Positions 1 to 64,000 of a DNA stretch of 64,000 bases are shown here, in pieces. The first letter of the stretch is position 1, and the number at the start of each line of letters is the position of its first letter. Below the pieces are notes generated by a model that was not told the origin of the DNA, made no database searches, and worked only from the letters and a program-made list of their open reading frames with translations. The position numbers and the translations under genes were made by a program. Source of the DNA: an uncultured Paracoccaceae bacterium (lineage in GTDB: Bacteria; Pseudomonadota; Alphaproteobacteria; Rhodobacterales; Rhodobacteraceae); NCBI GenBank assembly GCA_947503175.1, contig CANNCO010000001.1, forward strand, positions 186,001 to 250,000, read 5' to 3'.

Positions 1-12
1 GACCCGCCGGAG

Positions 13-1248
13 GTGCCCCCCGAACCTGCGCCGGAACCCAGCCCCGAACCTGTTCCCGTGCCAGAGCCAACCCCCGAGCCGGAGCCGACACCTGAGCCCG
101 AACCCGAACCGGAACCCCTTCCGATCCCGCCGGAACCGGTGCCGGATCCGGGGCCCGTGCCGGAACCCGACATTCCGGTAACCCCGGATCCAGAGCCCGA
201 GCGCCCGCCCTTCGGCGTTCCCTATACGCCCGAACCGGGTCCGGATGCGCCACCGGTGGAGATCCCGATCTATGATCCTCCTCCCGCCGATCCGGTTCCG
301 GATGAGCTTGCGGAGCAAACACCGGAAAGCGTTGGGGTCGCGGTTGCGCCCACCGAAAAACGCCCGGGCTTCATTGGTCGCATGCTTGGGCGCGGTGCAG
401 CAACCGAGATGCGGCGAGAACTTGATGACGAGATGCTGGAAAGCCTCGAAGACCTGTTGATCGGTGCGGATATGGGGGTGGATACGGCCCTGCGCGTTAC
501 CGCGAATATCGCCGAGGGCCGTATGGGGCGGAAGCTTTCGTCTCGCGAAATCAAGGAAATCCTTGCCGCCGAAGTGGCCCGGATCATGGACCCGGTGGCC
601 CGGCCCCTGCCGCTTTACGCCAAGAAACCGCAGGTCGTTCTGGTCGTTGGTGTCAACGGATCGGGCAAGACTACGACCATCGGGAAACTTGCCAGCCAAT
701 TCCGTGCAGCGGGCAAGAAGGTGGTTATTGCAGCCGGCGACACGTTCCGCGCGGCGGCGGTGGAACAGTTGCAGGTCTGGGGCGACCGGGCCGGCGTTCC
801 CGTGATGACCGCGCCGCAAGGATCGGACCCCGCCAGTCTGGCATATGACGCCATGACCCGTGCCGAGGCCGAGGGCGCCGATCTTTTGATGATCGACACG
901 GCGGGCAGGCTTCAGAATCGGGCGGACCTGATGGAAGAACTGTCAAAGATCGTCCGCGTGATCCGCAAGAAAGACCCGGACGCGCCGCACAACACGCTTC
1001 TGGTGCTTGATGCGACCACCGGCCAGAACGCGCTGTCTCAGGTCGAGACGTTTCAGAAGCTGGCCGATGTGTCGGGGCTGGTGATGACGAAACTTGACGG
1101 GACTGCCAAGGGCGGCGTCCTTGTGGCGCTTGCCGACAAGTTCGGCCTGCCGATCCACGCCATTGGCGTGGGTGAGCAGATCGACGATCTGGCTCCTTTC
1201 GATCCCGAAGAATTCGCAGCCGCGCTGACCGGGCTTGATGCGGCCTGA
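13..1248 (+). CDS. ftsY: Signal recognition particle receptor FtsY with long Pro/Glu-rich N-terminal region (may start upstream of window)
   Basis: [16 protein letters not shown]-loop, [39 protein letters not shown]-domain of SRP GTPases. Confidence 0.95.
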
Positions 1249-1340
1249 CTGTATGATCTTCGTTTCCTGCAAAACTTCGTCCGGTACATCTCGGGCCTTG
1301 TCCAGCATGTGGGGCAACCCGCTCCCGGTGATCGGCTGAA

Positions 1341-2237
1341 TTGGGCGACTGGCTGGTCTCTCTGGAAGGTACCGATGCGGGCGCACAGCTTGCGCTGGGC
1401 CTGGCGCTGATGGCGGCCTTTCTGCATGCGCTGTTCGGTGCGCTTCAGAAGGGCAGGGTCGATCCCTGGACCTCGCGCGCCGCGATTGATGCCTCTTACG
1501 CCATGATCGCCTTGCCCTTTGCGTTGTTCGTGGTGCCGTGGCCAGAGCCGCATATGTGGCCGATCTTTGCAATCGCCTGGGTCATTCACGTGGGATACAA
1601 GCTGACGCAGGCGTCGGCTTACACCGTCGGAGCCTATACTGTTGTCTACCCGGTGGTCCGGGGGACGGGCCCGGTCTTTACCGTGATCGGGGCCGGGATT
1701 CTGTTCAACGAACATTTTGTTCTGGTTCAATGGCTTGGTGTTGCAACGCTGGTCACCGGTATCCTTGGCCTTGCGGTGTATAACCTGCGTCACATCACGC
1801 TTGACCGGGCGCGGTTGCCACTCGCCCTGGGCCTCGCCGTTCTGACCGGCGGGTTCGTCGCGCTTTACACGACATGGGACGCTTACGGGATCCGGGCGAC
1901 CGCCGATCCGTTTACCTTCATCGCGTGGTTCTTTCTGATCGACGGGATCGCATTTCCGCTGGGTTACCTCGCGATCAAACGACGTCTGCCACGCCCCTTC
2001 GCGCCGATCGCGCGGCTGGGCTTCATTGGCGCGATCGTGGCGTTTATGTCCTTTGGCGGGATCATGCTGGCCACGCGGCTTGACAATGTGGGCGAGGCGG
2101 CAGTTCTGCGCGAAACCTCGGTCGTCTTTGCCGCGCTGATCGGATGGCTGCTTCTGGGAGAGAAGGTTGGGCCGCGGCGTCTGGCCCTTATGGTCTTGAT
2201 CGCAGCCGGAGCGGTGATAGTTGAGATGGGCGGATAA
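1341..2237 (+). CDS. EamA/DMT-family membrane transporter (TTG start possible)
   Basis: ~10 hydrophobic segments; VVYPVVRGTGPVFTVIGAGILFNE and GWLLLGEKVGPRRLALMVLIAAG typical of EamA repeats. Confidence 0.75.
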   Translation: MGDWLVSLEGTDAGAQLALGLALMAAFLHALFGALQKGRVDPWTSRAAIDASYAMIALPFALFVVPWPEPHMWPIFAIAWVIHVGYKLTQASAYTVGAYTVVYPVVRGTGPVFTVIGAGILFNEHFVLVQWLGVATLVTGILGLAVYNLRHITLDRARLPLALGLAVLTGGFVALYTTWDAYGIRATADPFTFIAWFFLIDGIAFPLGYLAIKRRLPRPFAPIARLGFIGAIVAFMSFGGIMLATRLDNVGEAAVLRETSVVFAALIGWLLLGEKVGPRRLALMVLIAAGAVIVEMGG

Positions 2238-2246
2238 GGAAGAACG

Positions 2247-2849
2247 ATGGCGGAAAAACAGATCAACCCGGCCCTGAAGCAAGTGCTAGAACTTGGCCCG
2301 CCACTCCTGTTCTTTGTCGCCTACCTCTATGTTCGCGACGAGACCTACACCATCGGCGGCGTGGATTACGACGGGTTCATCATCGCCGCAGCGGCGTTCG
2401 TGCCGATCCTGCTCGTGTCGATTGCAGTTCTCTGGAAACTGACCGGTAAACTCAGCCGGATGCAGATATTCACCGCGTTCATGGTCGTTGTTTTCGGCGG
2501 GCTCACCGTCTGGTTCAACGACGAGCGGTTCTTCAAGATGAAGACCACTATCGTTTATGGCCTGTTTGCCGGCATCCTTGGCATTGGCCTGCTGCAGGGC
2601 CGCAGCTACCTTGAATGGGTGATGGGAGAGTTCCTGCCAATGCTGCGCGAAGGCTGGATGATCCTGACCCGGCGTCTGACGGCATTTTTCGGCGCGCTCG
2701 CCGTTGGCAATGAAATCGTCTGGCGCACGATGTCGACGGATGCCTGGGTCAAGATCGAAACCTTCGGCTTCCCGTTGTTATTGTTCGTCTTTCTGTGGTC
2801 CCAGATCATGGCCCTGCAGAAATACCTGATCGAAGAGCCAAAGGCCTGA
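2247..2849 (+). CDS. ispZ: Septation protein IspZ/YciB-like inner membrane protein
   Basis: LELGPPLLFFVAYL, TAFMVVVFGGLTVWFNDERFFKMKTTIVYGLFA, GNEIVWR motifs. Confidence 0.9.
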   Translation: MAEKQINPALKQVLELGPPLLFFVAYLYVRDETYTIGGVDYDGFIIAAAAFVPILLVSIAVLWKLTGKLSRMQIFTAFMVVVFGGLTVWFNDERFFKMKTTIVYGLFAGILGIGLLQGRSYLEWVMGEFLPMLREGWMILTRRLTAFFGALAVGNEIVWRTMSTDAWVKIETFGFPLLLFVFLWSQIMALQKYLIEEPKA

Positions 2850-2855
2850 GGGCGT

Positions 2856-3572
2856 CTAACCCTTCTGCTGGAACATGATGCGCTGCGCCTCTCGTTCTTC
2901 CTCTTCCGTCTTCTTCCGGTCCCGTAAGTCGGCACCAAGGGCGCGGCCCGCCTGAACGGCAGGGCGTGCCCCCACAAGGTCCAGCCAGCGTTTGAAGTTC
3001 GGCTTGTCGTCCAGCGTCTGCTGTTGGCCTTCCCAGCCCGAACACCAGCCCCAAAGGGACATATCCGCAATCGAATAGAAATCGCCCGCAACGTATTCGT
3101 TATTCTGCAACTGCGTATCCAGCACCCGGTAGAGCCGCGATACCTCGTTGCGATAGCGATCCTGCGCGTAGGGGAGCACCTGCGGAGGCTCCAGTGTCGG
3201 GGCGTATTTCAGGAAGTGATGCGCCTGACCGGCCATCGGCCCGACCCCGCCCATCTGCCACATGAGCCATTGGTCGACCACGATCCGGTCACGTTCGGTC
3301 GGTCCGCCGAACTTTCCGGTCTTGCGGGCGAGATATTGCAGGATCGCGCCGGATTCGAAGATCGAGATCGGTTTTCCATCCGGGCCATCGTGATCGGTGA
3401 TCACCGGCATCCGGTTGTTTGGCCCGATCTTCAGAAACTCGGGATCGAACTGGTCGCCCTTGCCGATGTCGATCCAGTGCACCTGATAGGGCAGGCCCAT
3501 TTCTTCAAGTGCAATTGAGATTTTCCAGCCGTTTGGCGTGGGCCAGTAATACAGGTCGATGGGATGTGTCAT
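2856..3572 (-). CDS. Glutathione S-transferase family protein (YghU/YfcG-like)
   Basis: IDLYYWPTPNGWKISIALEEMGLPY, PNNRMPVITDHDG, ESGAILQYLA. Confidence 0.9.
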   Translation of the reverse strand: MTHPIDLYYWPTPNGWKISIALEEMGLPYQVHWIDIGKGDQFDPEFLKIGPNNRMPVITDHDGPDGKPISIFESGAILQYLARKTGKFGGPTERDRIVVDQWLMWQMGGVGPMAGQAHHFLKYAPTLEPPQVLPYAQDRYRNEVSRLYRVLDTQLQNNEYVAGDFYSIADMSLWGWCSGWEGQQQTLDDKPNFKRWLDLVGARPAVQAGRALGADLRDRKKTEEEEREAQRIMFQQKG

Positions 3573-3581
3573 GCCCCAGAC

Positions 3582-4508
3582 CTAAGCGAGGGGGCGGAAT
3601 GTGCAAGAGCCGAATAGGGGAGAGAGATCACATTGCCGTAGCGGTTGATCCGGGATCGGTGGCGCCGACAGGTCGCCAAGCGGCATGTTTTCGCGTTCAC
3701 GCAGGAAGGCACGGTACAGCGGGAACAGGCCCGGCCGCATGTAACCCGACCAGTGACAGATCGCGCGGGCCGGGGGCGGGATGCGAAACCCCAGATGCAA
3801 AAGATGCGCCCGTGTCATCGGGCAGTCGATCCGCAGGTCGACCCAATTCGGGCTTGCTGTCGGCAGTCCGCGGCCAAGGGCAGGGGCCATGCGCCAAGGC
3901 GGCTGCAGGAGCCGCTGAAACATCAGGTCGAACAACGCGTTCTCGCGCGACGTGACGTTCAGGAACTCGGCGGTTTGACCAGCAGGGCATTGCACGGCAG
4001 AGGTCCCATGATGGGCAAACTCTGCACCGGAGAGCAGGATGACACGGCCAATGGCACCTTCAGGCAGGCGGCGAATTGCACCCAGCGCGGTACGCGCGCC
4101 AAGAGAGTGCGCGATGATGTCGACAGGGTTACACCGGACCGAACGCAACGCGGTGATTGTTTCTGCGAGGGCGACTGCGGCCATGTCGGCGGTCCGGTAA
4201 GCCTGCCAGATGGACCCCCGGGCGTTCCATCCAAATGCAACGGCAAGCCCCTCGGAGGTGCTTCTGCGCCCGAACCCCAGATGCTTAGGCCACGAAAGAT
4301 TGCGTCCTCTCCGGCGCGGGTCAAGCGACAGGATATGCGCGTGGGGGTCATGTGCGGCATCGTAGGGCGAGTGTTTGTAACCGTGGATCATCAGGACGGA
4401 GGGGGCGGTTTGGGGAAGTGGCCCTGCCGCACGCTCGATCGTTTTCACCAGCGATCCATGCTCTGGTCGGGCGGTCGCGCCATCTGCATTGATCCGGATA
4501 AGCGGCAT
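3582..4508 (-). CDS. Alpha/beta hydrolase
   Basis: VLMIHGYKHSP, DIIAHSLGARTAL nucleophile elbow; ATG at 4508 preferred over 4550. Confidence 0.75.
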   Translation of the reverse strand: MPLIRINADGATARPEHGSLVKTIERAAGPLPQTAPSVLMIHGYKHSPYDAAHDPHAHILSLDPRRRGRNLSWPKHLGFGRRSTSEGLAVAFGWNARGSIWQAYRTADMAAVALAETITALRSVRCNPVDIIAHSLGARTALGAIRRLPEGAIGRVILLSGAEFAHHGTSAVQCPAGQTAEFLNVTSRENALFDLMFQRLLQPPWRMAPALGRGLPTASPNWVDLRIDCPMTRAHLLHLGFRIPPPARAICHWSGYMRPGLFPLYRAFLRERENMPLGDLSAPPIPDQPLRQCDLSPLFGSCTFRPLA

Positions 4509-4629
4509 CGAAGCCTCACCTACTAGATGTTGTGGCGCACGGGTAACCAAGACATACGACAGTCAGGTGAAGGGCGCGTTACACCTGCGTGACGGTCCTT
4601 GACCGCAAGGCCATGCGGGGCTAATCGAC

Positions 4630-4688
4630 GTTCCGTGGCGATTTGTTCACCGGATTGCGGGCCACGTTAAAGAAGCCGCTAAAGAGGT
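4630..4688 (+). promoter_or_regulatory. SAM-II riboswitch (metA motif)
   Basis: cgtggcgatttg...gcgggccacgttaaagaagccgctaaagagg closely matches the SAM-II consensus CGUGGUGAUUUG...GCAGCCACGUUAAACAAGUCGCUAAAGAGG; P1 cgtggc/gccacg; upstream of metZ. Confidence 0.92.
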
Positions 4689-4698
4689 CTGGGACGAG

Positions 4699-4729
4699 AA
4701 GCCCCCGACACTCGTGGTGGGGGCTTTTT
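4699..4729 (+). terminator. Putative intrinsic terminator in metZ leader (riboswitch expression platform candidate)
   Basis: aagccccc gacactcgtggt gggggct followed by TTTTT. Confidence 0.75.
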
Positions 4730-4745
4730 GTTGGAGGGATACCCC

Positions 4746-5927
4746 ATGTCAGACGACTGGAACACGCGCACGAAACTCGTGCATTCAGGGATCCGGCGCA
4801 GCCAGTATGGCGAAGTCTCCGAGGCGATCTTTCTGACCCAGGGTTTCGTCTATGACAGCGCGGAAGCCGCCGAGGCCCGGTTCATCCAGTCGGGCGAGGA
4901 TGAGTTCATCTATGCCCGTTACGGCAATCCGACCGTGCGGATGTTCGAGGAACGGATCGCGGCGCTGGAAGGAGCCGAAGACGGGTTCGCCACGGCCTCT
5001 GGCATGGCGGCGGTCAACGGCGCGCTGACATCCATGCTGAAGGCCGGCGACCAAGTGGTCTCATCGCGGGCCCTGTTCGGTTCGTGCCTCTATATTCTGG
5101 AAGAGGTGCTGACGCGTTACGGCGTCGAGGTAACATTTGTCGATGGCACCGATCTGGATCAGTGGCGCGATGCGATCCGGCCCGAGACCCGGGCCGTATT
5201 CCTTGAATCTGTGTCGAACCCCACGCTGGAAGTCATTGATCTAAAATCCGTTTCCGATCTGGCTCATTCTGTCGGCGCGACGGTAATCGTTGACAACGTA
5301 TTCGCCACTCCGATCTTTTCGCGCGCGCTGGAGCAGGGGGTGGATGTGGTTGTTTATTCTGCGACGAAGCATATCGATGGTCAGGGGCGCGCGCTGGGCG
5401 GCATCATCCTGGGTTCGCGCGATTATATCCGCAAGACGGTCGAGCCCTACCTGAAACACACAGGCGGGGCGATGAGTCCGTTTACCGCCTGGGTCATGCT
5501 GAAGGGCATGGAGACGCTCGATCTTCGGGTTCGTGCGCAAGCCGCAGGATCCCAAAAGATCGCCGAAGCGTTGGAGGGCGACGACAGGTTGACGAATGTG
5601 ATCTATCCCGGGCTCGCATCCCATCCGCAGCATGATCTGGCCGTGGCGCAGATGGGGGCGGGCGGCACCGTCGTGGCGTTCGACATCAAGGGTGGACAGG
5701 CGGCTGCGTTCCGGTTTCTGAACGCCCTGAAGATTGTCACGATTTCCAATAATCTGGGCGACGCCAAATCGATCATCACCCACCCTGCGACGACGACGCA
5801 TCAAAGGTTGTCCGAAGGTCAGAGAGAGGCGCTTGGGATCACACCTGGGCTTGTCCGGTTGTCGGTGGGGATCGAGGATACGGATGATCTGATAGCTGAT
5901 CTCAGGACTGCGCTGGACGCGATCTGA
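4746..5927 (+). CDS. metZ: O-succinylhomoserine sulfhydrylase, PLP-dependent
   Basis: Cys/Met metabolism PLP family: YARYGNPTVRMFEERIAALEGAE, YSATKHIDGQGRALGG; SAM-II upstream; start after ggaggg SD. Confidence 0.93.
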   Translation: MSDDWNTRTKLVHSGIRRSQYGEVSEAIFLTQGFVYDSAEAAEARFIQSGEDEFIYARYGNPTVRMFEERIAALEGAEDGFATASGMAAVNGALTSMLKAGDQVVSSRALFGSCLYILEEVLTRYGVEVTFVDGTDLDQWRDAIRPETRAVFLESVSNPTLEVIDLKSVSDLAHSVGATVIVDNVFATPIFSRALEQGVDVVVYSATKHIDGQGRALGGIILGSRDYIRKTVEPYLKHTGGAMSPFTAWVMLKGMETLDLRVRAQAAGSQKIAEALEGDDRLTNVIYPGLASHPQHDLAVAQMGAGGTVVAFDIKGGQAAAFRFLNALKIVTISNNLGDAKSIITHPATTTHQRLSEGQREALGITPGLVRLSVGIEDTDDLIADLRTALDAI

Positions 5928-5929
5928 CC

Positions 5930-6667
5930 ATGGGAAAGCCGTTCCTTATCCTGCAGTTACGCCCCGAAACCGAGGCATCGGACGGTGAGTATGCGGCAAT
6001 GCTGGACAAGGGCGGGATCGCTGCGAACCGGACCCGGCGTGTCCGCCTTGACCGCGAGGCGCTGCCCCCGGATCTGTCGCTCGATGACTATGCCGGCGTT
6101 GTTGTGGGCGGCGGACCGGGATGCGTCTCGGACGATCCGGCCACGAGACCGGATAACGAGGCCCGAATCGAGGCCGCAATCCTGGGTCTGATGCCCGAAA
6201 TCACGACCCGGGACATCCCGTTCATGGGGTGTTGCTACGGGATTTCGATTCTGGCGCATCACCTTGGTGCAGAGGTCTCGAAACGCCGCTGGGGCGAACC
6301 GGTGGGCCCGGTCGAGGTGGTGCGGACGGCAGATGGTACGACTGATCCGGTTCTGGCCGATCTGCCGGACAGCTTCACCGCACTTGTCGGCCACAAGGAG
6401 GCGACGCAGGCCCTGCCGGATGGCTGCGTGCATCTTCTGGCTTCCGATCCATGCCCGTTCCAGATGATCCGCTACGGTCAGAACGTCTATGCCGCCCAGT
6501 TCCATCCCGAAGCGGATGGACAGGTCTTCGCCGATCGCATCCGCATCTATCGCGATCGGGGGTATTTTCCGCCCGGAGCCGCCCAAGAACTGACCGACAG
6601 GGCGTTGAAGGCGCAGGCTGACCTTACTCCGCGCATTCTTCAGAACTTTTTTGCGCGTTACGGGTAA
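5930..6667 (+). CDS. Type 1 glutamine amidotransferase (GMP synthase-like) domain protein
   Basis: VVVGGGPG, PFMGCCYGISILAHHLG, AAQFHPEAD catalytic Cys/His signatures. Confidence 0.85.
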   Translation: MGKPFLILQLRPETEASDGEYAAMLDKGGIAANRTRRVRLDREALPPDLSLDDYAGVVVGGGPGCVSDDPATRPDNEARIEAAILGLMPEITTRDIPFMGCCYGISILAHHLGAEVSKRRWGEPVGPVEVVRTADGTTDPVLADLPDSFTALVGHKEATQALPDGCVHLLASDPCPFQMIRYGQNVYAAQFHPEADGQVFADRIRIYRDRGYFPPGAAQELTDRALKAQADLTPRILQNFFARYG

Positions 6668-6817
6668 TTCTTTGAAAAACAGGCTGCTTTTGTGATCCGG
6701 CCGGCCGTCTGACACGTAAAAATGATCAAAAACGGATGGACTTTCGCCCGCTGAACCCCATCTGATGCGGCCCGGCTTGCGGGTACTGGTCAGAGTTCGT
6801 GAATCCAAGGATCGCAG

Positions 6818-7921
6818 ATGAATATTCATAACACCGCCATTGAACGGGAACCGACGCGCGAAGATGCCGCGCGCGCGCTGGATATGCTGCGGAACTGGGC
6901 GAAGGGGGCGACCGCTGACGAGATCGCAACGCTCGACCCGGCGATCTCGCGTGTCCTTCCAGAGCAAAGCGGCGCGGACTATCCGGTTCTCGCGCGGCAT
7001 TACCCCGAGGCATTCTCTGTCGACGAGGTCTACAAGTCGGGTTTGCCAGACCTGCAAAACGGTCCCGAAAGCCTGATCAAAGGGGCGCGTCGCGCGATCC
7101 AGCATGTGGGTATTTCGAATTTCCGTCTTCCGATCCGCTACCAGACACGTGACTCGGGCGACCTGATGCTTGAGACATCCGTGACGGGCACCGTCAGTCT
7201 TGATGCCGAAAAGAAGGGCATCAATATGAGCCGGATCATGCGCAGCTTCTACGCGCATTCCGAGCGCCAGTTCAGTTTCGAGGTGATCGAAGCGGCTCTG
7301 GATGATTACAAGCGCGATCTCGAAAGCTTCGATGCCCGCATCCAGATGCGGTTTTCCTTTCCGATGAAGGTGGAAAGCCTGCGTTCGGGCTTGTCGGGCT
7401 ATCAGTACTATGACATCGCGCTGGAACTGATCGAGCAGGCGGGCACGCGTCAGCGGATCTTGCATCTCGACTATGTCTATTCGTCCACATGCCCCTGCTC
7501 GCTTGAGCTGTCCGAACATGCGCGCCGCACCCGCGGTCAACTGGCGACGCCGCACTCGCAGCGGTCGGTCGCGCGGCTGTCGCTGGTTCTGGATGAGACT
7601 GCCGGATGCATGTGGTTCGAGGATCTGGCTGAAATGTGCCGTACTGCCGTGCCCACCGAAACACAGGTGATGGTCAAGCGCGAAGACGAACAGGCGTTCG
7701 CAGAACTCAACGCCGCCAATCCTATCTTCGTCGAGGATGCGGCGCGGCTCTATGCCGAACGCCTTGAGGCCGACCCGCGTGTCGGTGACTTCCGGGTCAT
7801 CGCCAGCCACCAGGAAAGCCTGCACAGCCATGATGCGGTTTCGGTGCTGACAGAGGGCACGACTTTCGCGCAGGCCAGCCTTGATCCGCGGCTGTTCGAT
7901 ACGCTCTTTCACGTGGGCTAG
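6818..7921 (+). CDS. folE2: GTP cyclohydrolase FolE2 (type IB)
   Basis: YVYSSTCPCSLELSEHARR, TPHSQRSVARLSL, HNHDAV-like ESLHSHDAV motif. Confidence 0.95.
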   Translation: MNIHNTAIEREPTREDAARALDMLRNWAKGATADEIATLDPAISRVLPEQSGADYPVLARHYPEAFSVDEVYKSGLPDLQNGPESLIKGARRAIQHVGISNFRLPIRYQTRDSGDLMLETSVTGTVSLDAEKKGINMSRIMRSFYAHSERQFSFEVIEAALDDYKRDLESFDARIQMRFSFPMKVESLRSGLSGYQYYDIALELIEQAGTRQRILHLDYVYSSTCPCSLELSEHARRTRGQLATPHSQRSVARLSLVLDETAGCMWFEDLAEMCRTAVPTETQVMVKREDEQAFAELNAANPIFVEDAARLYAERLEADPRVGDFRVIASHQESLHSHDAVSVLTEGTTFAQASLDPRLFDTLFHVG

Positions 7922-8056
7922 GGCGTTCCGTTCGGACGCAACGGTGTTTTCCACGCCCTTCCGACCGGACCCGGGCGATGCGGCGCGTCAACCATCGGCA
8001 AACATGTGGCGTAAGGCAGTTGACACCCGTGCCGTGGCCGACCAACCCTGCGGCCC

Positions 8057-9508
8057 ATGATCGATCTCCGCCCTGTCGGATATGTAATCGGCCTTCTCGT
8101 GGCCGCGTTGGGGGCCACCATGCTGGTGCCCATGGCGATGGACATCTTTGCGGGTAACGACAACTGGCAGGCCTTTCTGGAATCGGCGATCCTGACATCT
8201 CTGATAGGCGGGCTTCTGGCGCTGGCCTGTGCCAACGGGGTGACGCAGGGACTGTCGATCCAGCAGACCTTTCTTCTGACGACGGGTGTTTGGCTGGCGC
8301 TCCCGATCTTTGGTGCATTGCCATTCATCCTTGGTGCGACAGATGCCCGGTTCGTCGATGCGTTTTTCGAGGCGATGTCGGGGCTTACAACCACCGGCTC
8401 GACGGTCTTCGCGGGGCTTGAAACGCTGCCTGAGGGGCTGTTGTTCTGGCGGGGAATGCTGCAGTGGTTCGGAGGCATCGGTATCATCGTTGTTGCCATG
8501 GTGTTCCTGCCCGAGCTACGGATTGGCGGGATGCAGATCTTCCGGTCGGAAGGTTTTGATACGTTTGGAAAAATCCTGCCGCGCGCCACAGAGATCTCGT
8601 CCCGCATCTCGGTGGTTTACTTCGCCCTGACGGCGGCTTGCGGCATCAGTTACTTCGCAGCCGGAATGTCGGCGTTTGATGCTGCCACCCATGCAATGAC
8701 GACCGTCGCGACCGGAGGGTTCGCCAATTACGATGCCTCGTTCGCGGCTTTTGGCGGCACGGTGGAGTACGTCGCCGTCGTCTTCATGATCCTCGCCGCG
8801 CTTCCGTTCGTCCGCTATGTGCAGATCCTCGCCGGAACCGCGCGACCCCTGTTCAGCGACCCGCAGATCCGAACATTCGTCGTCATCATCGCCGTTCTTG
8901 TGGTGGTGATCGCGCTCTGGCGCTGGCTGGCCGAAGGTGCGGGGGGCGAGACCGCGTTCCGCAAAACACTGTTCAATGTCACATCGATTGTCACGGGCAC
9001 GGGCTTTGCCAGCACCGATTATATGCTGTGGGGGTCTTTCCCGGTGGTCCTGTTCTTTTTCATGGGGCTGATCGGTGGCTGTGCCGGATCGACATCCTGT
9101 TCGATCAAGGTCTTTCGCTACCAGCTTTTGTTTTCGTCGATAAAGGCGCAGATCAGGCGGATTCATTCGCCAAGCGGTGTATTCACGCCACGCTATGCGG
9201 GCCGCACAGTCAGTGAAGAAATCCTGTCTTCGGTCATGGCGTTCTTCGTACTGTTCATCGTGTCGCTGGGGCTTCTGGCCGTGGCCTTGGGGATGACCGG
9301 TCTGGACTTCATTACCGCCGTCTCGGGCGCGGCTGCGGCGCTTGCCAATATCGGCCCGGGCCTTGGTCCCGAGATCGGGCCAGCCGGAAACTATGGCGCG
9401 CTGAACGACAGCGCGAAATGGATACTGAGCGCGGCGATGCTGATCGGACGGCTGGAGTTGATGGCCGTTTACGCAATCCTGACGGTCAATTTCTGGCGCA
9501 CGAGCTGA
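8057..9508 (+). CDS. trkH: Trk/Ktr-type potassium uptake protein TrkH
   Basis: EAMSGLTTTGSTV, LQWFGGIGIIVVAMVFLP, GCAGSTSCSIKVFR filter-like motifs. Confidence 0.92.
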   Translation: MIDLRPVGYVIGLLVAALGATMLVPMAMDIFAGNDNWQAFLESAILTSLIGGLLALACANGVTQGLSIQQTFLLTTGVWLALPIFGALPFILGATDARFVDAFFEAMSGLTTTGSTVFAGLETLPEGLLFWRGMLQWFGGIGIIVVAMVFLPELRIGGMQIFRSEGFDTFGKILPRATEISSRISVVYFALTAACGISYFAAGMSAFDAATHAMTTVATGGFANYDASFAAFGGTVEYVAVVFMILAALPFVRYVQILAGTARPLFSDPQIRTFVVIIAVLVVVIALWRWLAEGAGGETAFRKTLFNVTSIVTGTGFASTDYMLWGSFPVVLFFFMGLIGGCAGSTSCSIKVFRYQLLFSSIKAQIRRIHSPSGVFTPRYAGRTVSEEILSSVMAFFVLFIVSLGLLAVALGMTGLDFITAVSGAAAALANIGPGLGPEIGPAGNYGALNDSAKWILSAAMLIGRLELMAVYAILTVNFWRTS

Positions 9509-9515
9509 TCCGGGA

Positions 9516-11252
9516 CTAGTTCCAGCATTCGACCAGAACGGTCATATCGGCGCCGAGCAGCGCCAGATCTTCCGGTGCCATTTCCGTGGTTGCCGCCGGG
9601 GGCGCAACCGTCACGCCGTTGGTCTCCAGAAACCCCGATATAGCATTGGCATCGGCGGCGAAATGCACGTCTGCCGGAAGCGCGCGGTCGCTTGCGCTGA
9701 CCCTTGGAAGCAGAAGGCCCAAGACGGCCCCGCCCGAATCCAGAACCGGGCCGCCCGCGTCGCCCGGTTGTGCATTCAGCGCCAGGCGTTTCAGGCTGTT
9801 TTCGCCCTCCAGCCCGCGCAGATCTTCAAGCGTGCCGAAACTCATGGTCGGTGCGCCAAGGCGACCGCCATAGGAATAGCCGGCCACCGCAATGTCGGAC
9901 TGCAGCCGCGGGATCTGATCGGTGATCCGCCCTATCCCAAGTGGCGCAAGGCGCGCCCTTGGCTGCAAGAGAGCCAGACCAAGCTCGGCATCGGTGGCAA
10001 CAAGATCGACCTCGACCTCGCCTCCCAACGTGATCCGGGCGCAGGACGCCAGCGGTTCCGCAACGGTCAGCACGCTTCCCTCGGACGTCACATAGAACCC
10101 GCTGACCGAAATCTCGGGCTGCCGGATCTGAAGCCCGGCCAATAGATCGGGACGTTGCAGTGTCAGGTCGCCCGCCGTGTCGGGAAGAACCGCATCGGGA
10201 ACCGGGCTGAAGCTGGCCTGCATCCGGTCAAGCGCGATGCGGCCGCGCAGGGCATCCTCCGTCGGCCAGATCAGGGTGTATCCCTTGATTGCGCCATCCC
10301 TGACCTCGGCATACGTGTAGGAGAAGATTTCGTCGTTCCGGCCGGTCAGGGTAAAGCTGTTCCGACCCATCTCGCGCGATCCCTGCAAGGGCACGATCTC
10401 GAGCGTCTGCATCACATCATAAAGGCCCTGAAGCGTGTCGCGGTCCCCGCTTTGGCTGATCAGCAGAATCTGCACATCCGCGCCGCCGTAGCGTGCAAAG
10501 GGTGCTTCATATCCTTGGAAATCCACGAGTCCCGAGGGCAGATCGATTTCGATCCCGGCACGAATGTCGGATACAGGGCGCATATCAAGACTTGCCAATA
10601 ACTCGCGCAGGTCGTTCAACAGTTCGGTCCTTTGGGCGGTGGTCAGAACGCCCGTCGGCTCATACCCGGCGAAGTCCTGCCACGCGGCCATGGCGCGCCG
10701 CGTTCCGGGCCCGATGGCCCCGTCGATACGTGCGGTGTAAAACCCCTTGACCTGCAGGGCGCGCTGCACTTCCTCGCGTTCCGGCCGTGTCAGCCGGCGC
10801 TCTGACGCACGGGCTTCGGCCACCGTCTCATCCGCCGGGATCGGGGGCGAAACAGCGGTCTCCTCGATGTTCTGTGGCGTGGCAGGAGGCTGCAATGCAA
10901 GCCCTATCGCGCCAACGGGCCAGAACTGATCACGGAACCCGGCCCCATCCGAGACAAAGCTATCGCCGGGGACATCGCGCGTGGCACGAAGCTGGCGCAG
11001 TTCAATGACTGCGGCATCAGGCGTATATGGCCCAAGGGCAATGGCATACCAGCCGGACGCAAGCCTGAAGCCCGCCACGTTGTCCAGTCGTGACGCATAA
11101 TCCCGCGCCCGTTCCTCGGCACTGGTCAGTGTCGGTTGTGCTTCGACCTGGAGCCAGACCGCATCCTGCGCGCGCCCCGGCGAGGACATCAGGAAAAAAA
11201 GCGACAGAACCGGCAGCAAAACGAAGCACCAGATACGCTGAAGATCAGGCAT
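9516..11252 (-). CDS. Secreted trypsin-like peptidase with peptidoglycan-binding and SPOR-like regions
   Basis: N-terminal signal peptide; VQRALQVKGFYTARIDGAIGPGTRRAMAAWQ (PG_binding_1); LNAQPGDAGGPVLDSGGAVLGLL (serine protease). Confidence 0.8.
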   Translation of the reverse strand: MPDLQRIWCFVLLPVLSLFFLMSSPGRAQDAVWLQVEAQPTLTSAEERARDYASRLDNVAGFRLASGWYAIALGPYTPDAAVIELRQLRATRDVPGDSFVSDGAGFRDQFWPVGAIGLALQPPATPQNIEETAVSPPIPADETVAEARASERRLTRPEREEVQRALQVKGFYTARIDGAIGPGTRRAMAAWQDFAGYEPTGVLTTAQRTELLNDLRELLASLDMRPVSDIRAGIEIDLPSGLVDFQGYEAPFARYGGADVQILLISQSGDRDTLQGLYDVMQTLEIVPLQGSREMGRNSFTLTGRNDEIFSYTYAEVRDGAIKGYTLIWPTEDALRGRIALDRMQASFSPVPDAVLPDTAGDLTLQRPDLLAGLQIRQPEISVSGFYVTSEGSVLTVAEPLASCARITLGGEVEVDLVATDAELGLALLQPRARLAPLGIGRITDQIPRLQSDIAVAGYSYGGRLGAPTMSFGTLEDLRGLEGENSLKRLALNAQPGDAGGPVLDSGGAVLGLLLPRVSASDRALPADVHFAADANAISGFLETNGVTVAPPAATTEMAPEDLALLGADMTVLVECWN

Positions 11253-11386
11253 TATCGACCCCCGAGAACACGGACAGTCTTCAATCTATCAGCACCGGAC
11301 CGCGATGCACCTCAATAATGGTTTGCGTCGATTGACCCTTGCGCCCCTGTTGCCTAATGAGAACGCGTTTGAGCAGAGGGCCCGGG

Positions 11387-12316
11387 ATGGACGCGTCGCA
11401 GACACCGCCGAATTGCTTTCAGGACGTGATCCTGCGCTTGCAGGCCTATTGGGCCGCGCAGGGCTGTGCGATCCTGCAGCCATACGACATGGAAGTTGGT
11501 GCGGGGACGTTTCACCCCGCCACGACCTTGCGCGCGCTGGGGCCGAACCACTGGGCTGCGGCCTTTGTGCAGCCGTCGCGGCGGCCGACCGACGGACGCT
11601 ATGGTGAAAACCCGAACCGGCTTCAGCATTACTATCAGTACCAGGTGATCATCAAACCCTCGCCGCCGGATTTTCAGGACCTCTATCTCGGGTCGCTGGC
11701 CGCGATAGGGATCGATGCGTCGATGCATGACATCCGCTTTGTCGAGGACGACTGGGAAAGCCCGACGCTGGGTGCCTGGGGCCTCGGGTGGGAGGTCTGG
11801 TGCGATGGTATGGAAGTCAGCCAGTTCACCTATTTCCAACAGGTTGGCGGCCACGACTGTGCCCCCGTCGCCGGGGAGCTGACCTATGGGCTGGAACGGC
11901 TGGCCATGTATGTGCTGGGCGCAGATCATGTGATGGATATGCCGTTCAACGACCCAGCTTCCGCCATTCCACTGACCTATGGCGATGTCTTCCGGCAGGC
12001 CGAACAGGAATACTCGCGCTGGAACTTCGATCAGGCCGATACGGCGATGCTGTTTCAGCATTTCGAGGACGCCGAGGCCGAGTGTGGCCGTATCCTCGCC
12101 GCGCCCGCCGACGATCCGAAGACCGGACGTGCGATCATCATGGTGCAGCCCGCCTATGATCAGTGCATCAAGGCCAGCCACCTGTTCAACCTCCTCGATG
12201 CGCGTGGCGTGATTTCGGTGACCGAGCGCCAGGCTTATATCGGGCGGGTCCGCGCCCTTGCCAAGCGATGCGCCGATGCATTCCTTGAGACCGAGGCGGG
12301 GGGTAAGGCGGCCTGA
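11387..12316 (+). CDS. glyQ: Glycyl-tRNA synthetase alpha subunit
   Basis: [55 protein letters not shown]. Confidence 0.97.
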
Positions 12317-12990
12317 TGGATGGGGCTCCAGAGGCCGAGCTCGCGAAACTGCGCCGCCGTCATGACCGGAACATGCGTGCGGCGCACGCAAAGGGGTATC
12401 TGCTTGGCATTTGTTCGATGTTGCGGCCGGGCGATTTCGTGATCGACTGCGGGGCGAATGTCGGGGACGTGACCGCCCCACTGGCAGCCACCGGCGCCAC
12501 GGTTCAATGTTTCGAGCCCGATCCCTATGCATTTGGCAAGCTGACCAGAAGGTTCGCCAATACCCGCAATGTAAGAATGGATAATGCGGCGGTCGGTCTG
12601 CGCGACGGGACCATCGAACTCTTTCGAGCCGCGGGTTTTGACGAGAAACCAAAAGGCAACTCGGTCAGAAGCACGACGCTTTCGGGTGGCCGCGGCGTCA
12701 GCGAGGCGCAGGAAGACAAGGTTTCGGTGCGCCTGATCGATTTCATCGCTTACCTGAAAAAGCGGATCAGCGCGCATGGCGAGATTGCTTTCCTCAAGAT
12801 GGACATCGAGGGTGCGGAACTTGAGATCCTTGAGGCGATGGAGACCGAGCGGTTGTTTGACAGTATCCATTGTACCATAGCCGAAACCCATGAGCGCAAG
12901 TTTCGCGCATTGCGCCCGCGATTTCGGGCGCTGAAAGAGCGGATTGGCGCGGCCTACAAGCCTGAACACGTGAACCTGGATTGGATCTGA
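12316..12990 (+). CDS. FkbM-family methyltransferase
   Basis: DFVIDCGANVGDVTAPLAATGATVQCFEPDP, FLKMDIEGAELEILE. Confidence 0.85.
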   Translation: MDGAPEAELAKLRRRHDRNMRAAHAKGYLLGICSMLRPGDFVIDCGANVGDVTAPLAATGATVQCFEPDPYAFGKLTRRFANTRNVRMDNAAVGLRDGTIELFRAAGFDEKPKGNSVRSTTLSGGRGVSEAQEDKVSVRLIDFIAYLKKRISAHGEIAFLKMDIEGAELEILEAMETERLFDSIHCTIAETHERKFRALRPRFRALKERIGAAYKPEHVNLDWI

Positions 12991-12994
12991 TGCT

Positions 12995-13537
12995 ATGAAT
13001 GGCAAGCTTCTGGGCAGCCTGCTGATCGGTGCGGGGCTCATCGCCGGCGCAGCGATGTACTATCTCCAGGTTTACGCCTTCTATGAGCCGGTTGAACTTG
13101 GGCCCGAGAATGCCGATGGATTTGTGGCGATGGGCGCGGTGCCGCTTGGCGGCAGCGAGCCTGTGCCGATCCCGATCGACGGCTTCAGCGGGATCGATTC
13201 AACGAGTTCGCCGATCCGGTTTCGCGCCTGTTTCCGTGTGACGGACGACGCATTCGACCTTGGCACGTTTACACCCGCCGAAGACCCGATACCGCTGAAC
13301 GCGCCGCGTTGGTTTTCGTGTTTCGATGCCGCGCAGATCGGTGCGGATCTGGCGGAAGGGCGCGCTGCCGCGATCCTCGGCGAGGAGAACGTGATTTACG
13401 GCATCGACCGCGTGCTTGCGATCTACCCGGATGGACGTGGCTATGCATGGCATCAGATCAATGCCTGCGGAGAGGTCGTGTTCGACGGACGGCCCGCACC
13501 CGAAGGCTGTCCGCCGCCGCCCGCACCGGGCGGCTGA
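12995..13537 (+). CDS. DUF6446-like single-TM protein
   Basis: One N-terminal TM; VYAFYEPVEL...PIRFRACF...APRWFSCFDA; position between glyQ and glyS. Confidence 0.6.
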   Translation: MNGKLLGSLLIGAGLIAGAAMYYLQVYAFYEPVELGPENADGFVAMGAVPLGGSEPVPIPIDGFSGIDSTSSPIRFRACFRVTDDAFDLGTFTPAEDPIPLNAPRWFSCFDAAQIGADLAEGRAAAILGEENVIYGIDRVLAIYPDGRGYAWHQINACGEVVFDGRPAPEGCPPPPAPGG

Positions 13538-13600
13538 CATTGCGATCCTCGCCGAACGCGCTTAACAGACCCTTACCTGACAGAACCCGGATCCCGGACC

Positions 13601-15826
13601 ATGCCCGACCTGCTGATCGAACTACTTTCCGAGGAAATCCCCGCGCGGATGCAGACGCGGGCGGCGGATGATCTGCGCCGTCTGGTGACGGAGGGTCTGG
13701 TCGAGGCTGGTCTGACGTATGCGGGGGCTGCGGGATTTGCCACGCCGCGGCGGCTGACGCTGGCTGTCGAAGGGCTTTTGGCGGCGAGTCCGGCGGTGCG
13801 GGAAGAGCGGAAGGGCCCGCGCGCCGATGCGCCGGAACAGGCGCTGCAGGGGTTTCTGCGTTCGACAGGGTTGGCGAAGGAGGATCTGGAAGCGCGTGAG
13901 ACACCGAAGGGTGAGGTTTGGTTCGCGGTGATCGAAAAGCCGGGGCGCCCGGCATCGGAAATCGTGGCCGAGGTTCTGGAAGCGACTGTCCGAAGTTTCC
14001 CGTGGCCCAAGTCGATGCGATGGGGCAGCGGCGGCTTGCGCTGGGTGAGACCCTTGCACGGTATCCTGTGTGTGCTGAGCGACGAGGCCGGTACGGAGGT
14101 GGTTCCGCTGGAGATCGACGGGATCGCTGCCGGGGACCGGACGGTCGGGCATCGTTTTCTTGCGCCAGATGAGTTTTCTGTTTTGAATTTCGATGATTAC
14201 ACGACGAAGTTGAAAAAGTCGAAGGTGATCCTGTCGGCGGAGGAACGTGCGGAGCATATCTGGGCGGATGCGGAAAGTGCCGCGTTTGCGCAGGGGCTTG
14301 AGGTTGTCGAAGACCGTGGGCTTCTGGCCGAGGTGGCGGGGCTTGTGGAGTGGCCGGTCGTTCTGATGGGGGCGATCGATGACGGTTTTCTGGAGCTTCC
14401 GGCGGAGGTCTTGCAGACCTCCATGCGGGAACATCAGAAGTTCTTTTCCATCAGGAATCCCAAGACCGGGCGGATCGAGAAGTTCGTGACGGTCGCGAAT
14501 ACGGAAGCCGCGGATGAGGGCGCGACGATCCTTGCGGGGAACCGGAAAGTGCTGGCGGCGCGGCTGTCGGATGCCAAGTTCTTTTGGGAGAACGACGCGC
14601 GCGCGGTCCGTTCACATGGGCTTAAAGGTATGGCCAAGCCGCTTGAACAGGTGACGTTCCAGCATGAGCTGGGAACGCAGGCAGAGCGGATCGCGCGGAT
14701 CGCGGCACTGGCCCGTGAGATTGCGCCCATGGTGGGTGCGGATGCGGGTGAGGCGGAACTGGCCGCGCGCGTCGCGAAGGCCGATCTGGCCTCGGAAATG
14801 GTCTATGAATTCCCGGAATTACAGGGGGTTATGGGGCGCTATTACGCCAAAGTCGAAGGCCTTTCTGATGCGGTTGCGGCGGCCTGTGAGGAGCATTACG
14901 CGCCGTTGGGCCCATCGGATACAGTCCCGTCGCAGCCGGTATCGGTGGCCGTTGCGCTGGCCGACAAGGTGGACATGTTGACGGGCTTCTGGGCCATTGA
15001 TCAGAAACCTACCGGGTCGAAAGACCCGTTCGCTTTGCGGCGTGCGGCCCTTGGGGTGATACGGATCGTGCTGGAAAATGACCTTAGCCTTTCGCTGGAT
15101 CAGTTCTTTGACGCGGGGCTTCTGTCCCACAAGATTGCGATCAATCAGCCGGAAGCCGCCGCCGAAGACAAAGAGGCGCTGAACGACATCCTTCAGGATA
15201 TTGCTGAACACGGGGTTTTCGGAGCGGCCGTTCGGACGATCCGCGGGAATGTGGGTGAAGGCTTCGTTGCCGATATTGTGAAAGCAGTGCCCGACAAGAG
15301 TTTGGATTTGCTGGAGTTCTTCCATGATCGGCTGAAGGTTCACCTGCGCGGCGAAGGCATGCGGCATGACGTGATCGACGCGGCGCTTGAAATGCCGGGG
15401 TCGGACGATCTGTTGCGGGTCGTGCACCGTGCGCGGGCCTTGCAGGCGGTTCTGGAAACCGAGGATGGCGAAAACCTTGTTCAGGGATTTCGCCGTGCAA
15501 ACAACATCTTGCAGCAGGCGGAAGAGGCCGATGGGGTGGAATACTCCTATGGTCCCGAGGTGAAACTGGCCGAGGTCGATGCGGAGCGGGATCTGTTCAA
15601 GGCCTTGGATCAGGCGCGATCAAAGATCTCTAAGGCGTTGGAAACGGATGATTTTTCGGTGGCCATGGGCGCCATGGCGGAGTTGCGTGGGCCGATTGAC
15701 GGGTTCTTCGAAGCGGTTCAGGTGAATTCGGAAAATGAAATTCTGCGCCGTAACAGATTGAATTTGTTGCACCTTATCCGGGACACTTGCGGACAGGTCG
15801 CTGACTTAACCCGGCTGGAAGGCTGA
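13601..15826 (+). CDS. glyS: Glycyl-tRNA synthetase beta subunit
   Basis: MPDLLIELLSEEIPARM, TSMREHQKFFSIRN, ALADKVDMLTGFWAIDQKPTGSKDPFALRRAALGVIRI. Confidence 0.97.
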   Translation: MPDLLIELLSEEIPARMQTRAADDLRRLVTEGLVEAGLTYAGAAGFATPRRLTLAVEGLLAASPAVREERKGPRADAPEQALQGFLRSTGLAKEDLEARETPKGEVWFAVIEKPGRPASEIVAEVLEATVRSFPWPKSMRWGSGGLRWVRPLHGILCVLSDEAGTEVVPLEIDGIAAGDRTVGHRFLAPDEFSVLNFDDYTTKLKKSKVILSAEERAEHIWADAESAAFAQGLEVVEDRGLLAEVAGLVEWPVVLMGAIDDGFLELPAEVLQTSMREHQKFFSIRNPKTGRIEKFVTVANTEAADEGATILAGNRKVLAARLSDAKFFWENDARAVRSHGLKGMAKPLEQVTFQHELGTQAERIARIAALAREIAPMVGADAGEAELAARVAKADLASEMVYEFPELQGVMGRYYAKVEGLSDAVAAACEEHYAPLGPSDTVPSQPVSVAVALADKVDMLTGFWAIDQKPTGSKDPFALRRAALGVIRIVLENDLSLSLDQFFDAGLLSHKIAINQPEAAAEDKEALNDILQDIAEHGVFGAAVRTIRGNVGEGFVADIVKAVPDKSLDLLEFFHDRLKVHLRGEGMRHDVIDAALEMPGSDDLLRVVHRARALQAVLETEDGENLVQGFRRANNILQQAEEADGVEYSYGPEVKLAEVDAERDLFKALDQARSKISKALETDDFSVAMGAMAELRGPIDGFFEAVQVNSENEILRRNRLNLLHLIRDTCGQVADLTRLEG

Positions 15827-15830
15827 TCGT

Positions 15831-15878
15831 ACGCATAATGCGGAAACCATGCGCATGCCATGCGCATACCATGCGGAT
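15831..15878 (+). repeat. Element copy A: four ~11-bp units (taatgcggaaa/ccatgcgcatg/ccatgcgcata/ccatgcggatc)
   Basis: Direct reading; 40/48 identity by hand to the reverse complement of copy B near 43261-43308. Confidence 0.8.
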
Positions 15879-15995
15879 CGGCCTTGGACGGGCGGCAACG
15901 TTGCAACGGGACAGATGTGCCTGGCCGCCGCGGCAAGGCGGCACTTGTCACTTCAGAGTTAGATCGTATGCTGCTGCTGCAGGAGATATGCCGCG

Positions 15996-18542
15996 GTGCA
16001 GCAACATTTCGAAATTGCCGATTTTGTCCTGATCACGCCAACCGCCCCGGTTTCGGCGTCGCTTCATGGTGGGCGGGCGAAGTGTCTGCAGCGTCTGGCG
16101 CGGCTGGATATGCCTGTGCCAAAGACGGTGGCCTTGTCGTTTCCGGCCGTGCGCGCGATTGCGGCGGGCCACTTGCCCGATGTTGCCGGGGTCATGGCCG
16201 CGTTCGGCGATGCGCCGCTGATCTCGGTTCGACCGTCGAGCCTTGACCCCGACTGGGGCGGGCCGGGTGCGATCCTGAACATCGGCATGAACGACAGGCG
16301 CCATAAGGAGTTATCAGAGACCTTGGGGCAGGCCGCCGCTGACAGCCTCTATCGCCGGTTTATCCAGTCTTATGCCGTGCATGTGGCGCGGCTGGATCCG
16401 GATATGTTCGAAGAGGACGAGGATACCGCGTCGATCGCGGACCTGCTGGACGCCTATGAGGAAGAGACCGACGAGCGGTTTCCGCAAGAGGTCGAGCGGC
16501 AGTTGGCGGACGTGCTGCAATCCATGGCGCGGGCATGGGAAGGCACCACTGCGCGGCTGTTGCGGCAGGCGAAGGGTGCGCCCGCCGATGCGGGGCTGGG
16601 TCTGGTCGTGCAGGCCATGGCGCTGGGTCTTGGGCCCGCCGAGTCGGGGTCCGGGGTGTTCCAGCTTGTGGACGGGACAACCGGGCAACCGCAGATCACT
16701 GGCCGGTATCTGAGCCAGAGCCAGGGGCGCGATGCGGTGACCGACAGCGATCGGGCGATGTATCTGACCCGCGATCCGCGCGGGCCGTCGCTGGAGGAGC
16801 TGAACCCGGATATTTTCAAGACACTTCAGGCGCTTGCGGAGAAATGCAGAACCCGGCTGCGGGAAGAAATGCAGATCGAGTTCACGATTCATGCGGGCAA
16901 TCTGGCGATTCTCGATGCGGTGCGGGTGGTGCGGACGGCACGGGGCGATGTGCGGATCGCCGTCGCCCTGGCCGAGGATGGGATCATCAGCCATGAAGAG
17001 GCCGTGTTGCGGGTCGAACCGCGCGCGCTGCCCGAGCTTCTGCACAGGCAGGTCGATCCTCGTGGCACCCGTGACGTTTTCGCCCGCGGTATCGCCGCCA
17101 GTCCCGGCGCGGCGACGGGGCGGCTGGTCTTTACCTCGACCGCTGCACAGCAGAGCGCGTCGCGCGAGGAGCCCTGCATTCTGGTGCGGCGCGAAACCTC
17201 GCCCGAGGATATTCGCGGCATGCACGCCTCTGTCGGCGTTCTGACCGAGCGGGGCGGCATGACCAGCCATGCGGCGGTGATCGCGCGGGGGCTTGGCCTG
17301 CCATGCGTGGTGGGTGTGTCTGACATGCGGCTGAACCGGCGGGAGAAGACACTGACCAGCATCGATGGCCGGGTATTCCGCGAGGGGGATGTGGTGACGC
17401 TTGACGGCACGCAGGGCGAGGCGCTTGCCGGTGCTGCGGACCTCTTGGAGCCGGCACTGGACGACAGTTTCCGGACGCTTCTGGGCTGGGCCGACGCGGC
17501 GCGGGATATCGGCGTGCGGGCCAATGCGGACACGGTTGTCGAGGCGCAGATGGCGCGCGCGTTCGAGGCCGAGGGGATCGGGCTGTGCCGGACCGAGCAT
17601 ATGTTTTTCGAGGAAGAGCGGCTGACGGTCATGCGCGAGATGATCTTTGCCGACAGTGCAGAAGATCGCGCGGCGGTGCTGGAACGGCTTTTGCCGATGC
17701 AGCGGGCCGACTTCATCGGACTTTTCGAGATCATGCAGGGTCAGCCGGTCTGTATCCGGCTTCTGGACCCGCCGTTGCACGAGTTCCTGCCCACCGGGCG
17801 CGAGGGGTTGCGGGAACTGGCCGATGCGCTGGACATCTCGATGGGCAAGGTCACCCGGCGGGTCGGGGCGCTGAGCGAGTTCAACCCGATGCTGGGGATG
17901 CGGGGCGTGCGTCTGGGGATCACCTTTCCCGAGATCTATGACATGCAGGCGCGGGCCATTTTCGAGGCGACCGTGGAGGGCAGCCAGGGCGGAGTGCCTG
18001 TGGTGCCCGAGATCATGATCCCGCTGGTCAGTGCCCGGCGCGAGGTGGAACTGGTCAAGACGCGTGTCGATGCGGTTGCGGTCGCGGTTAAGAACGAGAC
18101 CGGCACGGATTTCGATTACCGTCTGGGTGTGATGGTGGAGACGCCGCGCGCCTGCCTGCGCGCCGACGAGATCGCCCAGCAATCGGCGTTTCTGAGTTTC
18201 GGGACGAACGACCTGACGCAGATGGCCTATGGCCTGTCGCGCGACGATGCCGGGCGGTTCATGGGCTCTTATGTCAGCCAGGGTGTGTTCGCCGAGGATC
18301 CGTTTCACCGGCTGGATATCGAAGGGGTGGGCGAGCTTCTGAATATCGGCGCCGAACGGGGCCGGTCGGGCAGCCCGAATCTGACGCTTTCGATCTGCGG
18401 CGAGCATGCGGGCGACCCGGATTCGATAGCGTTTTGCCGCAAAGCGGGCTTCGATTATGTCAGTTGTTCACCGTTTCGTGTACCCGTTGCGCGGCTTGCC
18501 GCCGCTCATCTGGCGATCCGTGATGCGGTGCAGCAACCGTAA
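15996..18542 (+). CDS. Pyruvate phosphate dikinase-like PEP-utilizing enzyme with divergent N-terminal nucleotide-binding half
   Basis: TERGGMTSHAAVIARGLGLPCVVG (phospho-His domain), GIGLCRTEHMFF, SICGEHAGDPDSIAFCRKAGFDYVSCSPFRVPVARLAAA. Confidence 0.85.
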   Translation: MQQHFEIADFVLITPTAPVSASLHGGRAKCLQRLARLDMPVPKTVALSFPAVRAIAAGHLPDVAGVMAAFGDAPLISVRPSSLDPDWGGPGAILNIGMNDRRHKELSETLGQAAADSLYRRFIQSYAVHVARLDPDMFEEDEDTASIADLLDAYEEETDERFPQEVERQLADVLQSMARAWEGTTARLLRQAKGAPADAGLGLVVQAMALGLGPAESGSGVFQLVDGTTGQPQITGRYLSQSQGRDAVTDSDRAMYLTRDPRGPSLEELNPDIFKTLQALAEKCRTRLREEMQIEFTIHAGNLAILDAVRVVRTARGDVRIAVALAEDGIISHEEAVLRVEPRALPELLHRQVDPRGTRDVFARGIAASPGAATGRLVFTSTAAQQSASREEPCILVRRETSPEDIRGMHASVGVLTERGGMTSHAAVIARGLGLPCVVGVSDMRLNRREKTLTSIDGRVFREGDVVTLDGTQGEALAGAADLLEPALDDSFRTLLGWADAARDIGVRANADTVVEAQMARAFEAEGIGLCRTEHMFFEEERLTVMREMIFADSAEDRAAVLERLLPMQRADFIGLFEIMQGQPVCIRLLDPPLHEFLPTGREGLRELADALDISMGKVTRRVGALSEFNPMLGMRGVRLGITFPEIYDMQARAIFEATVEGSQGGVPVVPEIMIPLVSARREVELVKTRVDAVAVAVKNETGTDFDYRLGVMVETPRACLRADEIAQQSAFLSFGTNDLTQMAYGLSRDDAGRFMGSYVSQGVFAEDPFHRLDIEGVGELLNIGAERGRSGSPNLTLSICGEHAGDPDSIAFCRKAGFDYVSCSPFRVPVARLAAAHLAIRDAVQQP

Positions 18543-18719
18543 CACTCTGATAACCGTAGTTTTTCTGCGCTGCAGCATGAAAACCGGACGGATCGGTTCC
18601 TGAATGAAAACAATGTGTTCCGGGGCGAGGCTGGACCTTCCCGATCTGTTGCGCTATCTCCGCCGTCGAAACCTGTAGGGGAACGCGGACCCTGCGTATC
18701 GAAAGCTGGAGGGGGCTCC

Positions 18720-19397
18720 ATGTTGAAACGACCCACGTTGTGGGCTGCGTTTTGTTTGGCGTTCTGTGGCGCATCCGTTGCGCATGCCGAAATGACTGCA
18801 AGCCAATCGAAGAATCCGCGTGTCGCGTTCTCTGACGCCGTGCGCGATGTCCTTGGATCGGATCACGATGGTCTGACGTCTGTGACGCAGCGCCGGATGG
18901 ACCGGTTGCGCACCGAGCCTGCGCGCGATGTGGATGTGATGCGCTATGACGCGTCGTTCCTGAGGGCGCTTCCGGCCGTCAGCGGAAACGAGACGTGGCG
19001 CTGCCTGACCGAGGCGTTGTATTTCGAGGCGCGGGGCGAAAGCGTGAAGGGCATCTTTGCCGTTGCCGAAGTGATCCTGAACCGGGTCGAGAGCAAGAAC
19101 TATCCCGACAGTGTCTGCGGGGTGATCTATCAGGGCACGGGCAAGAAGTATCAGTGCCAGTTCACCTATGCCTGTGACGGGCACAAGGAAGTGATCCGCG
19201 AACCTCAGGCGTGGAAGAAGGTCGGCAAGATCGCGCGGCTCATGCTGTCGGGCGAGGCGCCTGCCGATCTGACCGATGGGGCGACCCATTATCACACGAA
19301 GTCGGTGAATCCCCGCTGGGCGCGTGTCTATCCGCGCACGGCCACGATCGGGTATCACCACTTTTACCGGCAGGAGCGCCGCGTCGCGTCGAACTGA
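18720..19397 (+). CDS. Cell wall hydrolase (SleB-type) with signal peptide
   Basis: CLTEALYFEARGESVKGIFAVAEVILNRVESKNYPDSVCGVIYQG...CQFTYACDG. Confidence 0.88.
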   Translation: MLKRPTLWAAFCLAFCGASVAHAEMTASQSKNPRVAFSDAVRDVLGSDHDGLTSVTQRRMDRLRTEPARDVDVMRYDASFLRALPAVSGNETWRCLTEALYFEARGESVKGIFAVAEVILNRVESKNYPDSVCGVIYQGTGKKYQCQFTYACDGHKEVIREPQAWKKVGKIARLMLSGEAPADLTDGATHYHTKSVNPRWARVYPRTATIGYHHFYRQERRVASN

Positions 19398-19562
19398 GCC
19401 CCTGCGGGCTCTTTGGCGCCGGACGGCTGTCCCGTTCGGGCGGGCTGTGCAGATTGTTCGCGTTCATGATACATTCGGGACAAAACGGGTGCCGGCCCTT
19501 TGGGGAACGGCGCCGATGGCGTAAGCCATATGGGCGATGAGCAGGCAGCAAGGAAACCGATC

Positions 19563-20906
19563 ATGACACGGACCCTTTTCGGCACCGATGGCGTGCGCGG
19601 CACGGCGAACACCCATCCGATGACGGCGGAACTGGCGCTGCGGTTGGGGGCGGCGGCGGGTCGGTATTTCCGGCGTGACGGGGCTGCGGGCCACCGGGTG
19701 GTGATCGGCAAGGACACGCGGCTGTCATGCTATATGTTCGAAAACGCGCTGACGGCGGGGTTCACCTCGACCGGAATGAACGTGCTTTTGCTGGGTCCGG
19801 TGCCGACGCCGGCGGTCGGGCTGCTGACCCATTCCATGCGCGCCGATGTGGGCGTGATGATCTCGGCCAGCCACAACCCGCACCACGATAACGGCATCAA
19901 GTTCTTCGGGCCGGACGGGTTCAAGCTGTCGGACGAGGCCGAGGCCGAGATCGAAGCGATCCTCGAGAGCGACATTGCATTGGCCGAGCCTGCCAATATC
20001 GGGCGTGCGAAGCGGATCGATGACGGGGTTTATCGTTACATTGAACGGGCCAAGTCGACCTTTCCCGAGGAGCTTCGTCTGGATGGCCTGAAGGTCGTGG
20101 TCGATTGCGCGAACGGTGCGGCCTATATCTCTGCTCCTCAGGTCCTTTGGGAGCTGGGGGCGGAGGTGATCCCCGTGGGGGTGAACCCGAACGGGACCAA
20201 CATCAATCTGGGATGCGGATCGACCGACACCCGGACGGCGGCCGAGGCCGTGATCGCCCATGGGGCGGATATCGGCATCTGTCTGGATGGCGATGCCGAC
20301 CGGGTGATGATTCTCGACGAGACCGGAACGGTGGCCGATGGCGATCAGGTGATGGCGCTTCTGGCCGCGCGCTGGGCCAGCGAGGGGCGGTTGAACGGTG
20401 ACACGCTTGTCGCCACCGTGATGTCGAACCTCGGGCTGGAGCGGTTTTTGGGCGGGAAGGGGATTACCCTGCACCGGACCGGCGTCGGCGATCGGTATGT
20501 CGTCGAGGCGATGCGCAAGGGCGGGTTCAACATGGGCGGTGAGCAATCGGGCCATATCGTGCTGACCGACTACGCCACGACCGGCGACGGTCTGGTTGCG
20601 GGCCTGCAGTTTCTGGCCGAGATGGTGCAGACGGGACGGCCCGCCAGTGCCTTGGCGCGGAATTTCGCACCTGTGCCGCAGATGCTGAAGAACGTGCGTT
20701 ATGCGTCTGGTGCCGATCCTTTGGAAGTGGCGTCCGTCAAGGCCGCGATTGCGCAGGCCGAAGGGCAGCTTGAGGGGGCCGGACGTCTGTTGATCCGGAA
20801 ATCGGGGACAGAACCTTTGATCCGCGTAATGGCGGAATGCGAGGATGAAGGGCTGCTTCATCAGGTCGTGGACGGGATCGTGGCCGAGGTCGAAGCCGCG
20901 GGCTAG
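19563..20906 (+). CDS. glmM: Phosphoglucosamine mutase
   Basis: [46 protein letters not shown]. Confidence 0.97.
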
Positions 20907-21820
20907 CGGCGGATCAGGCCAGCAAGATTACGCCATTGCGAGAGCGCGATACCCGCGAGGATCAGCGCCAGCGCCTTGAACAGCGTGGGCGGGAGGTCTT
21001 CGCCCAGAAGCGTGATGCCGAAGATCACCGCCCAGACCGGGACCATGTAGCTGACCAGTGACATGAAGACCGAGCCCGCCGTCGTGATGATGCGGACGCG
21101 AATGAAGGCGGCGAGCGCGGTGGGAAGGATTGCGCAATAGATCAGCGCGGCGGTGGGGAGGTTGATCGCGATGGTTGGTGGCCCTTCGAGGAAGAACGCT
21201 ACGGGCAGAAGCACCAGTGCCGCGACGAGCATCGAGGATGAAGCCAGCGCGATGGGCGGCATGGGCGGGGCCCTGCGGGTGAGGATCGACCCCACGGCAT
21301 AGCACACGGTCGCGCCAACGCAGGCGAGACGGCCCATGCCGGTCAGGTCGCCCGACTGGTCGAAGGCACCGGGGCCGACCAGTATCGCGAGGCCGACAAA
21401 GCCAAGGGCGACGCCCGCGATGCGGCGGGGGCCGATGCCTTCTTCGGGCGAGAACACATAGACAAGTGGCAGGATCAGGAGCGGCACGACGCCCATTGCG
21501 ACGCCTGCGAAGGCCGAGGGGACGTGCTGCTGGCCCCATGCGAGAAGCGTGAAGGGAAGTGCGACGGTGCCGGCGCCGATCAGCGCCGCAAAGACCCAGG
21601 CGCGCATTGATGTAAGCTCGCCCAGACCCTGGCCCATCAACCGGCCGCCTGCGAGAAGCGCCACCGCGGCCATTCCGGTACGTCCCGCCGCGACCCAGAG
21701 CGGGCCGTAGCCATCGAGCGCCAGATTGACGCTTAGGAAGGCGGTGCCCCAGACGACGCCAAGCCCAAGAAGAAGAGCCCAGTTCAGCGCGCCGGGTGCG
21801 TCGGGGGTGGGTGCAGTCAT
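20903..21820 (-). CDS. EamA/DMT-family transporter
   Basis: [18 protein letters not shown]...[22 protein letters not shown]. Confidence 0.82.
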
Positions 21821-21864
21821 CGGGCTGTCAGACCCCGGCAGTGTGCCGGGGTCAAGCTTTAGTT

Positions 21865-22431
21865 TCAGCCCCGCATCTTGTGATGCAGAAGGATCGGGAC
21901 GATCAGGTCTTCCTCATCCGTCAGGTGACGTTCGAGGAAAGCCTCGATCCGTGTGGCCGTTTCGTGAAGCGCACCCGCTTCGCTTCGGGCCTGCGCCTCG
22001 TCCAGTTGGGTGAGCTTGATGACGCGGTTGGCGCGGCTCGTCAGTTGGTCGATGGTTTCGTCCAAGACCTCGTGATCGGCCTCGAGCGTGTCCAGCCCGT
22101 GGTCGAAGCGCAGGTCGGCCTTGCGGATCTCCGGGAAGAAAGATCGATCCTCCCACGTGTGGTGGCCGTGGAGGTTGCGCACGAGGATATTGCCGTAGCG
22201 CGACAGGCGCAGGGCGTAGTCGTCACCGTCCGTCCGGCGGTCCAGATAAGCCTCGGTCTCGCCCGCCACAAGGCGACCGAGCTGGCGAAAGCCACGGTGT
22301 GCGCCCATCCAGTTATCGATGGAGCGGGCGAAGTTGGGGTGATCCGGCCAGGCGTCACGGGGATAGTCTGCGAGAAGCGTTGATGCCTCATCTGGCCAGC
22401 CGTCGCGGGTATGGATGCTGAGATGTGTCAT
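21865..22431 (-). CDS. Hemerythrin-domain (HHE) protein
   Basis: HHTWEDRSFFPEI, ADHEVLDE, ERHLTDEEDLIVPILLHHKM; ATG at 22431. Confidence 0.8.
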   Translation of the reverse strand: MTHLSIHTRDGWPDEASTLLADYPRDAWPDHPNFARSIDNWMGAHRGFRQLGRLVAGETEAYLDRRTDGDDYALRLSRYGNILVRNLHGHHTWEDRSFFPEIRKADLRFDHGLDTLEADHEVLDETIDQLTSRANRVIKLTQLDEAQARSEAGALHETATRIEAFLERHLTDEEDLIVPILLHHKMRG

Positions 22432-22499
22432 CGCCCCGAGATGGGCGGGTGTTATAGTATTACAATTGTGCACGGCCGCACCGGGGTGGTGCGGATGTG

Positions 22500-23405
22500 T
22501 CAGGCCGCTGCCCAGAGGCGTTTGAGCGACCCCCATTGGCTGAGCGCGACGCCGATCAGGATCAGGACGCCCGCGATCAGGAAACTGCCGGGCAGGGGTT
22601 CCGACAGGACGATGGCGCCCAGAAGGATCGCCCAGACCGGCACCATGTAGTTGACCAGCGACAGGAAGGTGGGGCCTGCCGAGACGATCGTGCGCACAAG
22701 GATCAGGGCTGCGATCGCGGTGGGGCCGACGGCCAGATAGAGGGTGGCCGTGAGCGCGCCCGCGTCGGGCATGGCGGGCACTCCCTCCAGAAGCAGCGCG
22801 CCGGGAATGGTCAGGATCGCGGCGACGGTGAGCGCGGCGGCGGAGTAACCGATCTGATCCATGGGCGGGGCAAGCCGCGTGGTGATGCCGCCCAGCGCGT
22901 AGCACAGCGACGCGGCGACGCACGCAAGGCGGGGCAGGGCGGCATCGGGACCGGACAGCACCTCGGCTGGGCCGATCAGAATCACGACACCGAGGAACCC
23001 GAGTACCAAGCCGGTGAGCTTGAGCCAGCCGAAACGCTCGCCGGGAACCAGCATCAGCGCCAGCGGCAGGACAAAAAGCGGGACGGCGGCCATCGAGACG
23101 CCCGCAAAGGAAGAGGCCACCGTCTGTTGCGCCCAGTTCAGAAGGAAGAAGGGCAGGGCGTGGGAGAAGACCGAAAACCCCAGAACGGCGGCCCAGCAGC
23201 GGGTGCCGGTGGGAAGGGTTCGCCCGGCGATGCGGACAGCCAGCAGCAGGACCAGCCCGCCCAGCGTCACGCGCGCCGCCGCCAGGGTCAGCGGCTGGAG
23301 CCCCTCAAGCGCCAGTTTCGCCGCAAGAAACGACGACCCCCAGATCGCACCGAGGGCCAGAAGCGACAGCCAGTCGGCCAGACGTGGATTTGGGATGCCG
23401 GTCAT
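22500..23405 (-). CDS. EamA/DMT-family transporter
   Basis: LGAIWGSSFLAAKLAL...VNYMVPVWAILLGAIVLSEPLP; paralogue of 20903..21820. Confidence 0.82.
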   Translation of the reverse strand: MTGIPNPRLADWLSLLALGAIWGSSFLAAKLALEGLQPLTLAAARVTLGGLVLLLAVRIAGRTLPTGTRCWAAVLGFSVFSHALPFFLLNWAQQTVASSFAGVSMAAVPLFVLPLALMLVPGERFGWLKLTGLVLGFLGVVILIGPAEVLSGPDAALPRLACVAASLCYALGGITTRLAPPMDQIGYSAAALTVAAILTIPGALLLEGVPAMPDAGALTATLYLAVGPTAIAALILVRTIVSAGPTFLSLVNYMVPVWAILLGAIVLSEPLPGSFLIAGVLILIGVALSQWGSLKRLWAAA

Positions 23406-23451
23406 GATGGGGATGGCCGGGGCGGGTTGGTGCCGCCCCGGGCCCTGTTCC

Positions 23452-25059
<1,608 letters not shown>

Positions 25060-25063
<4 letters not shown>

Positions 25064-25518
25064 TCGATCTTGATGACATGGACCGGCGGATACTGCGTAC
25101 GTTGACGGAGGACGGGACCTTGTCCGCCGGGGCCGTGGGGCGCAGGTTGGGCCTGTCGCAGCCTGCCGCATGGCGGCGTATCCGGCGGCTGACCGAGGCG
25201 GGCGTGATCACCGGGCGGCGGGTCGATCTGGATCTGGAAAAGGCGGGGTTTGGCGTCACCGTCTTTCTGGGGGTGAAGCTTGCCACGAAAGGGCGGGTCA
25301 GCCTTGAGGATTTCGAGCGCGCAGTGACGGCGATCCCGGAGGTGCAGGCGGTGCATCATGTGCTGGGGCTGTACGACTACCGGCTGCGGGTGGTGGCGCG
25401 GGATATCTCGGATTTCGAGCGGGTCTTGCGGCGGCGGATCATGACCCTGCCCGGGGTTGGCGGGGTCGAGGCAAATGTCCTTTTGTCGGAAGAACGCAGG
25501 CCGGGGCCGATCGGATAA
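25060..25518 (+). CDS. Lrp/AsnC family transcriptional regulator (second, overlapping)
   Basis: LDDMDRRILRTLTEDGTLSAGAVGRRLGLSQPAAWRRIRRLTEAGVITG; 4-nt overlap with preceding gene. Confidence 0.93.
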
Positions 25519-25533
25519 GGAGCTGAATTACAA

Positions 25534-25899
25534 ATGAAATACCATCACCTCTATTCGGATACCGACGGCGAGAGCCATTGGAAAGACGTTGACGTGGCAC
25601 TTGCCGAACGCTCTTTCGCGCCGCCGGCCAAGGCTATCGAGATTTCCGATCCCGATGCGGCGAGCGCGATGCTGTTCCTGAAATTGCGGTCGGGATGGGA
25701 CGAGCCGATCCATCCGACGCCGATCCGCCAGACCCTGATCTGCCTGCGCGGCATGGCGCGCGTAACGGCAAGTGACGGGGATTACCGCGATATCTGCCCC
25801 GGTGATGTCTGGCGGATGGAGGATATCGGCGGCAAGGGACACCATACGCGGGTGATCAGCGATGACGATTTCGAGACGGTCATCGTGCAGCATGAATAG
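25534..25899 (+). CDS. Cupin-like domain protein
   Basis: Small beta-rich protein, RQTLICLRGMARVTASDGDYRDICPGDVWRMEDIGGKGHHTRV. Confidence 0.65.
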   Translation: MKYHHLYSDTDGESHWKDVDVALAERSFAPPAKAIEISDPDAASAMLFLKLRSGWDEPIHPTPIRQTLICLRGMARVTASDGDYRDICPGDVWRMEDIGGKGHHTRVISDDDFETVIVQHE

Positions 25900-25980
25900 G
25901 CCCGTATCAAAGATGCAAAGATAGGCTTTGCACCCGGCGCGTCGGCGCGCTAGCCCTTGGGCGACACGGAGGAACACATC

Positions 25981-27108
25981 ATGCCAGCCCTTTTGCCCGA
26001 TATCGATCCCGATGGCCTTCTGGAGTTCTCGGTTGTCTTCACGGACCGGTCGCTGAACCACATGAGCGCGGCCTTTCAGGAGGTGATGCGCGATATCTCG
26101 GGCATGCTGCGCGAGGTCTACAAGGCCGATGCGGTGGCGCTGATCCCCGGTGGCGGGTCCTACGCGATGGAGGCCGTGGCGCGGCAACTGGCGACGGATC
26201 AGAAGGCCATGGTGATCCGGAACGGATGGTTTTCCTATCGCTGGACGCAGATTTTCGAGGCCGGCGACATTCCGTCGGAAGAGATCGTGATGAAGGCGCG
26301 CCGGTCGGGAAATGAGGTGCAGGCCCCGTTTGCGCCCCCTCCGGTGGAGGAAGTTGTGGCGCGGATCCGGGCCGAGACACCGGGCGTCGTTTTTGCCCCG
26401 CATGTGGAGACGAGCGCCGGGATGATCCTGCCCGATGACTATCTGCGCAGCGTTGCCGATGCGGTGCATGAGGTGGGCGGTCTGTTCGTTCTGGACTGTA
26501 TCGCGTCGGGCTGTGTCTGGGTCGATATGGAGGCCACGGGTGTCGACGTGGTAATCTCCGCGCCGCAAAAGGGCTGGTCGGCCTCGCCTTCGGCGGGTTG
26601 CGTGATGATGTCACCGGCTGCCGCGGCGCGGGTGCGCGAGACGAAATCGACGAGTTTCGCGGTGGATCTGGGCAAGTGGCTTCAGATCATGGAGGCCTAT
26701 GAAGGCGGCGGGCATGCCTATCATGCGACAATGCCCACGGATGCGTTGCGCGGGTTTCGCGATGCGATGGTCGAGGCCAAGGAGTGGGGGTTCGAGCGGC
26801 TGAAGGCCGCGCAGTGGGAGCAGGGCGACCGGGTGCGTGCGCTTCTGGCGGGCAAGGGATTCCGGTCGGTTGCCGCCGAGGGCTTTGGTGCGCCGGGGGT
26901 CGTTGTGAGCTATACCGATGACGCCGAGGTTCAGGCCGGCAAGGCGTTTGCGCGAGAAGGCATGCAGATCGCCGCCGGGGTGCCGCTGATGGTGGACGAG
27001 GGGCCGGATTACAAAAGCTTTCGCATCGGCCTGTTCGGGATCGACAAGCTGAAGGACGTTGATGCGAGCGTCGGGCGGTTGGAATCGGTGCTCGAGAAGG
27101 TCGCCTGA
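25981..27108 (+). CDS. Class V aminotransferase (alanine-glyoxylate/serine-type)
   Basis: PGGGSYAMEAVARQL, FVLDCIASGCVWVDMEATGVDVVISAPQKGWSASPSAGCVMMS (PLP Lys context). Confidence 0.87.
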   Translation: MPALLPDIDPDGLLEFSVVFTDRSLNHMSAAFQEVMRDISGMLREVYKADAVALIPGGGSYAMEAVARQLATDQKAMVIRNGWFSYRWTQIFEAGDIPSEEIVMKARRSGNEVQAPFAPPPVEEVVARIRAETPGVVFAPHVETSAGMILPDDYLRSVADAVHEVGGLFVLDCIASGCVWVDMEATGVDVVISAPQKGWSASPSAGCVMMSPAAAARVRETKSTSFAVDLGKWLQIMEAYEGGGHAYHATMPTDALRGFRDAMVEAKEWGFERLKAAQWEQGDRVRALLAGKGFRSVAAEGFGAPGVVVSYTDDAEVQAGKAFAREGMQIAAGVPLMVDEGPDYKSFRIGLFGIDKLKDVDASVGRLESVLEKVA

Positions 27109-27114
27109 GGCGGT

Positions 27115-28314
27115 TTAGCGCGTGCCCAGCCCGGCCTGCATGACTGTGCGGCGCAGGGGGGCGATGTCGTGGACGGCCTTTAGGCCCGCAAGGCGCAGGG
27201 CCTGAACCTGAACATCGCCGGATTTGCAGACCCGGTTGAAAAGGTCGATGGCGCGGGCGCGGGCGTGGATGTCGCGGGCCCGGGCGCGTTCGTAGGCGTC
27301 AAGCATTTTTGCGGTACCCAGATCGCCGGGTGCCTTTTCGGCAAGCTCCAGCAGGGCCGCGATATCGTTGAGCGATGTGTTCAGGCCCTGTGCGCCGATG
27401 GGCGGTAGGACGTGGGCGGCTTCGGCCACGAGCGCCACGCGGCGGGCGGTGAGGGTGCGCGCCGATTGGGTGACGACGGGCCAGATGCGGCGGGGGCTGG
27501 CCAGCGTCAGGTGACCGAGAACGCCCATGGAGCGTTCGGTCATTTCGGCTTCCAGTGCTGGTATGTCGGTGGTCAGCAGGTCCTGCGCCTTGGCGCCGTC
27601 ATTCATCCAGACGACCGCCGAGGCCGGGCCGCCCTGATGATCCTGCATCGGGACAAGGGTGAAGGCGCCGCCGCGGTTGTAGATCTCGGTTGAGATATTC
27701 TGATGCGGGTGCGGATGGGTGACGGAAAAGGCCAGCGCCTTTTGCCCGTAGCGCCGGATATCGGTCTGGATTTCGGCGGCGTCGCGGACCGGGGAGGCGC
27801 GGCCATCGGCGCCGATGACGAGACGCGCCTGAAGGGCGCTGCCATCGGTGAGGGTGACGATGGCGTGCGCCTCGCGCTGGACGAGCCGGGCGAAGCCCAC
27901 GCCAAGGCGCAGGTCGACGCCGTCCATATTCGAGAGGGTCTCGGCAAGTGTCTTGCGGGTCAGCCAGTTGGGCAGGTTCCAGCCGAAGGGGCGGTCGCCC
28001 AGATCGCTGGACTCAAAGGATCGGGCGGCGCGCAGGGTGGGCGGCCAGCCCGTCGTGTCCATGACGCGGAGCGTTTGCAGGGGCGTTGCATGGGCGCTGA
28101 GCGCGTCCCAGAGCCCCGCCGTTTCGATCAGATCGCGGGCGGGTTGCAGATAGGCGGTGGAGCGCAGGTCGGACCCGTCATCCTCGGCTGAGGCCACGGG
28201 CGGGGCAGGGTCGGCGAGGATGACCGAGAACCCCGCTCGCCCGAAGGCGGCTGCGGCCACGAGGCCCGCGATGCCGCCGCCGGAGATGAAGATATCGGTC
28301 TGGGTTCTGGCCAT
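27115..28314 (-). CDS. UbiH/UbiF-family FAD-dependent monooxygenase
   Basis: DIFISGGGIAGLVAAAAFGRAGFSVILADP, LVIGADGRASPVRDAA, AHVLPPIGAQGLNTSLNDIAALLE. Confidence 0.9.
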   Translation of the reverse strand: MARTQTDIFISGGGIAGLVAAAAFGRAGFSVILADPAPPVASAEDDGSDLRSTAYLQPARDLIETAGLWDALSAHATPLQTLRVMDTTGWPPTLRAARSFESSDLGDRPFGWNLPNWLTRKTLAETLSNMDGVDLRLGVGFARLVQREAHAIVTLTDGSALQARLVIGADGRASPVRDAAEIQTDIRRYGQKALAFSVTHPHPHQNISTEIYNRGGAFTLVPMQDHQGGPASAVVWMNDGAKAQDLLTTDIPALEAEMTERSMGVLGHLTLASPRRIWPVVTQSARTLTARRVALVAEAAHVLPPIGAQGLNTSLNDIAALLELAEKAPGDLGTAKMLDAYERARARDIHARARAIDLFNRVCKSGDVQVQALRLAGLKAVHDIAPLRRTVMQAGLGTR

Positions 28315-28366
28315 GATGCCCCTGACTAACCGGGCGCGGGCGACGCGCCAAGTGCCGGTTGGGGAT

Positions 28367-28606
28367 TTAGCCCCAGCTGACGAGAATCAGGTAAAGAAAG
28401 ATCGTCGGCACCATCAGAAGCGCAGGGATGATCAGGCCGGGATAGCCGAACAGCAGGAATGCCGAAATCCAGAGCGAGATGACCGTCGCAAAGCCCCAGA
28501 TCAGGTTGTCGTCGCCGTGTTTGTCCATATCCCGGGCGGTCCAGCCGATGATCGGGATCAGGTAGAAAAGACGCAGCCAGAGCGGCCGCCGTGCGGTCGT
28601 TGTCAT
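28367..28606 (-). CDS. Small membrane protein, unknown function
   Basis: Two hydrophobic segments; fits between two minus-strand genes. Confidence 0.55.
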   Translation of the reverse strand: MTTTARRPLWLRLFYLIPIIGWTARDMDKHGDDNLIWGFATVISLWISAFLLFGYPGLIIPALLMVPTIFLYLILVSWG

Positions 28607-28672
28607 GGTTTCGGTTTCCTGTTCGCGTTTGTCTGACTTGTATTTAGGGTAATGCTGCGCTGCGGCACTGCG

Positions 28673-29320
28673 TCATTTCGTCAATTGCGAGAGAAAATCC
28701 GTCAAATTGTCTGTGTGGTGCTGGATGTGGGGCGCGGGGTGCGGTTCGGGGGCGACATGGACCGTGCGCATGCCCATTTCATGGGGGGCTGCGAGGTTGC
28801 GCGGGTCGTCTTCGAACATGGCGGCCTGTTCTGGTGTGATCCCATCGCGGGCAAAGATCGCCTCGAACGCCGCGCGCTGGGGTTTGGGCCGGAAGGCGGC
28901 ATGTTCGACGCCGTAGACCGCATCGAAAAGGCCGCTGAGACCGCGTGCCGCGAGGACCCGTTCTGCATAAGGGGCCGAGCCGTTGGTATAGACGATGCGG
29001 CGGCCGGGCAGGGCACGGATATGATCGGCAAGGTCCTGGTCTACCGTCAGGTGATCCATCGAAATCTCGTGGACGTGGATCAGGTAGGGGGTGGGATCGG
29101 CACCGTGTTCGGCCATCAGCCCTGCCAGCGTCGTGCCGTAGCGCTGCCAGTAGTCGACGCGGAGCCGGTTGGCTTCGTCCCGGTCGACGCCGACCGTATC
29201 CATCACCCAATCGATCATCCGCACCTCGATCTGGTCGAACAGACGCATCTCGGGCGGGTAAAGCGTGTTATCGAGGTCGAAGACCCAGTTTGTGACATGA
29301 GAAAAATGCTGTGCAACCAT
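28673..29320 (-). CDS. Pyrimidine 5'-nucleotidase, HAD superfamily
   Basis: NWVFDLDNTLYPPEMRLFDQIEVRM, RRIVYTNGSAPYAERVL, AAMFEDDPRNLAAPHEMGM. Confidence 0.88.
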   Translation of the reverse strand: MVAQHFSHVTNWVFDLDNTLYPPEMRLFDQIEVRMIDWVMDTVGVDRDEANRLRVDYWQRYGTTLAGLMAEHGADPTPYLIHVHEISMDHLTVDQDLADHIRALPGRRIVYTNGSAPYAERVLAARGLSGLFDAVYGVEHAAFRPKPQRAAFEAIFARDGITPEQAAMFEDDPRNLAAPHEMGMRTVHVAPEPHPAPHIQHHTDNLTDFLSQLTK

Positions 29321-29425
29321 GGGACGGGTCTAGGGCGTGCGGGGGGCCGGTGCAACGGTGGATCAGCAGCTTGATCCCTGAGGCAAGGGCTGGCTATGGT
29401 TGGGGCAGGGACGAAGGAAGTCAGA

Positions 29426-30070
29426 ATGCCAGATACGAAGCCGCCGCAGAGCGACGCCTATCAGATGATCCTCGGTGCGATCGATACCGGCGTGTACCGG
29501 CCCGGCGACCGGCTGGTCGAAAGCGAACTGGCCGAGAGGTTCGGGGTGTCGCGGACGCCCATTCGCGAGGCGTTGCAGCGGCTGGAAACCCAGTCGCTCT
29601 TGGCGCGGGACGGGCGCAGCCTGATCGTGGCGTCGCTCGATCACAACGAGATGGCCGAGCTTTACGTGGTGCGCAGCGAGTTGGAGGGGCTGGCGGCGCG
29701 GCTGGCGGCCCGGCACGCCACCGAGGAAGAGGTGCGGGTGATGCGGCGCATGGTCGAGGAAGATCAGGCGCGGCTGAACGATCCGGCGGCCCTGGCGCGG
29801 TCGAACCGGCAGTTTCACCGGCAGGTGCATCTGGCGTCCCATAACCGGTTTCTGGTTCAGCAACTTGATCTGGTCTATCGCTCGATGGCGCTGATGGCGA
29901 CGACATCGCTGGCGATCGAGGGGCGCGGCGAGGTTGCGCAGGCAGAACATCGCGGGATCGTCGACGCGATTGCGGCGGGCGACGGGGATGCGGCCTATGC
30001 GGCGTTCAAGGCGCATATCTCGCAGGCCTTCGAGAGCCGGTTGCGGCAGAACGCCGAGAGCGCGGTTTAG
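29426..30070 (+). CDS. GntR/FadR (FCD) family transcriptional regulator
   Basis: RLVESELAERFGVSRTPIREALQRLETQSLL HTH; FCD C-terminal domain. Confidence 0.92.
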   Translation: MPDTKPPQSDAYQMILGAIDTGVYRPGDRLVESELAERFGVSRTPIREALQRLETQSLLARDGRSLIVASLDHNEMAELYVVRSELEGLAARLAARHATEEEVRVMRRMVEEDQARLNDPAALARSNRQFHRQVHLASHNRFLVQQLDLVYRSMALMATTSLAIEGRGEVAQAEHRGIVDAIAAGDGDAAYAAFKAHISQAFESRLRQNAESAV

Positions 30071-31992
30071 GTATTCACTTCCGGTTTGCCGGGTGAGAGG
30101 CCGTGCTGGGTCTTGTCCCAGAAGAACGGCTGGCCTGCGATCCCCGCAATCGCGCGGTAGGAGGCGATGGCCGCGAGCGGGAAATAGAAGATCGTGAGCG
30201 GCACCCACGGGATCAGCCAGCGGTCCTTTGCCGTGGCCAGTGCGGTGATTGCCGCGGCCATATTGACGGCTTCGGAGGCGAGGAAGAACACCGCCAGCGC
30301 CGCCAGCGATGTGCCGGGAACCACATCGGACAGCGGGTGCCAGATGCCGAGCGGGATGAGCCAGAAGCTCCACATCAGCGGGGCGAGCAGGAACAGCAGG
30401 ATCGTTCCGAGGAACATCGCCTGAAAGCCCAGGAATTTTCGCGCCCCAAGCTCGCGCCAGAGGCGGAGGGGGTTGCGCATGTGAACAGCCCATGTGAGCG
30501 CGTAGCCTTTGAGCCAACGCGACCTTTGGCGGATCCACGGACGTACATGGCAGTTGGCCTCTTCCAGCGTCGTGGTGTGGGCAAGCTCGGTGCGCCAGCC
30601 GCGCCGGGCGAGGCGAATGCCCAGATCGGCATCCTCGGTGACATTATGGGCGTCCCAGCGACCGAGCTCTTCCAGAGCCTCGCGGCGGAAGAACAGGCTT
30701 GTTCCGCCAAGGGGGACCGCGAAACCGAGCCGGGCCAGACCCGGCAGGAACACCCGGAACCACGCGGCGTAGTCGATGGTGAAACAGCGTGCGAGCCAGT
30801 TCTGGCGTGGATTGTAGAAGTCGAGACAGCCCTGAAGGCAGACCACATCCGGCGGTGCCGTCGCGAAATGGCGGGCGATCTTGCGCAGCTGGTCGGGGTC
30901 GGGCGCGTCTTCGGCGTCATAGACGCCGATGATGTCGCCGCAGGCGAAGTCGAGCGCGTAGTTCAGTGCGCGGGGCTTGGTCTGAAGGGTGCCCTTCGGG
31001 ACGGTCACGAGGCGCGCCGAAGGTGTCAGGCCATCGGTCAGGGCATCCGAGGTGCCGGTGTCGCCCGCTTCGACGATCAGGCAGATATCGAGTCGGCCCA
31101 AGGGGTAATCGAGCGCGTTTAGGTGCGACATAAGATGGGCGGTGATGTCAGCCTCGCGCAGGAGCGGGACAAGAAGCGAGATGCGGGGCCAGTCTTCGGG
31201 CCAGCTTTCGGGAGCAAGGTCGGGACGCCTGTCCGGGTGCCGGTTGCGGAGCGTGGCGACAAGGGCCGCGATCCGCAGACCTGTCATCCCGGCGAGGGCA
31301 AGGATGGCGAGGCCGGTCAGCAGGGTCAGAGCCGCGGCGGGGGCGAGGATGGTCAGGCTTAGCAGGGTTGCGCAGAGGGACGCGATCACGGCGGCCATCC
31401 GCCGGGGCTGCCAGCCCCGGAGGCTGTGATCGGGCGCTGGCCGCGCCTCGGCAAGCCCGACAAGGGCGGTGCTGTGCTGAGCCAGGACGGTTTCGGTGAT
31501 CTCGCCCCCGTCGGCGACGGCCATGCGGACGGGCCCCAGCGCGTCTTCCAGTATGGCGCGATCGGTTTCGAACCGTTGCGGCCGGGCTGTCGCGACGATG
31601 GTGAAGGCCCCGTGTCGAAAGAGCGGGATCACTCCGAGACGCAGGCAGGTGTCGGGCCCCAGCTTCGCGGCGAGGCCGTGGTCGCACTGGCCGGCAAGAT
31701 CGGTGGCGCGGCGGACGCCCTTTTGCAGCGCCAGACCGCGGGCGAGCGCGTTCTCCGAGATCATGTGTTCGGAGAGCAGGATCACGCCCAGAGGCTGCGA
31801 CAGCGACTGTTCCTGGAGGATCAGGGCGCGGTCGAGATTGGCCGGCAGAAGCGCGCCGGTGCGCACGAGGATCTCTCCGATCGGGAAGCCCGGCCAGGGC
31901 GAGTTTGCATCCAGCAGACCGACATCCCACGGGGCTGTGGCGGGAGCGGGCTGAACCCGGGCCTTGGACCGTGCTGGATATGCGGACATCAC
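30067..31992 (-). CDS. Family 2 glycosyltransferase with N-terminal MshEN/GspE-N-like region
   Basis: IGEILVRTGALLPANLDRALILQEQSLSQPLGVILLSEHMISENALARGLALQKG; GVYDAEDAPDPDQL, LGRWDAHNVTEDADLGIRLARRGW, RQRSRWLKGYALTW (QxxRW). Confidence 0.88.
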   Translation of the reverse strand: MMSAYPARSKARVQPAPATAPWDVGLLDANSPWPGFPIGEILVRTGALLPANLDRALILQEQSLSQPLGVILLSEHMISENALARGLALQKGVRRATDLAGQCDHGLAAKLGPDTCLRLGVIPLFRHGAFTIVATARPQRFETDRAILEDALGPVRMAVADGGEITETVLAQHSTALVGLAEARPAPDHSLRGWQPRRMAAVIASLCATLLSLTILAPAAALTLLTGLAILALAGMTGLRIAALVATLRNRHPDRRPDLAPESWPEDWPRISLLVPLLREADITAHLMSHLNALDYPLGRLDICLIVEAGDTGTSDALTDGLTPSARLVTVPKGTLQTKPRALNYALDFACGDIIGVYDAEDAPDPDQLRKIARHFATAPPDVVCLQGCLDFYNPRQNWLARCFTIDYAAWFRVFLPGLARLGFAVPLGGTSLFFRREALEELGRWDAHNVTEDADLGIRLARRGWRTELAHTTTLEEANCHVRPWIRQRSRWLKGYALTWAVHMRNPLRLWRELGARKFLGFQAMFLGTILLFLLAPLMWSFWLIPLGIWHPLSDVVPGTSLAALAVFFLASEAVNMAAAITALATAKDRWLIPWVPLTIFYFPLAAIASYRAIAGIAGQPFFWDKTQHGLSPGKPEVNT

Positions 31993-32125
31993 CGCCCCCT
32001 TTACCGCGTACGAGACGGCGCAGTGTTGAGGGTGGTAGAGTTAACAAATACTTAAATCGCGCGTGGAAGCGGGAGATTGGTTCTGTACTGCCCGGTAAAG
32101 CGGAGAATCAGACAGTTTTCACAAT

Positions 32126-33289
32126 CTAGGCGTGTGCCGGCCCTTTGACGGCCGACATCGCGCTGGCGAAGCGTTCGAACAGATAATAGCTGTCCTGCGG
32201 TCCCGGGCTGGCCTCGGGGTGGTACTGCACCGAAAACACCGGGCGATCCGTCATCCTTATCCCGCAGTTCGAGCCGTCGAAGAGCGAGACATGGGTTTCC
32301 TTGACGGTTTCGGGCAGGGTCTGGCTGTCGACGGTGAAACCGTGGTTCATCGAGGTGATCTCGACCTTGCCGGTCTCGATGTCCTTGACGGGATGGTTCG
32401 CGCCGTGATGGCCGTGGTTCATCTTGATCGTGTTCGCCCCGAGGGCGAGGGCGAGCATCTGGTGCCCGAGACAGATGCCGAAGACCGGCATTGGGCTACG
32501 GTCGAGCACGTCGCGGATCATCGGTACGGCGTATGCGCCGGTGGCCGCCGGATCGCCGGGCCCGTTCGACAGGAACAGGCCATCGGGCTTGAGCGCAAGG
32601 ACGTCATCTGCCGTGGCCGTGGCGGGCAGGACCGTCACATCGCACCCGGCGCTGGCGAGGCAGCGCAGGATGTTCCGCTTGGCGCCGTAGTCGATGGCCA
32701 CGACCTTATGCTTGGGCGCGGTCTGGCGCGTATAGCCCTCTGGCCAGGCCCAGCGCATTTCGTCCCAGCGGTAGGACTGGGCGCAGGTGACGTCTTTCGC
32801 GAGGTCGAGGCCTTCGAGGCCGGGGAAGGCCCGTGCGGCGGCCACCAGTGCCTCGATATCGAACTTGCCGTCCGGATGATGGGCGAGCGCCACATGGGGC
32901 GCGCCCTGCTGGCGGATCGCCCGGGTCAGCCGCCGTGTGTCGATACCGCCGATCCCGATCCGTTTGCGGCGGGTCAGCCATGCCGTCAGATGCTCTGCCG
33001 CGCGCCAGTTCGACGGCTCTGTCGGGTCCCATTTGACGACCATGCCCGCGGCGACCGGTTCTGCGGTCTCGTCATCCTCGGGGTTCACACCGACATTGCC
33101 GATATGCGGGAAGGTGAAGGTGACGACCTGACCGGCATAGGAGGGGTCTGTCATGATCTCCTGATAACCCGTCATGGCGGTGTTGAAGCAAAGCTCGGCC
33201 ACGGTGTCGCCGGTGGCGCCGAACCCCTCGCCATAGAAGATCGTACCGTCGGCGAGTGCGAGGCAGGCTGTGGCGGTCCGGCTGGGCAT
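32126..33289 (-). CDS. carA: Carbamoyl-phosphate synthase small subunit
   Basis: LALADGTIFYGEGFGATGDTVAELCFNTAMTGYQEIMTDPSYAGQVV, FGICLGHQMLALALGANTIKMNHGHHGANHPV. Confidence 0.97.
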   Translation of the reverse strand: MPSRTATACLALADGTIFYGEGFGATGDTVAELCFNTAMTGYQEIMTDPSYAGQVVTFTFPHIGNVGVNPEDDETAEPVAAGMVVKWDPTEPSNWRAAEHLTAWLTRRKRIGIGGIDTRRLTRAIRQQGAPHVALAHHPDGKFDIEALVAAARAFPGLEGLDLAKDVTCAQSYRWDEMRWAWPEGYTRQTAPKHKVVAIDYGAKRNILRCLASAGCDVTVLPATATADDVLALKPDGLFLSNGPGDPAATGAYAVPMIRDVLDRSPMPVFGICLGHQMLALALGANTIKMNHGHHGANHPVKDIETGKVEITSMNHGFTVDSQTLPETVKETHVSLFDGSNCGIRMTDRPVFSVQYHPEASPGPQDSYYLFERFASAMSAVKGPAHA

Positions 33290-33461
33290 CTGGGCGATCC
33301 TGTGCTTGGTTGCGGGTGTCCTAAGGGGCCGCTTCGGCAGGGTCAAGCGGGGCGGGGTGACGTGGGGTTCGATCCTGCCGATTCCAGTCCGATGCCTTGT
33401 CCTGCGCGGCCTGCAGGGTTATATCGACCGTTCGGATTTTCGCCTGGGGATAAGGGAACCG

Positions 33462-33920
33462 ATGGAACTGAGAGCCCGCGTCTCGGACGCATTGAAAGAC
33501 GCAATGAAAGCCAAGGATGCCGTCCGCCTGTCGACGCTGCGTCTGATCAATGCCGCGATCAAGGATCGCGACATCGCGTTGCGCGGCGACGGCCGCGAGG
33601 CCGGTGTCGGTGATGACGAGGTGTTGCAGATCCTGGGCAAGATGGTGAAGCAGAGGCAGGAAAGCGCGCGCGCCTATGAAGAGGGCGGGCGGCTGGAACT
33701 GGCCGAGAAGGAACGCTCGGAAATCGTCGTGATCGAGGATTTCCTGCCCAAGCAGCTGTCCGATGACGAGGTTGCCGCCGCGATCGACAAGGCCGTGAAG
33801 ACCACCGGCGCCGAATCGATCCGCGACATGGGTAAGGTGATGGGCGAGTTGAAGGGCAAGTATACCGGCCAGATGGATTTCAGCCAGGTCGGCCCGATGG
33901 TGAAGGGCCGCCTGGGCTGA
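33462..33920 (+). CDS. GatB/YqeY domain protein
   Basis: LKDAMKAKDAVRLSTLRLINAAIKDRDIA...IEDFLPKQLSDDEV...DMGKVMGELKGKYTGQMD. Confidence 0.92.
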   Translation: MELRARVSDALKDAMKAKDAVRLSTLRLINAAIKDRDIALRGDGREAGVGDDEVLQILGKMVKQRQESARAYEEGGRLELAEKERSEIVVIEDFLPKQLSDDEVAAAIDKAVKTTGAESIRDMGKVMGELKGKYTGQMDFSQVGPMVKGRLG

Positions 33921-33922
33921 TT

Positions 33923-34420
33923 TCAGGTCGGTTGCGCCTGCCGGAGGCTGGCCAGAAGGTCGGTCAGGCGGTCGTAGAGGTCCACACGCTCTTCGGGGCT
34001 GAGGAAAGCGCCCAGTTCGACCTCGCGCCCGCCGCCTTTCAGCGTCAGGTAATGCTCTACCGGGGTGTCGCCGGGGTGAAGATGGACCGACACCCAATAG
34101 GTATCGGCCGCCCATTGGCGTGTTTTTCCGCGCGGTTCCTCGCGGATCAGTTCGACGCGATCCGGCGTAAGTGTCAGGGTTTCGGTCAGTTGTGCATCGC
34201 GCCGGTTGCGCCCGATGGCGTACCAGAGCCCCCAGACGGCGATGGCGAAGAAGGGCAGCAGTCCCCAAAGCACAGGTGACCCCAGGACGGCGAGGAGCGG
34301 GATGGCGATCATCGCCAGTGTCGCACCCATGAACACGACGAAGCCCTTCGGCGTCATGGATTGGTGCGGGGTGAGGGTGAGCTTTCTGGGCTCTGTCGTA
34401 TCGGTCCATTGGCAGGGCAT
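33923..34420 (-). CDS. DUF2244-like membrane protein
   Basis: LTPHQSMTPKGFVVFMGA...ETLTLTPDRVELIREEPRGKTRQW...LGAFLSPEERVDLYDRL. Confidence 0.75.
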   Translation of the reverse strand: MPCQWTDTTEPRKLTLTPHQSMTPKGFVVFMGATLAMIAIPLLAVLGSPVLWGLLPFFAIAVWGLWYAIGRNRRDAQLTETLTLTPDRVELIREEPRGKTRQWAADTYWVSVHLHPGDTPVEHYLTLKGGGREVELGAFLSPEERVDLYDRLTDLLASLRQAQPT

Positions 34421-34561
34421 GGTCGGAAGATTAAGCAGGGATGCGACCTTGTAAACGGGCAAAGCGCCGCGTTGGCCGGTTTCGTGCGGGTATTGGCTTA
34501 TGTCGGATTTGCCGGACCGGATCTGCGGTTGCGTCCTCTCGCAGAACGCCCGTTGGGAGCG

Positions 34562-34984
34562 TCAGTCTCCGTCCCGCACCACGAATACCGAGATCGGTGC
34601 ATGGCTGGCCATTCGTCCGCCATGGGAGTTGACCAGGTATTCCGCCCAACCCGGCTGGTGGCTGGCCATCACAATCAGATCGATGTCGAGGTCTTTGATC
34701 ACCTGCAAGAGCTTGCGGTCTACTTCCACGCTCGGATCCGGCACGCTGTAGACCTGACTTTCCACGGTGATGGCATTGGCCTTGGCGATCCCGTCGGCGA
34801 AAACGGCCAACTGCCGCCCGTATTCCGTGAGGGAATGTGAGACTTTGGCCTGAAGGCCACCGCTAACGCTGACGAGCGTCAGACGCGCGCCGTAATGCCC
34901 TGCCAGATCGGCCGCGACCGTTGCGGCCTTGGTCAATGTATCCTTCTCGGCCAGATCGACCGGAACCATGATGTGTTTGAACAT
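34562..34984 (-). CDS. Universal stress protein (UspA family)
   Basis: MFKHIMVPVDLAEKDTLTKAATVAADLAGHYGARLTLVSV...DLIVMASHQPGWAEYLVNSHGGRMASHAPISVFVVR. Confidence 0.9.
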   Translation of the reverse strand: MFKHIMVPVDLAEKDTLTKAATVAADLAGHYGARLTLVSVSGGLQAKVSHSLTEYGRQLAVFADGIAKANAITVESQVYSVPDPSVEVDRKLLQVIKDLDIDLIVMASHQPGWAEYLVNSHGGRMASHAPISVFVVRDGD

Positions 34985-35161
34985 GCGCTGTTTCTCACGT
35001 CGTTGGGTGAAGAGTATTGGACCGGCGCGCATGGGCCTTGTTTTGCATCAATCCAGGGCCTACGGCAAATGCAGGTGAAGGGCTGTCTTGCGGACTAAGC
35101 CGACGTTCGGTGTCGCTGTCTTCATGTCCGCCTTCGCGGAATGCCGCATGACCACAGGCCA

Positions 35162-35173
35162 GCGCAATTGCGC
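35162..35173. repeat. 12-bp perfect palindrome gcgcaattgcgc next to FNR-type box
   Basis: Direct reading. Confidence 0.6.
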
Positions 35174-35176
35174 AAC

Positions 35177-35190
35177 TTGACAAAGGTCAA
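35177..35190. promoter_or_regulatory. FNR/CRP-superfamily (FnrL/Dnr-type) binding box TTGAC-AAAG-GTCAA
   Basis: Perfect dyad resembling TTGAT-N4-ATCAA, in the intergenic region between divergent usp and PaaK-like gene. Confidence 0.75.
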
Positions 35191-35271
35191 TGGACGCAGA
35201 GTTTCTTGGTGTAGTTTCAAATCAACGGGTTTTCAGCTCCGGATCAAAGAGAATGGGCATCGCCGGGGCAT

Positions 35272-36663
35272 ATGCGTTTCAGCCTCCCTAGAGCATTGGG
35301 CTATTTCGTTGGCGGGCTTTGGACAGGCTGGGGCGGACGAAAGCGTATTGAAGCCAGGCAACTCCGCAACCTGCGCCGGCTAGTGGAAAAGGTGCGTCGC
35401 GACTCCCCCCTGTTCCACCAACTCTATGCGGATCTGCCACCATCAAGCGAGATCGTACTGGGCGACTTGCCGGTGACCCGCAAACCCCAGCTCATGGCGG
35501 AGTTCGATGACTGGCTGACGATCCGCTCCCTTCCCCTCGATAAAGCGCGCAAACATCTTCGGGACATCGGGAAGGTGGGCGTGCCGATCGACGATGTTGC
35601 CGTCTTTCAGACCTCCGGGACATCAGGCGAACCTGCTGTCATCGTATTGTCAGAATCGTTCGTGGAATATGCCTATGGCATCATGCTGGCGCGCTTTGAG
35701 CGATACCACCGGAAGCTCGTGCGAGACGTCCGCACGCTCGGCGACAGGGTGACGATCACCGGCGGGAATGGCCACTTCGCCGGAAACGGGTTCAATAAAT
35801 TGGTGCAGCGGTTGAATCCGCGGCTGGCGAAGGGTTTTGGAGTAACCTTCGTGGAGGCCGAGCAGCCGATTGGTCAGCTCGTCGACAGGCTCAATGCGAT
35901 TGGGAACATCGCTTGGATCGTGACCTACCCGAGCATGCTGGCCATCCTGGTCAGGGAAAAAGAGGCCGGGCGGCTGCGGATCGAACCGGCGTTCATCACC
36001 ACGGGCGGCGAGACACTTACGGCTGACCTGCGCGCGCGGGTCGGGCAAGCCTTCCCCTCGCTGAAATACGGCATCTCCGATCCCTATGGCTGCACCGAGT
36101 GTCTGGCGCTGTCGTTCGAGTGCAGCCACGGGCGGAAACATGTGAACGAAGACTGGGTCATCCTCGAAGCGGTCGACGACGCGATGCAGCCCGTTCCCGA
36201 CGGCACGCTGTCGGCAAGCGTATTGCTGACAGTGCTCGCCAATGAGGTTCAGCCCTTCATCCGCTATGAACTGGGCGACTGTGTTCGGTTCGACGAGGAC
36301 TCCTGCCCCTGCGGGTCGCCGTTTCGCAGTTTCCGGGTGGAAGGACGCCAGGCGACCCTCGTTCGTGCAGGCGAGGTGATTCTCTCGCCACTGGTCTTCG
36401 ATCTTGAGCACGACCGGGCCCAGCGTATCCAGCTGGTCCAGACCGGCGAATTCGATTTCGAACTGCGCATACAACTGGCCGAGGGTGCGGTGGCGGAGCC
36501 TGTTTTTCAGGAAGTCATCGAGTCGGTTAAAAAAGTGTTTTGCCATAATGGTTTGAACGACGTGTCGGTAAGAGCAGGCGAAGCACCCCCCGCTTTCACC
36601 GCGAGCGGAAAGTTCCACGAAGTAGTGCCCTTGCGAGATGCCGATACACGAACCATGGCATAA
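35272..36663 (+). CDS. PaaK-like phenylacetate-CoA ligase/AMP-forming synthetase family protein
   Basis: FQTSGTSGEPAVIV, AFITTGGETLTADLRARVGQAFPSLKYGISDPYGCTEC, YELGDCVRFDEDSCPCGSPFRSFRVEGRQ. Confidence 0.85.
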   Translation: MRFSLPRALGYFVGGLWTGWGGRKRIEARQLRNLRRLVEKVRRDSPLFHQLYADLPPSSEIVLGDLPVTRKPQLMAEFDDWLTIRSLPLDKARKHLRDIGKVGVPIDDVAVFQTSGTSGEPAVIVLSESFVEYAYGIMLARFERYHRKLVRDVRTLGDRVTITGGNGHFAGNGFNKLVQRLNPRLAKGFGVTFVEAEQPIGQLVDRLNAIGNIAWIVTYPSMLAILVREKEAGRLRIEPAFITTGGETLTADLRARVGQAFPSLKYGISDPYGCTECLALSFECSHGRKHVNEDWVILEAVDDAMQPVPDGTLSASVLLTVLANEVQPFIRYELGDCVRFDEDSCPCGSPFRSFRVEGRQATLVRAGEVILSPLVFDLEHDRAQRIQLVQTGEFDFELRIQLAEGAVAEPVFQEVIESVKKVFCHNGLNDVSVRAGEAPPAFTASGKFHEVVPLRDADTRTMA

Positions 36664-36983
36664 TCCGGAATCACCGGTTGGCTTCCGGTGGAGCAAGCGA
36701 ATAATCCCCCAGCTCCGCTCATCACGGGTCTTCCACCTCCGCTAAAAGCCGAGATTCGCATGCCCTGCAGCATCAGGTACTTTGGGCTCCCCGCCATTCG
36801 CCACGCGCTGCACCGATGGCTGCTCCGGCGCTAAGTGATCGAACGCTCTCCCGCAACTGGTATCGTTCTCTGCATATCTCCGTGCCGTCGAAGTCCCATC
36901 TGAACGGAGAAAACCGGTCGGTCCCCCCAACCCAACCCCTTATCCGCGACGTTCCCGAACCGGGCACGGTCCGACGCAAGGTG

Positions 36984-37493
36984 TCAGAGCTTTGCAGCTT
37001 CCCGGCCAAGCTCGTAGGACTTGCAGACCGCGCCCTCCGCCGTCCGGTAGGTCCGGAACCCCATCGCCTCGTAATAGGCCTGCCCCTCGGCATTATCCGC
37101 CCCGATGAAGGCTTCTATCGCCGGAACGCCCGCATCCTCTGCCGCGGTCTGCGTCCGCTCGAAAAGCGCGCGCCCGATCCCGCGCCGCGCCGCCGTCGGG
37201 CAGATATGCGTCCCGATCACCGCCCATCCGACAGGCGCGTCATAGGGGTTGCCCTCCACGGCATGGCTCAGGGACTGAAATCCCAGAACCGCCCCCGCCG
37301 CATCCACCGCGACGAAACACGCAATACGGTGCGGATTGCCCAGATAATGGTTGCGCACATGGTCCAGATCCGCCCGATTGGTCCGCTTGCCAGCCGCAAC
37401 AAGCCGCTCCAGCATCCGGCTCATACTCATGGCATCTTCTGGGATGGCGTCCCTGATCTCGATCCCCCTGACCTCGGTCCCATGAGACGCCAT
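36984..37493 (-). CDS. GNAT-family N-acetyltransferase
   Basis: IRDAIPEDAMSMSRMLERL, VIGTHICPTAARRGIGRALFERTQTAAEDAGVPAIEAFIGADNAEGQAYYEAMGFR. Confidence 0.9.
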   Translation of the reverse strand: MASHGTEVRGIEIRDAIPEDAMSMSRMLERLVAAGKRTNRADLDHVRNHYLGNPHRIACFVAVDAAGAVLGFQSLSHAVEGNPYDAPVGWAVIGTHICPTAARRGIGRALFERTQTAAEDAGVPAIEAFIGADNAEGQAYYEAMGFRTYRTAEGAVCKSYELGREAAKL

Positions 37494-37651
37494 CAGAGTT
37501 GTCGTCCGGCGGGTACAGGGTCTGCCCCTTCTAAGGAAGCGATGTCGCTCTGCGACGCCGGCGCTTCAAGGGTCTTCAGCCGGTTCCCCACAGTGGCGTT
37601 CGGCATACGGGTGCCATAGCCACCCGAAATCGTCAGTCGGTCGACATACAT
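37493..37651 (-). CDS. Small 52-aa ORF, stop overlapping GNAT start (TGATG)
   Basis: MYVDRLTISGGYGTRMPNATVGNRLKTLEAPASQSDIASLEGADPVPAGRQL; overlap read at 37491-37495. Confidence 0.45.
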   Translation of the reverse strand: MYVDRLTISGGYGTRMPNATVGNRLKTLEAPASQSDIASLEGADPVPAGRQL

Positions 37652-38054
37652 CACAGTTTCCCCTTCGTTTTCAAATGAGTGGGCGCCGCCACCAGCATTT
37701 ACTTCAGCGCACTGATCATGTCGAGGCAAGGCATGATGGTCCGCATTCCATCTGCGATAACGGCAAACCCGACGAAGGCCGTGCTCAACCTCGCTGACGT
37801 GATGCCATCGGTCAGATCAAGGCGTGAAAGGATGACCTATGCAGGCAAGGAGAGCATCCAAGGGTGGAAAACCCGGTAGAGGATGTATGGCACCTGAAAA
37901 CCGGCGCTGCTCTTCGCTCACCTTTCCAGGCGATGAAACGACACCGCTGACCAAGATCGGTTGGCCTATGCTTTGCACCTCATCCACGCGCCTCCACCGC
38001 CGCGAATGATGAAGGAATCCTTGACAGACCGGCCGCAAAGCCGCAGCAACAACC

Positions 38055-38240
38055 TGCTTCGGTTCCGGGCGCCTCAGGCGTCCGGTGAAAAGGGAACGCG
38101 GTGCGGGGCTTGCCCCAATGCCGCGACTGCCCCCGCAACTGTAAGCGGCGAGCGCGGCTGACGACGCCACTGGGAGCATCCCGGGAAGGCCGGTCCGCGC
38201 AGTGACCCGCAAGTCAGGAGACCTGCCGAAGCGTTCACCC
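38055..38240 (+). promoter_or_regulatory. Cobalamin riboswitch
   Basis: ggttccgg...gggaacgcggtg...ccgcgactgcccccgcaactgtaagcggcgagc...gccactggga...cgggaaggc...gacccgcaagtcaggagacctgccg. Confidence 0.95.
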
Positions 38241-38368
38241 TGTCCGGGCGCGGGGCGCGCGTCGGGCAACGGTTCTTCCGTCGTGGTGGCATTTCACCGT
38301 CTGCGGAACGCGTATCCGCAGGCATATGGACGGGGACGCCGGGGTGGCGTCCGGCAAAGGATGCCGGG

Positions 38369-39397
38369 ATGGCGGGGCCAGATCCCATCGCATTAGAGGC
38401 AAGACGCAGCCAGCCGGGCATCCTGGCCGTTGGTCTCGTGGCGCTGACCGTATTCCTGTTTCTGGCCGCCCTCGTTGTCGGACCCGCCCGGATCGGGATC
38501 GGTCCGGGGCTTGCCGCGCTCTTCTCCGGCACCGAAGGCCCGACCGCCCTCGTGATGCGCGAAATCCGTCTGCCCCGCGCGATCCTTGCCGTTCTCGTGG
38601 GCGCAAGCCTCGGTCTCGCCGGGGCCGCGATGCAGGGCTATCTCCGCAACCCGCTGGCCGAACCCGGTCTGATCGGCGTCTCCGGTGCCGCCGCCCTTGG
38701 TGCCGTGATCGCACTGCAAACCGGGATCGCGGCCATCGCCATGCCCGCCTTGCCCGCAGCCGCCCTGATCGGCGCCCTGATCGCCGTCGGCCTGATCCTG
38801 CTTCTGGCCGGTCCCCGCGGCGCCTCGCTCACCCTGATCCTCGCAGGGATCGCGATCAGCGCGCTGGCCGGTGCGCTCACATCACTGGTTCTCAACCTCT
38901 CGCCCAACCCCTTCGCGGCCTCCGAGATCGTGTTCTGGATGATGGGCTCGCTCGCCGACCGCTCTTTCACCCATGTCTGGATCGCCTTGCCCTTCATGGC
39001 GCTCGGCTGGGTCCTTCTGGCGGGCACAGGCCGGGTCCTCGATGCGCTGACCCTTGGCGAAGACGCCGCCGAGGCCATGGGGCTGGGCCTCGCACGCGCC
39101 CGCCTGATGCTGGTTTTCGGCGTCGCCAGCGCCGTGGGGGCTTCGGTCGCGGTCGCGGGTGCCATCGGCTTCGTCGGCCTCGTCGTCCCCCACATCCTGC
39201 GCCGTTTCGTGGGCGGCCGCCCCTCGGCGCTCCTCTGGGCCAGCGCGCTGGGCGGGGCCGCGATGCTGCTCGCCGCCGACCTCTCCGTCCGCCTGATCCT
39301 GCCGGAACGCGACCTGAAACTGGGCGTCGTCACAGCCCTCGTTGGAGCGCCCCTGTTCCTGCACCTGATCTACAAGACGCGCAAGGAGGTCGCATGA
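38369..39397 (+). CDS. btuC: FecCD-family ABC permease, predicted cobalamin uptake
   Basis: REIRLPRAILAVLVGASLGLAGAAMQGYLRNPLAEPGLIGVSGAAALGAV, GAIGFVGLVVPHILRRFVG; after cobalamin riboswitch. Confidence 0.9.
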   Translation: MAGPDPIALEARRSQPGILAVGLVALTVFLFLAALVVGPARIGIGPGLAALFSGTEGPTALVMREIRLPRAILAVLVGASLGLAGAAMQGYLRNPLAEPGLIGVSGAAALGAVIALQTGIAAIAMPALPAAALIGALIAVGLILLLAGPRGASLTLILAGIAISALAGALTSLVLNLSPNPFAASEIVFWMMGSLADRSFTHVWIALPFMALGWVLLAGTGRVLDALTLGEDAAEAMGLGLARARLMLVFGVASAVGASVAVAGAIGFVGLVVPHILRRFVGGRPSALLWASALGGAAMLLAADLSVRLILPERDLKLGVVTALVGAPLFLHLIYKTRKEVA

Positions 39398-40143
39398 GCC
39401 TCCTGACCCTCGACACCCTCACCGTCAGACGCGGCACCTGCCCGGTGGTCGATAGTGTCAGCCTTTCCATCGGCCCGGGCGAATGCGTCGGCCTGATCGG
39501 TCCCAACGGCGCAGGCAAAACCACGCTCCTGCGCGCGGCCCTCGGCCTCTTGCCCTCCACCGGCCATTCTTCTCTGGCCAACCAACCCGCCGCTGCCCGC
39601 GCGCGCGCCGCCGCATGGCTTCCGCAGTCCCGCGAAATCGCGTGGCCGGTTGACGTGGAAACCGTCGTCGCCCTTGGCCGCCTCCCATGGCGCCCCCGGG
39701 GCGCGCCGCTGTCGCCCCACGACGCCCAGGCCGTCTCCGGCGCCCTGTCCCGCATGGGCCTCGCATCCTACCGCACCCGCACCGCGACGCAGCTTTCGGG
39801 CGGTGAACAGGCCCGCGTCCTGATCGCCCGGACCCTTGCGCAGGAAACACCTCTTCTTCTGGCCGACGAACCCATCGCGGGCCTCGACCCGGCCAGCCAG
39901 ATCGCCACGATGCAGGTCTTTGCGGCCCTCGCGCGCGAGGGCCGCAGCGTCGTCACCGCCCTCCACGATCTCGCGCTCGCCGCCCGCTACTGCACCCGGC
40001 TTCTGATGATGCACCAGGGCCGCCTCGTCGCCGACGGCCCGCCGCAACAGGTGCTGAGCGCCGAAAACGCCGCCCGCGTCTTTGGCATCGAAGGCCGGTT
40101 CGACGCCGAAGGCCGCTATCAGGTGCTGGAGGCCGCGTCATGA
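39394..40143 (+). CDS. btuD: ABC transporter ATP-binding protein, predicted cobalamin uptake
   Basis: GLIGPNGAGKTTLLRAALG, LSGGEQARVLIARTLAQETPLLLADEPIAGLD; upstream extension of this frame to 38326 rejected. Confidence 0.92.
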   Translation: MSLLTLDTLTVRRGTCPVVDSVSLSIGPGECVGLIGPNGAGKTTLLRAALGLLPSTGHSSLANQPAAARARAAAWLPQSREIAWPVDVETVVALGRLPWRPRGAPLSPHDAQAVSGALSRMGLASYRTRTATQLSGGEQARVLIARTLAQETPLLLADEPIAGLDPASQIATMQVFAALAREGRSVVTALHDLALAARYCTRLLMMHQGRLVADGPPQQVLSAENAARVFGIEGRFDAEGRYQVLEAAS

Positions 40144-40922
40144 TGGGCCCCGCGCGCATCGTCTGCCTGACCGAGGAAACGGTCGAAACCCTTTATCTGC
40201 TTGGCCAGGATCACCGCATCGTCGGCGTCACCGGCTATGCCGTCCGCCCGCCGCGGGTCCGGCGCGAGAAACCCCGCGTTGGCGCCTTCACCTCCGCCGA
40301 TCTGCCCAAGATCCTCGGTCTCAAACCCGATCTCGTCCTGACCTTCTCCGACCTGCAGGCCGACATCGCCGCTGACCTGATCCGGGCCGGGATCGCGGTC
40401 CATGCCTTCAACCAGCGTTCCGTCGCGGGCATTTTCGACATGATCGAAACGCTGGGCGCGCTCACCGGCGTGCCGGATCGCGCCACCGCCCTGATCGCCG
40501 ATCTCACCGCACGTCTCGACGCGGCCCGTACCGCCATCCCGCCGGACACCCCACGCCCCGGCGTCTACCTCGAAGAATGGGACGATCCGCCCATCTCGGG
40601 TATCGGCTGGGTCTCGGAACTCGTTGAAATCGCCGGCGGGCGCGACGTCTTTGCCGGACACGCCGCCCATCCGGACGCAAAATCCCGCATCCTCGACCCG
40701 ACCGAGGTCATCGCCGCCGCACCGGACGTCATCATCGCGTCATGGTGCGGCAAGAAAGTGCGCCCCGAACGCATTGCCGCCCGCCCGGGCTGGGACAAGA
40801 TCCCCGCTGTGCAAAACGGACGGATCCATGAGATCAAGTCGCCGCTGATTCTGCAGCCCGGGCCGGCCGCACTTACCGACGGGCTGGACGGGATCAGAAC
40901 CGCGCTCTGGGGGGGCAGGTGA
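40140..40922 (+). CDS. btuF: Cobalamin-binding-protein-like (BtuF family), no evident signal peptide
   Basis: RIVCLTEETVETLYLLGQDHRIVGVTGYAVRPP, LVLTFSDLQADIAADLIRAGIAVHAFNQRS; ATGA overlap with btuD. Confidence 0.82.
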   Translation: MMGPARIVCLTEETVETLYLLGQDHRIVGVTGYAVRPPRVRREKPRVGAFTSADLPKILGLKPDLVLTFSDLQADIAADLIRAGIAVHAFNQRSVAGIFDMIETLGALTGVPDRATALIADLTARLDAARTAIPPDTPRPGVYLEEWDDPPISGIGWVSELVEIAGGRDVFAGHAAHPDAKSRILDPTEVIAAAPDVIIASWCGKKVRPERIAARPGWDKIPAVQNGRIHEIKSPLILQPGPAALTDGLDGIRTALWGGR

Positions 40923-41563
40923 TGGAAAAACTGATCGCACAGGTGACCGAGGCCCTGTCCCGCGGCGGACCGGTCCTGTGGATCATCGCCGGTCTGTCGG
41001 TGATCACGCTGGCGCTGATCCTGTGGAAAATCTGGCGTCTGATCTGGATTGGGGTCTGGGGCGGCACCGATACCGACCCCGCAATACAGGCATGGATCGC
41101 GGGCGACTGGGTGGGCGCGCAGACGCTTCTGCGGGGGGCACGCGGCCTCAGGGGCCGGATCGCGCGGGTGGCGATGACGATCCGCCGCGACCCCGCCCTG
41201 ACCGAACCCCATGCGCGCGAGGAAATCACCCGCCTCGCCATGGGCGAATTGCGCGACGCCCGCGAGGGCCTGCGCGCGCTTGACCTGATCGCGACCATCG
41301 CGCCGCTTCTGGGCCTCTTCGGCACCGTTCTGGGCATGATCGAGGCGTTTCAGGCGTTGCAAGGCGCAGGCAGTCAGGCCGATCCCGGCATTCTGGCCGG
41401 CGGGATATGGGAGGCGCTTCTGACAACAGCCGCCGGCATGGGCGTCGCGATCCCGGCGGCCATGGCAAGCGCATGGTTCGAGGGCGTCGTCGACCGGGTA
41501 CAGGCCGAAATGGAAGACACCGCCACCCGCATCTTCACCCGTGGCCCGGAACAGGGGGGCTAG
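40919..41563 (+). CDS. exbB: MotA/TolQ/ExbB proton channel family protein
   Basis: LDLIATIAPLLGLFGTVLGMIEAFQAL, GIWEALLTTAAGMGVAIPAAMA. Confidence 0.9.
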   Translation: MMEKLIAQVTEALSRGGPVLWIIAGLSVITLALILWKIWRLIWIGVWGGTDTDPAIQAWIAGDWVGAQTLLRGARGLRGRIARVAMTIRRDPALTEPHAREEITRLAMGELRDAREGLRALDLIATIAPLLGLFGTVLGMIEAFQALQGAGSQADPGILAGGIWEALLTTAAGMGVAIPAAMASAWFEGVVDRVQAEMEDTATRIFTRGPEQGG

Positions 41564-41567
41564 GGGC

Positions 41568-41954
41568 ATGTTCCAGTTCGCCACCCCGCGCCGGACCGCG
41601 CGGATCAGCCTGACACCGATGATCGACGTGGTGTTCCTGCTGCTGGTCTTTTTCATGCTCGTCGCACGGTTCGGGCTGGATCAGGCCGTACCGTTGCGGC
41701 TTGGCACCGGCAGTGGCGACTGGCAGGGCCCGCCGCGCCTCGTCGATATCGCGCCGGACGGCTTGCGGCTGAACGGTGTCGCGCTTCCGCCGCGCGATCT
41801 GCTTCTGGAACTCGTGGGTCTCACCGAAACCGGCGCCGATACCGTGGTGTTGCGCCCGGTCGACGGGGCAAGCCTCGGGCGTCTGGTCGAGGTGATGGGT
41901 CTCATGGAAGAAGCCGGGTTCACGAACCTCGCCGTGATCGGGGCCCGCCCATGA
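41568..41954 (+). CDS. exbD: ExbD/TolR family protein
   Basis: RISLTPMIDVVFLLLVFFMLV. Confidence 0.88.
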   Translation: MFQFATPRRTARISLTPMIDVVFLLLVFFMLVARFGLDQAVPLRLGTGSGDWQGPPRLVDIAPDGLRLNGVALPPRDLLLELVGLTETGADTVVLRPVDGASLGRLVEVMGLMEEAGFTNLAVIGARP

Positions 41955-42337
41955 GATTTGCGCCCACATCGCCCAAACCGCGCCCGCGCGAGGCCATCGT
42001 GCCGATGATCAACGTGGTTTTCCTGCTGCTGATCTTCTTCCTCATGACCGCCAGCATCGGCGCCCGCCCGCCCTTCGACCTTGCCTTGCCCGAAGGGACG
42101 GGCGACGCACAGGCCGACGCGCCCGATGTTCTTTTCATCGCCGCTGACGGCACGCTGGCGTTTGGAGCCGCGCGCGGAGAAGCCGCCGTTGATGCGATAG
42201 CTGCGATGGCCGGTGACGGCGGTGTCCTCGACATCCGCGCTGACCGGAGCGTGCCTGCTGCGGTTCTGGCGGGCCTTTTGCCCCGTCTTGCCGAAATCGG
42301 CATCGCCGAAACCCGCCTTGTGACGGTGCGCGAATGA
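41951..42337 (+). CDS. exbD: ExbD/TolR family protein (second copy)
   Basis: AIVPMINVVFLLLIFFLMTASI. Confidence 0.88.
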   Translation: MRFAPTSPKPRPREAIVPMINVVFLLLIFFLMTASIGARPPFDLALPEGTGDAQADAPDVLFIAADGTLAFGAARGEAAVDAIAAMAGDGGVLDIRADRSVPAAVLAGLLPRLAEIGIAETRLVTVRE

Positions 42338-43248
42338 CCCGGGGCTGGATCGAAGTCTGTGTTTTCACCTGCCTCGCCGCGGCGGTCCATGCGGCGGTGA
42401 TCGTCGGGGTGGCGGGACCCCGGGGGGTGCCCGAAGGGGCAGGGGCGTCCGGGGATGCGGTCCTGTCGCTCGCCGCCGTTCCACCGGCGCTGGCGGCGCG
42501 GGTGAAAAGCTGGACGCAGTCGCCCGAGGTGATGCAGTCCGATCTCCCGCAACCCGTCGCGCCGCAGATTGCCGCGCTATCCGGTGACGTGCCCGGTGGC
42601 CCCGATGCACGCCCGGTGCCCGTCGACACCCCCGCACAACCCATGGCAGACGCCGCGCTTCCCGATATGACCTTGCCGGTTCCCGAGATCCCTGCCGAGC
42701 CGTTGACCGTCGCCCGTGCCGCGCCGCAGGCCCCCAGTTCCCCGGCACCGCCCGGCACCCGGCCCGAACCGCGTCCGGCACAGGTGACCGCCGCCCGCGT
42801 CATGCCGACAGTGACACGCCCGATCACGCCGGATGCGGATGCCTCTCCCGCGATTGCTCCGACGCCGCCGCCCCGCGCGGCGCAGCGCGCCGCCGGTCAG
42901 GGGGCGATGGCCAGCCGAGGCAATGACGTTGCGGCCCAAAGCACTACCGCCCGTACCGCGCCCTCCGCTTCGGCCATTGCCACATGGGGCGCAGATATCC
43001 GGGGCAGGATCGAAGCCCGCAAAACACTGCCGGCCGGACGCTGGACGCCGGGGCGTGCCATGCTGCGGATCACCGTTGGCCGGGACGGGCGGCTGCGGGC
43101 GGCGGCGATCCTGCAATCGTCGGGCGACCCCCGGCTCGACCGGGCCGCCCTTGCGGCGGTGACGCGCGCAGGCCGCCTGCCAAGGGCGCCGGACGGGTTT
43201 GAGAGCGATGCGATGCGGTTCGATCTTCCGATCAGTTTCACCCGCTAG
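42334..43248 (+). CDS. tonB: TonB-family energy transducer
   Basis: N-terminal TM, Pro/Ala-rich linker, C-terminal GRDGRLRAAAILQSSGDPRLDRAALAAVTRAGRLPRAP. Confidence 0.85.
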   Translation: MTRGWIEVCVFTCLAAAVHAAVIVGVAGPRGVPEGAGASGDAVLSLAAVPPALAARVKSWTQSPEVMQSDLPQPVAPQIAALSGDVPGGPDARPVPVDTPAQPMADAALPDMTLPVPEIPAEPLTVARAAPQAPSSPAPPGTRPEPRPAQVTAARVMPTVTRPITPDADASPAIAPTPPPRAAQRAAGQGAMASRGNDVAAQSTTARTAPSASAIATWGADIRGRIEARKTLPAGRWTPGRAMLRITVGRDGRLRAAAILQSSGDPRLDRAALAAVTRAGRLPRAPDGFESDAMRFDLPISFTR

Positions 43249-43260
43249 CCGCAACCGGGT

Positions 43261-43308
43261 TTGCGCATGCGATACACATGGTATGCGCATGGTTTCCGCA
43301 TGATGCGT
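43261..43308 (-). repeat. Element copy B, inverted relative to copy A at 15831
   Basis: Reverse complement acgcatcatgcggaaaccatgcgcataccatgtgtatcgcatgcgcaa; 40/48 identity to copy A, 25/26 in the first 26 nt. Confidence 0.8.
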
Positions 43309-43447
43309 GCGCTCCGTTAACGGGCGCGGATATTGCCGTGCCGCAAGGTCCGTTCTCGATTCCACTTCAGGTTAAACGGAATATTCATCCAGCCCCCCCA
43401 TGGTGCGGCCGTTCGATACGGATCGGGCAGATTGGGCCGGGGCTGCG

Positions 43448-45481
43448 ATGTGGTTGCTTAACAACCTGAAAATAGGCGTCAAACTGCCGCTTGTGATGGT
43501 GCTGATCGGCGTCCTTTCCCTCTATCTTGCCGAGCTCATCGCGTCGGCCCATACGCGCGAAAGCGTTCTTCAGTCCGGGCAGGACCGGTTGATGGCCGTC
43601 GCCGAAAGCCGAACGGCAGAGATGCGAAGCAAACTTCGCTCTGTCCGCACCGACCTGCGTGCAAAATTCTCGAACCCCGTCGTGCTCGAAGCCGCGCGCG
43701 CATTTGTCAGCGCGTTCCAGCTTTACGGCCCGGACGCGGCAGAGGATTTATGGCGCATCTACGTGACCGATAACGACAACCCCGTGAACCTGCGTATGCG
43801 CCTCGTCAATCCCGGCGATGGGTCAAGCTATACGTTGGTCCATCGCAGGTACCATCCTTTCTTTGCGGCGCATACGAGTTCGCAGGATTATTCAGATATT
43901 TACATTATTTCGCCAGAGGGCCGGGTCGTCTACTCCGTCACGAAGAAAGACAACTTTCTCAGAGCGATCGGATCCGAAACCGCGCCGGATTCGCGGGTTG
44001 CGGATCTCTATCGTGCGACCATGAGCAGGCAGCGCGGCGGCACCGACATGATGGCAGATTTCGCGGAGGACGCCCATGGTTCATCGGCTCTGTTCTCGAT
44101 CCCGATCCAGAGCCCCCAGGGCACGATCGAGGCGGTACTGATCATCCGGTTCTCGACGCTGACCCTGACCCAGATCATGCAGCGTCCAGCCGGTCTTGGC
44201 GACACTGGCGAGGTCTTTCTTCTTGGCGAGGATCGCCAGCTCCGTACAAAGCTGCGCGGGGCCGCTCCCGCGGTCCTGCAGACCGGCGGGCGCGATACGC
44301 TGGCGGTGTCCGAGGCGTTCTCGAACCGTGGCGGCGTCCTGCGCCACGAAGACGCAGAGGGCAGAGGTGTGGTGACCGCCTTCGTTCCGATTTCGTTTCA
44401 AGGGTATCGGTATGCCGTGTTCGCACAGCAGTCAGAGGCCGAAATCCTGACCGCGGCGCAACAGCTTCGGGAAGGCATGATGCGTGACGGGATCGTGGCG
44501 CTTTATCTTGTGTCCATTCTCGGTCTCATCCTCGCCCGATCCATGTCGGTCCCCCTGACCCGGGTCGGAGATGTCATGAAACGCGTGGCGCTGCGGGATT
44601 TCGACGGGGCAATTCCCGATCGCACGCGACGCGACGAAATCGGGGGTATCGCGCGTCAACTCGACGCGTTTCGTGCCTCGCTCGCGGAATCCGACGAACT
44701 CGAACGCGAAAACGCGTTCAAGGGCGCGGCGTTTCAAGCCACATCGGCGGCGCTGATGCTGGTGGACCAGAACCTGACAATTATCTATGTAAATCAAAGT
44801 CTTATAAACATCATGAAAGACAATAGAATCGCTATTGACCGACAGGTGCCCGATTTTCGTCCGGATGCGTTGCCGGGCCGAAACGTCACATCCCTTTTTC
44901 CCGGTGCACTTCGGGTGAAATCGCAAGATGGCATCGCCTCCCATTTCCGCGAGGAAATCAGGCTGGGCCAGCGCCACATGAACATCGGGATGGGCCCCGT
45001 TCTGGGCGCCGATGGTGAAGTTCTTGGATATGTCATCGAATGGGAAGACGGAACACAGGCGCAATTGAACAAGGTGGTTCTGGATACAATCGACGGACAT
45101 ATGCCGATTGCCGGTTTCTCGGCCGACGGGCGCCTGATCGATGCGAATGCCCAGTTCGAGGGCTGGCTGGGTGTCAATAAGACCGAATTGCTCGGCCGGA
45201 GCTGGGACTGGCTTTTCGTGCATGACGATGACGGCATTGGTGCCGAGGCGCACCCCAACGACCCCGTTTGGTCGGATGTCGCCAGCTCCGACGGTGAGTT
45301 CGGTCATTTGTTTGAAGTCCGTCCCACGATCGGCGATGGCGCGAAGATGCCTGTCTGCGTCAATGCGGTACGGGATTTCAGTGGTTTACTCCAGCGGTAT
45401 GTCCTGCTCGCACCCGGCTCCGTTTTTCATGGGTTCGACCGCCTCACCGGTCCGGCGTCGTTGGCCGCATGTCCGCAATGA
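43448..45481 (+). CDS. Chemoreceptor-like membrane sensor (periplasmic sensor-HAMP-PAS-PAS) lacking MA signalling domain
   Basis: TM1 + large extracytoplasmic region + TM2, HAMP (RSMSVPLTRVGDVMKRVALRDFDGAIPDRTRRDEIGGIARQLDAFR), two PAS-like regions (ALMLVDQNLTIIYVNQSL; IAGFSADGRLIDANAQFEGWLG); no MA hairpin; stop overlaps cheB start. Confidence 0.82.
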   Translation: MWLLNNLKIGVKLPLVMVLIGVLSLYLAELIASAHTRESVLQSGQDRLMAVAESRTAEMRSKLRSVRTDLRAKFSNPVVLEAARAFVSAFQLYGPDAAEDLWRIYVTDNDNPVNLRMRLVNPGDGSSYTLVHRRYHPFFAAHTSSQDYSDIYIISPEGRVVYSVTKKDNFLRAIGSETAPDSRVADLYRATMSRQRGGTDMMADFAEDAHGSSALFSIPIQSPQGTIEAVLIIRFSTLTLTQIMQRPAGLGDTGEVFLLGEDRQLRTKLRGAAPAVLQTGGRDTLAVSEAFSNRGGVLRHEDAEGRGVVTAFVPISFQGYRYAVFAQQSEAEILTAAQQLREGMMRDGIVALYLVSILGLILARSMSVPLTRVGDVMKRVALRDFDGAIPDRTRRDEIGGIARQLDAFRASLAESDELERENAFKGAAFQATSAALMLVDQNLTIIYVNQSLINIMKDNRIAIDRQVPDFRPDALPGRNVTSLFPGALRVKSQDGIASHFREEIRLGQRHMNIGMGPVLGADGEVLGYVIEWEDGTQAQLNKVVLDTIDGHMPIAGFSADGRLIDANAQFEGWLGVNKTELLGRSWDWLFVHDDDGIGAEAHPNDPVWSDVASSDGEFGHLFEVRPTIGDGAKMPVCVNAVRDFSGLLQRYVLLAPGSVFHGFDRLTGPASLAACPQ

Positions 45482-46563
45482 GCGATATACCGACAGCCGT
45501 CAGTCAGACGCCGCGCAAGGTAGTGATCGTCGACGACACAAGGACAATCCGCGCTCTTTTGCGCGCAACGATAGACGCCGATCCGCGACTGACCGTCGTC
45601 GGAGAGGCCGCCGATCCTTTTGAAGCGCGTGAGATGATCAAACGGACCTCCCCCGATGTCATCACGCTTGACGTCGAGATGCCAAGAATGAACGGGCTCG
45701 ACTTTCTTGAACGTCTAATGCGGCTGCGTCCGATGCCGGTGGTCATGGTGTCGAACAGAACCAAGGAGAGAAGCGCAGATGCCGTGCGCGCCCTGTCGAT
45801 CGGCGCCATCGACTGTGTGGATGTCGCGCGCCTTCAGGCAGACGACGCCCAGCGCGCCCGGCTGACCGAGGCGCTGTTCTGTGCGGCTTCGGCGATCGTG
45901 CGCCACCGGCCCGCGGCCGGCACGGGTTCTCCCGCGCCCGCCGTTGCGGTGCCCGAGTTCCGATGGAACGGGCGGATGGTCGTCATCGGCAGTTCGACCG
46001 GCGGCGTCGAGGCGCTCGATCGGGTCTTGTCCCGGTTTCCCGCGAACTGCCCGCCCACTCTCATCGCGCAGCATATGCCCGAGGCGTTCCTGCGCAGCTT
46101 TGCACAAAGACTGAATGATGCGACTCGGCCGAATGTGCGGCTTGCCAGGGAAGGCGACCTACCCGCACAGGGAGAGGTGCTGATTGCGCCTGGCGGTGAT
46201 CATCACATGGTGTTGACCGGGCGCAACCTCGACCGGGTCGCGTTTCGCCCCGCAACCGGAAGCGAACTCTATGTACCATCGGTCGACATGTTGTTCGCCT
46301 CGGTCATTCCCGCCGCGCCAAAGATTCTGGCGGTCGTCCTGACGGGGATGGGGCGCGATGGGTCAAGGGACCTGCAGGCGCTGAGCGCCGGTGGAGCCAT
46401 CCTGCTCGCGCAAAGCGGTGAAACATGTGTCGTCGATGGAATGCCGCGGGCAGCCCGTGCGACCGGGGCGGTTGATCGGAACATCGCCCTCGATTCCATG
46501 GGCGACGAGATACTGGCGGTCTGCTCGAACAAGCGATCAGCCTCGACATTGCGCCAGGGATGA
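45478..46563 (+). CDS. cheB: Chemotaxis methylesterase CheB (receiver + methylesterase)
   Basis: VVIVDDTRTIRALL, DVITLDVEMPRMNGLDFLERLM, VIGSSTGGVEAL, IAQHMPEAFLRSFAQRLN, VLTGMGRDGSRDL. Confidence 0.94.
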   Translation: MSDIPTAVSQTPRKVVIVDDTRTIRALLRATIDADPRLTVVGEAADPFEAREMIKRTSPDVITLDVEMPRMNGLDFLERLMRLRPMPVVMVSNRTKERSADAVRALSIGAIDCVDVARLQADDAQRARLTEALFCAASAIVRHRPAAGTGSPAPAVAVPEFRWNGRMVVIGSSTGGVEALDRVLSRFPANCPPTLIAQHMPEAFLRSFAQRLNDATRPNVRLAREGDLPAQGEVLIAPGGDHHMVLTGRNLDRVAFRPATGSELYVPSVDMLFASVIPAAPKILAVVLTGMGRDGSRDLQALSAGGAILLAQSGETCVVDGMPRAARATGAVDRNIALDSMGDEILAVCSNKRSASTLRQG

Positions 46564-46573
46564 AAGGGCGGAC

Positions 46574-47077
46574 ATGCGACGTTACATAGCGCAGGGCGAG
46601 CAGGCTATCGGTCATGAACCAGACGACGTTATCACGACGATTCTGGGGTCCTGCGTGGCCGTGTGCCTTCGAGATCCGGTGATCGGTATCGGCGGGATGA
46701 ACCACATTCTGGTACCTTCGGTAGTGATGTCGGATCTGGGTGCGCGCGGGGCGGGTGCCTGTGCGATGGAAACCCTGATCAACACGCTGCTCAAGAAAGG
46801 CGCTCAGAAGACGCGGCTGGAGGCAAAGGTCTTCGGCGGCGCTTCGATCATCGCCGGTCTATCGGATGTGGGATTGAGAAATTCGGAGTTCGTGTTTGAG
46901 TATCTGCAGGTCGAAGGCATCTCCTGCCTGTCCCAAAGCGTTGGCGGGACAATGGCGCGCCAGGTCCGCTTCTGGCCGCATTCCGGGCGGGTGAAGCAAA
47001 GGTTCGTTCGTAACGAAGATGCTCCGATCGTGAAACCCGAGACCGTGCAGCCGACCAACGACCTGGAGTTGCTATGA
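46574..47077 (+). CDS. cheD: Chemoreceptor glutamine deamidase CheD
   Basis: TTILGSCVAVCLRDPVIGIGGMNHILVP, KVFGGASII. Confidence 0.92.
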   Translation: MRRYIAQGEQAIGHEPDDVITTILGSCVAVCLRDPVIGIGGMNHILVPSVVMSDLGARGAGACAMETLINTLLKKGAQKTRLEAKVFGGASIIAGLSDVGLRNSEFVFEYLQVEGISCLSQSVGGTMARQVRFWPHSGRVKQRFVRNEDAPIVKPETVQPTNDLELL

Positions 47078-47286
47078 TCGGCCCACATCCCGGCCGACGT
47101 CCCGATCTGCACCCAACTCTCTGAACGAAGACCAAAGGCGCATCTCGGCCCCCGGGCCTGCGACTTTGGCAGTCCCGCGCCAGATCCGTCTCCTGTGCTG
47201 TTCGTCCCGGGGCGGGAGGACAGAATAATCGGGGCCTTGTCAGGCGTTAATGGGAAGCTTTGGCAGTTTTCGAGCGGGCTCAGGTC

Positions 47287-47625
47287 TCAACGTTTCATTA
47301 ACCTGTCAGTCAGGCTCTGGAGCCGCAGAGCACCGCGGATGTCGCTCGCAGGGATGGAGTTGCCCTGAAGATGTATACCTATGGTGCTGGAAACCGCGCC
47401 AAGATCCGTGAGGATCTGCGTGACTCGGTCGATTTCCTGCAGTTGCTGCACCGATGCGCTGTCGGGGCGGATGCTGCCATCCGAGAGCTGACGACCGAGG
47501 ATGGCCTGGATACGCTCCATGACCGCTGCCATCTCGGCGCATTCCTCGGCAACTCCGATCAACAGATCGCCCGCGTCGACTGTCGTTTCGACTGTCTGCT
47601 CGACAGCGTGGCCCGGACCGGTCAC
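47287..47625 (-). CDS. Small helical chemotaxis-locus protein with CheZ-like DxxxQ motif; function unassigned
   Basis: 112 aa, predicted helical; VQQLQEIDRVTQILTDLG (D66xxxQ70); overlaps upstream cheY stop. Confidence 0.7.
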   Translation of the reverse strand: MTGPGHAVEQTVETTVDAGDLLIGVAEECAEMAAVMERIQAILGRQLSDGSIRPDSASVQQLQEIDRVTQILTDLGAVSSTIGIHLQGNSIPASDIRGALRLQSLTDRLMKR

Positions 47626-48008
47626 AGCCGCCCCACGATGGCTTCGATCGCGGCCTTCAAATCGTTGGGCTGAAAGGGCTTTGCAATGAAATTGTTCATC
47701 TTCAGTGCGCGCCCCCTGTCGATGATCTCCTTGTCTGCGCGCCCCGTGATAAGGAGAAATCCAACGCCCGCGGTCTTTGCCCCGTTTCGCAAGGCGTGTA
47801 ACAGAGCCAGACCATCCATTCCGGGCATGTTGAAATCCGATATGACCAGATGGACGGGAGATCGTTCAATCGTCTGCAAGGCACTCGGACCGTCGGCCGC
47901 AGTGGCGATGGAACCGATCCCCATACCTTCCAGCGCCTGGGTAATCAGGCCGCGGCTTGTCGACATATCGTCAACAACAAGCACCCTCAATTGGTCTCTC
48001 AATGCCAT
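47622..48008 (-). CDS. cheY: CheY-like response regulator
   Basis: RVLVVDDMSTSRGLI, LVISDFNMPGMDGLALL, FIAKPFQPNDLKAAIE. Confidence 0.92.
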   Translation of the reverse strand: MALRDQLRVLVVDDMSTSRGLITQALEGMGIGSIATAADGPSALQTIERSPVHLVISDFNMPGMDGLALLHALRNGAKTAGVGFLLITGRADKEIIDRGRALKMNNFIAKPFQPNDLKAAIEAIVGRL

Positions 48009-48011
48009 GTT

Positions 48012-48923
48012 CTAAGCTTTCTGAGTTTGGCGGGGCATGCGAATATCGCCCCGTCGCTGATAGCTGGTGACCCCGGTCGAAAGGAAACCCTCTGCCTCTG
48101 GTGTCTGCATGCGTTCCGAATGACCAAGAAACAGCCAGCCCTCGGGTCGAAGAGCGGCGTGGAAGCGGGGCCAAAGCAGTTTTTGAGTTGCTTCGGAGAA
48201 GTAGATCAGAACGTTCCGGCAGAAGATGACATCGAACTGCCCGCGCATCGGCCAAGTTTCGATAAGGTTAAGGTGGCGGAAGACCACGAGATCTCTGACA
48301 TTCTGCCGGACCTGACGCTGGCCGGGATCCGGGCCATCTTCAAGAAAACTGCGATCGAAATCGGTTGGGACACCATCGAGGAGCCTGCGATCGTAGACCG
48401 CCTTTCGGGCGACGGAGAGCACGTTCTGATCGATGTCCGTAGCAAGAACTTTCACGTCATGGTTTGCGATCGTTGGTTCGGCGGCCAGCAAAGCCATCGC
48501 GATCGAGTAGGGTTCCTGCCCGGTCGAGCAGCCGGCAGACCAGATCCGGATCCGTCCGCCACCCCGGGCCCGTTCCATCAGATCGGGCAGAACCTGCTCC
48601 TGAAACGTTTCGAAATGGTGATTCTCACGGAAGAAATGCGATACGTTTGTTGTAAGCGCACAGATCATGTGGCGGAGTTCTTCCGCGCCCTCTTTGTGCT
48701 CGATGAAATCGAGATAGTCCCCGAAATCCGTATGGCCGGTGATCTTCAGCCGGCGGTTGAGTCGTGACTGGACCATGGCCCGTTTTGCATCCGGAATGGA
48801 CAGCCCGGCTTCGCGTTCCGCAACCGCTGCGACACGCTGGAACATGCCTGGATCGAGCACGGTCAAATCGCTCGCTCCGATCTGGGTGGAAGCGAAGTTC
48901 ACTTTCTTTGCCGCCGACATCAC
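48012..48923 (-). CDS. cheR: Chemotaxis protein methyltransferase CheR
   Basis: RIRIWSAGCSTGQEPYSIAMAL, VKVLATDIDQNVLSVARKAVY, FDVIFCRNVLIYF. Confidence 0.95.
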   Translation of the reverse strand: MMSAAKKVNFASTQIGASDLTVLDPGMFQRVAAVAEREAGLSIPDAKRAMVQSRLNRRLKITGHTDFGDYLDFIEHKEGAEELRHMICALTTNVSHFFRENHHFETFQEQVLPDLMERARGGGRIRIWSAGCSTGQEPYSIAMALLAAEPTIANHDVKVLATDIDQNVLSVARKAVYDRRLLDGVPTDFDRSFLEDGPDPGQRQVRQNVRDLVVFRHLNLIETWPMRGQFDVIFCRNVLIYFSEATQKLLWPRFHAALRPEGWLFLGHSERMQTPEAEGFLSTGVTSYQRRGDIRMPRQTQKA

Positions 48924-49399
48924 GCTGCAACTTCTTGCGCGCTTGGTACGACCGCAGGCAGATCGAGAATCCGGATCATGCGGCCTTCCAGTATGGTGAG
49001 TGCCTCGATGAACGTGTTGCCCTGATCGGCGGTCATCTCCGGCGGCGTGTGCAACTGTGTTCGCGGGAACGACAGTATGTCTGATACGGCATCCACACGC
49101 AGGCCCACTGTCCGACCGTCGATATCCACGACAATAATCACGTTGCGGTCGTTAGGTTCCTCGACATCGAGCCCAAGCCGCAAGGCAAGGTCGATCACCG
49201 GAAGGACGGCGCCGCGGAGATTTATCACACCCCGGACATAGGCAGGGGCGTGAGGGAGCGACGTCGCGCGGGTCCAGCCGCGAATCTCCCGAACGCTCAT
49301 GATATCGACCGAATACTCGCTTTCGCCGACGCGAAAGGACAGAAGTTCGACCTCGTCAAAATCCTGAAGCTTTTCTGTGGTCTCTGTAATCCCGGCCAT
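48920..49399 (-). CDS. cheW: Chemotaxis coupling protein CheW
   Basis: LLSFRVGESEYSVDIMSVREI, APAYVRGVINLRGAVLPVIDLALRLG. Confidence 0.94.
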   Translation of the reverse strand: MAGITETTEKLQDFDEVELLSFRVGESEYSVDIMSVREIRGWTRATSLPHAPAYVRGVINLRGAVLPVIDLALRLGLDVEEPNDRNVIIVVDIDGRTVGLRVDAVSDILSFPRTQLHTPPEMTADQGNTFIEALTILEGRMIRILDLPAVVPSAQEVAA

Positions 49400-49408
49400 C
49401 TCTTGCTC

Positions 49409-51583
49409 CTATCCGGTCCGTGCGAGTTGGTGTGGGCGGCTTTGTCCGCTGGCATTCATCAGAAGATCGGCCGGATCCAGAATGAGGGCGATCTGACCAT
49501 CGCCCAGGATCGTGGCGGCAGCGACACCCGGGACGTGGCCGTAACTGTCCTGAAGCCCCTTGATCACGACCTGTCGTTGATCTTCTATCCCGTCGACCAC
49601 AAGCGCGGCACGCTGGCCGTCTTCATGCGAAATAAGAAGGACGATGGCGCCTTCGTAACTCTCGCGCGGCGGGGAATACCCAAGCTCGGTCCCCAGATTG
49701 ATCAGGGGAACGAAGGTGTCGCGAACGCGCACTACTTGTGTCTGGGGCCCCAGGGCGCGCGCATCCTCTTTCTGAAGTGAAAGCGTCTCGGATATGGCGC
49801 TAAGGGGTACGACCAGTGTTTCCGAACCGACACGGACAACCATCCCGTCAAGGACGGCCAGTGTCAGCGGTAGCGAAATCGAGAAAGTCGTGCCTTCACC
49901 CGGTGTGGAGGTGATTGTAATCCGGCCGCCAAGGGCGCTGATGGCGTTTTTTACCACGTCCATACCGACGCCGCGGCCCGACAGGTTCGACACTTCGCTC
50001 GCGGTCGAGAACCCCGGCAGGAACAAAAGGTTGTCGATCTCGGTGTCGCTCAGGTCCTGATCGGGTGAAATCAGGCCTTTGTCGGTTGCGATCTGACGTA
50101 CCTTGGGCCGGTTTATGCCGCCCCCGTTATCGGCGACTTCGATGATCACACGACCCGACCGATGCGACGCCCGGAGTGAAACGATGCCTTCTTCGGGTTT
50201 GCCCGCAGCGACGCGGTCGTCCGGGGTTTCAAGTCCGTGATCCACGGCATTGCGGATCATGTGTGTGAGCGGATCCGAAAGTCGTTCGATAACGGTCTTG
50301 TCGATTTCCGTGCCTTCGCCCTCGGTCTTCAGGCGTACGGTCTTCCCGACATCCGACGATGCCTCGCGGACGATTCTTGCCATGCGCTGAAACAGCGACT
50401 TCACCGGTTGCGCGCGGATCAGCATCACGCTGTCCTGAATGTCACGGGTCAGTTGCTGAAACTCGTCCAGGCCCGAGGCGATCTTGGTGTTTCCGGACAG
50501 GCCTGATGCATCGACGGACTGGGCCAGCATCGATTGATTGATCACCAGTTCACCCACAAGATTGACCATGCGGTCGATCCGGTCGAGATCGACCCGGACA
50601 GTCGCGCCTGGTTTCGAGCGCTGCGTATCTGCGGGCCGCTCGGCAGCCTGTGTGACTGTGTCCTCGGACATTTGCGGCCGGATCGGTTCCGGTACGGGCT
50701 CGGCCGGTAAAGATGCCTCCGGTTCGGCGTCGACCGGGAGCGGCGCAGCCGTGACCTCGTCGCCCGAGCCGCCCGGATCGTCCGGCCCCACTTCGGTGAT
50801 TGTCAGGCTGCACAGCCCATCGACAAAGTCGAACACATCGCGGATCGCGTCGTCATCGGCATTCGTATGCAGTTCGATCTGCCATGCCATAACGTTGGCC
50901 GTACCGTCATACTCCTCGAGATCGGGCAGAGCCTCCCGGGTGCAGCAGACAGTGCTTTCGCCCAATCCCGCCAGGGCGCGCAGCAGGAACAGTGGTTCGT
51001 TGCCGCTCCGGTACAGTTCGGGTTCCGGCGAGAACCGGATTTCGACGTGGCGGAGAGCGTTCGCTTCTGTTTCGGTGGCTTCCGTGACGGCGGCGGAATC
51101 GGCTTCGAGATCGGGCAGACCGTCAATCGCCGGCAGATCGAGCGATATGCCCATCGGCTGGAAATCCACGACCTCTTCTTCTGCCGCCTGCCCGTCCTGG
51201 CCGGCGAGTTCTTCGAGTTGCGACAGGAGGTTGGAGCGCACCGCATCATCGATATCGCCGCCGTCTCGTGCGACCCTGACCAGATCGGAAAGCAGATCGC
51301 CGCATTGAAAGAACAGCGCAATGGTTTCGGCTTCGGCCTCAAGCCGCCCGGCCCGCATCTCGTCCATCGTGGTTTCGAACGAATGGGCGAAGGCCACAAG
51401 ATCGTCCAGCCCGAACGCACCGGCCCCGCCCTTGATCGAATGGACGGCGCGAAAGGCGACGTTGATCGTCTCGTCATCCGCTTCGCCGCCCTCCATCATC
51501 TGAAGCGCGTCCTGCAACGCCTCCAGCAATTCTTCGCATTCGATGAAGAACGAGGCGCGGATCTCCTGCATCGGATCGCTCAT
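49409..51583 (-). CDS. cheA: Chemotaxis histidine kinase CheA
   Basis: HPt AFRAVHSIKGGAGAFG; MVNLVGELVINQSML; DPLTHMIRNAVDHGLETP; GRGVGMDVVKNAISALGG; CheW-like C-terminus. Confidence 0.96.
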   Translation of the reverse strand: MSDPMQEIRASFFIECEELLEALQDALQMMEGGEADDETINVAFRAVHSIKGGAGAFGLDDLVAFAHSFETTMDEMRAGRLEAEAETIALFFQCGDLLSDLVRVARDGGDIDDAVRSNLLSQLEELAGQDGQAAEEEVVDFQPMGISLDLPAIDGLPDLEADSAAVTEATETEANALRHVEIRFSPEPELYRSGNEPLFLLRALAGLGESTVCCTREALPDLEEYDGTANVMAWQIELHTNADDDAIRDVFDFVDGLCSLTITEVGPDDPGGSGDEVTAAPLPVDAEPEASLPAEPVPEPIRPQMSEDTVTQAAERPADTQRSKPGATVRVDLDRIDRMVNLVGELVINQSMLAQSVDASGLSGNTKIASGLDEFQQLTRDIQDSVMLIRAQPVKSLFQRMARIVREASSDVGKTVRLKTEGEGTEIDKTVIERLSDPLTHMIRNAVDHGLETPDDRVAAGKPEEGIVSLRASHRSGRVIIEVADNGGGINRPKVRQIATDKGLISPDQDLSDTEIDNLLFLPGFSTASEVSNLSGRGVGMDVVKNAISALGGRITITSTPGEGTTFSISLPLTLAVLDGMVVRVGSETLVVPLSAISETLSLQKEDARALGPQTQVVRVRDTFVPLINLGTELGYSPPRESYEGAIVLLISHEDGQRAALVVDGIEDQRQVVIKGLQDSYGHVPGVAAATILGDGQIALILDPADLLMNASGQSRPHQLARTG

Positions 51584-51589
51584 CCCGGG

Positions 51590-51955
51590 CTACCCCGCAA
51601 CGATCTGCAGGGATTTGACCAGTTTCTCGGGGTCAAACGGTTTCACGATCCAGCCGGTCGCGCCTGCATCGCGGGCGCGCGATTTCAGCTCGGCCGAACT
51701 TTCGGTGGTGAGCACCAGAATCGGTACCGCGCGGTATTCGCTTTGTGCGCGCACCGCGTCGATAAAGCCGAACCCGTCGAGACGGGGCATGTTTATGTCC
51801 GTGATGATGACGTCGGGTTTCAGCCCGTCGAGCACCTCAAGCCCATGTTGCCCGTCTTCGGCCAGATGGGTGGTCATGCCAGCGCCGTTCAATGTGTATT
51901 TCAGCATGTCGCGGATCGTGCGGCTATCATCCACTGCCAGAACATTCAGGCTCAT
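51590..51955 (-). CDS. cheY: CheY-like response regulator (second)
   Basis: NVLAVDDSRTIRDMLKYTL, DVIITDINMPRLDGFGFI, WIVKPFDPEKL. Confidence 0.94.
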   Translation of the reverse strand: MSLNVLAVDDSRTIRDMLKYTLNGAGMTTHLAEDGQHGLEVLDGLKPDVIITDINMPRLDGFGFIDAVRAQSEYRAVPILVLTTESSAELKSRARDAGATGWIVKPFDPEKLVKSLQIVAG

Positions 51956-52230
51956 GTGCCGGCCTCCCAGGTCAGGTCGGCCGGTTTGACACCAAGCGTT
52001 GCAAGAGCGGCGTCCGCTTTGTCCGAAAGGGCGTCGACGACAAAACTGTTCTCGTCCTTTTCCCAGGACGCGCGCGCCACAAGCAGCGTCTGAAGTGCAT
52101 GGGCACCCAGATGATCGACCGCGCTGGCATCGAGCGTGATCGCCTTGCCCCGCGCCACGGTCAGTTGCGCCAGCAATCGTTCAGATGCAGGCAGATCAAG
52201 ACGTGCCTCAAGCTCCAATCGCTCTGTCAT
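51952..52230 (-). CDS. STAS-domain protein of chemotaxis operon
   Basis: ITLDASAVDHLGAHALQTLLVARASW; overlaps cheY start. Confidence 0.78.
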   Translation of the reverse strand: MTERLELEARLDLPASERLLAQLTVARGKAITLDASAVDHLGAHALQTLLVARASWEKDENSFVVDALSDKADAALATLGVKPADLTWEAGT

Positions 52231-52370
52231 CAGGCCCGCCCCTGCGGTTTCGCAACATGTCGCAGCATGACTTCCCCCATTCGGAATACAGTCCGGCAGG
52301 GTTTAGGCGCGGTCGGGTTAAGGCGGAGTTACGCAATCACGAGTTTTCTTGCGTCGCCGGCAAAATGCGG

Positions 52371-53360
52371 TCAGGTCGCGTCCGAGATCCGGGCCAGATG
52401 GGCCGCCGATCCGGCAAGCGCCGCATAATCGTCCTCGATGACCGACACGCTGAAATTCTGCATGAAACCGGCGAACCGTCCCTTGTCTCGGAATGCATCG
52501 GCAAAGCCCATTGGAATCAGATGCGGGGCCATGGCGCGGGCGACACCGCCCGCCAGAAAGACACCGCCGAAGGGCAGGTGATCCAGCGCCTGGTTGCCGG
52601 CAACCCTTCCCAGTATCCGGACGAACCGGCGTACGGCCTCGGCGGCGGTCGGGTCGGCATGATCGTTGCAGGCGGCCATGATCTCGGCGGCCTTGCGCTC
52701 TTTCGCGTGGCCCGCCTCATGGCCGAGCCAGGCGTATACCCGTTCCAGTCCACGCCCGGACAGAACGTCTTCGACCGCGGGAAATCCGTGGGCGGCTTCG
52801 ACGAACTGGCACAGGCGCAACTCGGCTTCGGTCCGGACCGGAAGGTTGCCGTGACCGGCCTCGGACGGTGCTACCAACCGGGCTGCGCCCAGATGATGAA
52901 CAGGGGCCACGTTGAACCCCGTTCCGATGCCGATGACCAGTTGCGACGCCCCGGGAACCGGGGCAGGGCCTGAAATCACCTCGCGCAGGTTCTCGGGCGC
53001 GATCCGGTCAAGCGCGTGGCCCTGCGCCTGCAGATCGTTCAGAACGGCGGCAAAACGCGCTCCGGTCACCCGGCTCAGGGTGTCTTCGTCGATCGTCCAG
53101 TCCAGATTGGTCAGCGTGCCATGCCCGTCCCGCACCGGCCCGGCAATCGCGACAGAGGCCGCATCGCAGTCCGGGTTGCTCTGGGCTTCGGCATAGGCGC
53201 GCAGTACGTTTTCGATCCCGGCATGTTCGGTATTGCGAAACCGTTGGATCGTCTCTTGTTGCAGCACGCCTCCGCGTGCCAGCGCGACCCGCGTATTCGT
53301 CCCACCGATATCGGCGACAAGCGATCTCATGTCGGATGGCTGGACGGCGGACATCGGCAA
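52371..53360 (-). CDS. glk: Glucokinase
   Basis: LVADIGGTNTRVALA, VIGIGTGFNVAPV, EAGHGNLP, FLAGGVARAM. Confidence 0.92.
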   Translation of the reverse strand: MPMSAVQPSDMRSLVADIGGTNTRVALARGGVLQQETIQRFRNTEHAGIENVLRAYAEAQSNPDCDAASVAIAGPVRDGHGTLTNLDWTIDEDTLSRVTGARFAAVLNDLQAQGHALDRIAPENLREVISGPAPVPGASQLVIGIGTGFNVAPVHHLGAARLVAPSEAGHGNLPVRTEAELRLCQFVEAAHGFPAVEDVLSGRGLERVYAWLGHEAGHAKERKAAEIMAACNDHADPTAAEAVRRFVRILGRVAGNQALDHLPFGGVFLAGGVARAMAPHLIPMGFADAFRDKGRFAGFMQNFSVSVIEDDYAALAGSAAHLARISDAT

Positions 53361-53378
53361 TCCTTCGCGAAAAAGGCC

Positions 53379-54701
53379 TTAGCGGGAAAGGGCGGTGGCC
53401 ACTGCGTGATAGGATGCTTTCGGGGTGCGCTTCAAGGTGTCGAAGTCCACATGGACCAGTCCGAACCGCTTGTCATAGCCGAACGCCCATTCGTAATTGT
53501 CCAGCAGCGACCACATGTAATAGCCTTCGACGGGTACACCGGCCTCTATCGCACGGCGGACCGATGCCAGGTGTTCGTTCAGATAGGCGGTGCGTTCAGG
53601 ATCGCCGACCTGCCCGTTCTTGATGCTGTCGCGGTTGGCCATCCCGTTTTCAGTCACATGAATCGGCAGGCCCTTCGCATAATCCCGGTGAACACGGCTC
53701 AGAAACGCTTCCAACCCATCGGGATAGATCTCCCATCCCATTGCGGTCTTGGGAAGGGGGCCTTCGACCTCCCTCAGATGCGGCCAGGGCCCCGCATCCG
53801 GGCCGATCAGCTTCCGGGTGTAGTAGTTGATCCCGCACCAGTCCAAAGGCGCCGTGATCACGTCGAAATCATCCTGCCAACCGTCGGGCAGATGCGGAGC
53901 CAGACCGCTCAGAACCTCTTCGGGGTACGTTCCGAGGAACGCACCCGACAGGAAGAACCGGTTATAGATCGCATCATAGCGGGCGGCGGCCCCGGCAGCC
54001 TCCGGACTGTTATCGACCGGTGTCGAGTACTCAAGATTGAACACACCGCCCAGATTGCCCATGCCCAACCCGCGCATCGCCTGAATGGCGGTCCCGTGGG
54101 CCAGCATGACATGATGCATCGCGCGGGCGGTCGCGCGGATATCGCGCAGGCCGGGCGCATGATGGCCCAGAAAGTGGCTGAGCCAGCCCACGCACCATGG
54201 CTCGTTGATCGGGGCGGCCGACCACAGCCTGTCACCGATCCGGCCCATGACGACTTCCGCGAAATCCCCGAACCACCCGGCAATGTCGCGGTTCCGCCAC
54301 CCGCCCAGATCGGCCAGCGCCGAGGGCAGTTCCCAGTGATACAGCGTGGCTGCCGGTTTCAGCCCGCGCTCCAGCATCCCGTCCACAAGACTGTCATAGA
54401 AATCAAGGCCCTCCGCGTTGATCCTGCCACGGCCTTCGGGCATCACACGCGCCCAGCTTGTGGAAAATCGATAGACGTCGAACCCCGCACCCGCGACCAG
54501 ATCAAGATCCTCTTCCCACCGGTGATAATGGTCACAGGCGATGGCACCGTTCTCGGCTCCCGCGACATTGCCCGGCGTCGCGGCGAAACTGTCCCAATGG
54601 GTCGGGCCCGCGCCGCCATGGGCATGACCTTCGATCTGATAGGCCGAGGTCGCGGTGCCGAACAGAAACCCGTCGGGAAAGTCGCGGCGGTTGTGATCCA
54701 T
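53379..54701 (-). CDS. GH1 family beta-glucosidase
   Basis: DFPDGFLFGTATSAYQIEGH, APINEPWCVGWLSHFLGHHAPGLRD, IHVTENGMA, YYMWSLLDNYEWAFGYDKRFGLVHVDFDTLKRTPKASY. Confidence 0.95.
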   Translation of the reverse strand: MDHNRRDFPDGFLFGTATSAYQIEGHAHGGAGPTHWDSFAATPGNVAGAENGAIACDHYHRWEEDLDLVAGAGFDVYRFSTSWARVMPEGRGRINAEGLDFYDSLVDGMLERGLKPAATLYHWELPSALADLGGWRNRDIAGWFGDFAEVVMGRIGDRLWSAAPINEPWCVGWLSHFLGHHAPGLRDIRATARAMHHVMLAHGTAIQAMRGLGMGNLGGVFNLEYSTPVDNSPEAAGAAARYDAIYNRFFLSGAFLGTYPEEVLSGLAPHLPDGWQDDFDVITAPLDWCGINYYTRKLIGPDAGPWPHLREVEGPLPKTAMGWEIYPDGLEAFLSRVHRDYAKGLPIHVTENGMANRDSIKNGQVGDPERTAYLNEHLASVRRAIEAGVPVEGYYMWSLLDNYEWAFGYDKRFGLVHVDFDTLKRTPKASYHAVATALSR

Positions 54702-54718
54702 GTGTCGTCCTTCGTGGC

Positions 54719-55762
54719 TCAGGCGTTCAGCGCGCGGGCGGGGTGCGGGGCAGGGGCGGTCGAGCGACCGACCAGAAACTCCGCTTCGAGCAGGTCATGG
54801 ACCGGCGGCCCGGGATTGCGGATCTGGTCGATCAGGATGGTGGCCGCACGCCGCCCGGCTTCGCGCACCGACGACCGGAGCGCGGTAAAGATCGGGTCAT
54901 CCGCACCGTTCTGCAGGTAGGACAGATCGTCGTCATGGGCGATCAGCGACAGGTCCCGCCCCAGCTTCAGCCCGGCTTCGTCTGTCGCGCGTCTGATGCC
55001 AAAGGCGCTGATCATCGAGGAACACAGAAACGCGGTGGGAGGATCAGCGCGGGCCAGCAGCGTCTTGGCCGACTGATACCCGTACTGCTCGGTCATCTCG
55101 TCCGACAGCATCAGGTCGGGATCGGGCTCGATACCACGCGCGGTCAGCGCCTCGACAAACCCCGACCTCCGCCGCATGGCGAACTCCATTGTCTCAAGCC
55201 CGTTCACCAAGGCAATTCTGCGGTGTCCCAGATCGACCAGGAACTCGGCCGCCCGGCGGAAGGCGCGACGGTTGTTCACATCGACCCAGTTATAGGCCGC
55301 GTCGATCCCGGTTGCCCGCCCGTGCACCACAAACGGCAACCCGACCGACGACAACAGTGCGATCCGCCCGTCATTGGCCCGCGGCGCATGCACGATGATC
55401 CCATCGACCGAGCCTTTCGCGGCGATATCGCGATAGGCTTTCTCTTCGCCCTCGTCGCTCACGACGGTCAGATGAATGTCAAAGCCTTCGCGCGCATAGA
55501 TCTCGCTCGCACCGGCGATGAAATCGGCAAAAACTGGGTTCACCATCTCATGCCGGGTCGCGAGGGGAATCACATGACCGATCGCCATGCTCTGCCCGGT
55601 GGCAAGCGCCTTGGCCCTTGGATTGGGCTGATAATCGTGGCGCTGGGCTGCGGCCATGACCCGGGCCCGCGTCGCCTCGCTGACCTCCGGGTAACCGTTG
55701 ATCGCCCGGCTGACCGTCGTTGGCGACAGGCCCAGAGACTTGGCCAACTCTTTAAGTTTCAT
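54719..55762 (-). CDS. LacI-family transcriptional regulator (predicted alpha-glucoside regulator)
   Basis: MKLKELAKSLGLSPTTVSRAINGYPEVSEATRARVMAAAQRHDYQPNPRAKALATG; divergent from agl operon. Confidence 0.92.
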   Translation of the reverse strand: MKLKELAKSLGLSPTTVSRAINGYPEVSEATRARVMAAAQRHDYQPNPRAKALATGQSMAIGHVIPLATRHEMVNPVFADFIAGASEIYAREGFDIHLTVVSDEGEEKAYRDIAAKGSVDGIIVHAPRANDGRIALLSSVGLPFVVHGRATGIDAAYNWVDVNNRRAFRRAAEFLVDLGHRRIALVNGLETMEFAMRRRSGFVEALTARGIEPDPDLMLSDEMTEQYGYQSAKTLLARADPPTAFLCSSMISAFGIRRATDEAGLKLGRDLSLIAHDDDLSYLQNGADDPIFTALRSSVREAGRRAATILIDQIRNPGPPVHDLLEAEFLVGRSTAPAPHPARALNA

Positions 55763-55775
55763 GCGGTTTCCGTAT

Positions 55776-55789
55776 TCAAATCGCTTTGG
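55776..55789. promoter_or_regulatory. Imperfect LacI-type operator tcaaatcgctttgg
   Basis: 12/14 match to the perfect palindrome at 55941, 14 nt upstream of the regulator ATG. Confidence 0.6.
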
Positions 55790-55940
55790 TTTCAAAGCAA
55801 AGCCTATCGACAGATTCCGGTAAGGTCAAAACAGAGATTTCGAGACCTGCTCGTAATCGTGCAGGAAAAATATATGAAAATCAGGACAATCACGAAATCG
55901 AGATTGACAGAGCCTGCTGTTTGAGCGACGCTTTCGCCAG

Positions 55941-55954
55941 CCAAAGCGCTTTGG
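55941..55954. promoter_or_regulatory. LacI-type operator, perfect palindrome ccaaagcgctttgg
   Basis: 14-bp perfect dyad with central CG, in the lacI-type/aglE intergenic region. Confidence 0.8.
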
Positions 55955-56032
55955 AAAATCTCTCTGGATCTCCGATAGCGGGCATAAAACAACAAGCGTG
56001 TGATGGCACGCAACGAACTGGGAGGTAATCAT

Positions 56033-57397
56033 ATGACATACAAGCTGTATGCCGGCGCGGCGGCGGTGGCGCTTCTGGCTGGATCGGCCCATGCGGCCGG
56101 GCACCTGATGGTCACGCCGGGCGATGGCGACTTCAATTGGGCGAGTTACGACGAGTTCGCAGCGGCCAACGATTTCTCGGGCCAGCAGCTTACGATCTTC
56201 GGCCCGTGGCTCGGCCCCGACGCCGAAGCCTTGGAAAACGTTCTGAACTTCTTCCGCGAGGCAACCGGCGCCGATGTCCGCTACACCGGGTCCGACAGTT
56301 TCGAACAGCAGATTGTCGTCGATTCCGAGGCCGGTTCGGCCCCGAACATCGCTGTGTTCCCGCAGCCTGGTCTTGCCTCCGATATGGCCGGGCGCGGCTT
56401 CCTCACACCGCTTGGCGATGATGCGGCGAACTGGATGTCCGAAAACTACGCCGCGGGCGACAGCTGGGTGGCTCTTGGCAGCTATGAAGGCGCCGATGGG
56501 ACCGAGAATTTCTATGCATTCCCGTACAAGGCCGATGTGAAATCGCTGGTCTGGTACATCCCGGAAAACTTCGAAGACTTCGACTATGAAGTGCCCGAAA
56601 CGATGGAAGAATTCGTGGCGCTCATGGACCAGATGGTCGCCGATGGCGAGACGCCGCTTTGCGTCGGTCTCGGATCCGGCGGTGCCACCGGCTGGCCCGC
56701 GACCGACTGGGTCGAGGATCTGATGCTGCGGATGCATTCGCCCGAGGTGTATGACCAGTGGGTGACGAATGAGATGCCGTTCAACGACCCGAAGGTCATC
56801 GAGGTTTTGGAGCAGTATGCGACACTGACCGGTAACGACGATTATGTCGCCGGCAACGCCGCCGATACCGCGGCAGTCGACTTCCGCGACAGCCCGAAAG
56901 GCCTCTTCAGCAGCCCGGCCCAGTGCATGATGCACCGTCAGGCATCGTTCATTCCGGCCTTCTTTCCAGAAGGTACCGAAGTGGGTGAGGATGTGGATTT
57001 CTTCTACTTCCCGGCCTTTGCCGAAAAGGATCTGGGCTCGCCGGTTCTTGGTGCTGGCACACTGTTCGCGATCACCAACGAAAACGACGCGGCCCACGGC
57101 TTCATCGACTTCCTTCAGACTGCGATTGCGCATGAGCTGTGGATGAGCCAGGAGGCGGGCGGTTTCCTGACACCCCATACCGGCGTGAACCCGGACGTCT
57201 ACGTGACCGACATCCGCCGCGCTCTGGGTGACATTCTGCTGAACGCCACGACATTCCGCTTCGACGGGTCGGACCTGATGCCGGGCGGCGTCGGCGCGGG
57301 TACCTTCTGGACCGGCATGGTGGATTTCTCCTCGGGTTCGAAGGACGCGGAAACCGTCACCTCCGAGATCCAGTCAAGCTGGGACGCGCTCAAGTAA
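56033..57397 (+). CDS. aglE: Alpha-glucoside ABC transporter substrate-binding protein
   Basis: Signal peptide [25 protein letters not shown]; extracellular SBP family 1; first gene of agl cluster. Confidence 0.88.
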   Translation: MTYKLYAGAAAVALLAGSAHAAGHLMVTPGDGDFNWASYDEFAAANDFSGQQLTIFGPWLGPDAEALENVLNFFREATGADVRYTGSDSFEQQIVVDSEAGSAPNIAVFPQPGLASDMAGRGFLTPLGDDAANWMSENYAAGDSWVALGSYEGADGTENFYAFPYKADVKSLVWYIPENFEDFDYEVPETMEEFVALMDQMVADGETPLCVGLGSGGATGWPATDWVEDLMLRMHSPEVYDQWVTNEMPFNDPKVIEVLEQYATLTGNDDYVAGNAADTAAVDFRDSPKGLFSSPAQCMMHRQASFIPAFFPEGTEVGEDVDFFYFPAFAEKDLGSPVLGAGTLFAITNENDAAHGFIDFLQTAIAHELWMSQEAGGFLTPHTGVNPDVYVTDIRRALGDILLNATTFRFDGSDLMPGGVGAGTFWTGMVDFSSGSKDAETVTSEIQSSWDALK

Positions 57398-57413
57398 AGC
57401 GGGCATGACGCCC

Positions 57414-57444
57414 TTGAGGGTCCTGGTGCCGCTTGGACCCTCAA
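57414..57444 (+). other. Intercistronic hairpin ttgagggtcc-N11-ggaccctcaa
   Basis: 10-bp perfect stem between aglE stop and aglF, no T-tract. Confidence 0.7.
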
Positions 57445-57484
57445 AGACAAAAGACCAAGCCATTTCAATGCGGGAGGGGACGCC

Positions 57485-58483
57485 ATGCATCCGGCCTTAC
57501 AGGGTCTGCTGACCATCTTTATCGGCGTCGGCGGCTGTATCGGGTACTTCTATTTCTCGAACCAGTTTCTCGACAAGGTTCTGTTCCCCGCGCGCGGGCC
57601 CAATGCGGGCCGCAACATCAACCGCGCGAACATGATCCGGCCCTGGCTGTTTCTGGCCCCGGCCCTGATCGCCCTTGGCCTGTACCTTGCCTATCCGGTT
57701 GTCGAAACCCTGCGCCTGTCGTTGACCGACCGCTCGCAGGGCGGGGGCTTCGTCGGTGGCGCGAACTACGCACAGATGTTCAGCGAACCGAAGTTCTGGG
57801 AAGCATTGCGCAACAACATGGTCTGGCTGATCGTGGTTCCCGCGGCATCGACCGCCTTCGGGCTTCTGGCCGCCCAGCTCACCGACCGGATAAAATGGGG
57901 CAATATCGCCAAATCGCTCATCTTCATGCCCATGGCGATTTCCTTCGTGGGCGCGGCGGTGATCTGGAAGCTGGTCTATGACACGCGCCCCGCCGGCGAA
58001 GAGCAGATCGGCATCCTGAACGCCATCCTCGTCTTCTTCGGCAACGAACCCCAGACCTTCCTGACGATCCCCTTCTGGAACAACATCTTTCTGATGATCG
58101 TTCTGGTCTGGATCCAGACCGGTTTCGCCATGGTCATCCTCTCGGCCGCCCTGCGCGGCATCCCCGAGGAGACCATCGAAGCCGCCATCGTCGATGGCGC
58201 GAACCCTTTGCAGATCTTCTTCAAGATCAAGGTGCCGCAGATCATGGGTACCATCGTCGTGGTCTGGACCACGATCACCATCGTCGTGCTCAAGGTCTTC
58301 GACATCGTGTTCGCGATGACCAACGGGCAATGGGAGACACAGGTTCTCGCCAACTACATGTACGACAAACTGTTCCGCGCCAATGACTGGGGGGTGGGCT
58401 CGGCCAGCGCCATGATCATCATGCTTCTGGTGACGCCGATCCTTGTCTGGAATGTGCACAACGCCCGTAAGGAGATGCGCTGA
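57485..58483 (+). CDS. aglF: Alpha-glucoside ABC transporter permease
   Basis: Multi-TM; EETIEAAIVDGANPLQIFFKIKVPQI EAA loop. Confidence 0.9.
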   Translation: MHPALQGLLTIFIGVGGCIGYFYFSNQFLDKVLFPARGPNAGRNINRANMIRPWLFLAPALIALGLYLAYPVVETLRLSLTDRSQGGGFVGGANYAQMFSEPKFWEALRNNMVWLIVVPAASTAFGLLAAQLTDRIKWGNIAKSLIFMPMAISFVGAAVIWKLVYDTRPAGEEQIGILNAILVFFGNEPQTFLTIPFWNNIFLMIVLVWIQTGFAMVILSAALRGIPEETIEAAIVDGANPLQIFFKIKVPQIMGTIVVVWTTITIVVLKVFDIVFAMTNGQWETQVLANYMYDKLFRANDWGVGSASAMIIMLLVTPILVWNVHNARKEMR

Positions 58484-59634
58484 TGGATAACATTGCGGGC
58501 AAGAAATCGGGCCTGTCCTGGGCCGTTCACATCTCGGTCGTCATCCTGGTGGCGCTCTGGGTGTTCCCGACGCTGGGCCTTCTGGTGTCGTCCTTCCGGA
58601 CTGCCGACCAGATCGCATCGTCCGGCTGGTGGGCCTCGCTGTTCCCGACCGAGCAGACGGTGCAACTGCGCACCGCCGCACCCGAAACGCAGCTCCGCGA
58701 GGGCACGCTTTTCGTGATCGAGGGCAACCTCTTTGACGAAGAGGGCATCGAACGCGCACCGATCTCCGCATGGGGCACCAGCGCGCGCGATGTGTCCGCC
58801 TTCGCTCCCGGCGATACGGCGGATATGGGCGATGACGGACGGCTGACCCTGTCCGAAGACGGCACCTACCGGCTCGAGGGTGACGTGGAGTTCGAAGGCC
58901 GACGCGGCGAACGGGTGTTCATCACCAAGACGACGCCACCCGAGTTCACGCTTCAGAACTATCGAAACGTCCTTGGTCCCGACAACAGGGAAGGGATGCT
59001 CAAGGCGTTCTTCAACACGCTGACCGTGACGATCCCGGCGACGATCATCCCGATCCTCGTGGCGGCCTTTGCGGCCTATGCGCTTGCATGGATGGACTTC
59101 CCGGGGCGCGCGCTGCTGATCGCGGCGGTTGTGGGGCTGCTGGTCGTGCCCCTGCAACTCGCGCTGATCCCGCTTTTGAAATTCCACAACGAGATCGGGA
59201 TCGGAAAGGGGTATCTGGGCGTCTGGATGGCCCATACGGGCTTTGGCCTGCCGCTCGCCATATATCTCTTACGTAACTACATGGTCGGGTTGCCGCGGGA
59301 TATCATCGAGAACGCCAAGGTCGACGGGGCCACGGATTTCCAGATCTTCGTCAAGATCATCCTGCCCCTGTCCTTCCCGGCACTCGCCAGCTTCGCGATC
59401 TTCCAGTTCCTCTGGACATGGAACGACCTTCTGGTGGCGCTCGTGTTCCTGATCGACGCGACGGGCGAGACGACGGTGATGACGAAACAGATCGTCGAGC
59501 TTCTCGGCACACGGGGCGGCAACTGGGAGATTCTCGCGACCTCGGCCTTCGTGTCGATCGCGGTGCCGCTGATCGTGTTCTTCGCAATGCAACGGTATCT
59601 CGTGCGTGGCCTTCTGGCCGGCTCTGTCAAGTAA
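58483..59634 (+). CDS. aglG: Alpha-glucoside ABC transporter permease with long insert after TM1
   Basis: Multi-TM; DIIENAKVDGATDFQIFVKIILPLSFPAL EAA loop. Confidence 0.9.
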   Translation: MDNIAGKKSGLSWAVHISVVILVALWVFPTLGLLVSSFRTADQIASSGWWASLFPTEQTVQLRTAAPETQLREGTLFVIEGNLFDEEGIERAPISAWGTSARDVSAFAPGDTADMGDDGRLTLSEDGTYRLEGDVEFEGRRGERVFITKTTPPEFTLQNYRNVLGPDNREGMLKAFFNTLTVTIPATIIPILVAAFAAYALAWMDFPGRALLIAAVVGLLVVPLQLALIPLLKFHNEIGIGKGYLGVWMAHTGFGLPLAIYLLRNYMVGLPRDIIENAKVDGATDFQIFVKIILPLSFPALASFAIFQFLWTWNDLLVALVFLIDATGETTVMTKQIVELLGTRGGNWEILATSAFVSIAVPLIVFFAMQRYLVRGLLAGSVK

Positions 59635-59648
59635 GTAGGACCGGACGA

Positions 59649-61310
59649 ATGGTGTTTCTCGAACCTGTCATGGATGCGCGGCCCGAACCCGCGCAGGACG
59701 AGGATTGGTGGCGCGGTGCAGTGATCTATCAGATCTACCCGCGCAGCTTCCAGGACTCGAATGGTGACGGGATTGGCGATCTTGCGGGCATCATCCACCG
59801 GCTGCCCCATGTGGCGGATCTGGGCGTGGATGCGATCTGGATCTCGCCCTTCTTCCGTTCGCCGATGCTGGATTTCGGCTATGACGTCTCGGACTATCGC
59901 GACATCGACCCGATGTTCGGCACGCTCGGCGATTTCGATGCGATGATCACCCGCGCCCATGAGCTTGGCCTGCGGGTGATGATCGACCTCGTCCTGTCCC
60001 ACACCTCGGACCAACACCCGTGGTTCAAGGAAAGCCGCGCCTCACGCGACAACGCAAAGGCCGACTGGTACGTCTGGGCCGATGCGAAACCCGACGGAAC
60101 ACCGCCCAACAACTGGCTGTCGATCTTTGGCGGATCGGCCTGGGAATGGGATGGCGAGCGCATGCAGTATTACATGCACAACTTCCTTGCCGAACAGCCC
60201 GACCTAAACCTGCACCACCCTGATGTGCAGGCCGAACTGCTGGATGTGGCCCGGTTCTGGCTCGAACGCGGGGTCGATGGATTCCGGTTGGACACCATCA
60301 ATTTCTACTTCCATGACAAGGAGTTGCGCGACAATCCCGCACTCGATCCGGAAGACCGCAACGACGACACCGCACCCGCGGTGAACCCCTACAACTTCCA
60401 GAACCACCTGTACGACAAGAACCAGCCCGAGAACCTCGACTTCCTCCGGCGACTGCGGTCGCTGATGAACGAGTACGGCGCGCGCGCCGCCGTGGGCGAG
60501 GTGGGCGAGGCGCAACGGGGCATGGAGATTCAGGCCGAATACACCTCGGGCGGCGACAAGGTGCATATGTGCTATGACTTTGCACTTCTGTCGAATAACG
60601 AACCGACCGGAACCTTCATCGGCAACGTACTGGATAAATCGAACCACATCCTGTCAGACGGTTGGGCGTGCTGGGCCTATTCCAACCATGACGTCGTGCG
60701 CCACAGCTCGCGCTGGAACCTCCCGGAACCGGCCCAACGGGTCTATGCCGCACTCCTGATGTCGCTGCGCGGGTCTGTCTGCCTCTATCAGGGCGAAGAA
60801 CTGGGGCTGACCGAGGCCTATGTGGCGTTCGAAGAATTGCAGGACCCCTACGGCATCCGTTTCTGGCCCAAGTTCAAGGGGCGCGACGGCTGCCGGACGC
60901 CCATGCCATGGGTCCGCGACAACCAGACGGGAGGCTTCACCGACGGCAAGCCATGGCTGCCGGTTGCGATGGAGCATCTGCATCAGGCCGTGGGCGTGCA
61001 GGAGGAAGATCCGAACAGCACGCTGGCCTTTTACCAGAGCATGATCGCCTTCCGGAAAGCGCATCCAGTGCTGGCGAAAGGCACGCTCGAACTGGTCGAT
61101 TACAACGACCGCATGATCAGCTTGGTCCGCGAGCATGACGGCGCGCGTATGTTCTGCGCCTTCAACCTGTCTGCGGGCGAACTCGAACTGGCGCAGCCCC
61201 CAGGCAATTGGCGACAGGACAAGGGCGCCCCGTTCCGGGCCGATATCACCGACACAACCATCACGCTTCCCCCGTACCAGGCGTATTTCGCCTTGGACGA
61301 GGGCCAATAG
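59649..61310 (+). CDS. aglA: GH13 alpha-glucosidase
   Basis: WWRGAVIYQIYPRSFQDSNGDGIGDLAGII, GVDGFRLDTINFYFHD, YSNHDVVRHSSRW. Confidence 0.95.
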   Translation: MVFLEPVMDARPEPAQDEDWWRGAVIYQIYPRSFQDSNGDGIGDLAGIIHRLPHVADLGVDAIWISPFFRSPMLDFGYDVSDYRDIDPMFGTLGDFDAMITRAHELGLRVMIDLVLSHTSDQHPWFKESRASRDNAKADWYVWADAKPDGTPPNNWLSIFGGSAWEWDGERMQYYMHNFLAEQPDLNLHHPDVQAELLDVARFWLERGVDGFRLDTINFYFHDKELRDNPALDPEDRNDDTAPAVNPYNFQNHLYDKNQPENLDFLRRLRSLMNEYGARAAVGEVGEAQRGMEIQAEYTSGGDKVHMCYDFALLSNNEPTGTFIGNVLDKSNHILSDGWACWAYSNHDVVRHSSRWNLPEPAQRVYAALLMSLRGSVCLYQGEELGLTEAYVAFEELQDPYGIRFWPKFKGRDGCRTPMPWVRDNQTGGFTDGKPWLPVAMEHLHQAVGVQEEDPNSTLAFYQSMIAFRKAHPVLAKGTLELVDYNDRMISLVREHDGARMFCAFNLSAGELELAQPPGNWRQDKGAPFRADITDTTITLPPYQAYFALDEGQ

Positions 61311-61341
61311 GCGCGGCTGAGCCGCGCGGGGAGGGACGACA

Positions 61342-62430
61342 ATGGCAGATCTGATACTCAAGGACGTGGGCAAGTCCTATGGCGGCACCGTTGAGGTTCT
61401 CAAGAACATCGACCTCGATATCAAGCAGGGCGAGTTGATCGTGTTCGTCGGCCCCTCGGGTTGTGGCAAGTCCACGCTTCTGCGGATGATCGCGGGGCTG
61501 GAAAAGATCACCGATGGCACGCTTGAAATCGACGGGGTTCTGGTCAATGACGTCCCGCCCTCCGAACGCGGCATCGCCATGGTGTTTCAGTCCTACGCGC
61601 TCTATCCGCATATGACTGTTTACGACAATATGGCCTTCGCCCTCCGGCTGGCGAAAAAGGCCGATGCGGAAATCAAGGAAGCCGTCTCGGCGGCAGCCGA
61701 TAAGCTGCAACTGACCGAATATCTCGACCGTCTGCCCAAAGCCCTCTCGGGTGGCCAGCGTCAGCGTGTGGCCATCGGCCGGTCGATCGTGCGCGACCCC
61801 AAGGTCTATCTCTTCGACGAACCGCTCTCGAATCTCGACGCCGCCCTCCGCGTCGCGACCCGCATCCAGATCGCGCAGCTGAAGGAGCAGATGCCGGATT
61901 CGACGATGATCTACGTCACCCATGACCAAGTCGAGGCGATGACGCTGGCTTCGCGCATCGTGGTTCTGGCCAACAAGGGCGTGGCTCAGGTCGGCACGCC
62001 GCTTGAGCTTTACGAACGCCCCAACAGCGAATTCGTCGCCCAGTTCATCGGATCGCCCGCCATGTGTCTTCTGGACGGCGAAATCATCGAGACGGGCGAG
62101 CGGACCCGCGTTCAGATCGACGGCGAAGGCATCGCCGTTTCAAACATCCCATCGCGCCCCGACGACATGGGCAAACGCGTGCGCGTCGGCATTCGGCCCG
62201 AGGATTTCGTCGAAACCGAGGGCGACAGCATCTATGACGGCCGTGTCGATTACGTCGAGGCGCTGGGCGAATTGACGATCCTCTATTTCGAGGCGCGCGA
62301 GAACGGCGATCAGGTTCTGGCGAAACTTCCCGGCATCCATTCCGAAGTGCGCGGTCAGGAAGTCAAGCTGACCGCCGATCCCGCGAAAGTGCATGTCTTC
62401 ATGGACGGTATCTCGCTGCTATACCGCTAG
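61342..62430 (+). CDS. aglK: ABC transporter ATP-binding protein (UgpC/MalK/AglK type)
   Basis: VGPSGCGKSTLLRMIAGLE, LSGGQRQRVAIGRSIVRDPKVYLFDEPLSNLDAALRV, TOBE-like C-terminus. Confidence 0.95.
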   Translation: MADLILKDVGKSYGGTVEVLKNIDLDIKQGELIVFVGPSGCGKSTLLRMIAGLEKITDGTLEIDGVLVNDVPPSERGIAMVFQSYALYPHMTVYDNMAFALRLAKKADAEIKEAVSAAADKLQLTEYLDRLPKALSGGQRQRVAIGRSIVRDPKVYLFDEPLSNLDAALRVATRIQIAQLKEQMPDSTMIYVTHDQVEAMTLASRIVVLANKGVAQVGTPLELYERPNSEFVAQFIGSPAMCLLDGEIIETGERTRVQIDGEGIAVSNIPSRPDDMGKRVRVGIRPEDFVETEGDSIYDGRVDYVEALGELTILYFEARENGDQVLAKLPGIHSEVRGQEVKLTADPAKVHVFMDGISLLYR

Positions 62431-62437
62431 GGGCGCG

Positions 62438-63313
62438 TCACCGGGTCGGAACCGGCACGTCGCCCCGGTAGTCGTAGAACCCGCGTTCGGATTTCCGGCC
62501 CAGCCATCCGGCCTCGACATATTTCGTCAAAAGCGGGCAGGGGCGGTATTTCGTATCCGCCAGCCCGTCATGCAGCACGTTCATGATCGCAAGGCAGGTA
62601 TCCAGCCCGATGAAATCCGCAAGCTCCAAGGGCCCCATCGGGTGGTTCGTCCCAAGCTTCATGGCACCGTCGATCGACGACACATTACCCACACCTTCAT
62701 AAAGCGTATAGACCGCCTCGTTGATCATCGGCATCAGGATGCGGTTCACGATGAAGGCCGGGAAATCCTCCGCCGTGGCCGATGTCTTGCCCAGCTTCTC
62801 GACCACCCCGTGCAGCGCCTGATAGGTCTCTTCGTCCGTCGCGATCCCGCGGATCAGTTCGACCAACTGCATCACCGGCACGGGGTTCATGAAATGGAAC
62901 CCCATGAACTTCTCGGGCCGGTCCGTCCGGCTCGCCAGCCGCGTAATCGAGATCGAGGATGTGTTCGATGTCAGAATCGTCTCGGGCCGCAGATGCGGTA
63001 CCAGATCCTCGAAGATCGCGACCTTCACCGTCTCGCGCTCTGTCGCCGCCTCGATGATCAGGTCCGTCTGGCCCAGATCGGTCAGGGTCATCGTCGTCTT
63101 GATCCGCTTCAGCGCCGCCGCCTGATCGGCCTCGGCGATCTTTCCGCGGGCCACCTGACGGCCCATATTGCCCTCGATGATCTCCAGCGCCCGGTCAAGG
63201 CTGTCACGGCTGACATCGGTCAGAAGAACGTCATAGCCCGCCACGGCAAAGACATGGGCAATGCCGTTGCCCATCTGCCCGGCGCCGACCACTCCGACCG
63301 ATTGAATCTCCAT
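62438..63313 (-). CDS. 3-hydroxybutyryl-CoA dehydrogenase
   Basis: VGVVGAGQMGNGIAHVFAVAGYDVLLTDV, LTSNTSSISITRLA, FMGFHFMNPVPVMQLVEL, GTNHPMGPLELADFIGLDT. Confidence 0.95.
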   Translation of the reverse strand: MEIQSVGVVGAGQMGNGIAHVFAVAGYDVLLTDVSRDSLDRALEIIEGNMGRQVARGKIAEADQAAALKRIKTTMTLTDLGQTDLIIEAATERETVKVAIFEDLVPHLRPETILTSNTSSISITRLASRTDRPEKFMGFHFMNPVPVMQLVELIRGIATDEETYQALHGVVEKLGKTSATAEDFPAFIVNRILMPMINEAVYTLYEGVGNVSSIDGAMKLGTNHPMGPLELADFIGLDTCLAIMNVLHDGLADTKYRPCPLLTKYVEAGWLGRKSERGFYDYRGDVPVPTR

Positions 63314-63458
63314 CTTCAGAACCTTTCCTGCCTGTCGCCGGACTTTATGCGGCAGTGCAGCGCGGGTGCAAGGGCGAAGCGACCCCGCCGCCCTTAGGCA
63401 TTTGGCAATACTTGGATGTCACAACCATGCGTGGTGAGACATTCCAGGGGTGGAATAG

Positions 63459-64000
63459 ATGGCTTATGAGCGCCTTGTTGAGGGCAAATTGGACTATGCT
63501 CCCTGCCGATACGGCAGTTCGAAACTGCTGTTCCGGGGGCCGCGTTGCGATATGTCGCGCGATTACGTCGCCTTTCTCGGCTCGACCGAAACCTACGGCA
63601 AGTTCATCGAAACGCCGTTTCCCGAACTCTTCGCAGAGCAGGCGGGCATCGCCGCCCTGAACCTCGGCAGTGTCAATGCGGGCATCGACGCGTTCCATGA
63701 CGATCCGACGATTGCCGAGCTGTGCCGGGGTGCCCGCGCCTGCGTCATTCAGGTCATGGGCGCGCATAAGCTGTCGAACCGTTACTACTCGGTCCACACG
63801 CGGCGGAACGACCGTTTCCTCTATGCCTCCGACGATCTGCGCACGCTTTATCCAGAGGTCGATTTCGCCGATATCCACTTCACCCGGCATCTGCTGAGCG
63901 TTCTGCTCGACATCTGCCCGGAACGGTTCAGGGCCATCCGGCATGAACTGACCGAGGTCTGGGTGCAGCGTATGGATGACCTGCTGGAGCGGATCGGCAG
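63459..64000 (+). CDS. DUF6473-like protein, truncated by window end
   Basis: Manual translation MAYERLVEGKLDYAPCRYGSSKLLFRGPRCDMSRDYVAFLGSTETYGKFIETPFPELFAEQAGIAALNLGSVNAGIDAF...; open to the last base (absent from ORF track). Confidence 0.7.
   Translation, partial: MAYERLVEGKLDYAPCRYGSSKLLFRGPRCDMSRDYVAFLGSTETYGKFIETPFPELFAEQAGIAALNLGSVNAGIDAFHDDPTIAELCRGARACVIQVMGAHKLSNRYYSVHTRRNDRFLYASDDLRTLYPEVDFADIHFTRHLLSVLLDICPERFRAIRHELTEVWVQRMDDLLERIG

Follow-up and report, generated by a model that had tools for sequence, protein, structure and literature searches.

Organization of the che cluster

The 64,000-nucleotide stretch of DNA from an uncultured Paracoccaceae bacterium that was analysed here (the window) carries a che cluster on both of its strands. 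On the forward strand a gene encoding a receptor-like sensor of 677 aa (43448-45481) is directly followed by intact copies of cheB (45469-46563; PF01339 3.8e-51, PF00072 4.1e-21) and cheD (46574-47077; PF03975 5.5e-23). The reverse strand holds the second copy of cheY (47622-48008), cheR (48012-48923; PF01739 1.4e-65), cheW (48920-49399), cheA (49409-51583), the first copy of cheY (51590-51955) and a gene encoding a STAS-domain protein (51952-52230), all recognized by the Pfam scan. In addition, a 112-aa protein is encoded beside cheY (47287-47625, reverse strand), which has no Pfam match above the cut-off and carries the motif DRVTQ (DxxxQ). It is a candidate phosphatase of the CheT/CheZ kind, with a homologue at the same place in locus L054; CheT has been described (PMC12654446).

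The reading frame of the sensor gene is open already from 43400, and 43448 is its likely start since the motif MxxLxxLKIxxKLPL found there is also the start of its relatives. Its stop codon TGA (45479-45481) overlaps the ATG at 45478 (ATGA), and a second, earlier in-frame ATG of cheB lies at 45469. This overlap makes it probable that the sensor is produced along with CheB and CheD.

Domain structure of the sensor

Hydropathy indicated two hydrophobic segments, at about residues 7-33 and 348-368. The first corresponds to TM1 (about residues 9-31; 43472-43540) and is followed by a periplasmic dCache domain (residues 36-335; 43553-44452; dCache_1, PF02743, 6.8e-12), which is also seen in the model and in matches to dCache chemoreceptor folds. 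TM2 (about residues 348-368; 44489-44551) lies in a modelled helix of residues 335-381 and runs into a HAMP domain (residues 362-413; 44531-44686; PF00672, 1.8e-07). Two PAS stretches come next (PAS_9, 2e-10), namely PAS1 (residues 427-537; 44726-45058) and PAS2 (residues 553-654; 45104-45409). The AlphaFold2 model, built on a 29-sequence alignment (pLDDT 80.6, pTM 0.52), gave the same order TM1-dCache-TM2-HAMP-PAS1-PAS2 and stops at the last strand of PAS2, after which there is a low-confidence tail. The first-pass annotation had read two TM segments, an extracytoplasmic sensor region, HAMP and two PAS regions from the sequence, and Pfam, hydropathy and the model all agree with it.

After PAS2 there remain a short non-homologous tail and the stop codon (45410-45481), at the place where the relatives go on into an MA domain about 350 aa long. 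The Pfam scan gave no MCPsignal (PF00015) match in the sensor up to E=1, and the MA domain and its hairpin tip are also absent from the model. No MA domain is encoded further downstream because cheB and cheD come directly after, so the absence of a hairpin tip before cheB, with ATGA at 45478, was correctly noticed in the first place. The C-terminal pentapeptide for CheR/CheB tethering, an optional feature of MCPs, is missing as well, the protein ending in LTGPASLAACPQ. The sensor thus has the TM sensor and HAMP domain of an MCP (Pfam, model and hydropathy) together with the che-operon position and the descent, and lacks the MA coiled-coil hairpin by which MCPs are defined. It is not a sensor histidine kinase, as neither DHp nor HATPase domains were found in it by the Pfam scan.

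CheA and CheW couple to the MCP hairpin, and CheR, CheB and CheD act on residues of the MA domain. Having neither MA domain nor pentapeptide, both of which are present in relatives at the same locus, the sensor cannot serve CheR, CheB and CheD as a normal substrate or CheA and CheW as a normal partner, as had been proposed for its relation to its neighbours. Its exclusion from the array and from methylation follows, as a consequence of these absences, from established MCP biology.

PAS1 is of the Aer2 type (3vol, E 2.5e-08; 4hi4, TM 0.78 by 4hi4 length). To locate the residue corresponding to Aer2 H234, the QW tryptophan of 3vol was taken to be Trp283 and H234 was placed 49 residues before it. 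H234 is the heme ligand of Aer2 (PMC13401364) and heme binding in this PAS cluster depends mainly on that histidine (PMC10468136). In the alignment, the corresponding site of the sensor (44894-44902) lacks the histidine and two residues, reading LF--P for VFHxxP. Of 26 full MCPs, 20 have the histidine, whereas it is missing from all three sensors without MA described below, which have LF--P or LV--P. The loss of the histidine is not strictly tied to that of the MA domain, given that the other 6 of the 26 full MCPs do not have it either.

Related loci and origin of the sensor

The best cheB neighbourhoods were compared in a family sample of 397 genomes. A scan with the cheB profile gave few close Rhodobacteraceae. 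With the sensor itself as query, a first scan of the genome contigs returned no relatives, and the matches of tblastn against plasmids were all distant, with identities below 60% and for the most part an annotation as MCP. In the 17 loci where both genes were recognized, the gene just upstream of cheB encodes a full MCP of about 1010-1095 aa, which has the N-terminal domains of the sensor plus MA and usually a WEDF-like pentapeptide at its end. The MA domain was confirmed in the two that were scanned (PF00015, about 1e-50). Homology between the window sensor and the full MCPs runs out at the end of PAS2, and the sensor therefore equals such a receptor minus the last roughly 350 residues or more. 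A neighbouring cheB clade has a different gene at this place, encoding a protein of roughly 220 aa (L070:4162-4836, L073:4269-4937; similar ORFs in L071, L074, L077 and L078), and a Hint_2 domain was matched in both of those that were scanned.

A sensor without MA ending at cheB was also found in G258 (L066) and G316 (L067), which belong to two other genera and whose cheB genes are among the closest relatives of the window cheB. Stop and start overlap there too (ATGA and TGATG), and a TonB-like gene lies upstream of the sensor in all three genomes. Among the best cheB neighbourhoods of the sample these are the only three genomes with this form. In G316 a shift by one base within a stretch of T splits the copy, either genuinely or through faulty assembly; for the alignment the two parts were joined, with an X at the shift. 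In a tree of residues 1-540, with a midpoint root only, the three sensors form one clade (100/100) that sits on the longest inner branch (0.88 changes per column).

The full MCPs at the same locus in other genera could suggest that the window sensor is itself a full MCP with a frameshift, or an artefact of local assembly or sequencing. There is practically no chance of this, as cheB begins within the stop codon, so that an MA domain would not fit before it in any of the frames, and two independent genomes show the same structure; the shortened form is thus no local accident. The comparison beside cheB proposed in the first-pass annotation has therefore shown a conserved truncation. Of the two things that it had named together as speaking against a genuine truncation, relatives with a full MA domain do exist, whereas the window sensor has no frameshift. 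As far as sequences can tell, same-locus homology and the tree show one old loss of MA from the che operon's own receptor. The idea of a degenerate MCP was right about this origin from a full MCP at the locus but only half right about the present state, as the form without MA is shared by three genera with normal or better conservation.

Sequence conservation

Domain identity was regressed on cheB identity for 136 pairs of full-MCP loci and the three pairs of sensors without MA were placed on this regression; the pairs are not independent, so that z is only descriptive. At equal cheB identity, TM1 (+1.5 to +3.2) and TM2-HAMP (+1.6 to +2.5) are above the expectation from full MCPs and PAS1 somewhat above it (+0.6 to +2.1), while dCache (about -0.7) and PAS2 (-1.1 to +0.2) are about as expected. 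TM1 is the best-conserved part in the three sensors. Between the window sensor and that of L066 dN is 0.60 and dS 2.5, the latter near saturation. By part, dN is 0.20 for TM1, 0.40 for HAMP, 0.43 for PAS1 and 1.04 for the second half of PAS2, which is fast-evolving.

Simulated neutral drift of the sensor ORF produced on average about 4-27 stops at 0.1-1.25 substitutions per site, so the intact frame is not due to chance. The simulation and the domain conservation both disfavour random decay, and these sequence data indicate that the gene was constrained for most of its life without MA. One clade over three genera with normal or better domain conservation argues for a retained function; the loss of the gene in related genomes is a counterweight to this argument. 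The explanation that we prefer, though only at about even odds, is that selection has kept this che-operon receptor without MA, in at least three genera, as an accessory membrane sensor outside the CheA/CheW array and unmethylated.

Other receptors of the genome

The window's genome (G000) has three MCPsignal domains, each in a protein with its own N-terminal part. As none of them is an MA-only protein, a relocated or detached MA domain of the sensor is ruled out. One of these proteins, encoded on contig C1, is a HAMP-PAS-PAS-MA receptor of 847 aa ending in DDDWKDF. It might form mixed dimers with the sensor, which would lend it its dCache domain. A receptor of the same HAMP-PAS-PAS order exists in each of the three genomes, its TM2-HAMP being about 33-38% identical to that of the sensor in the same genome, and TM1 and HAMP, the would-be interface, are the best-conserved parts of the sensor. 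Nevertheless such dimers are improbable: an identity check for co-evolution gave no same-genome excess of similarity between the two proteins, the periplasmic part of the paralogue is unlike that of the sensor, the paralogue of G316 has an in-frame stop, and different MCPs do not as a rule form mixed dimers. The earlier proposal of a modulatory sensor acting through HAMP and PAS contacts with another receptor is in line with the conservation peaks in TM1 and HAMP, but the co-evolution check with this receptor was negative.

In G316 the receptor (L227:3355-5955, contig C72) has a single in-frame TAG that interrupts it after PAS2 and before MA. An MA-only ORF follows the TAG, starting at 4837 and ending in DDWEDF, and the split is either genuine or due to the assembly. 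Contig C1 of the window's genome also encodes a PAS-PAS-PAS-MA protein without obvious TM (L224:1863-3392 and following; G000:C1:648362-), located immediately before an ORF that, judged by eye, resembles several CheW domains joined in a single protein; this may be a second chemosensory set.

Flagellar genes and loss of the sensor

A genome-wide search found no FlhA, FliP or intact flagellin in the window's genome, which is 100% complete in 16 contigs; FliG is still present. The flagellar cluster (G000:C3:631577-637500; L219:16578-19901 and L220:1-2586) has motB-flgE, a flagellin remnant, an FlgN-like gene, the gene for a rod-binding protein and flgD. The remnant has 46 codons and is 70% identical to G141. 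Judged against the fla1 gene order motB-flgE-flgK...fliC-flgN-...-flgD (PMC12363192), the cluster has lost the part from flgK into fliC by an internal deletion. With FlhA, FliP and intact flagellin missing, the strain probably has no flagellum. FlhA, FliP and flagellin were also not found in G258 (93% complete), and all three are present in G316, which has flagellar genes together with a sensor without MA. Loss of MA is thus not a consequence of loss of the flagellum.

The main rival to an accessory sensor is a slowly dying relict, useless after the loss of MA and decaying inside a chemosensory system that is being abandoned. In its favour, the gene is absent from G141 (of the same genus as the window) and G197, both of which have cheB, it is frameshifted in G316, the heme histidine is lost, and flagellar export and flagellin are missing in the window's genome and in G258. 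However, the sensors form one clade over three genera, two of which have an unbroken frame, TM1 and HAMP are conserved above the level of working MCPs, drift at this divergence would leave many stops, and the che genes are intact. We consider a relict possible though rather doubtful. The same losses, the small number of carriers (only three), the fast second half of PAS2 and the lack of co-evolution also count against an accessory sensor.

That the sensor is conserved in a host lacking flagellar export could suggest a use other than swimming, with an output outside chemotaxis through PAS contacts, for example to an unlinked kinase or a c-di-GMP enzyme. This is very unlikely, since in each of the three genomes the gene has stayed right at cheB, its stop overlapping the cheB start.

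Possible role of the sensor

If the gene does encode an accessory sensor, the most likely mechanism is that a periplasmic dCache signal would pass through TM, HAMP and PAS1 to another protein by direct contact. The candidate partners are an MA-bearing receptor or a cluster protein such as CheB, and the role would be useful but dispensable. More tentatively, there may be a class of che-operon sensors without MA and heme that tune the chemosensory system, e.g. the activity of CheB or a partner receptor, by TM/HAMP/PAS contact outside the array and methylation; this is a speculative proposition that we hold to be less probable than the retention of the sensor itself.

The assumption is that a chemoreceptor works solely by way of its MA hairpin. 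If an MCP-derived sensor has been kept across genera after a single loss of MA, encoded together with CheB and CheD, there would be a second way for a membrane sensor to operate within a chemosensory system or next to it. Even as a relict it would provide a series for comparison, from full MCP to sensor without MA to absence of the sensor, in genomes of which some have also lost flagellar genes.

Comparison with known systems

In the open-access literature we found no described example of a receptor without signalling domain or of an MCP-derived che-operon sensor without MA. The closest counterparts are the dCache-HAMP-PAS-PAS-MA receptors that other Rhodobacteraceae have upstream of cheB (for example L041, L042 and L107), which share with the sensor the locus, the domain order up to PAS2 and the TM1 and HAMP motifs, at about 23-32% identity over the alignment. 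Unlike the sensor they have MA, mostly a WEDF-like pentapeptide and, in 20 of 26, the PAS1 heme histidine. The PAS-heme receptors of the Aer2 type (P. aeruginosa/Vibrio) resemble it in the fold and sequence of PAS1, whereas the sensor has neither the heme-ligand histidine nor MA, and has dCache plus TM where Aer2 has poly-HAMP. Amino-acid receptors such as PctA, Tlp3 and Mlp24 share the periplasmic dCache fold, although the ligand motif is not established in the sensor and MA is again the difference. The TM-HAMP-PAS layout is also that of sensor histidine kinases of the WalK type, with weak profile matches, but the sensor has no DHp or ATPase domain. The protein is an MCP-derived che-operon sensor without MA, a variant on known receptors.
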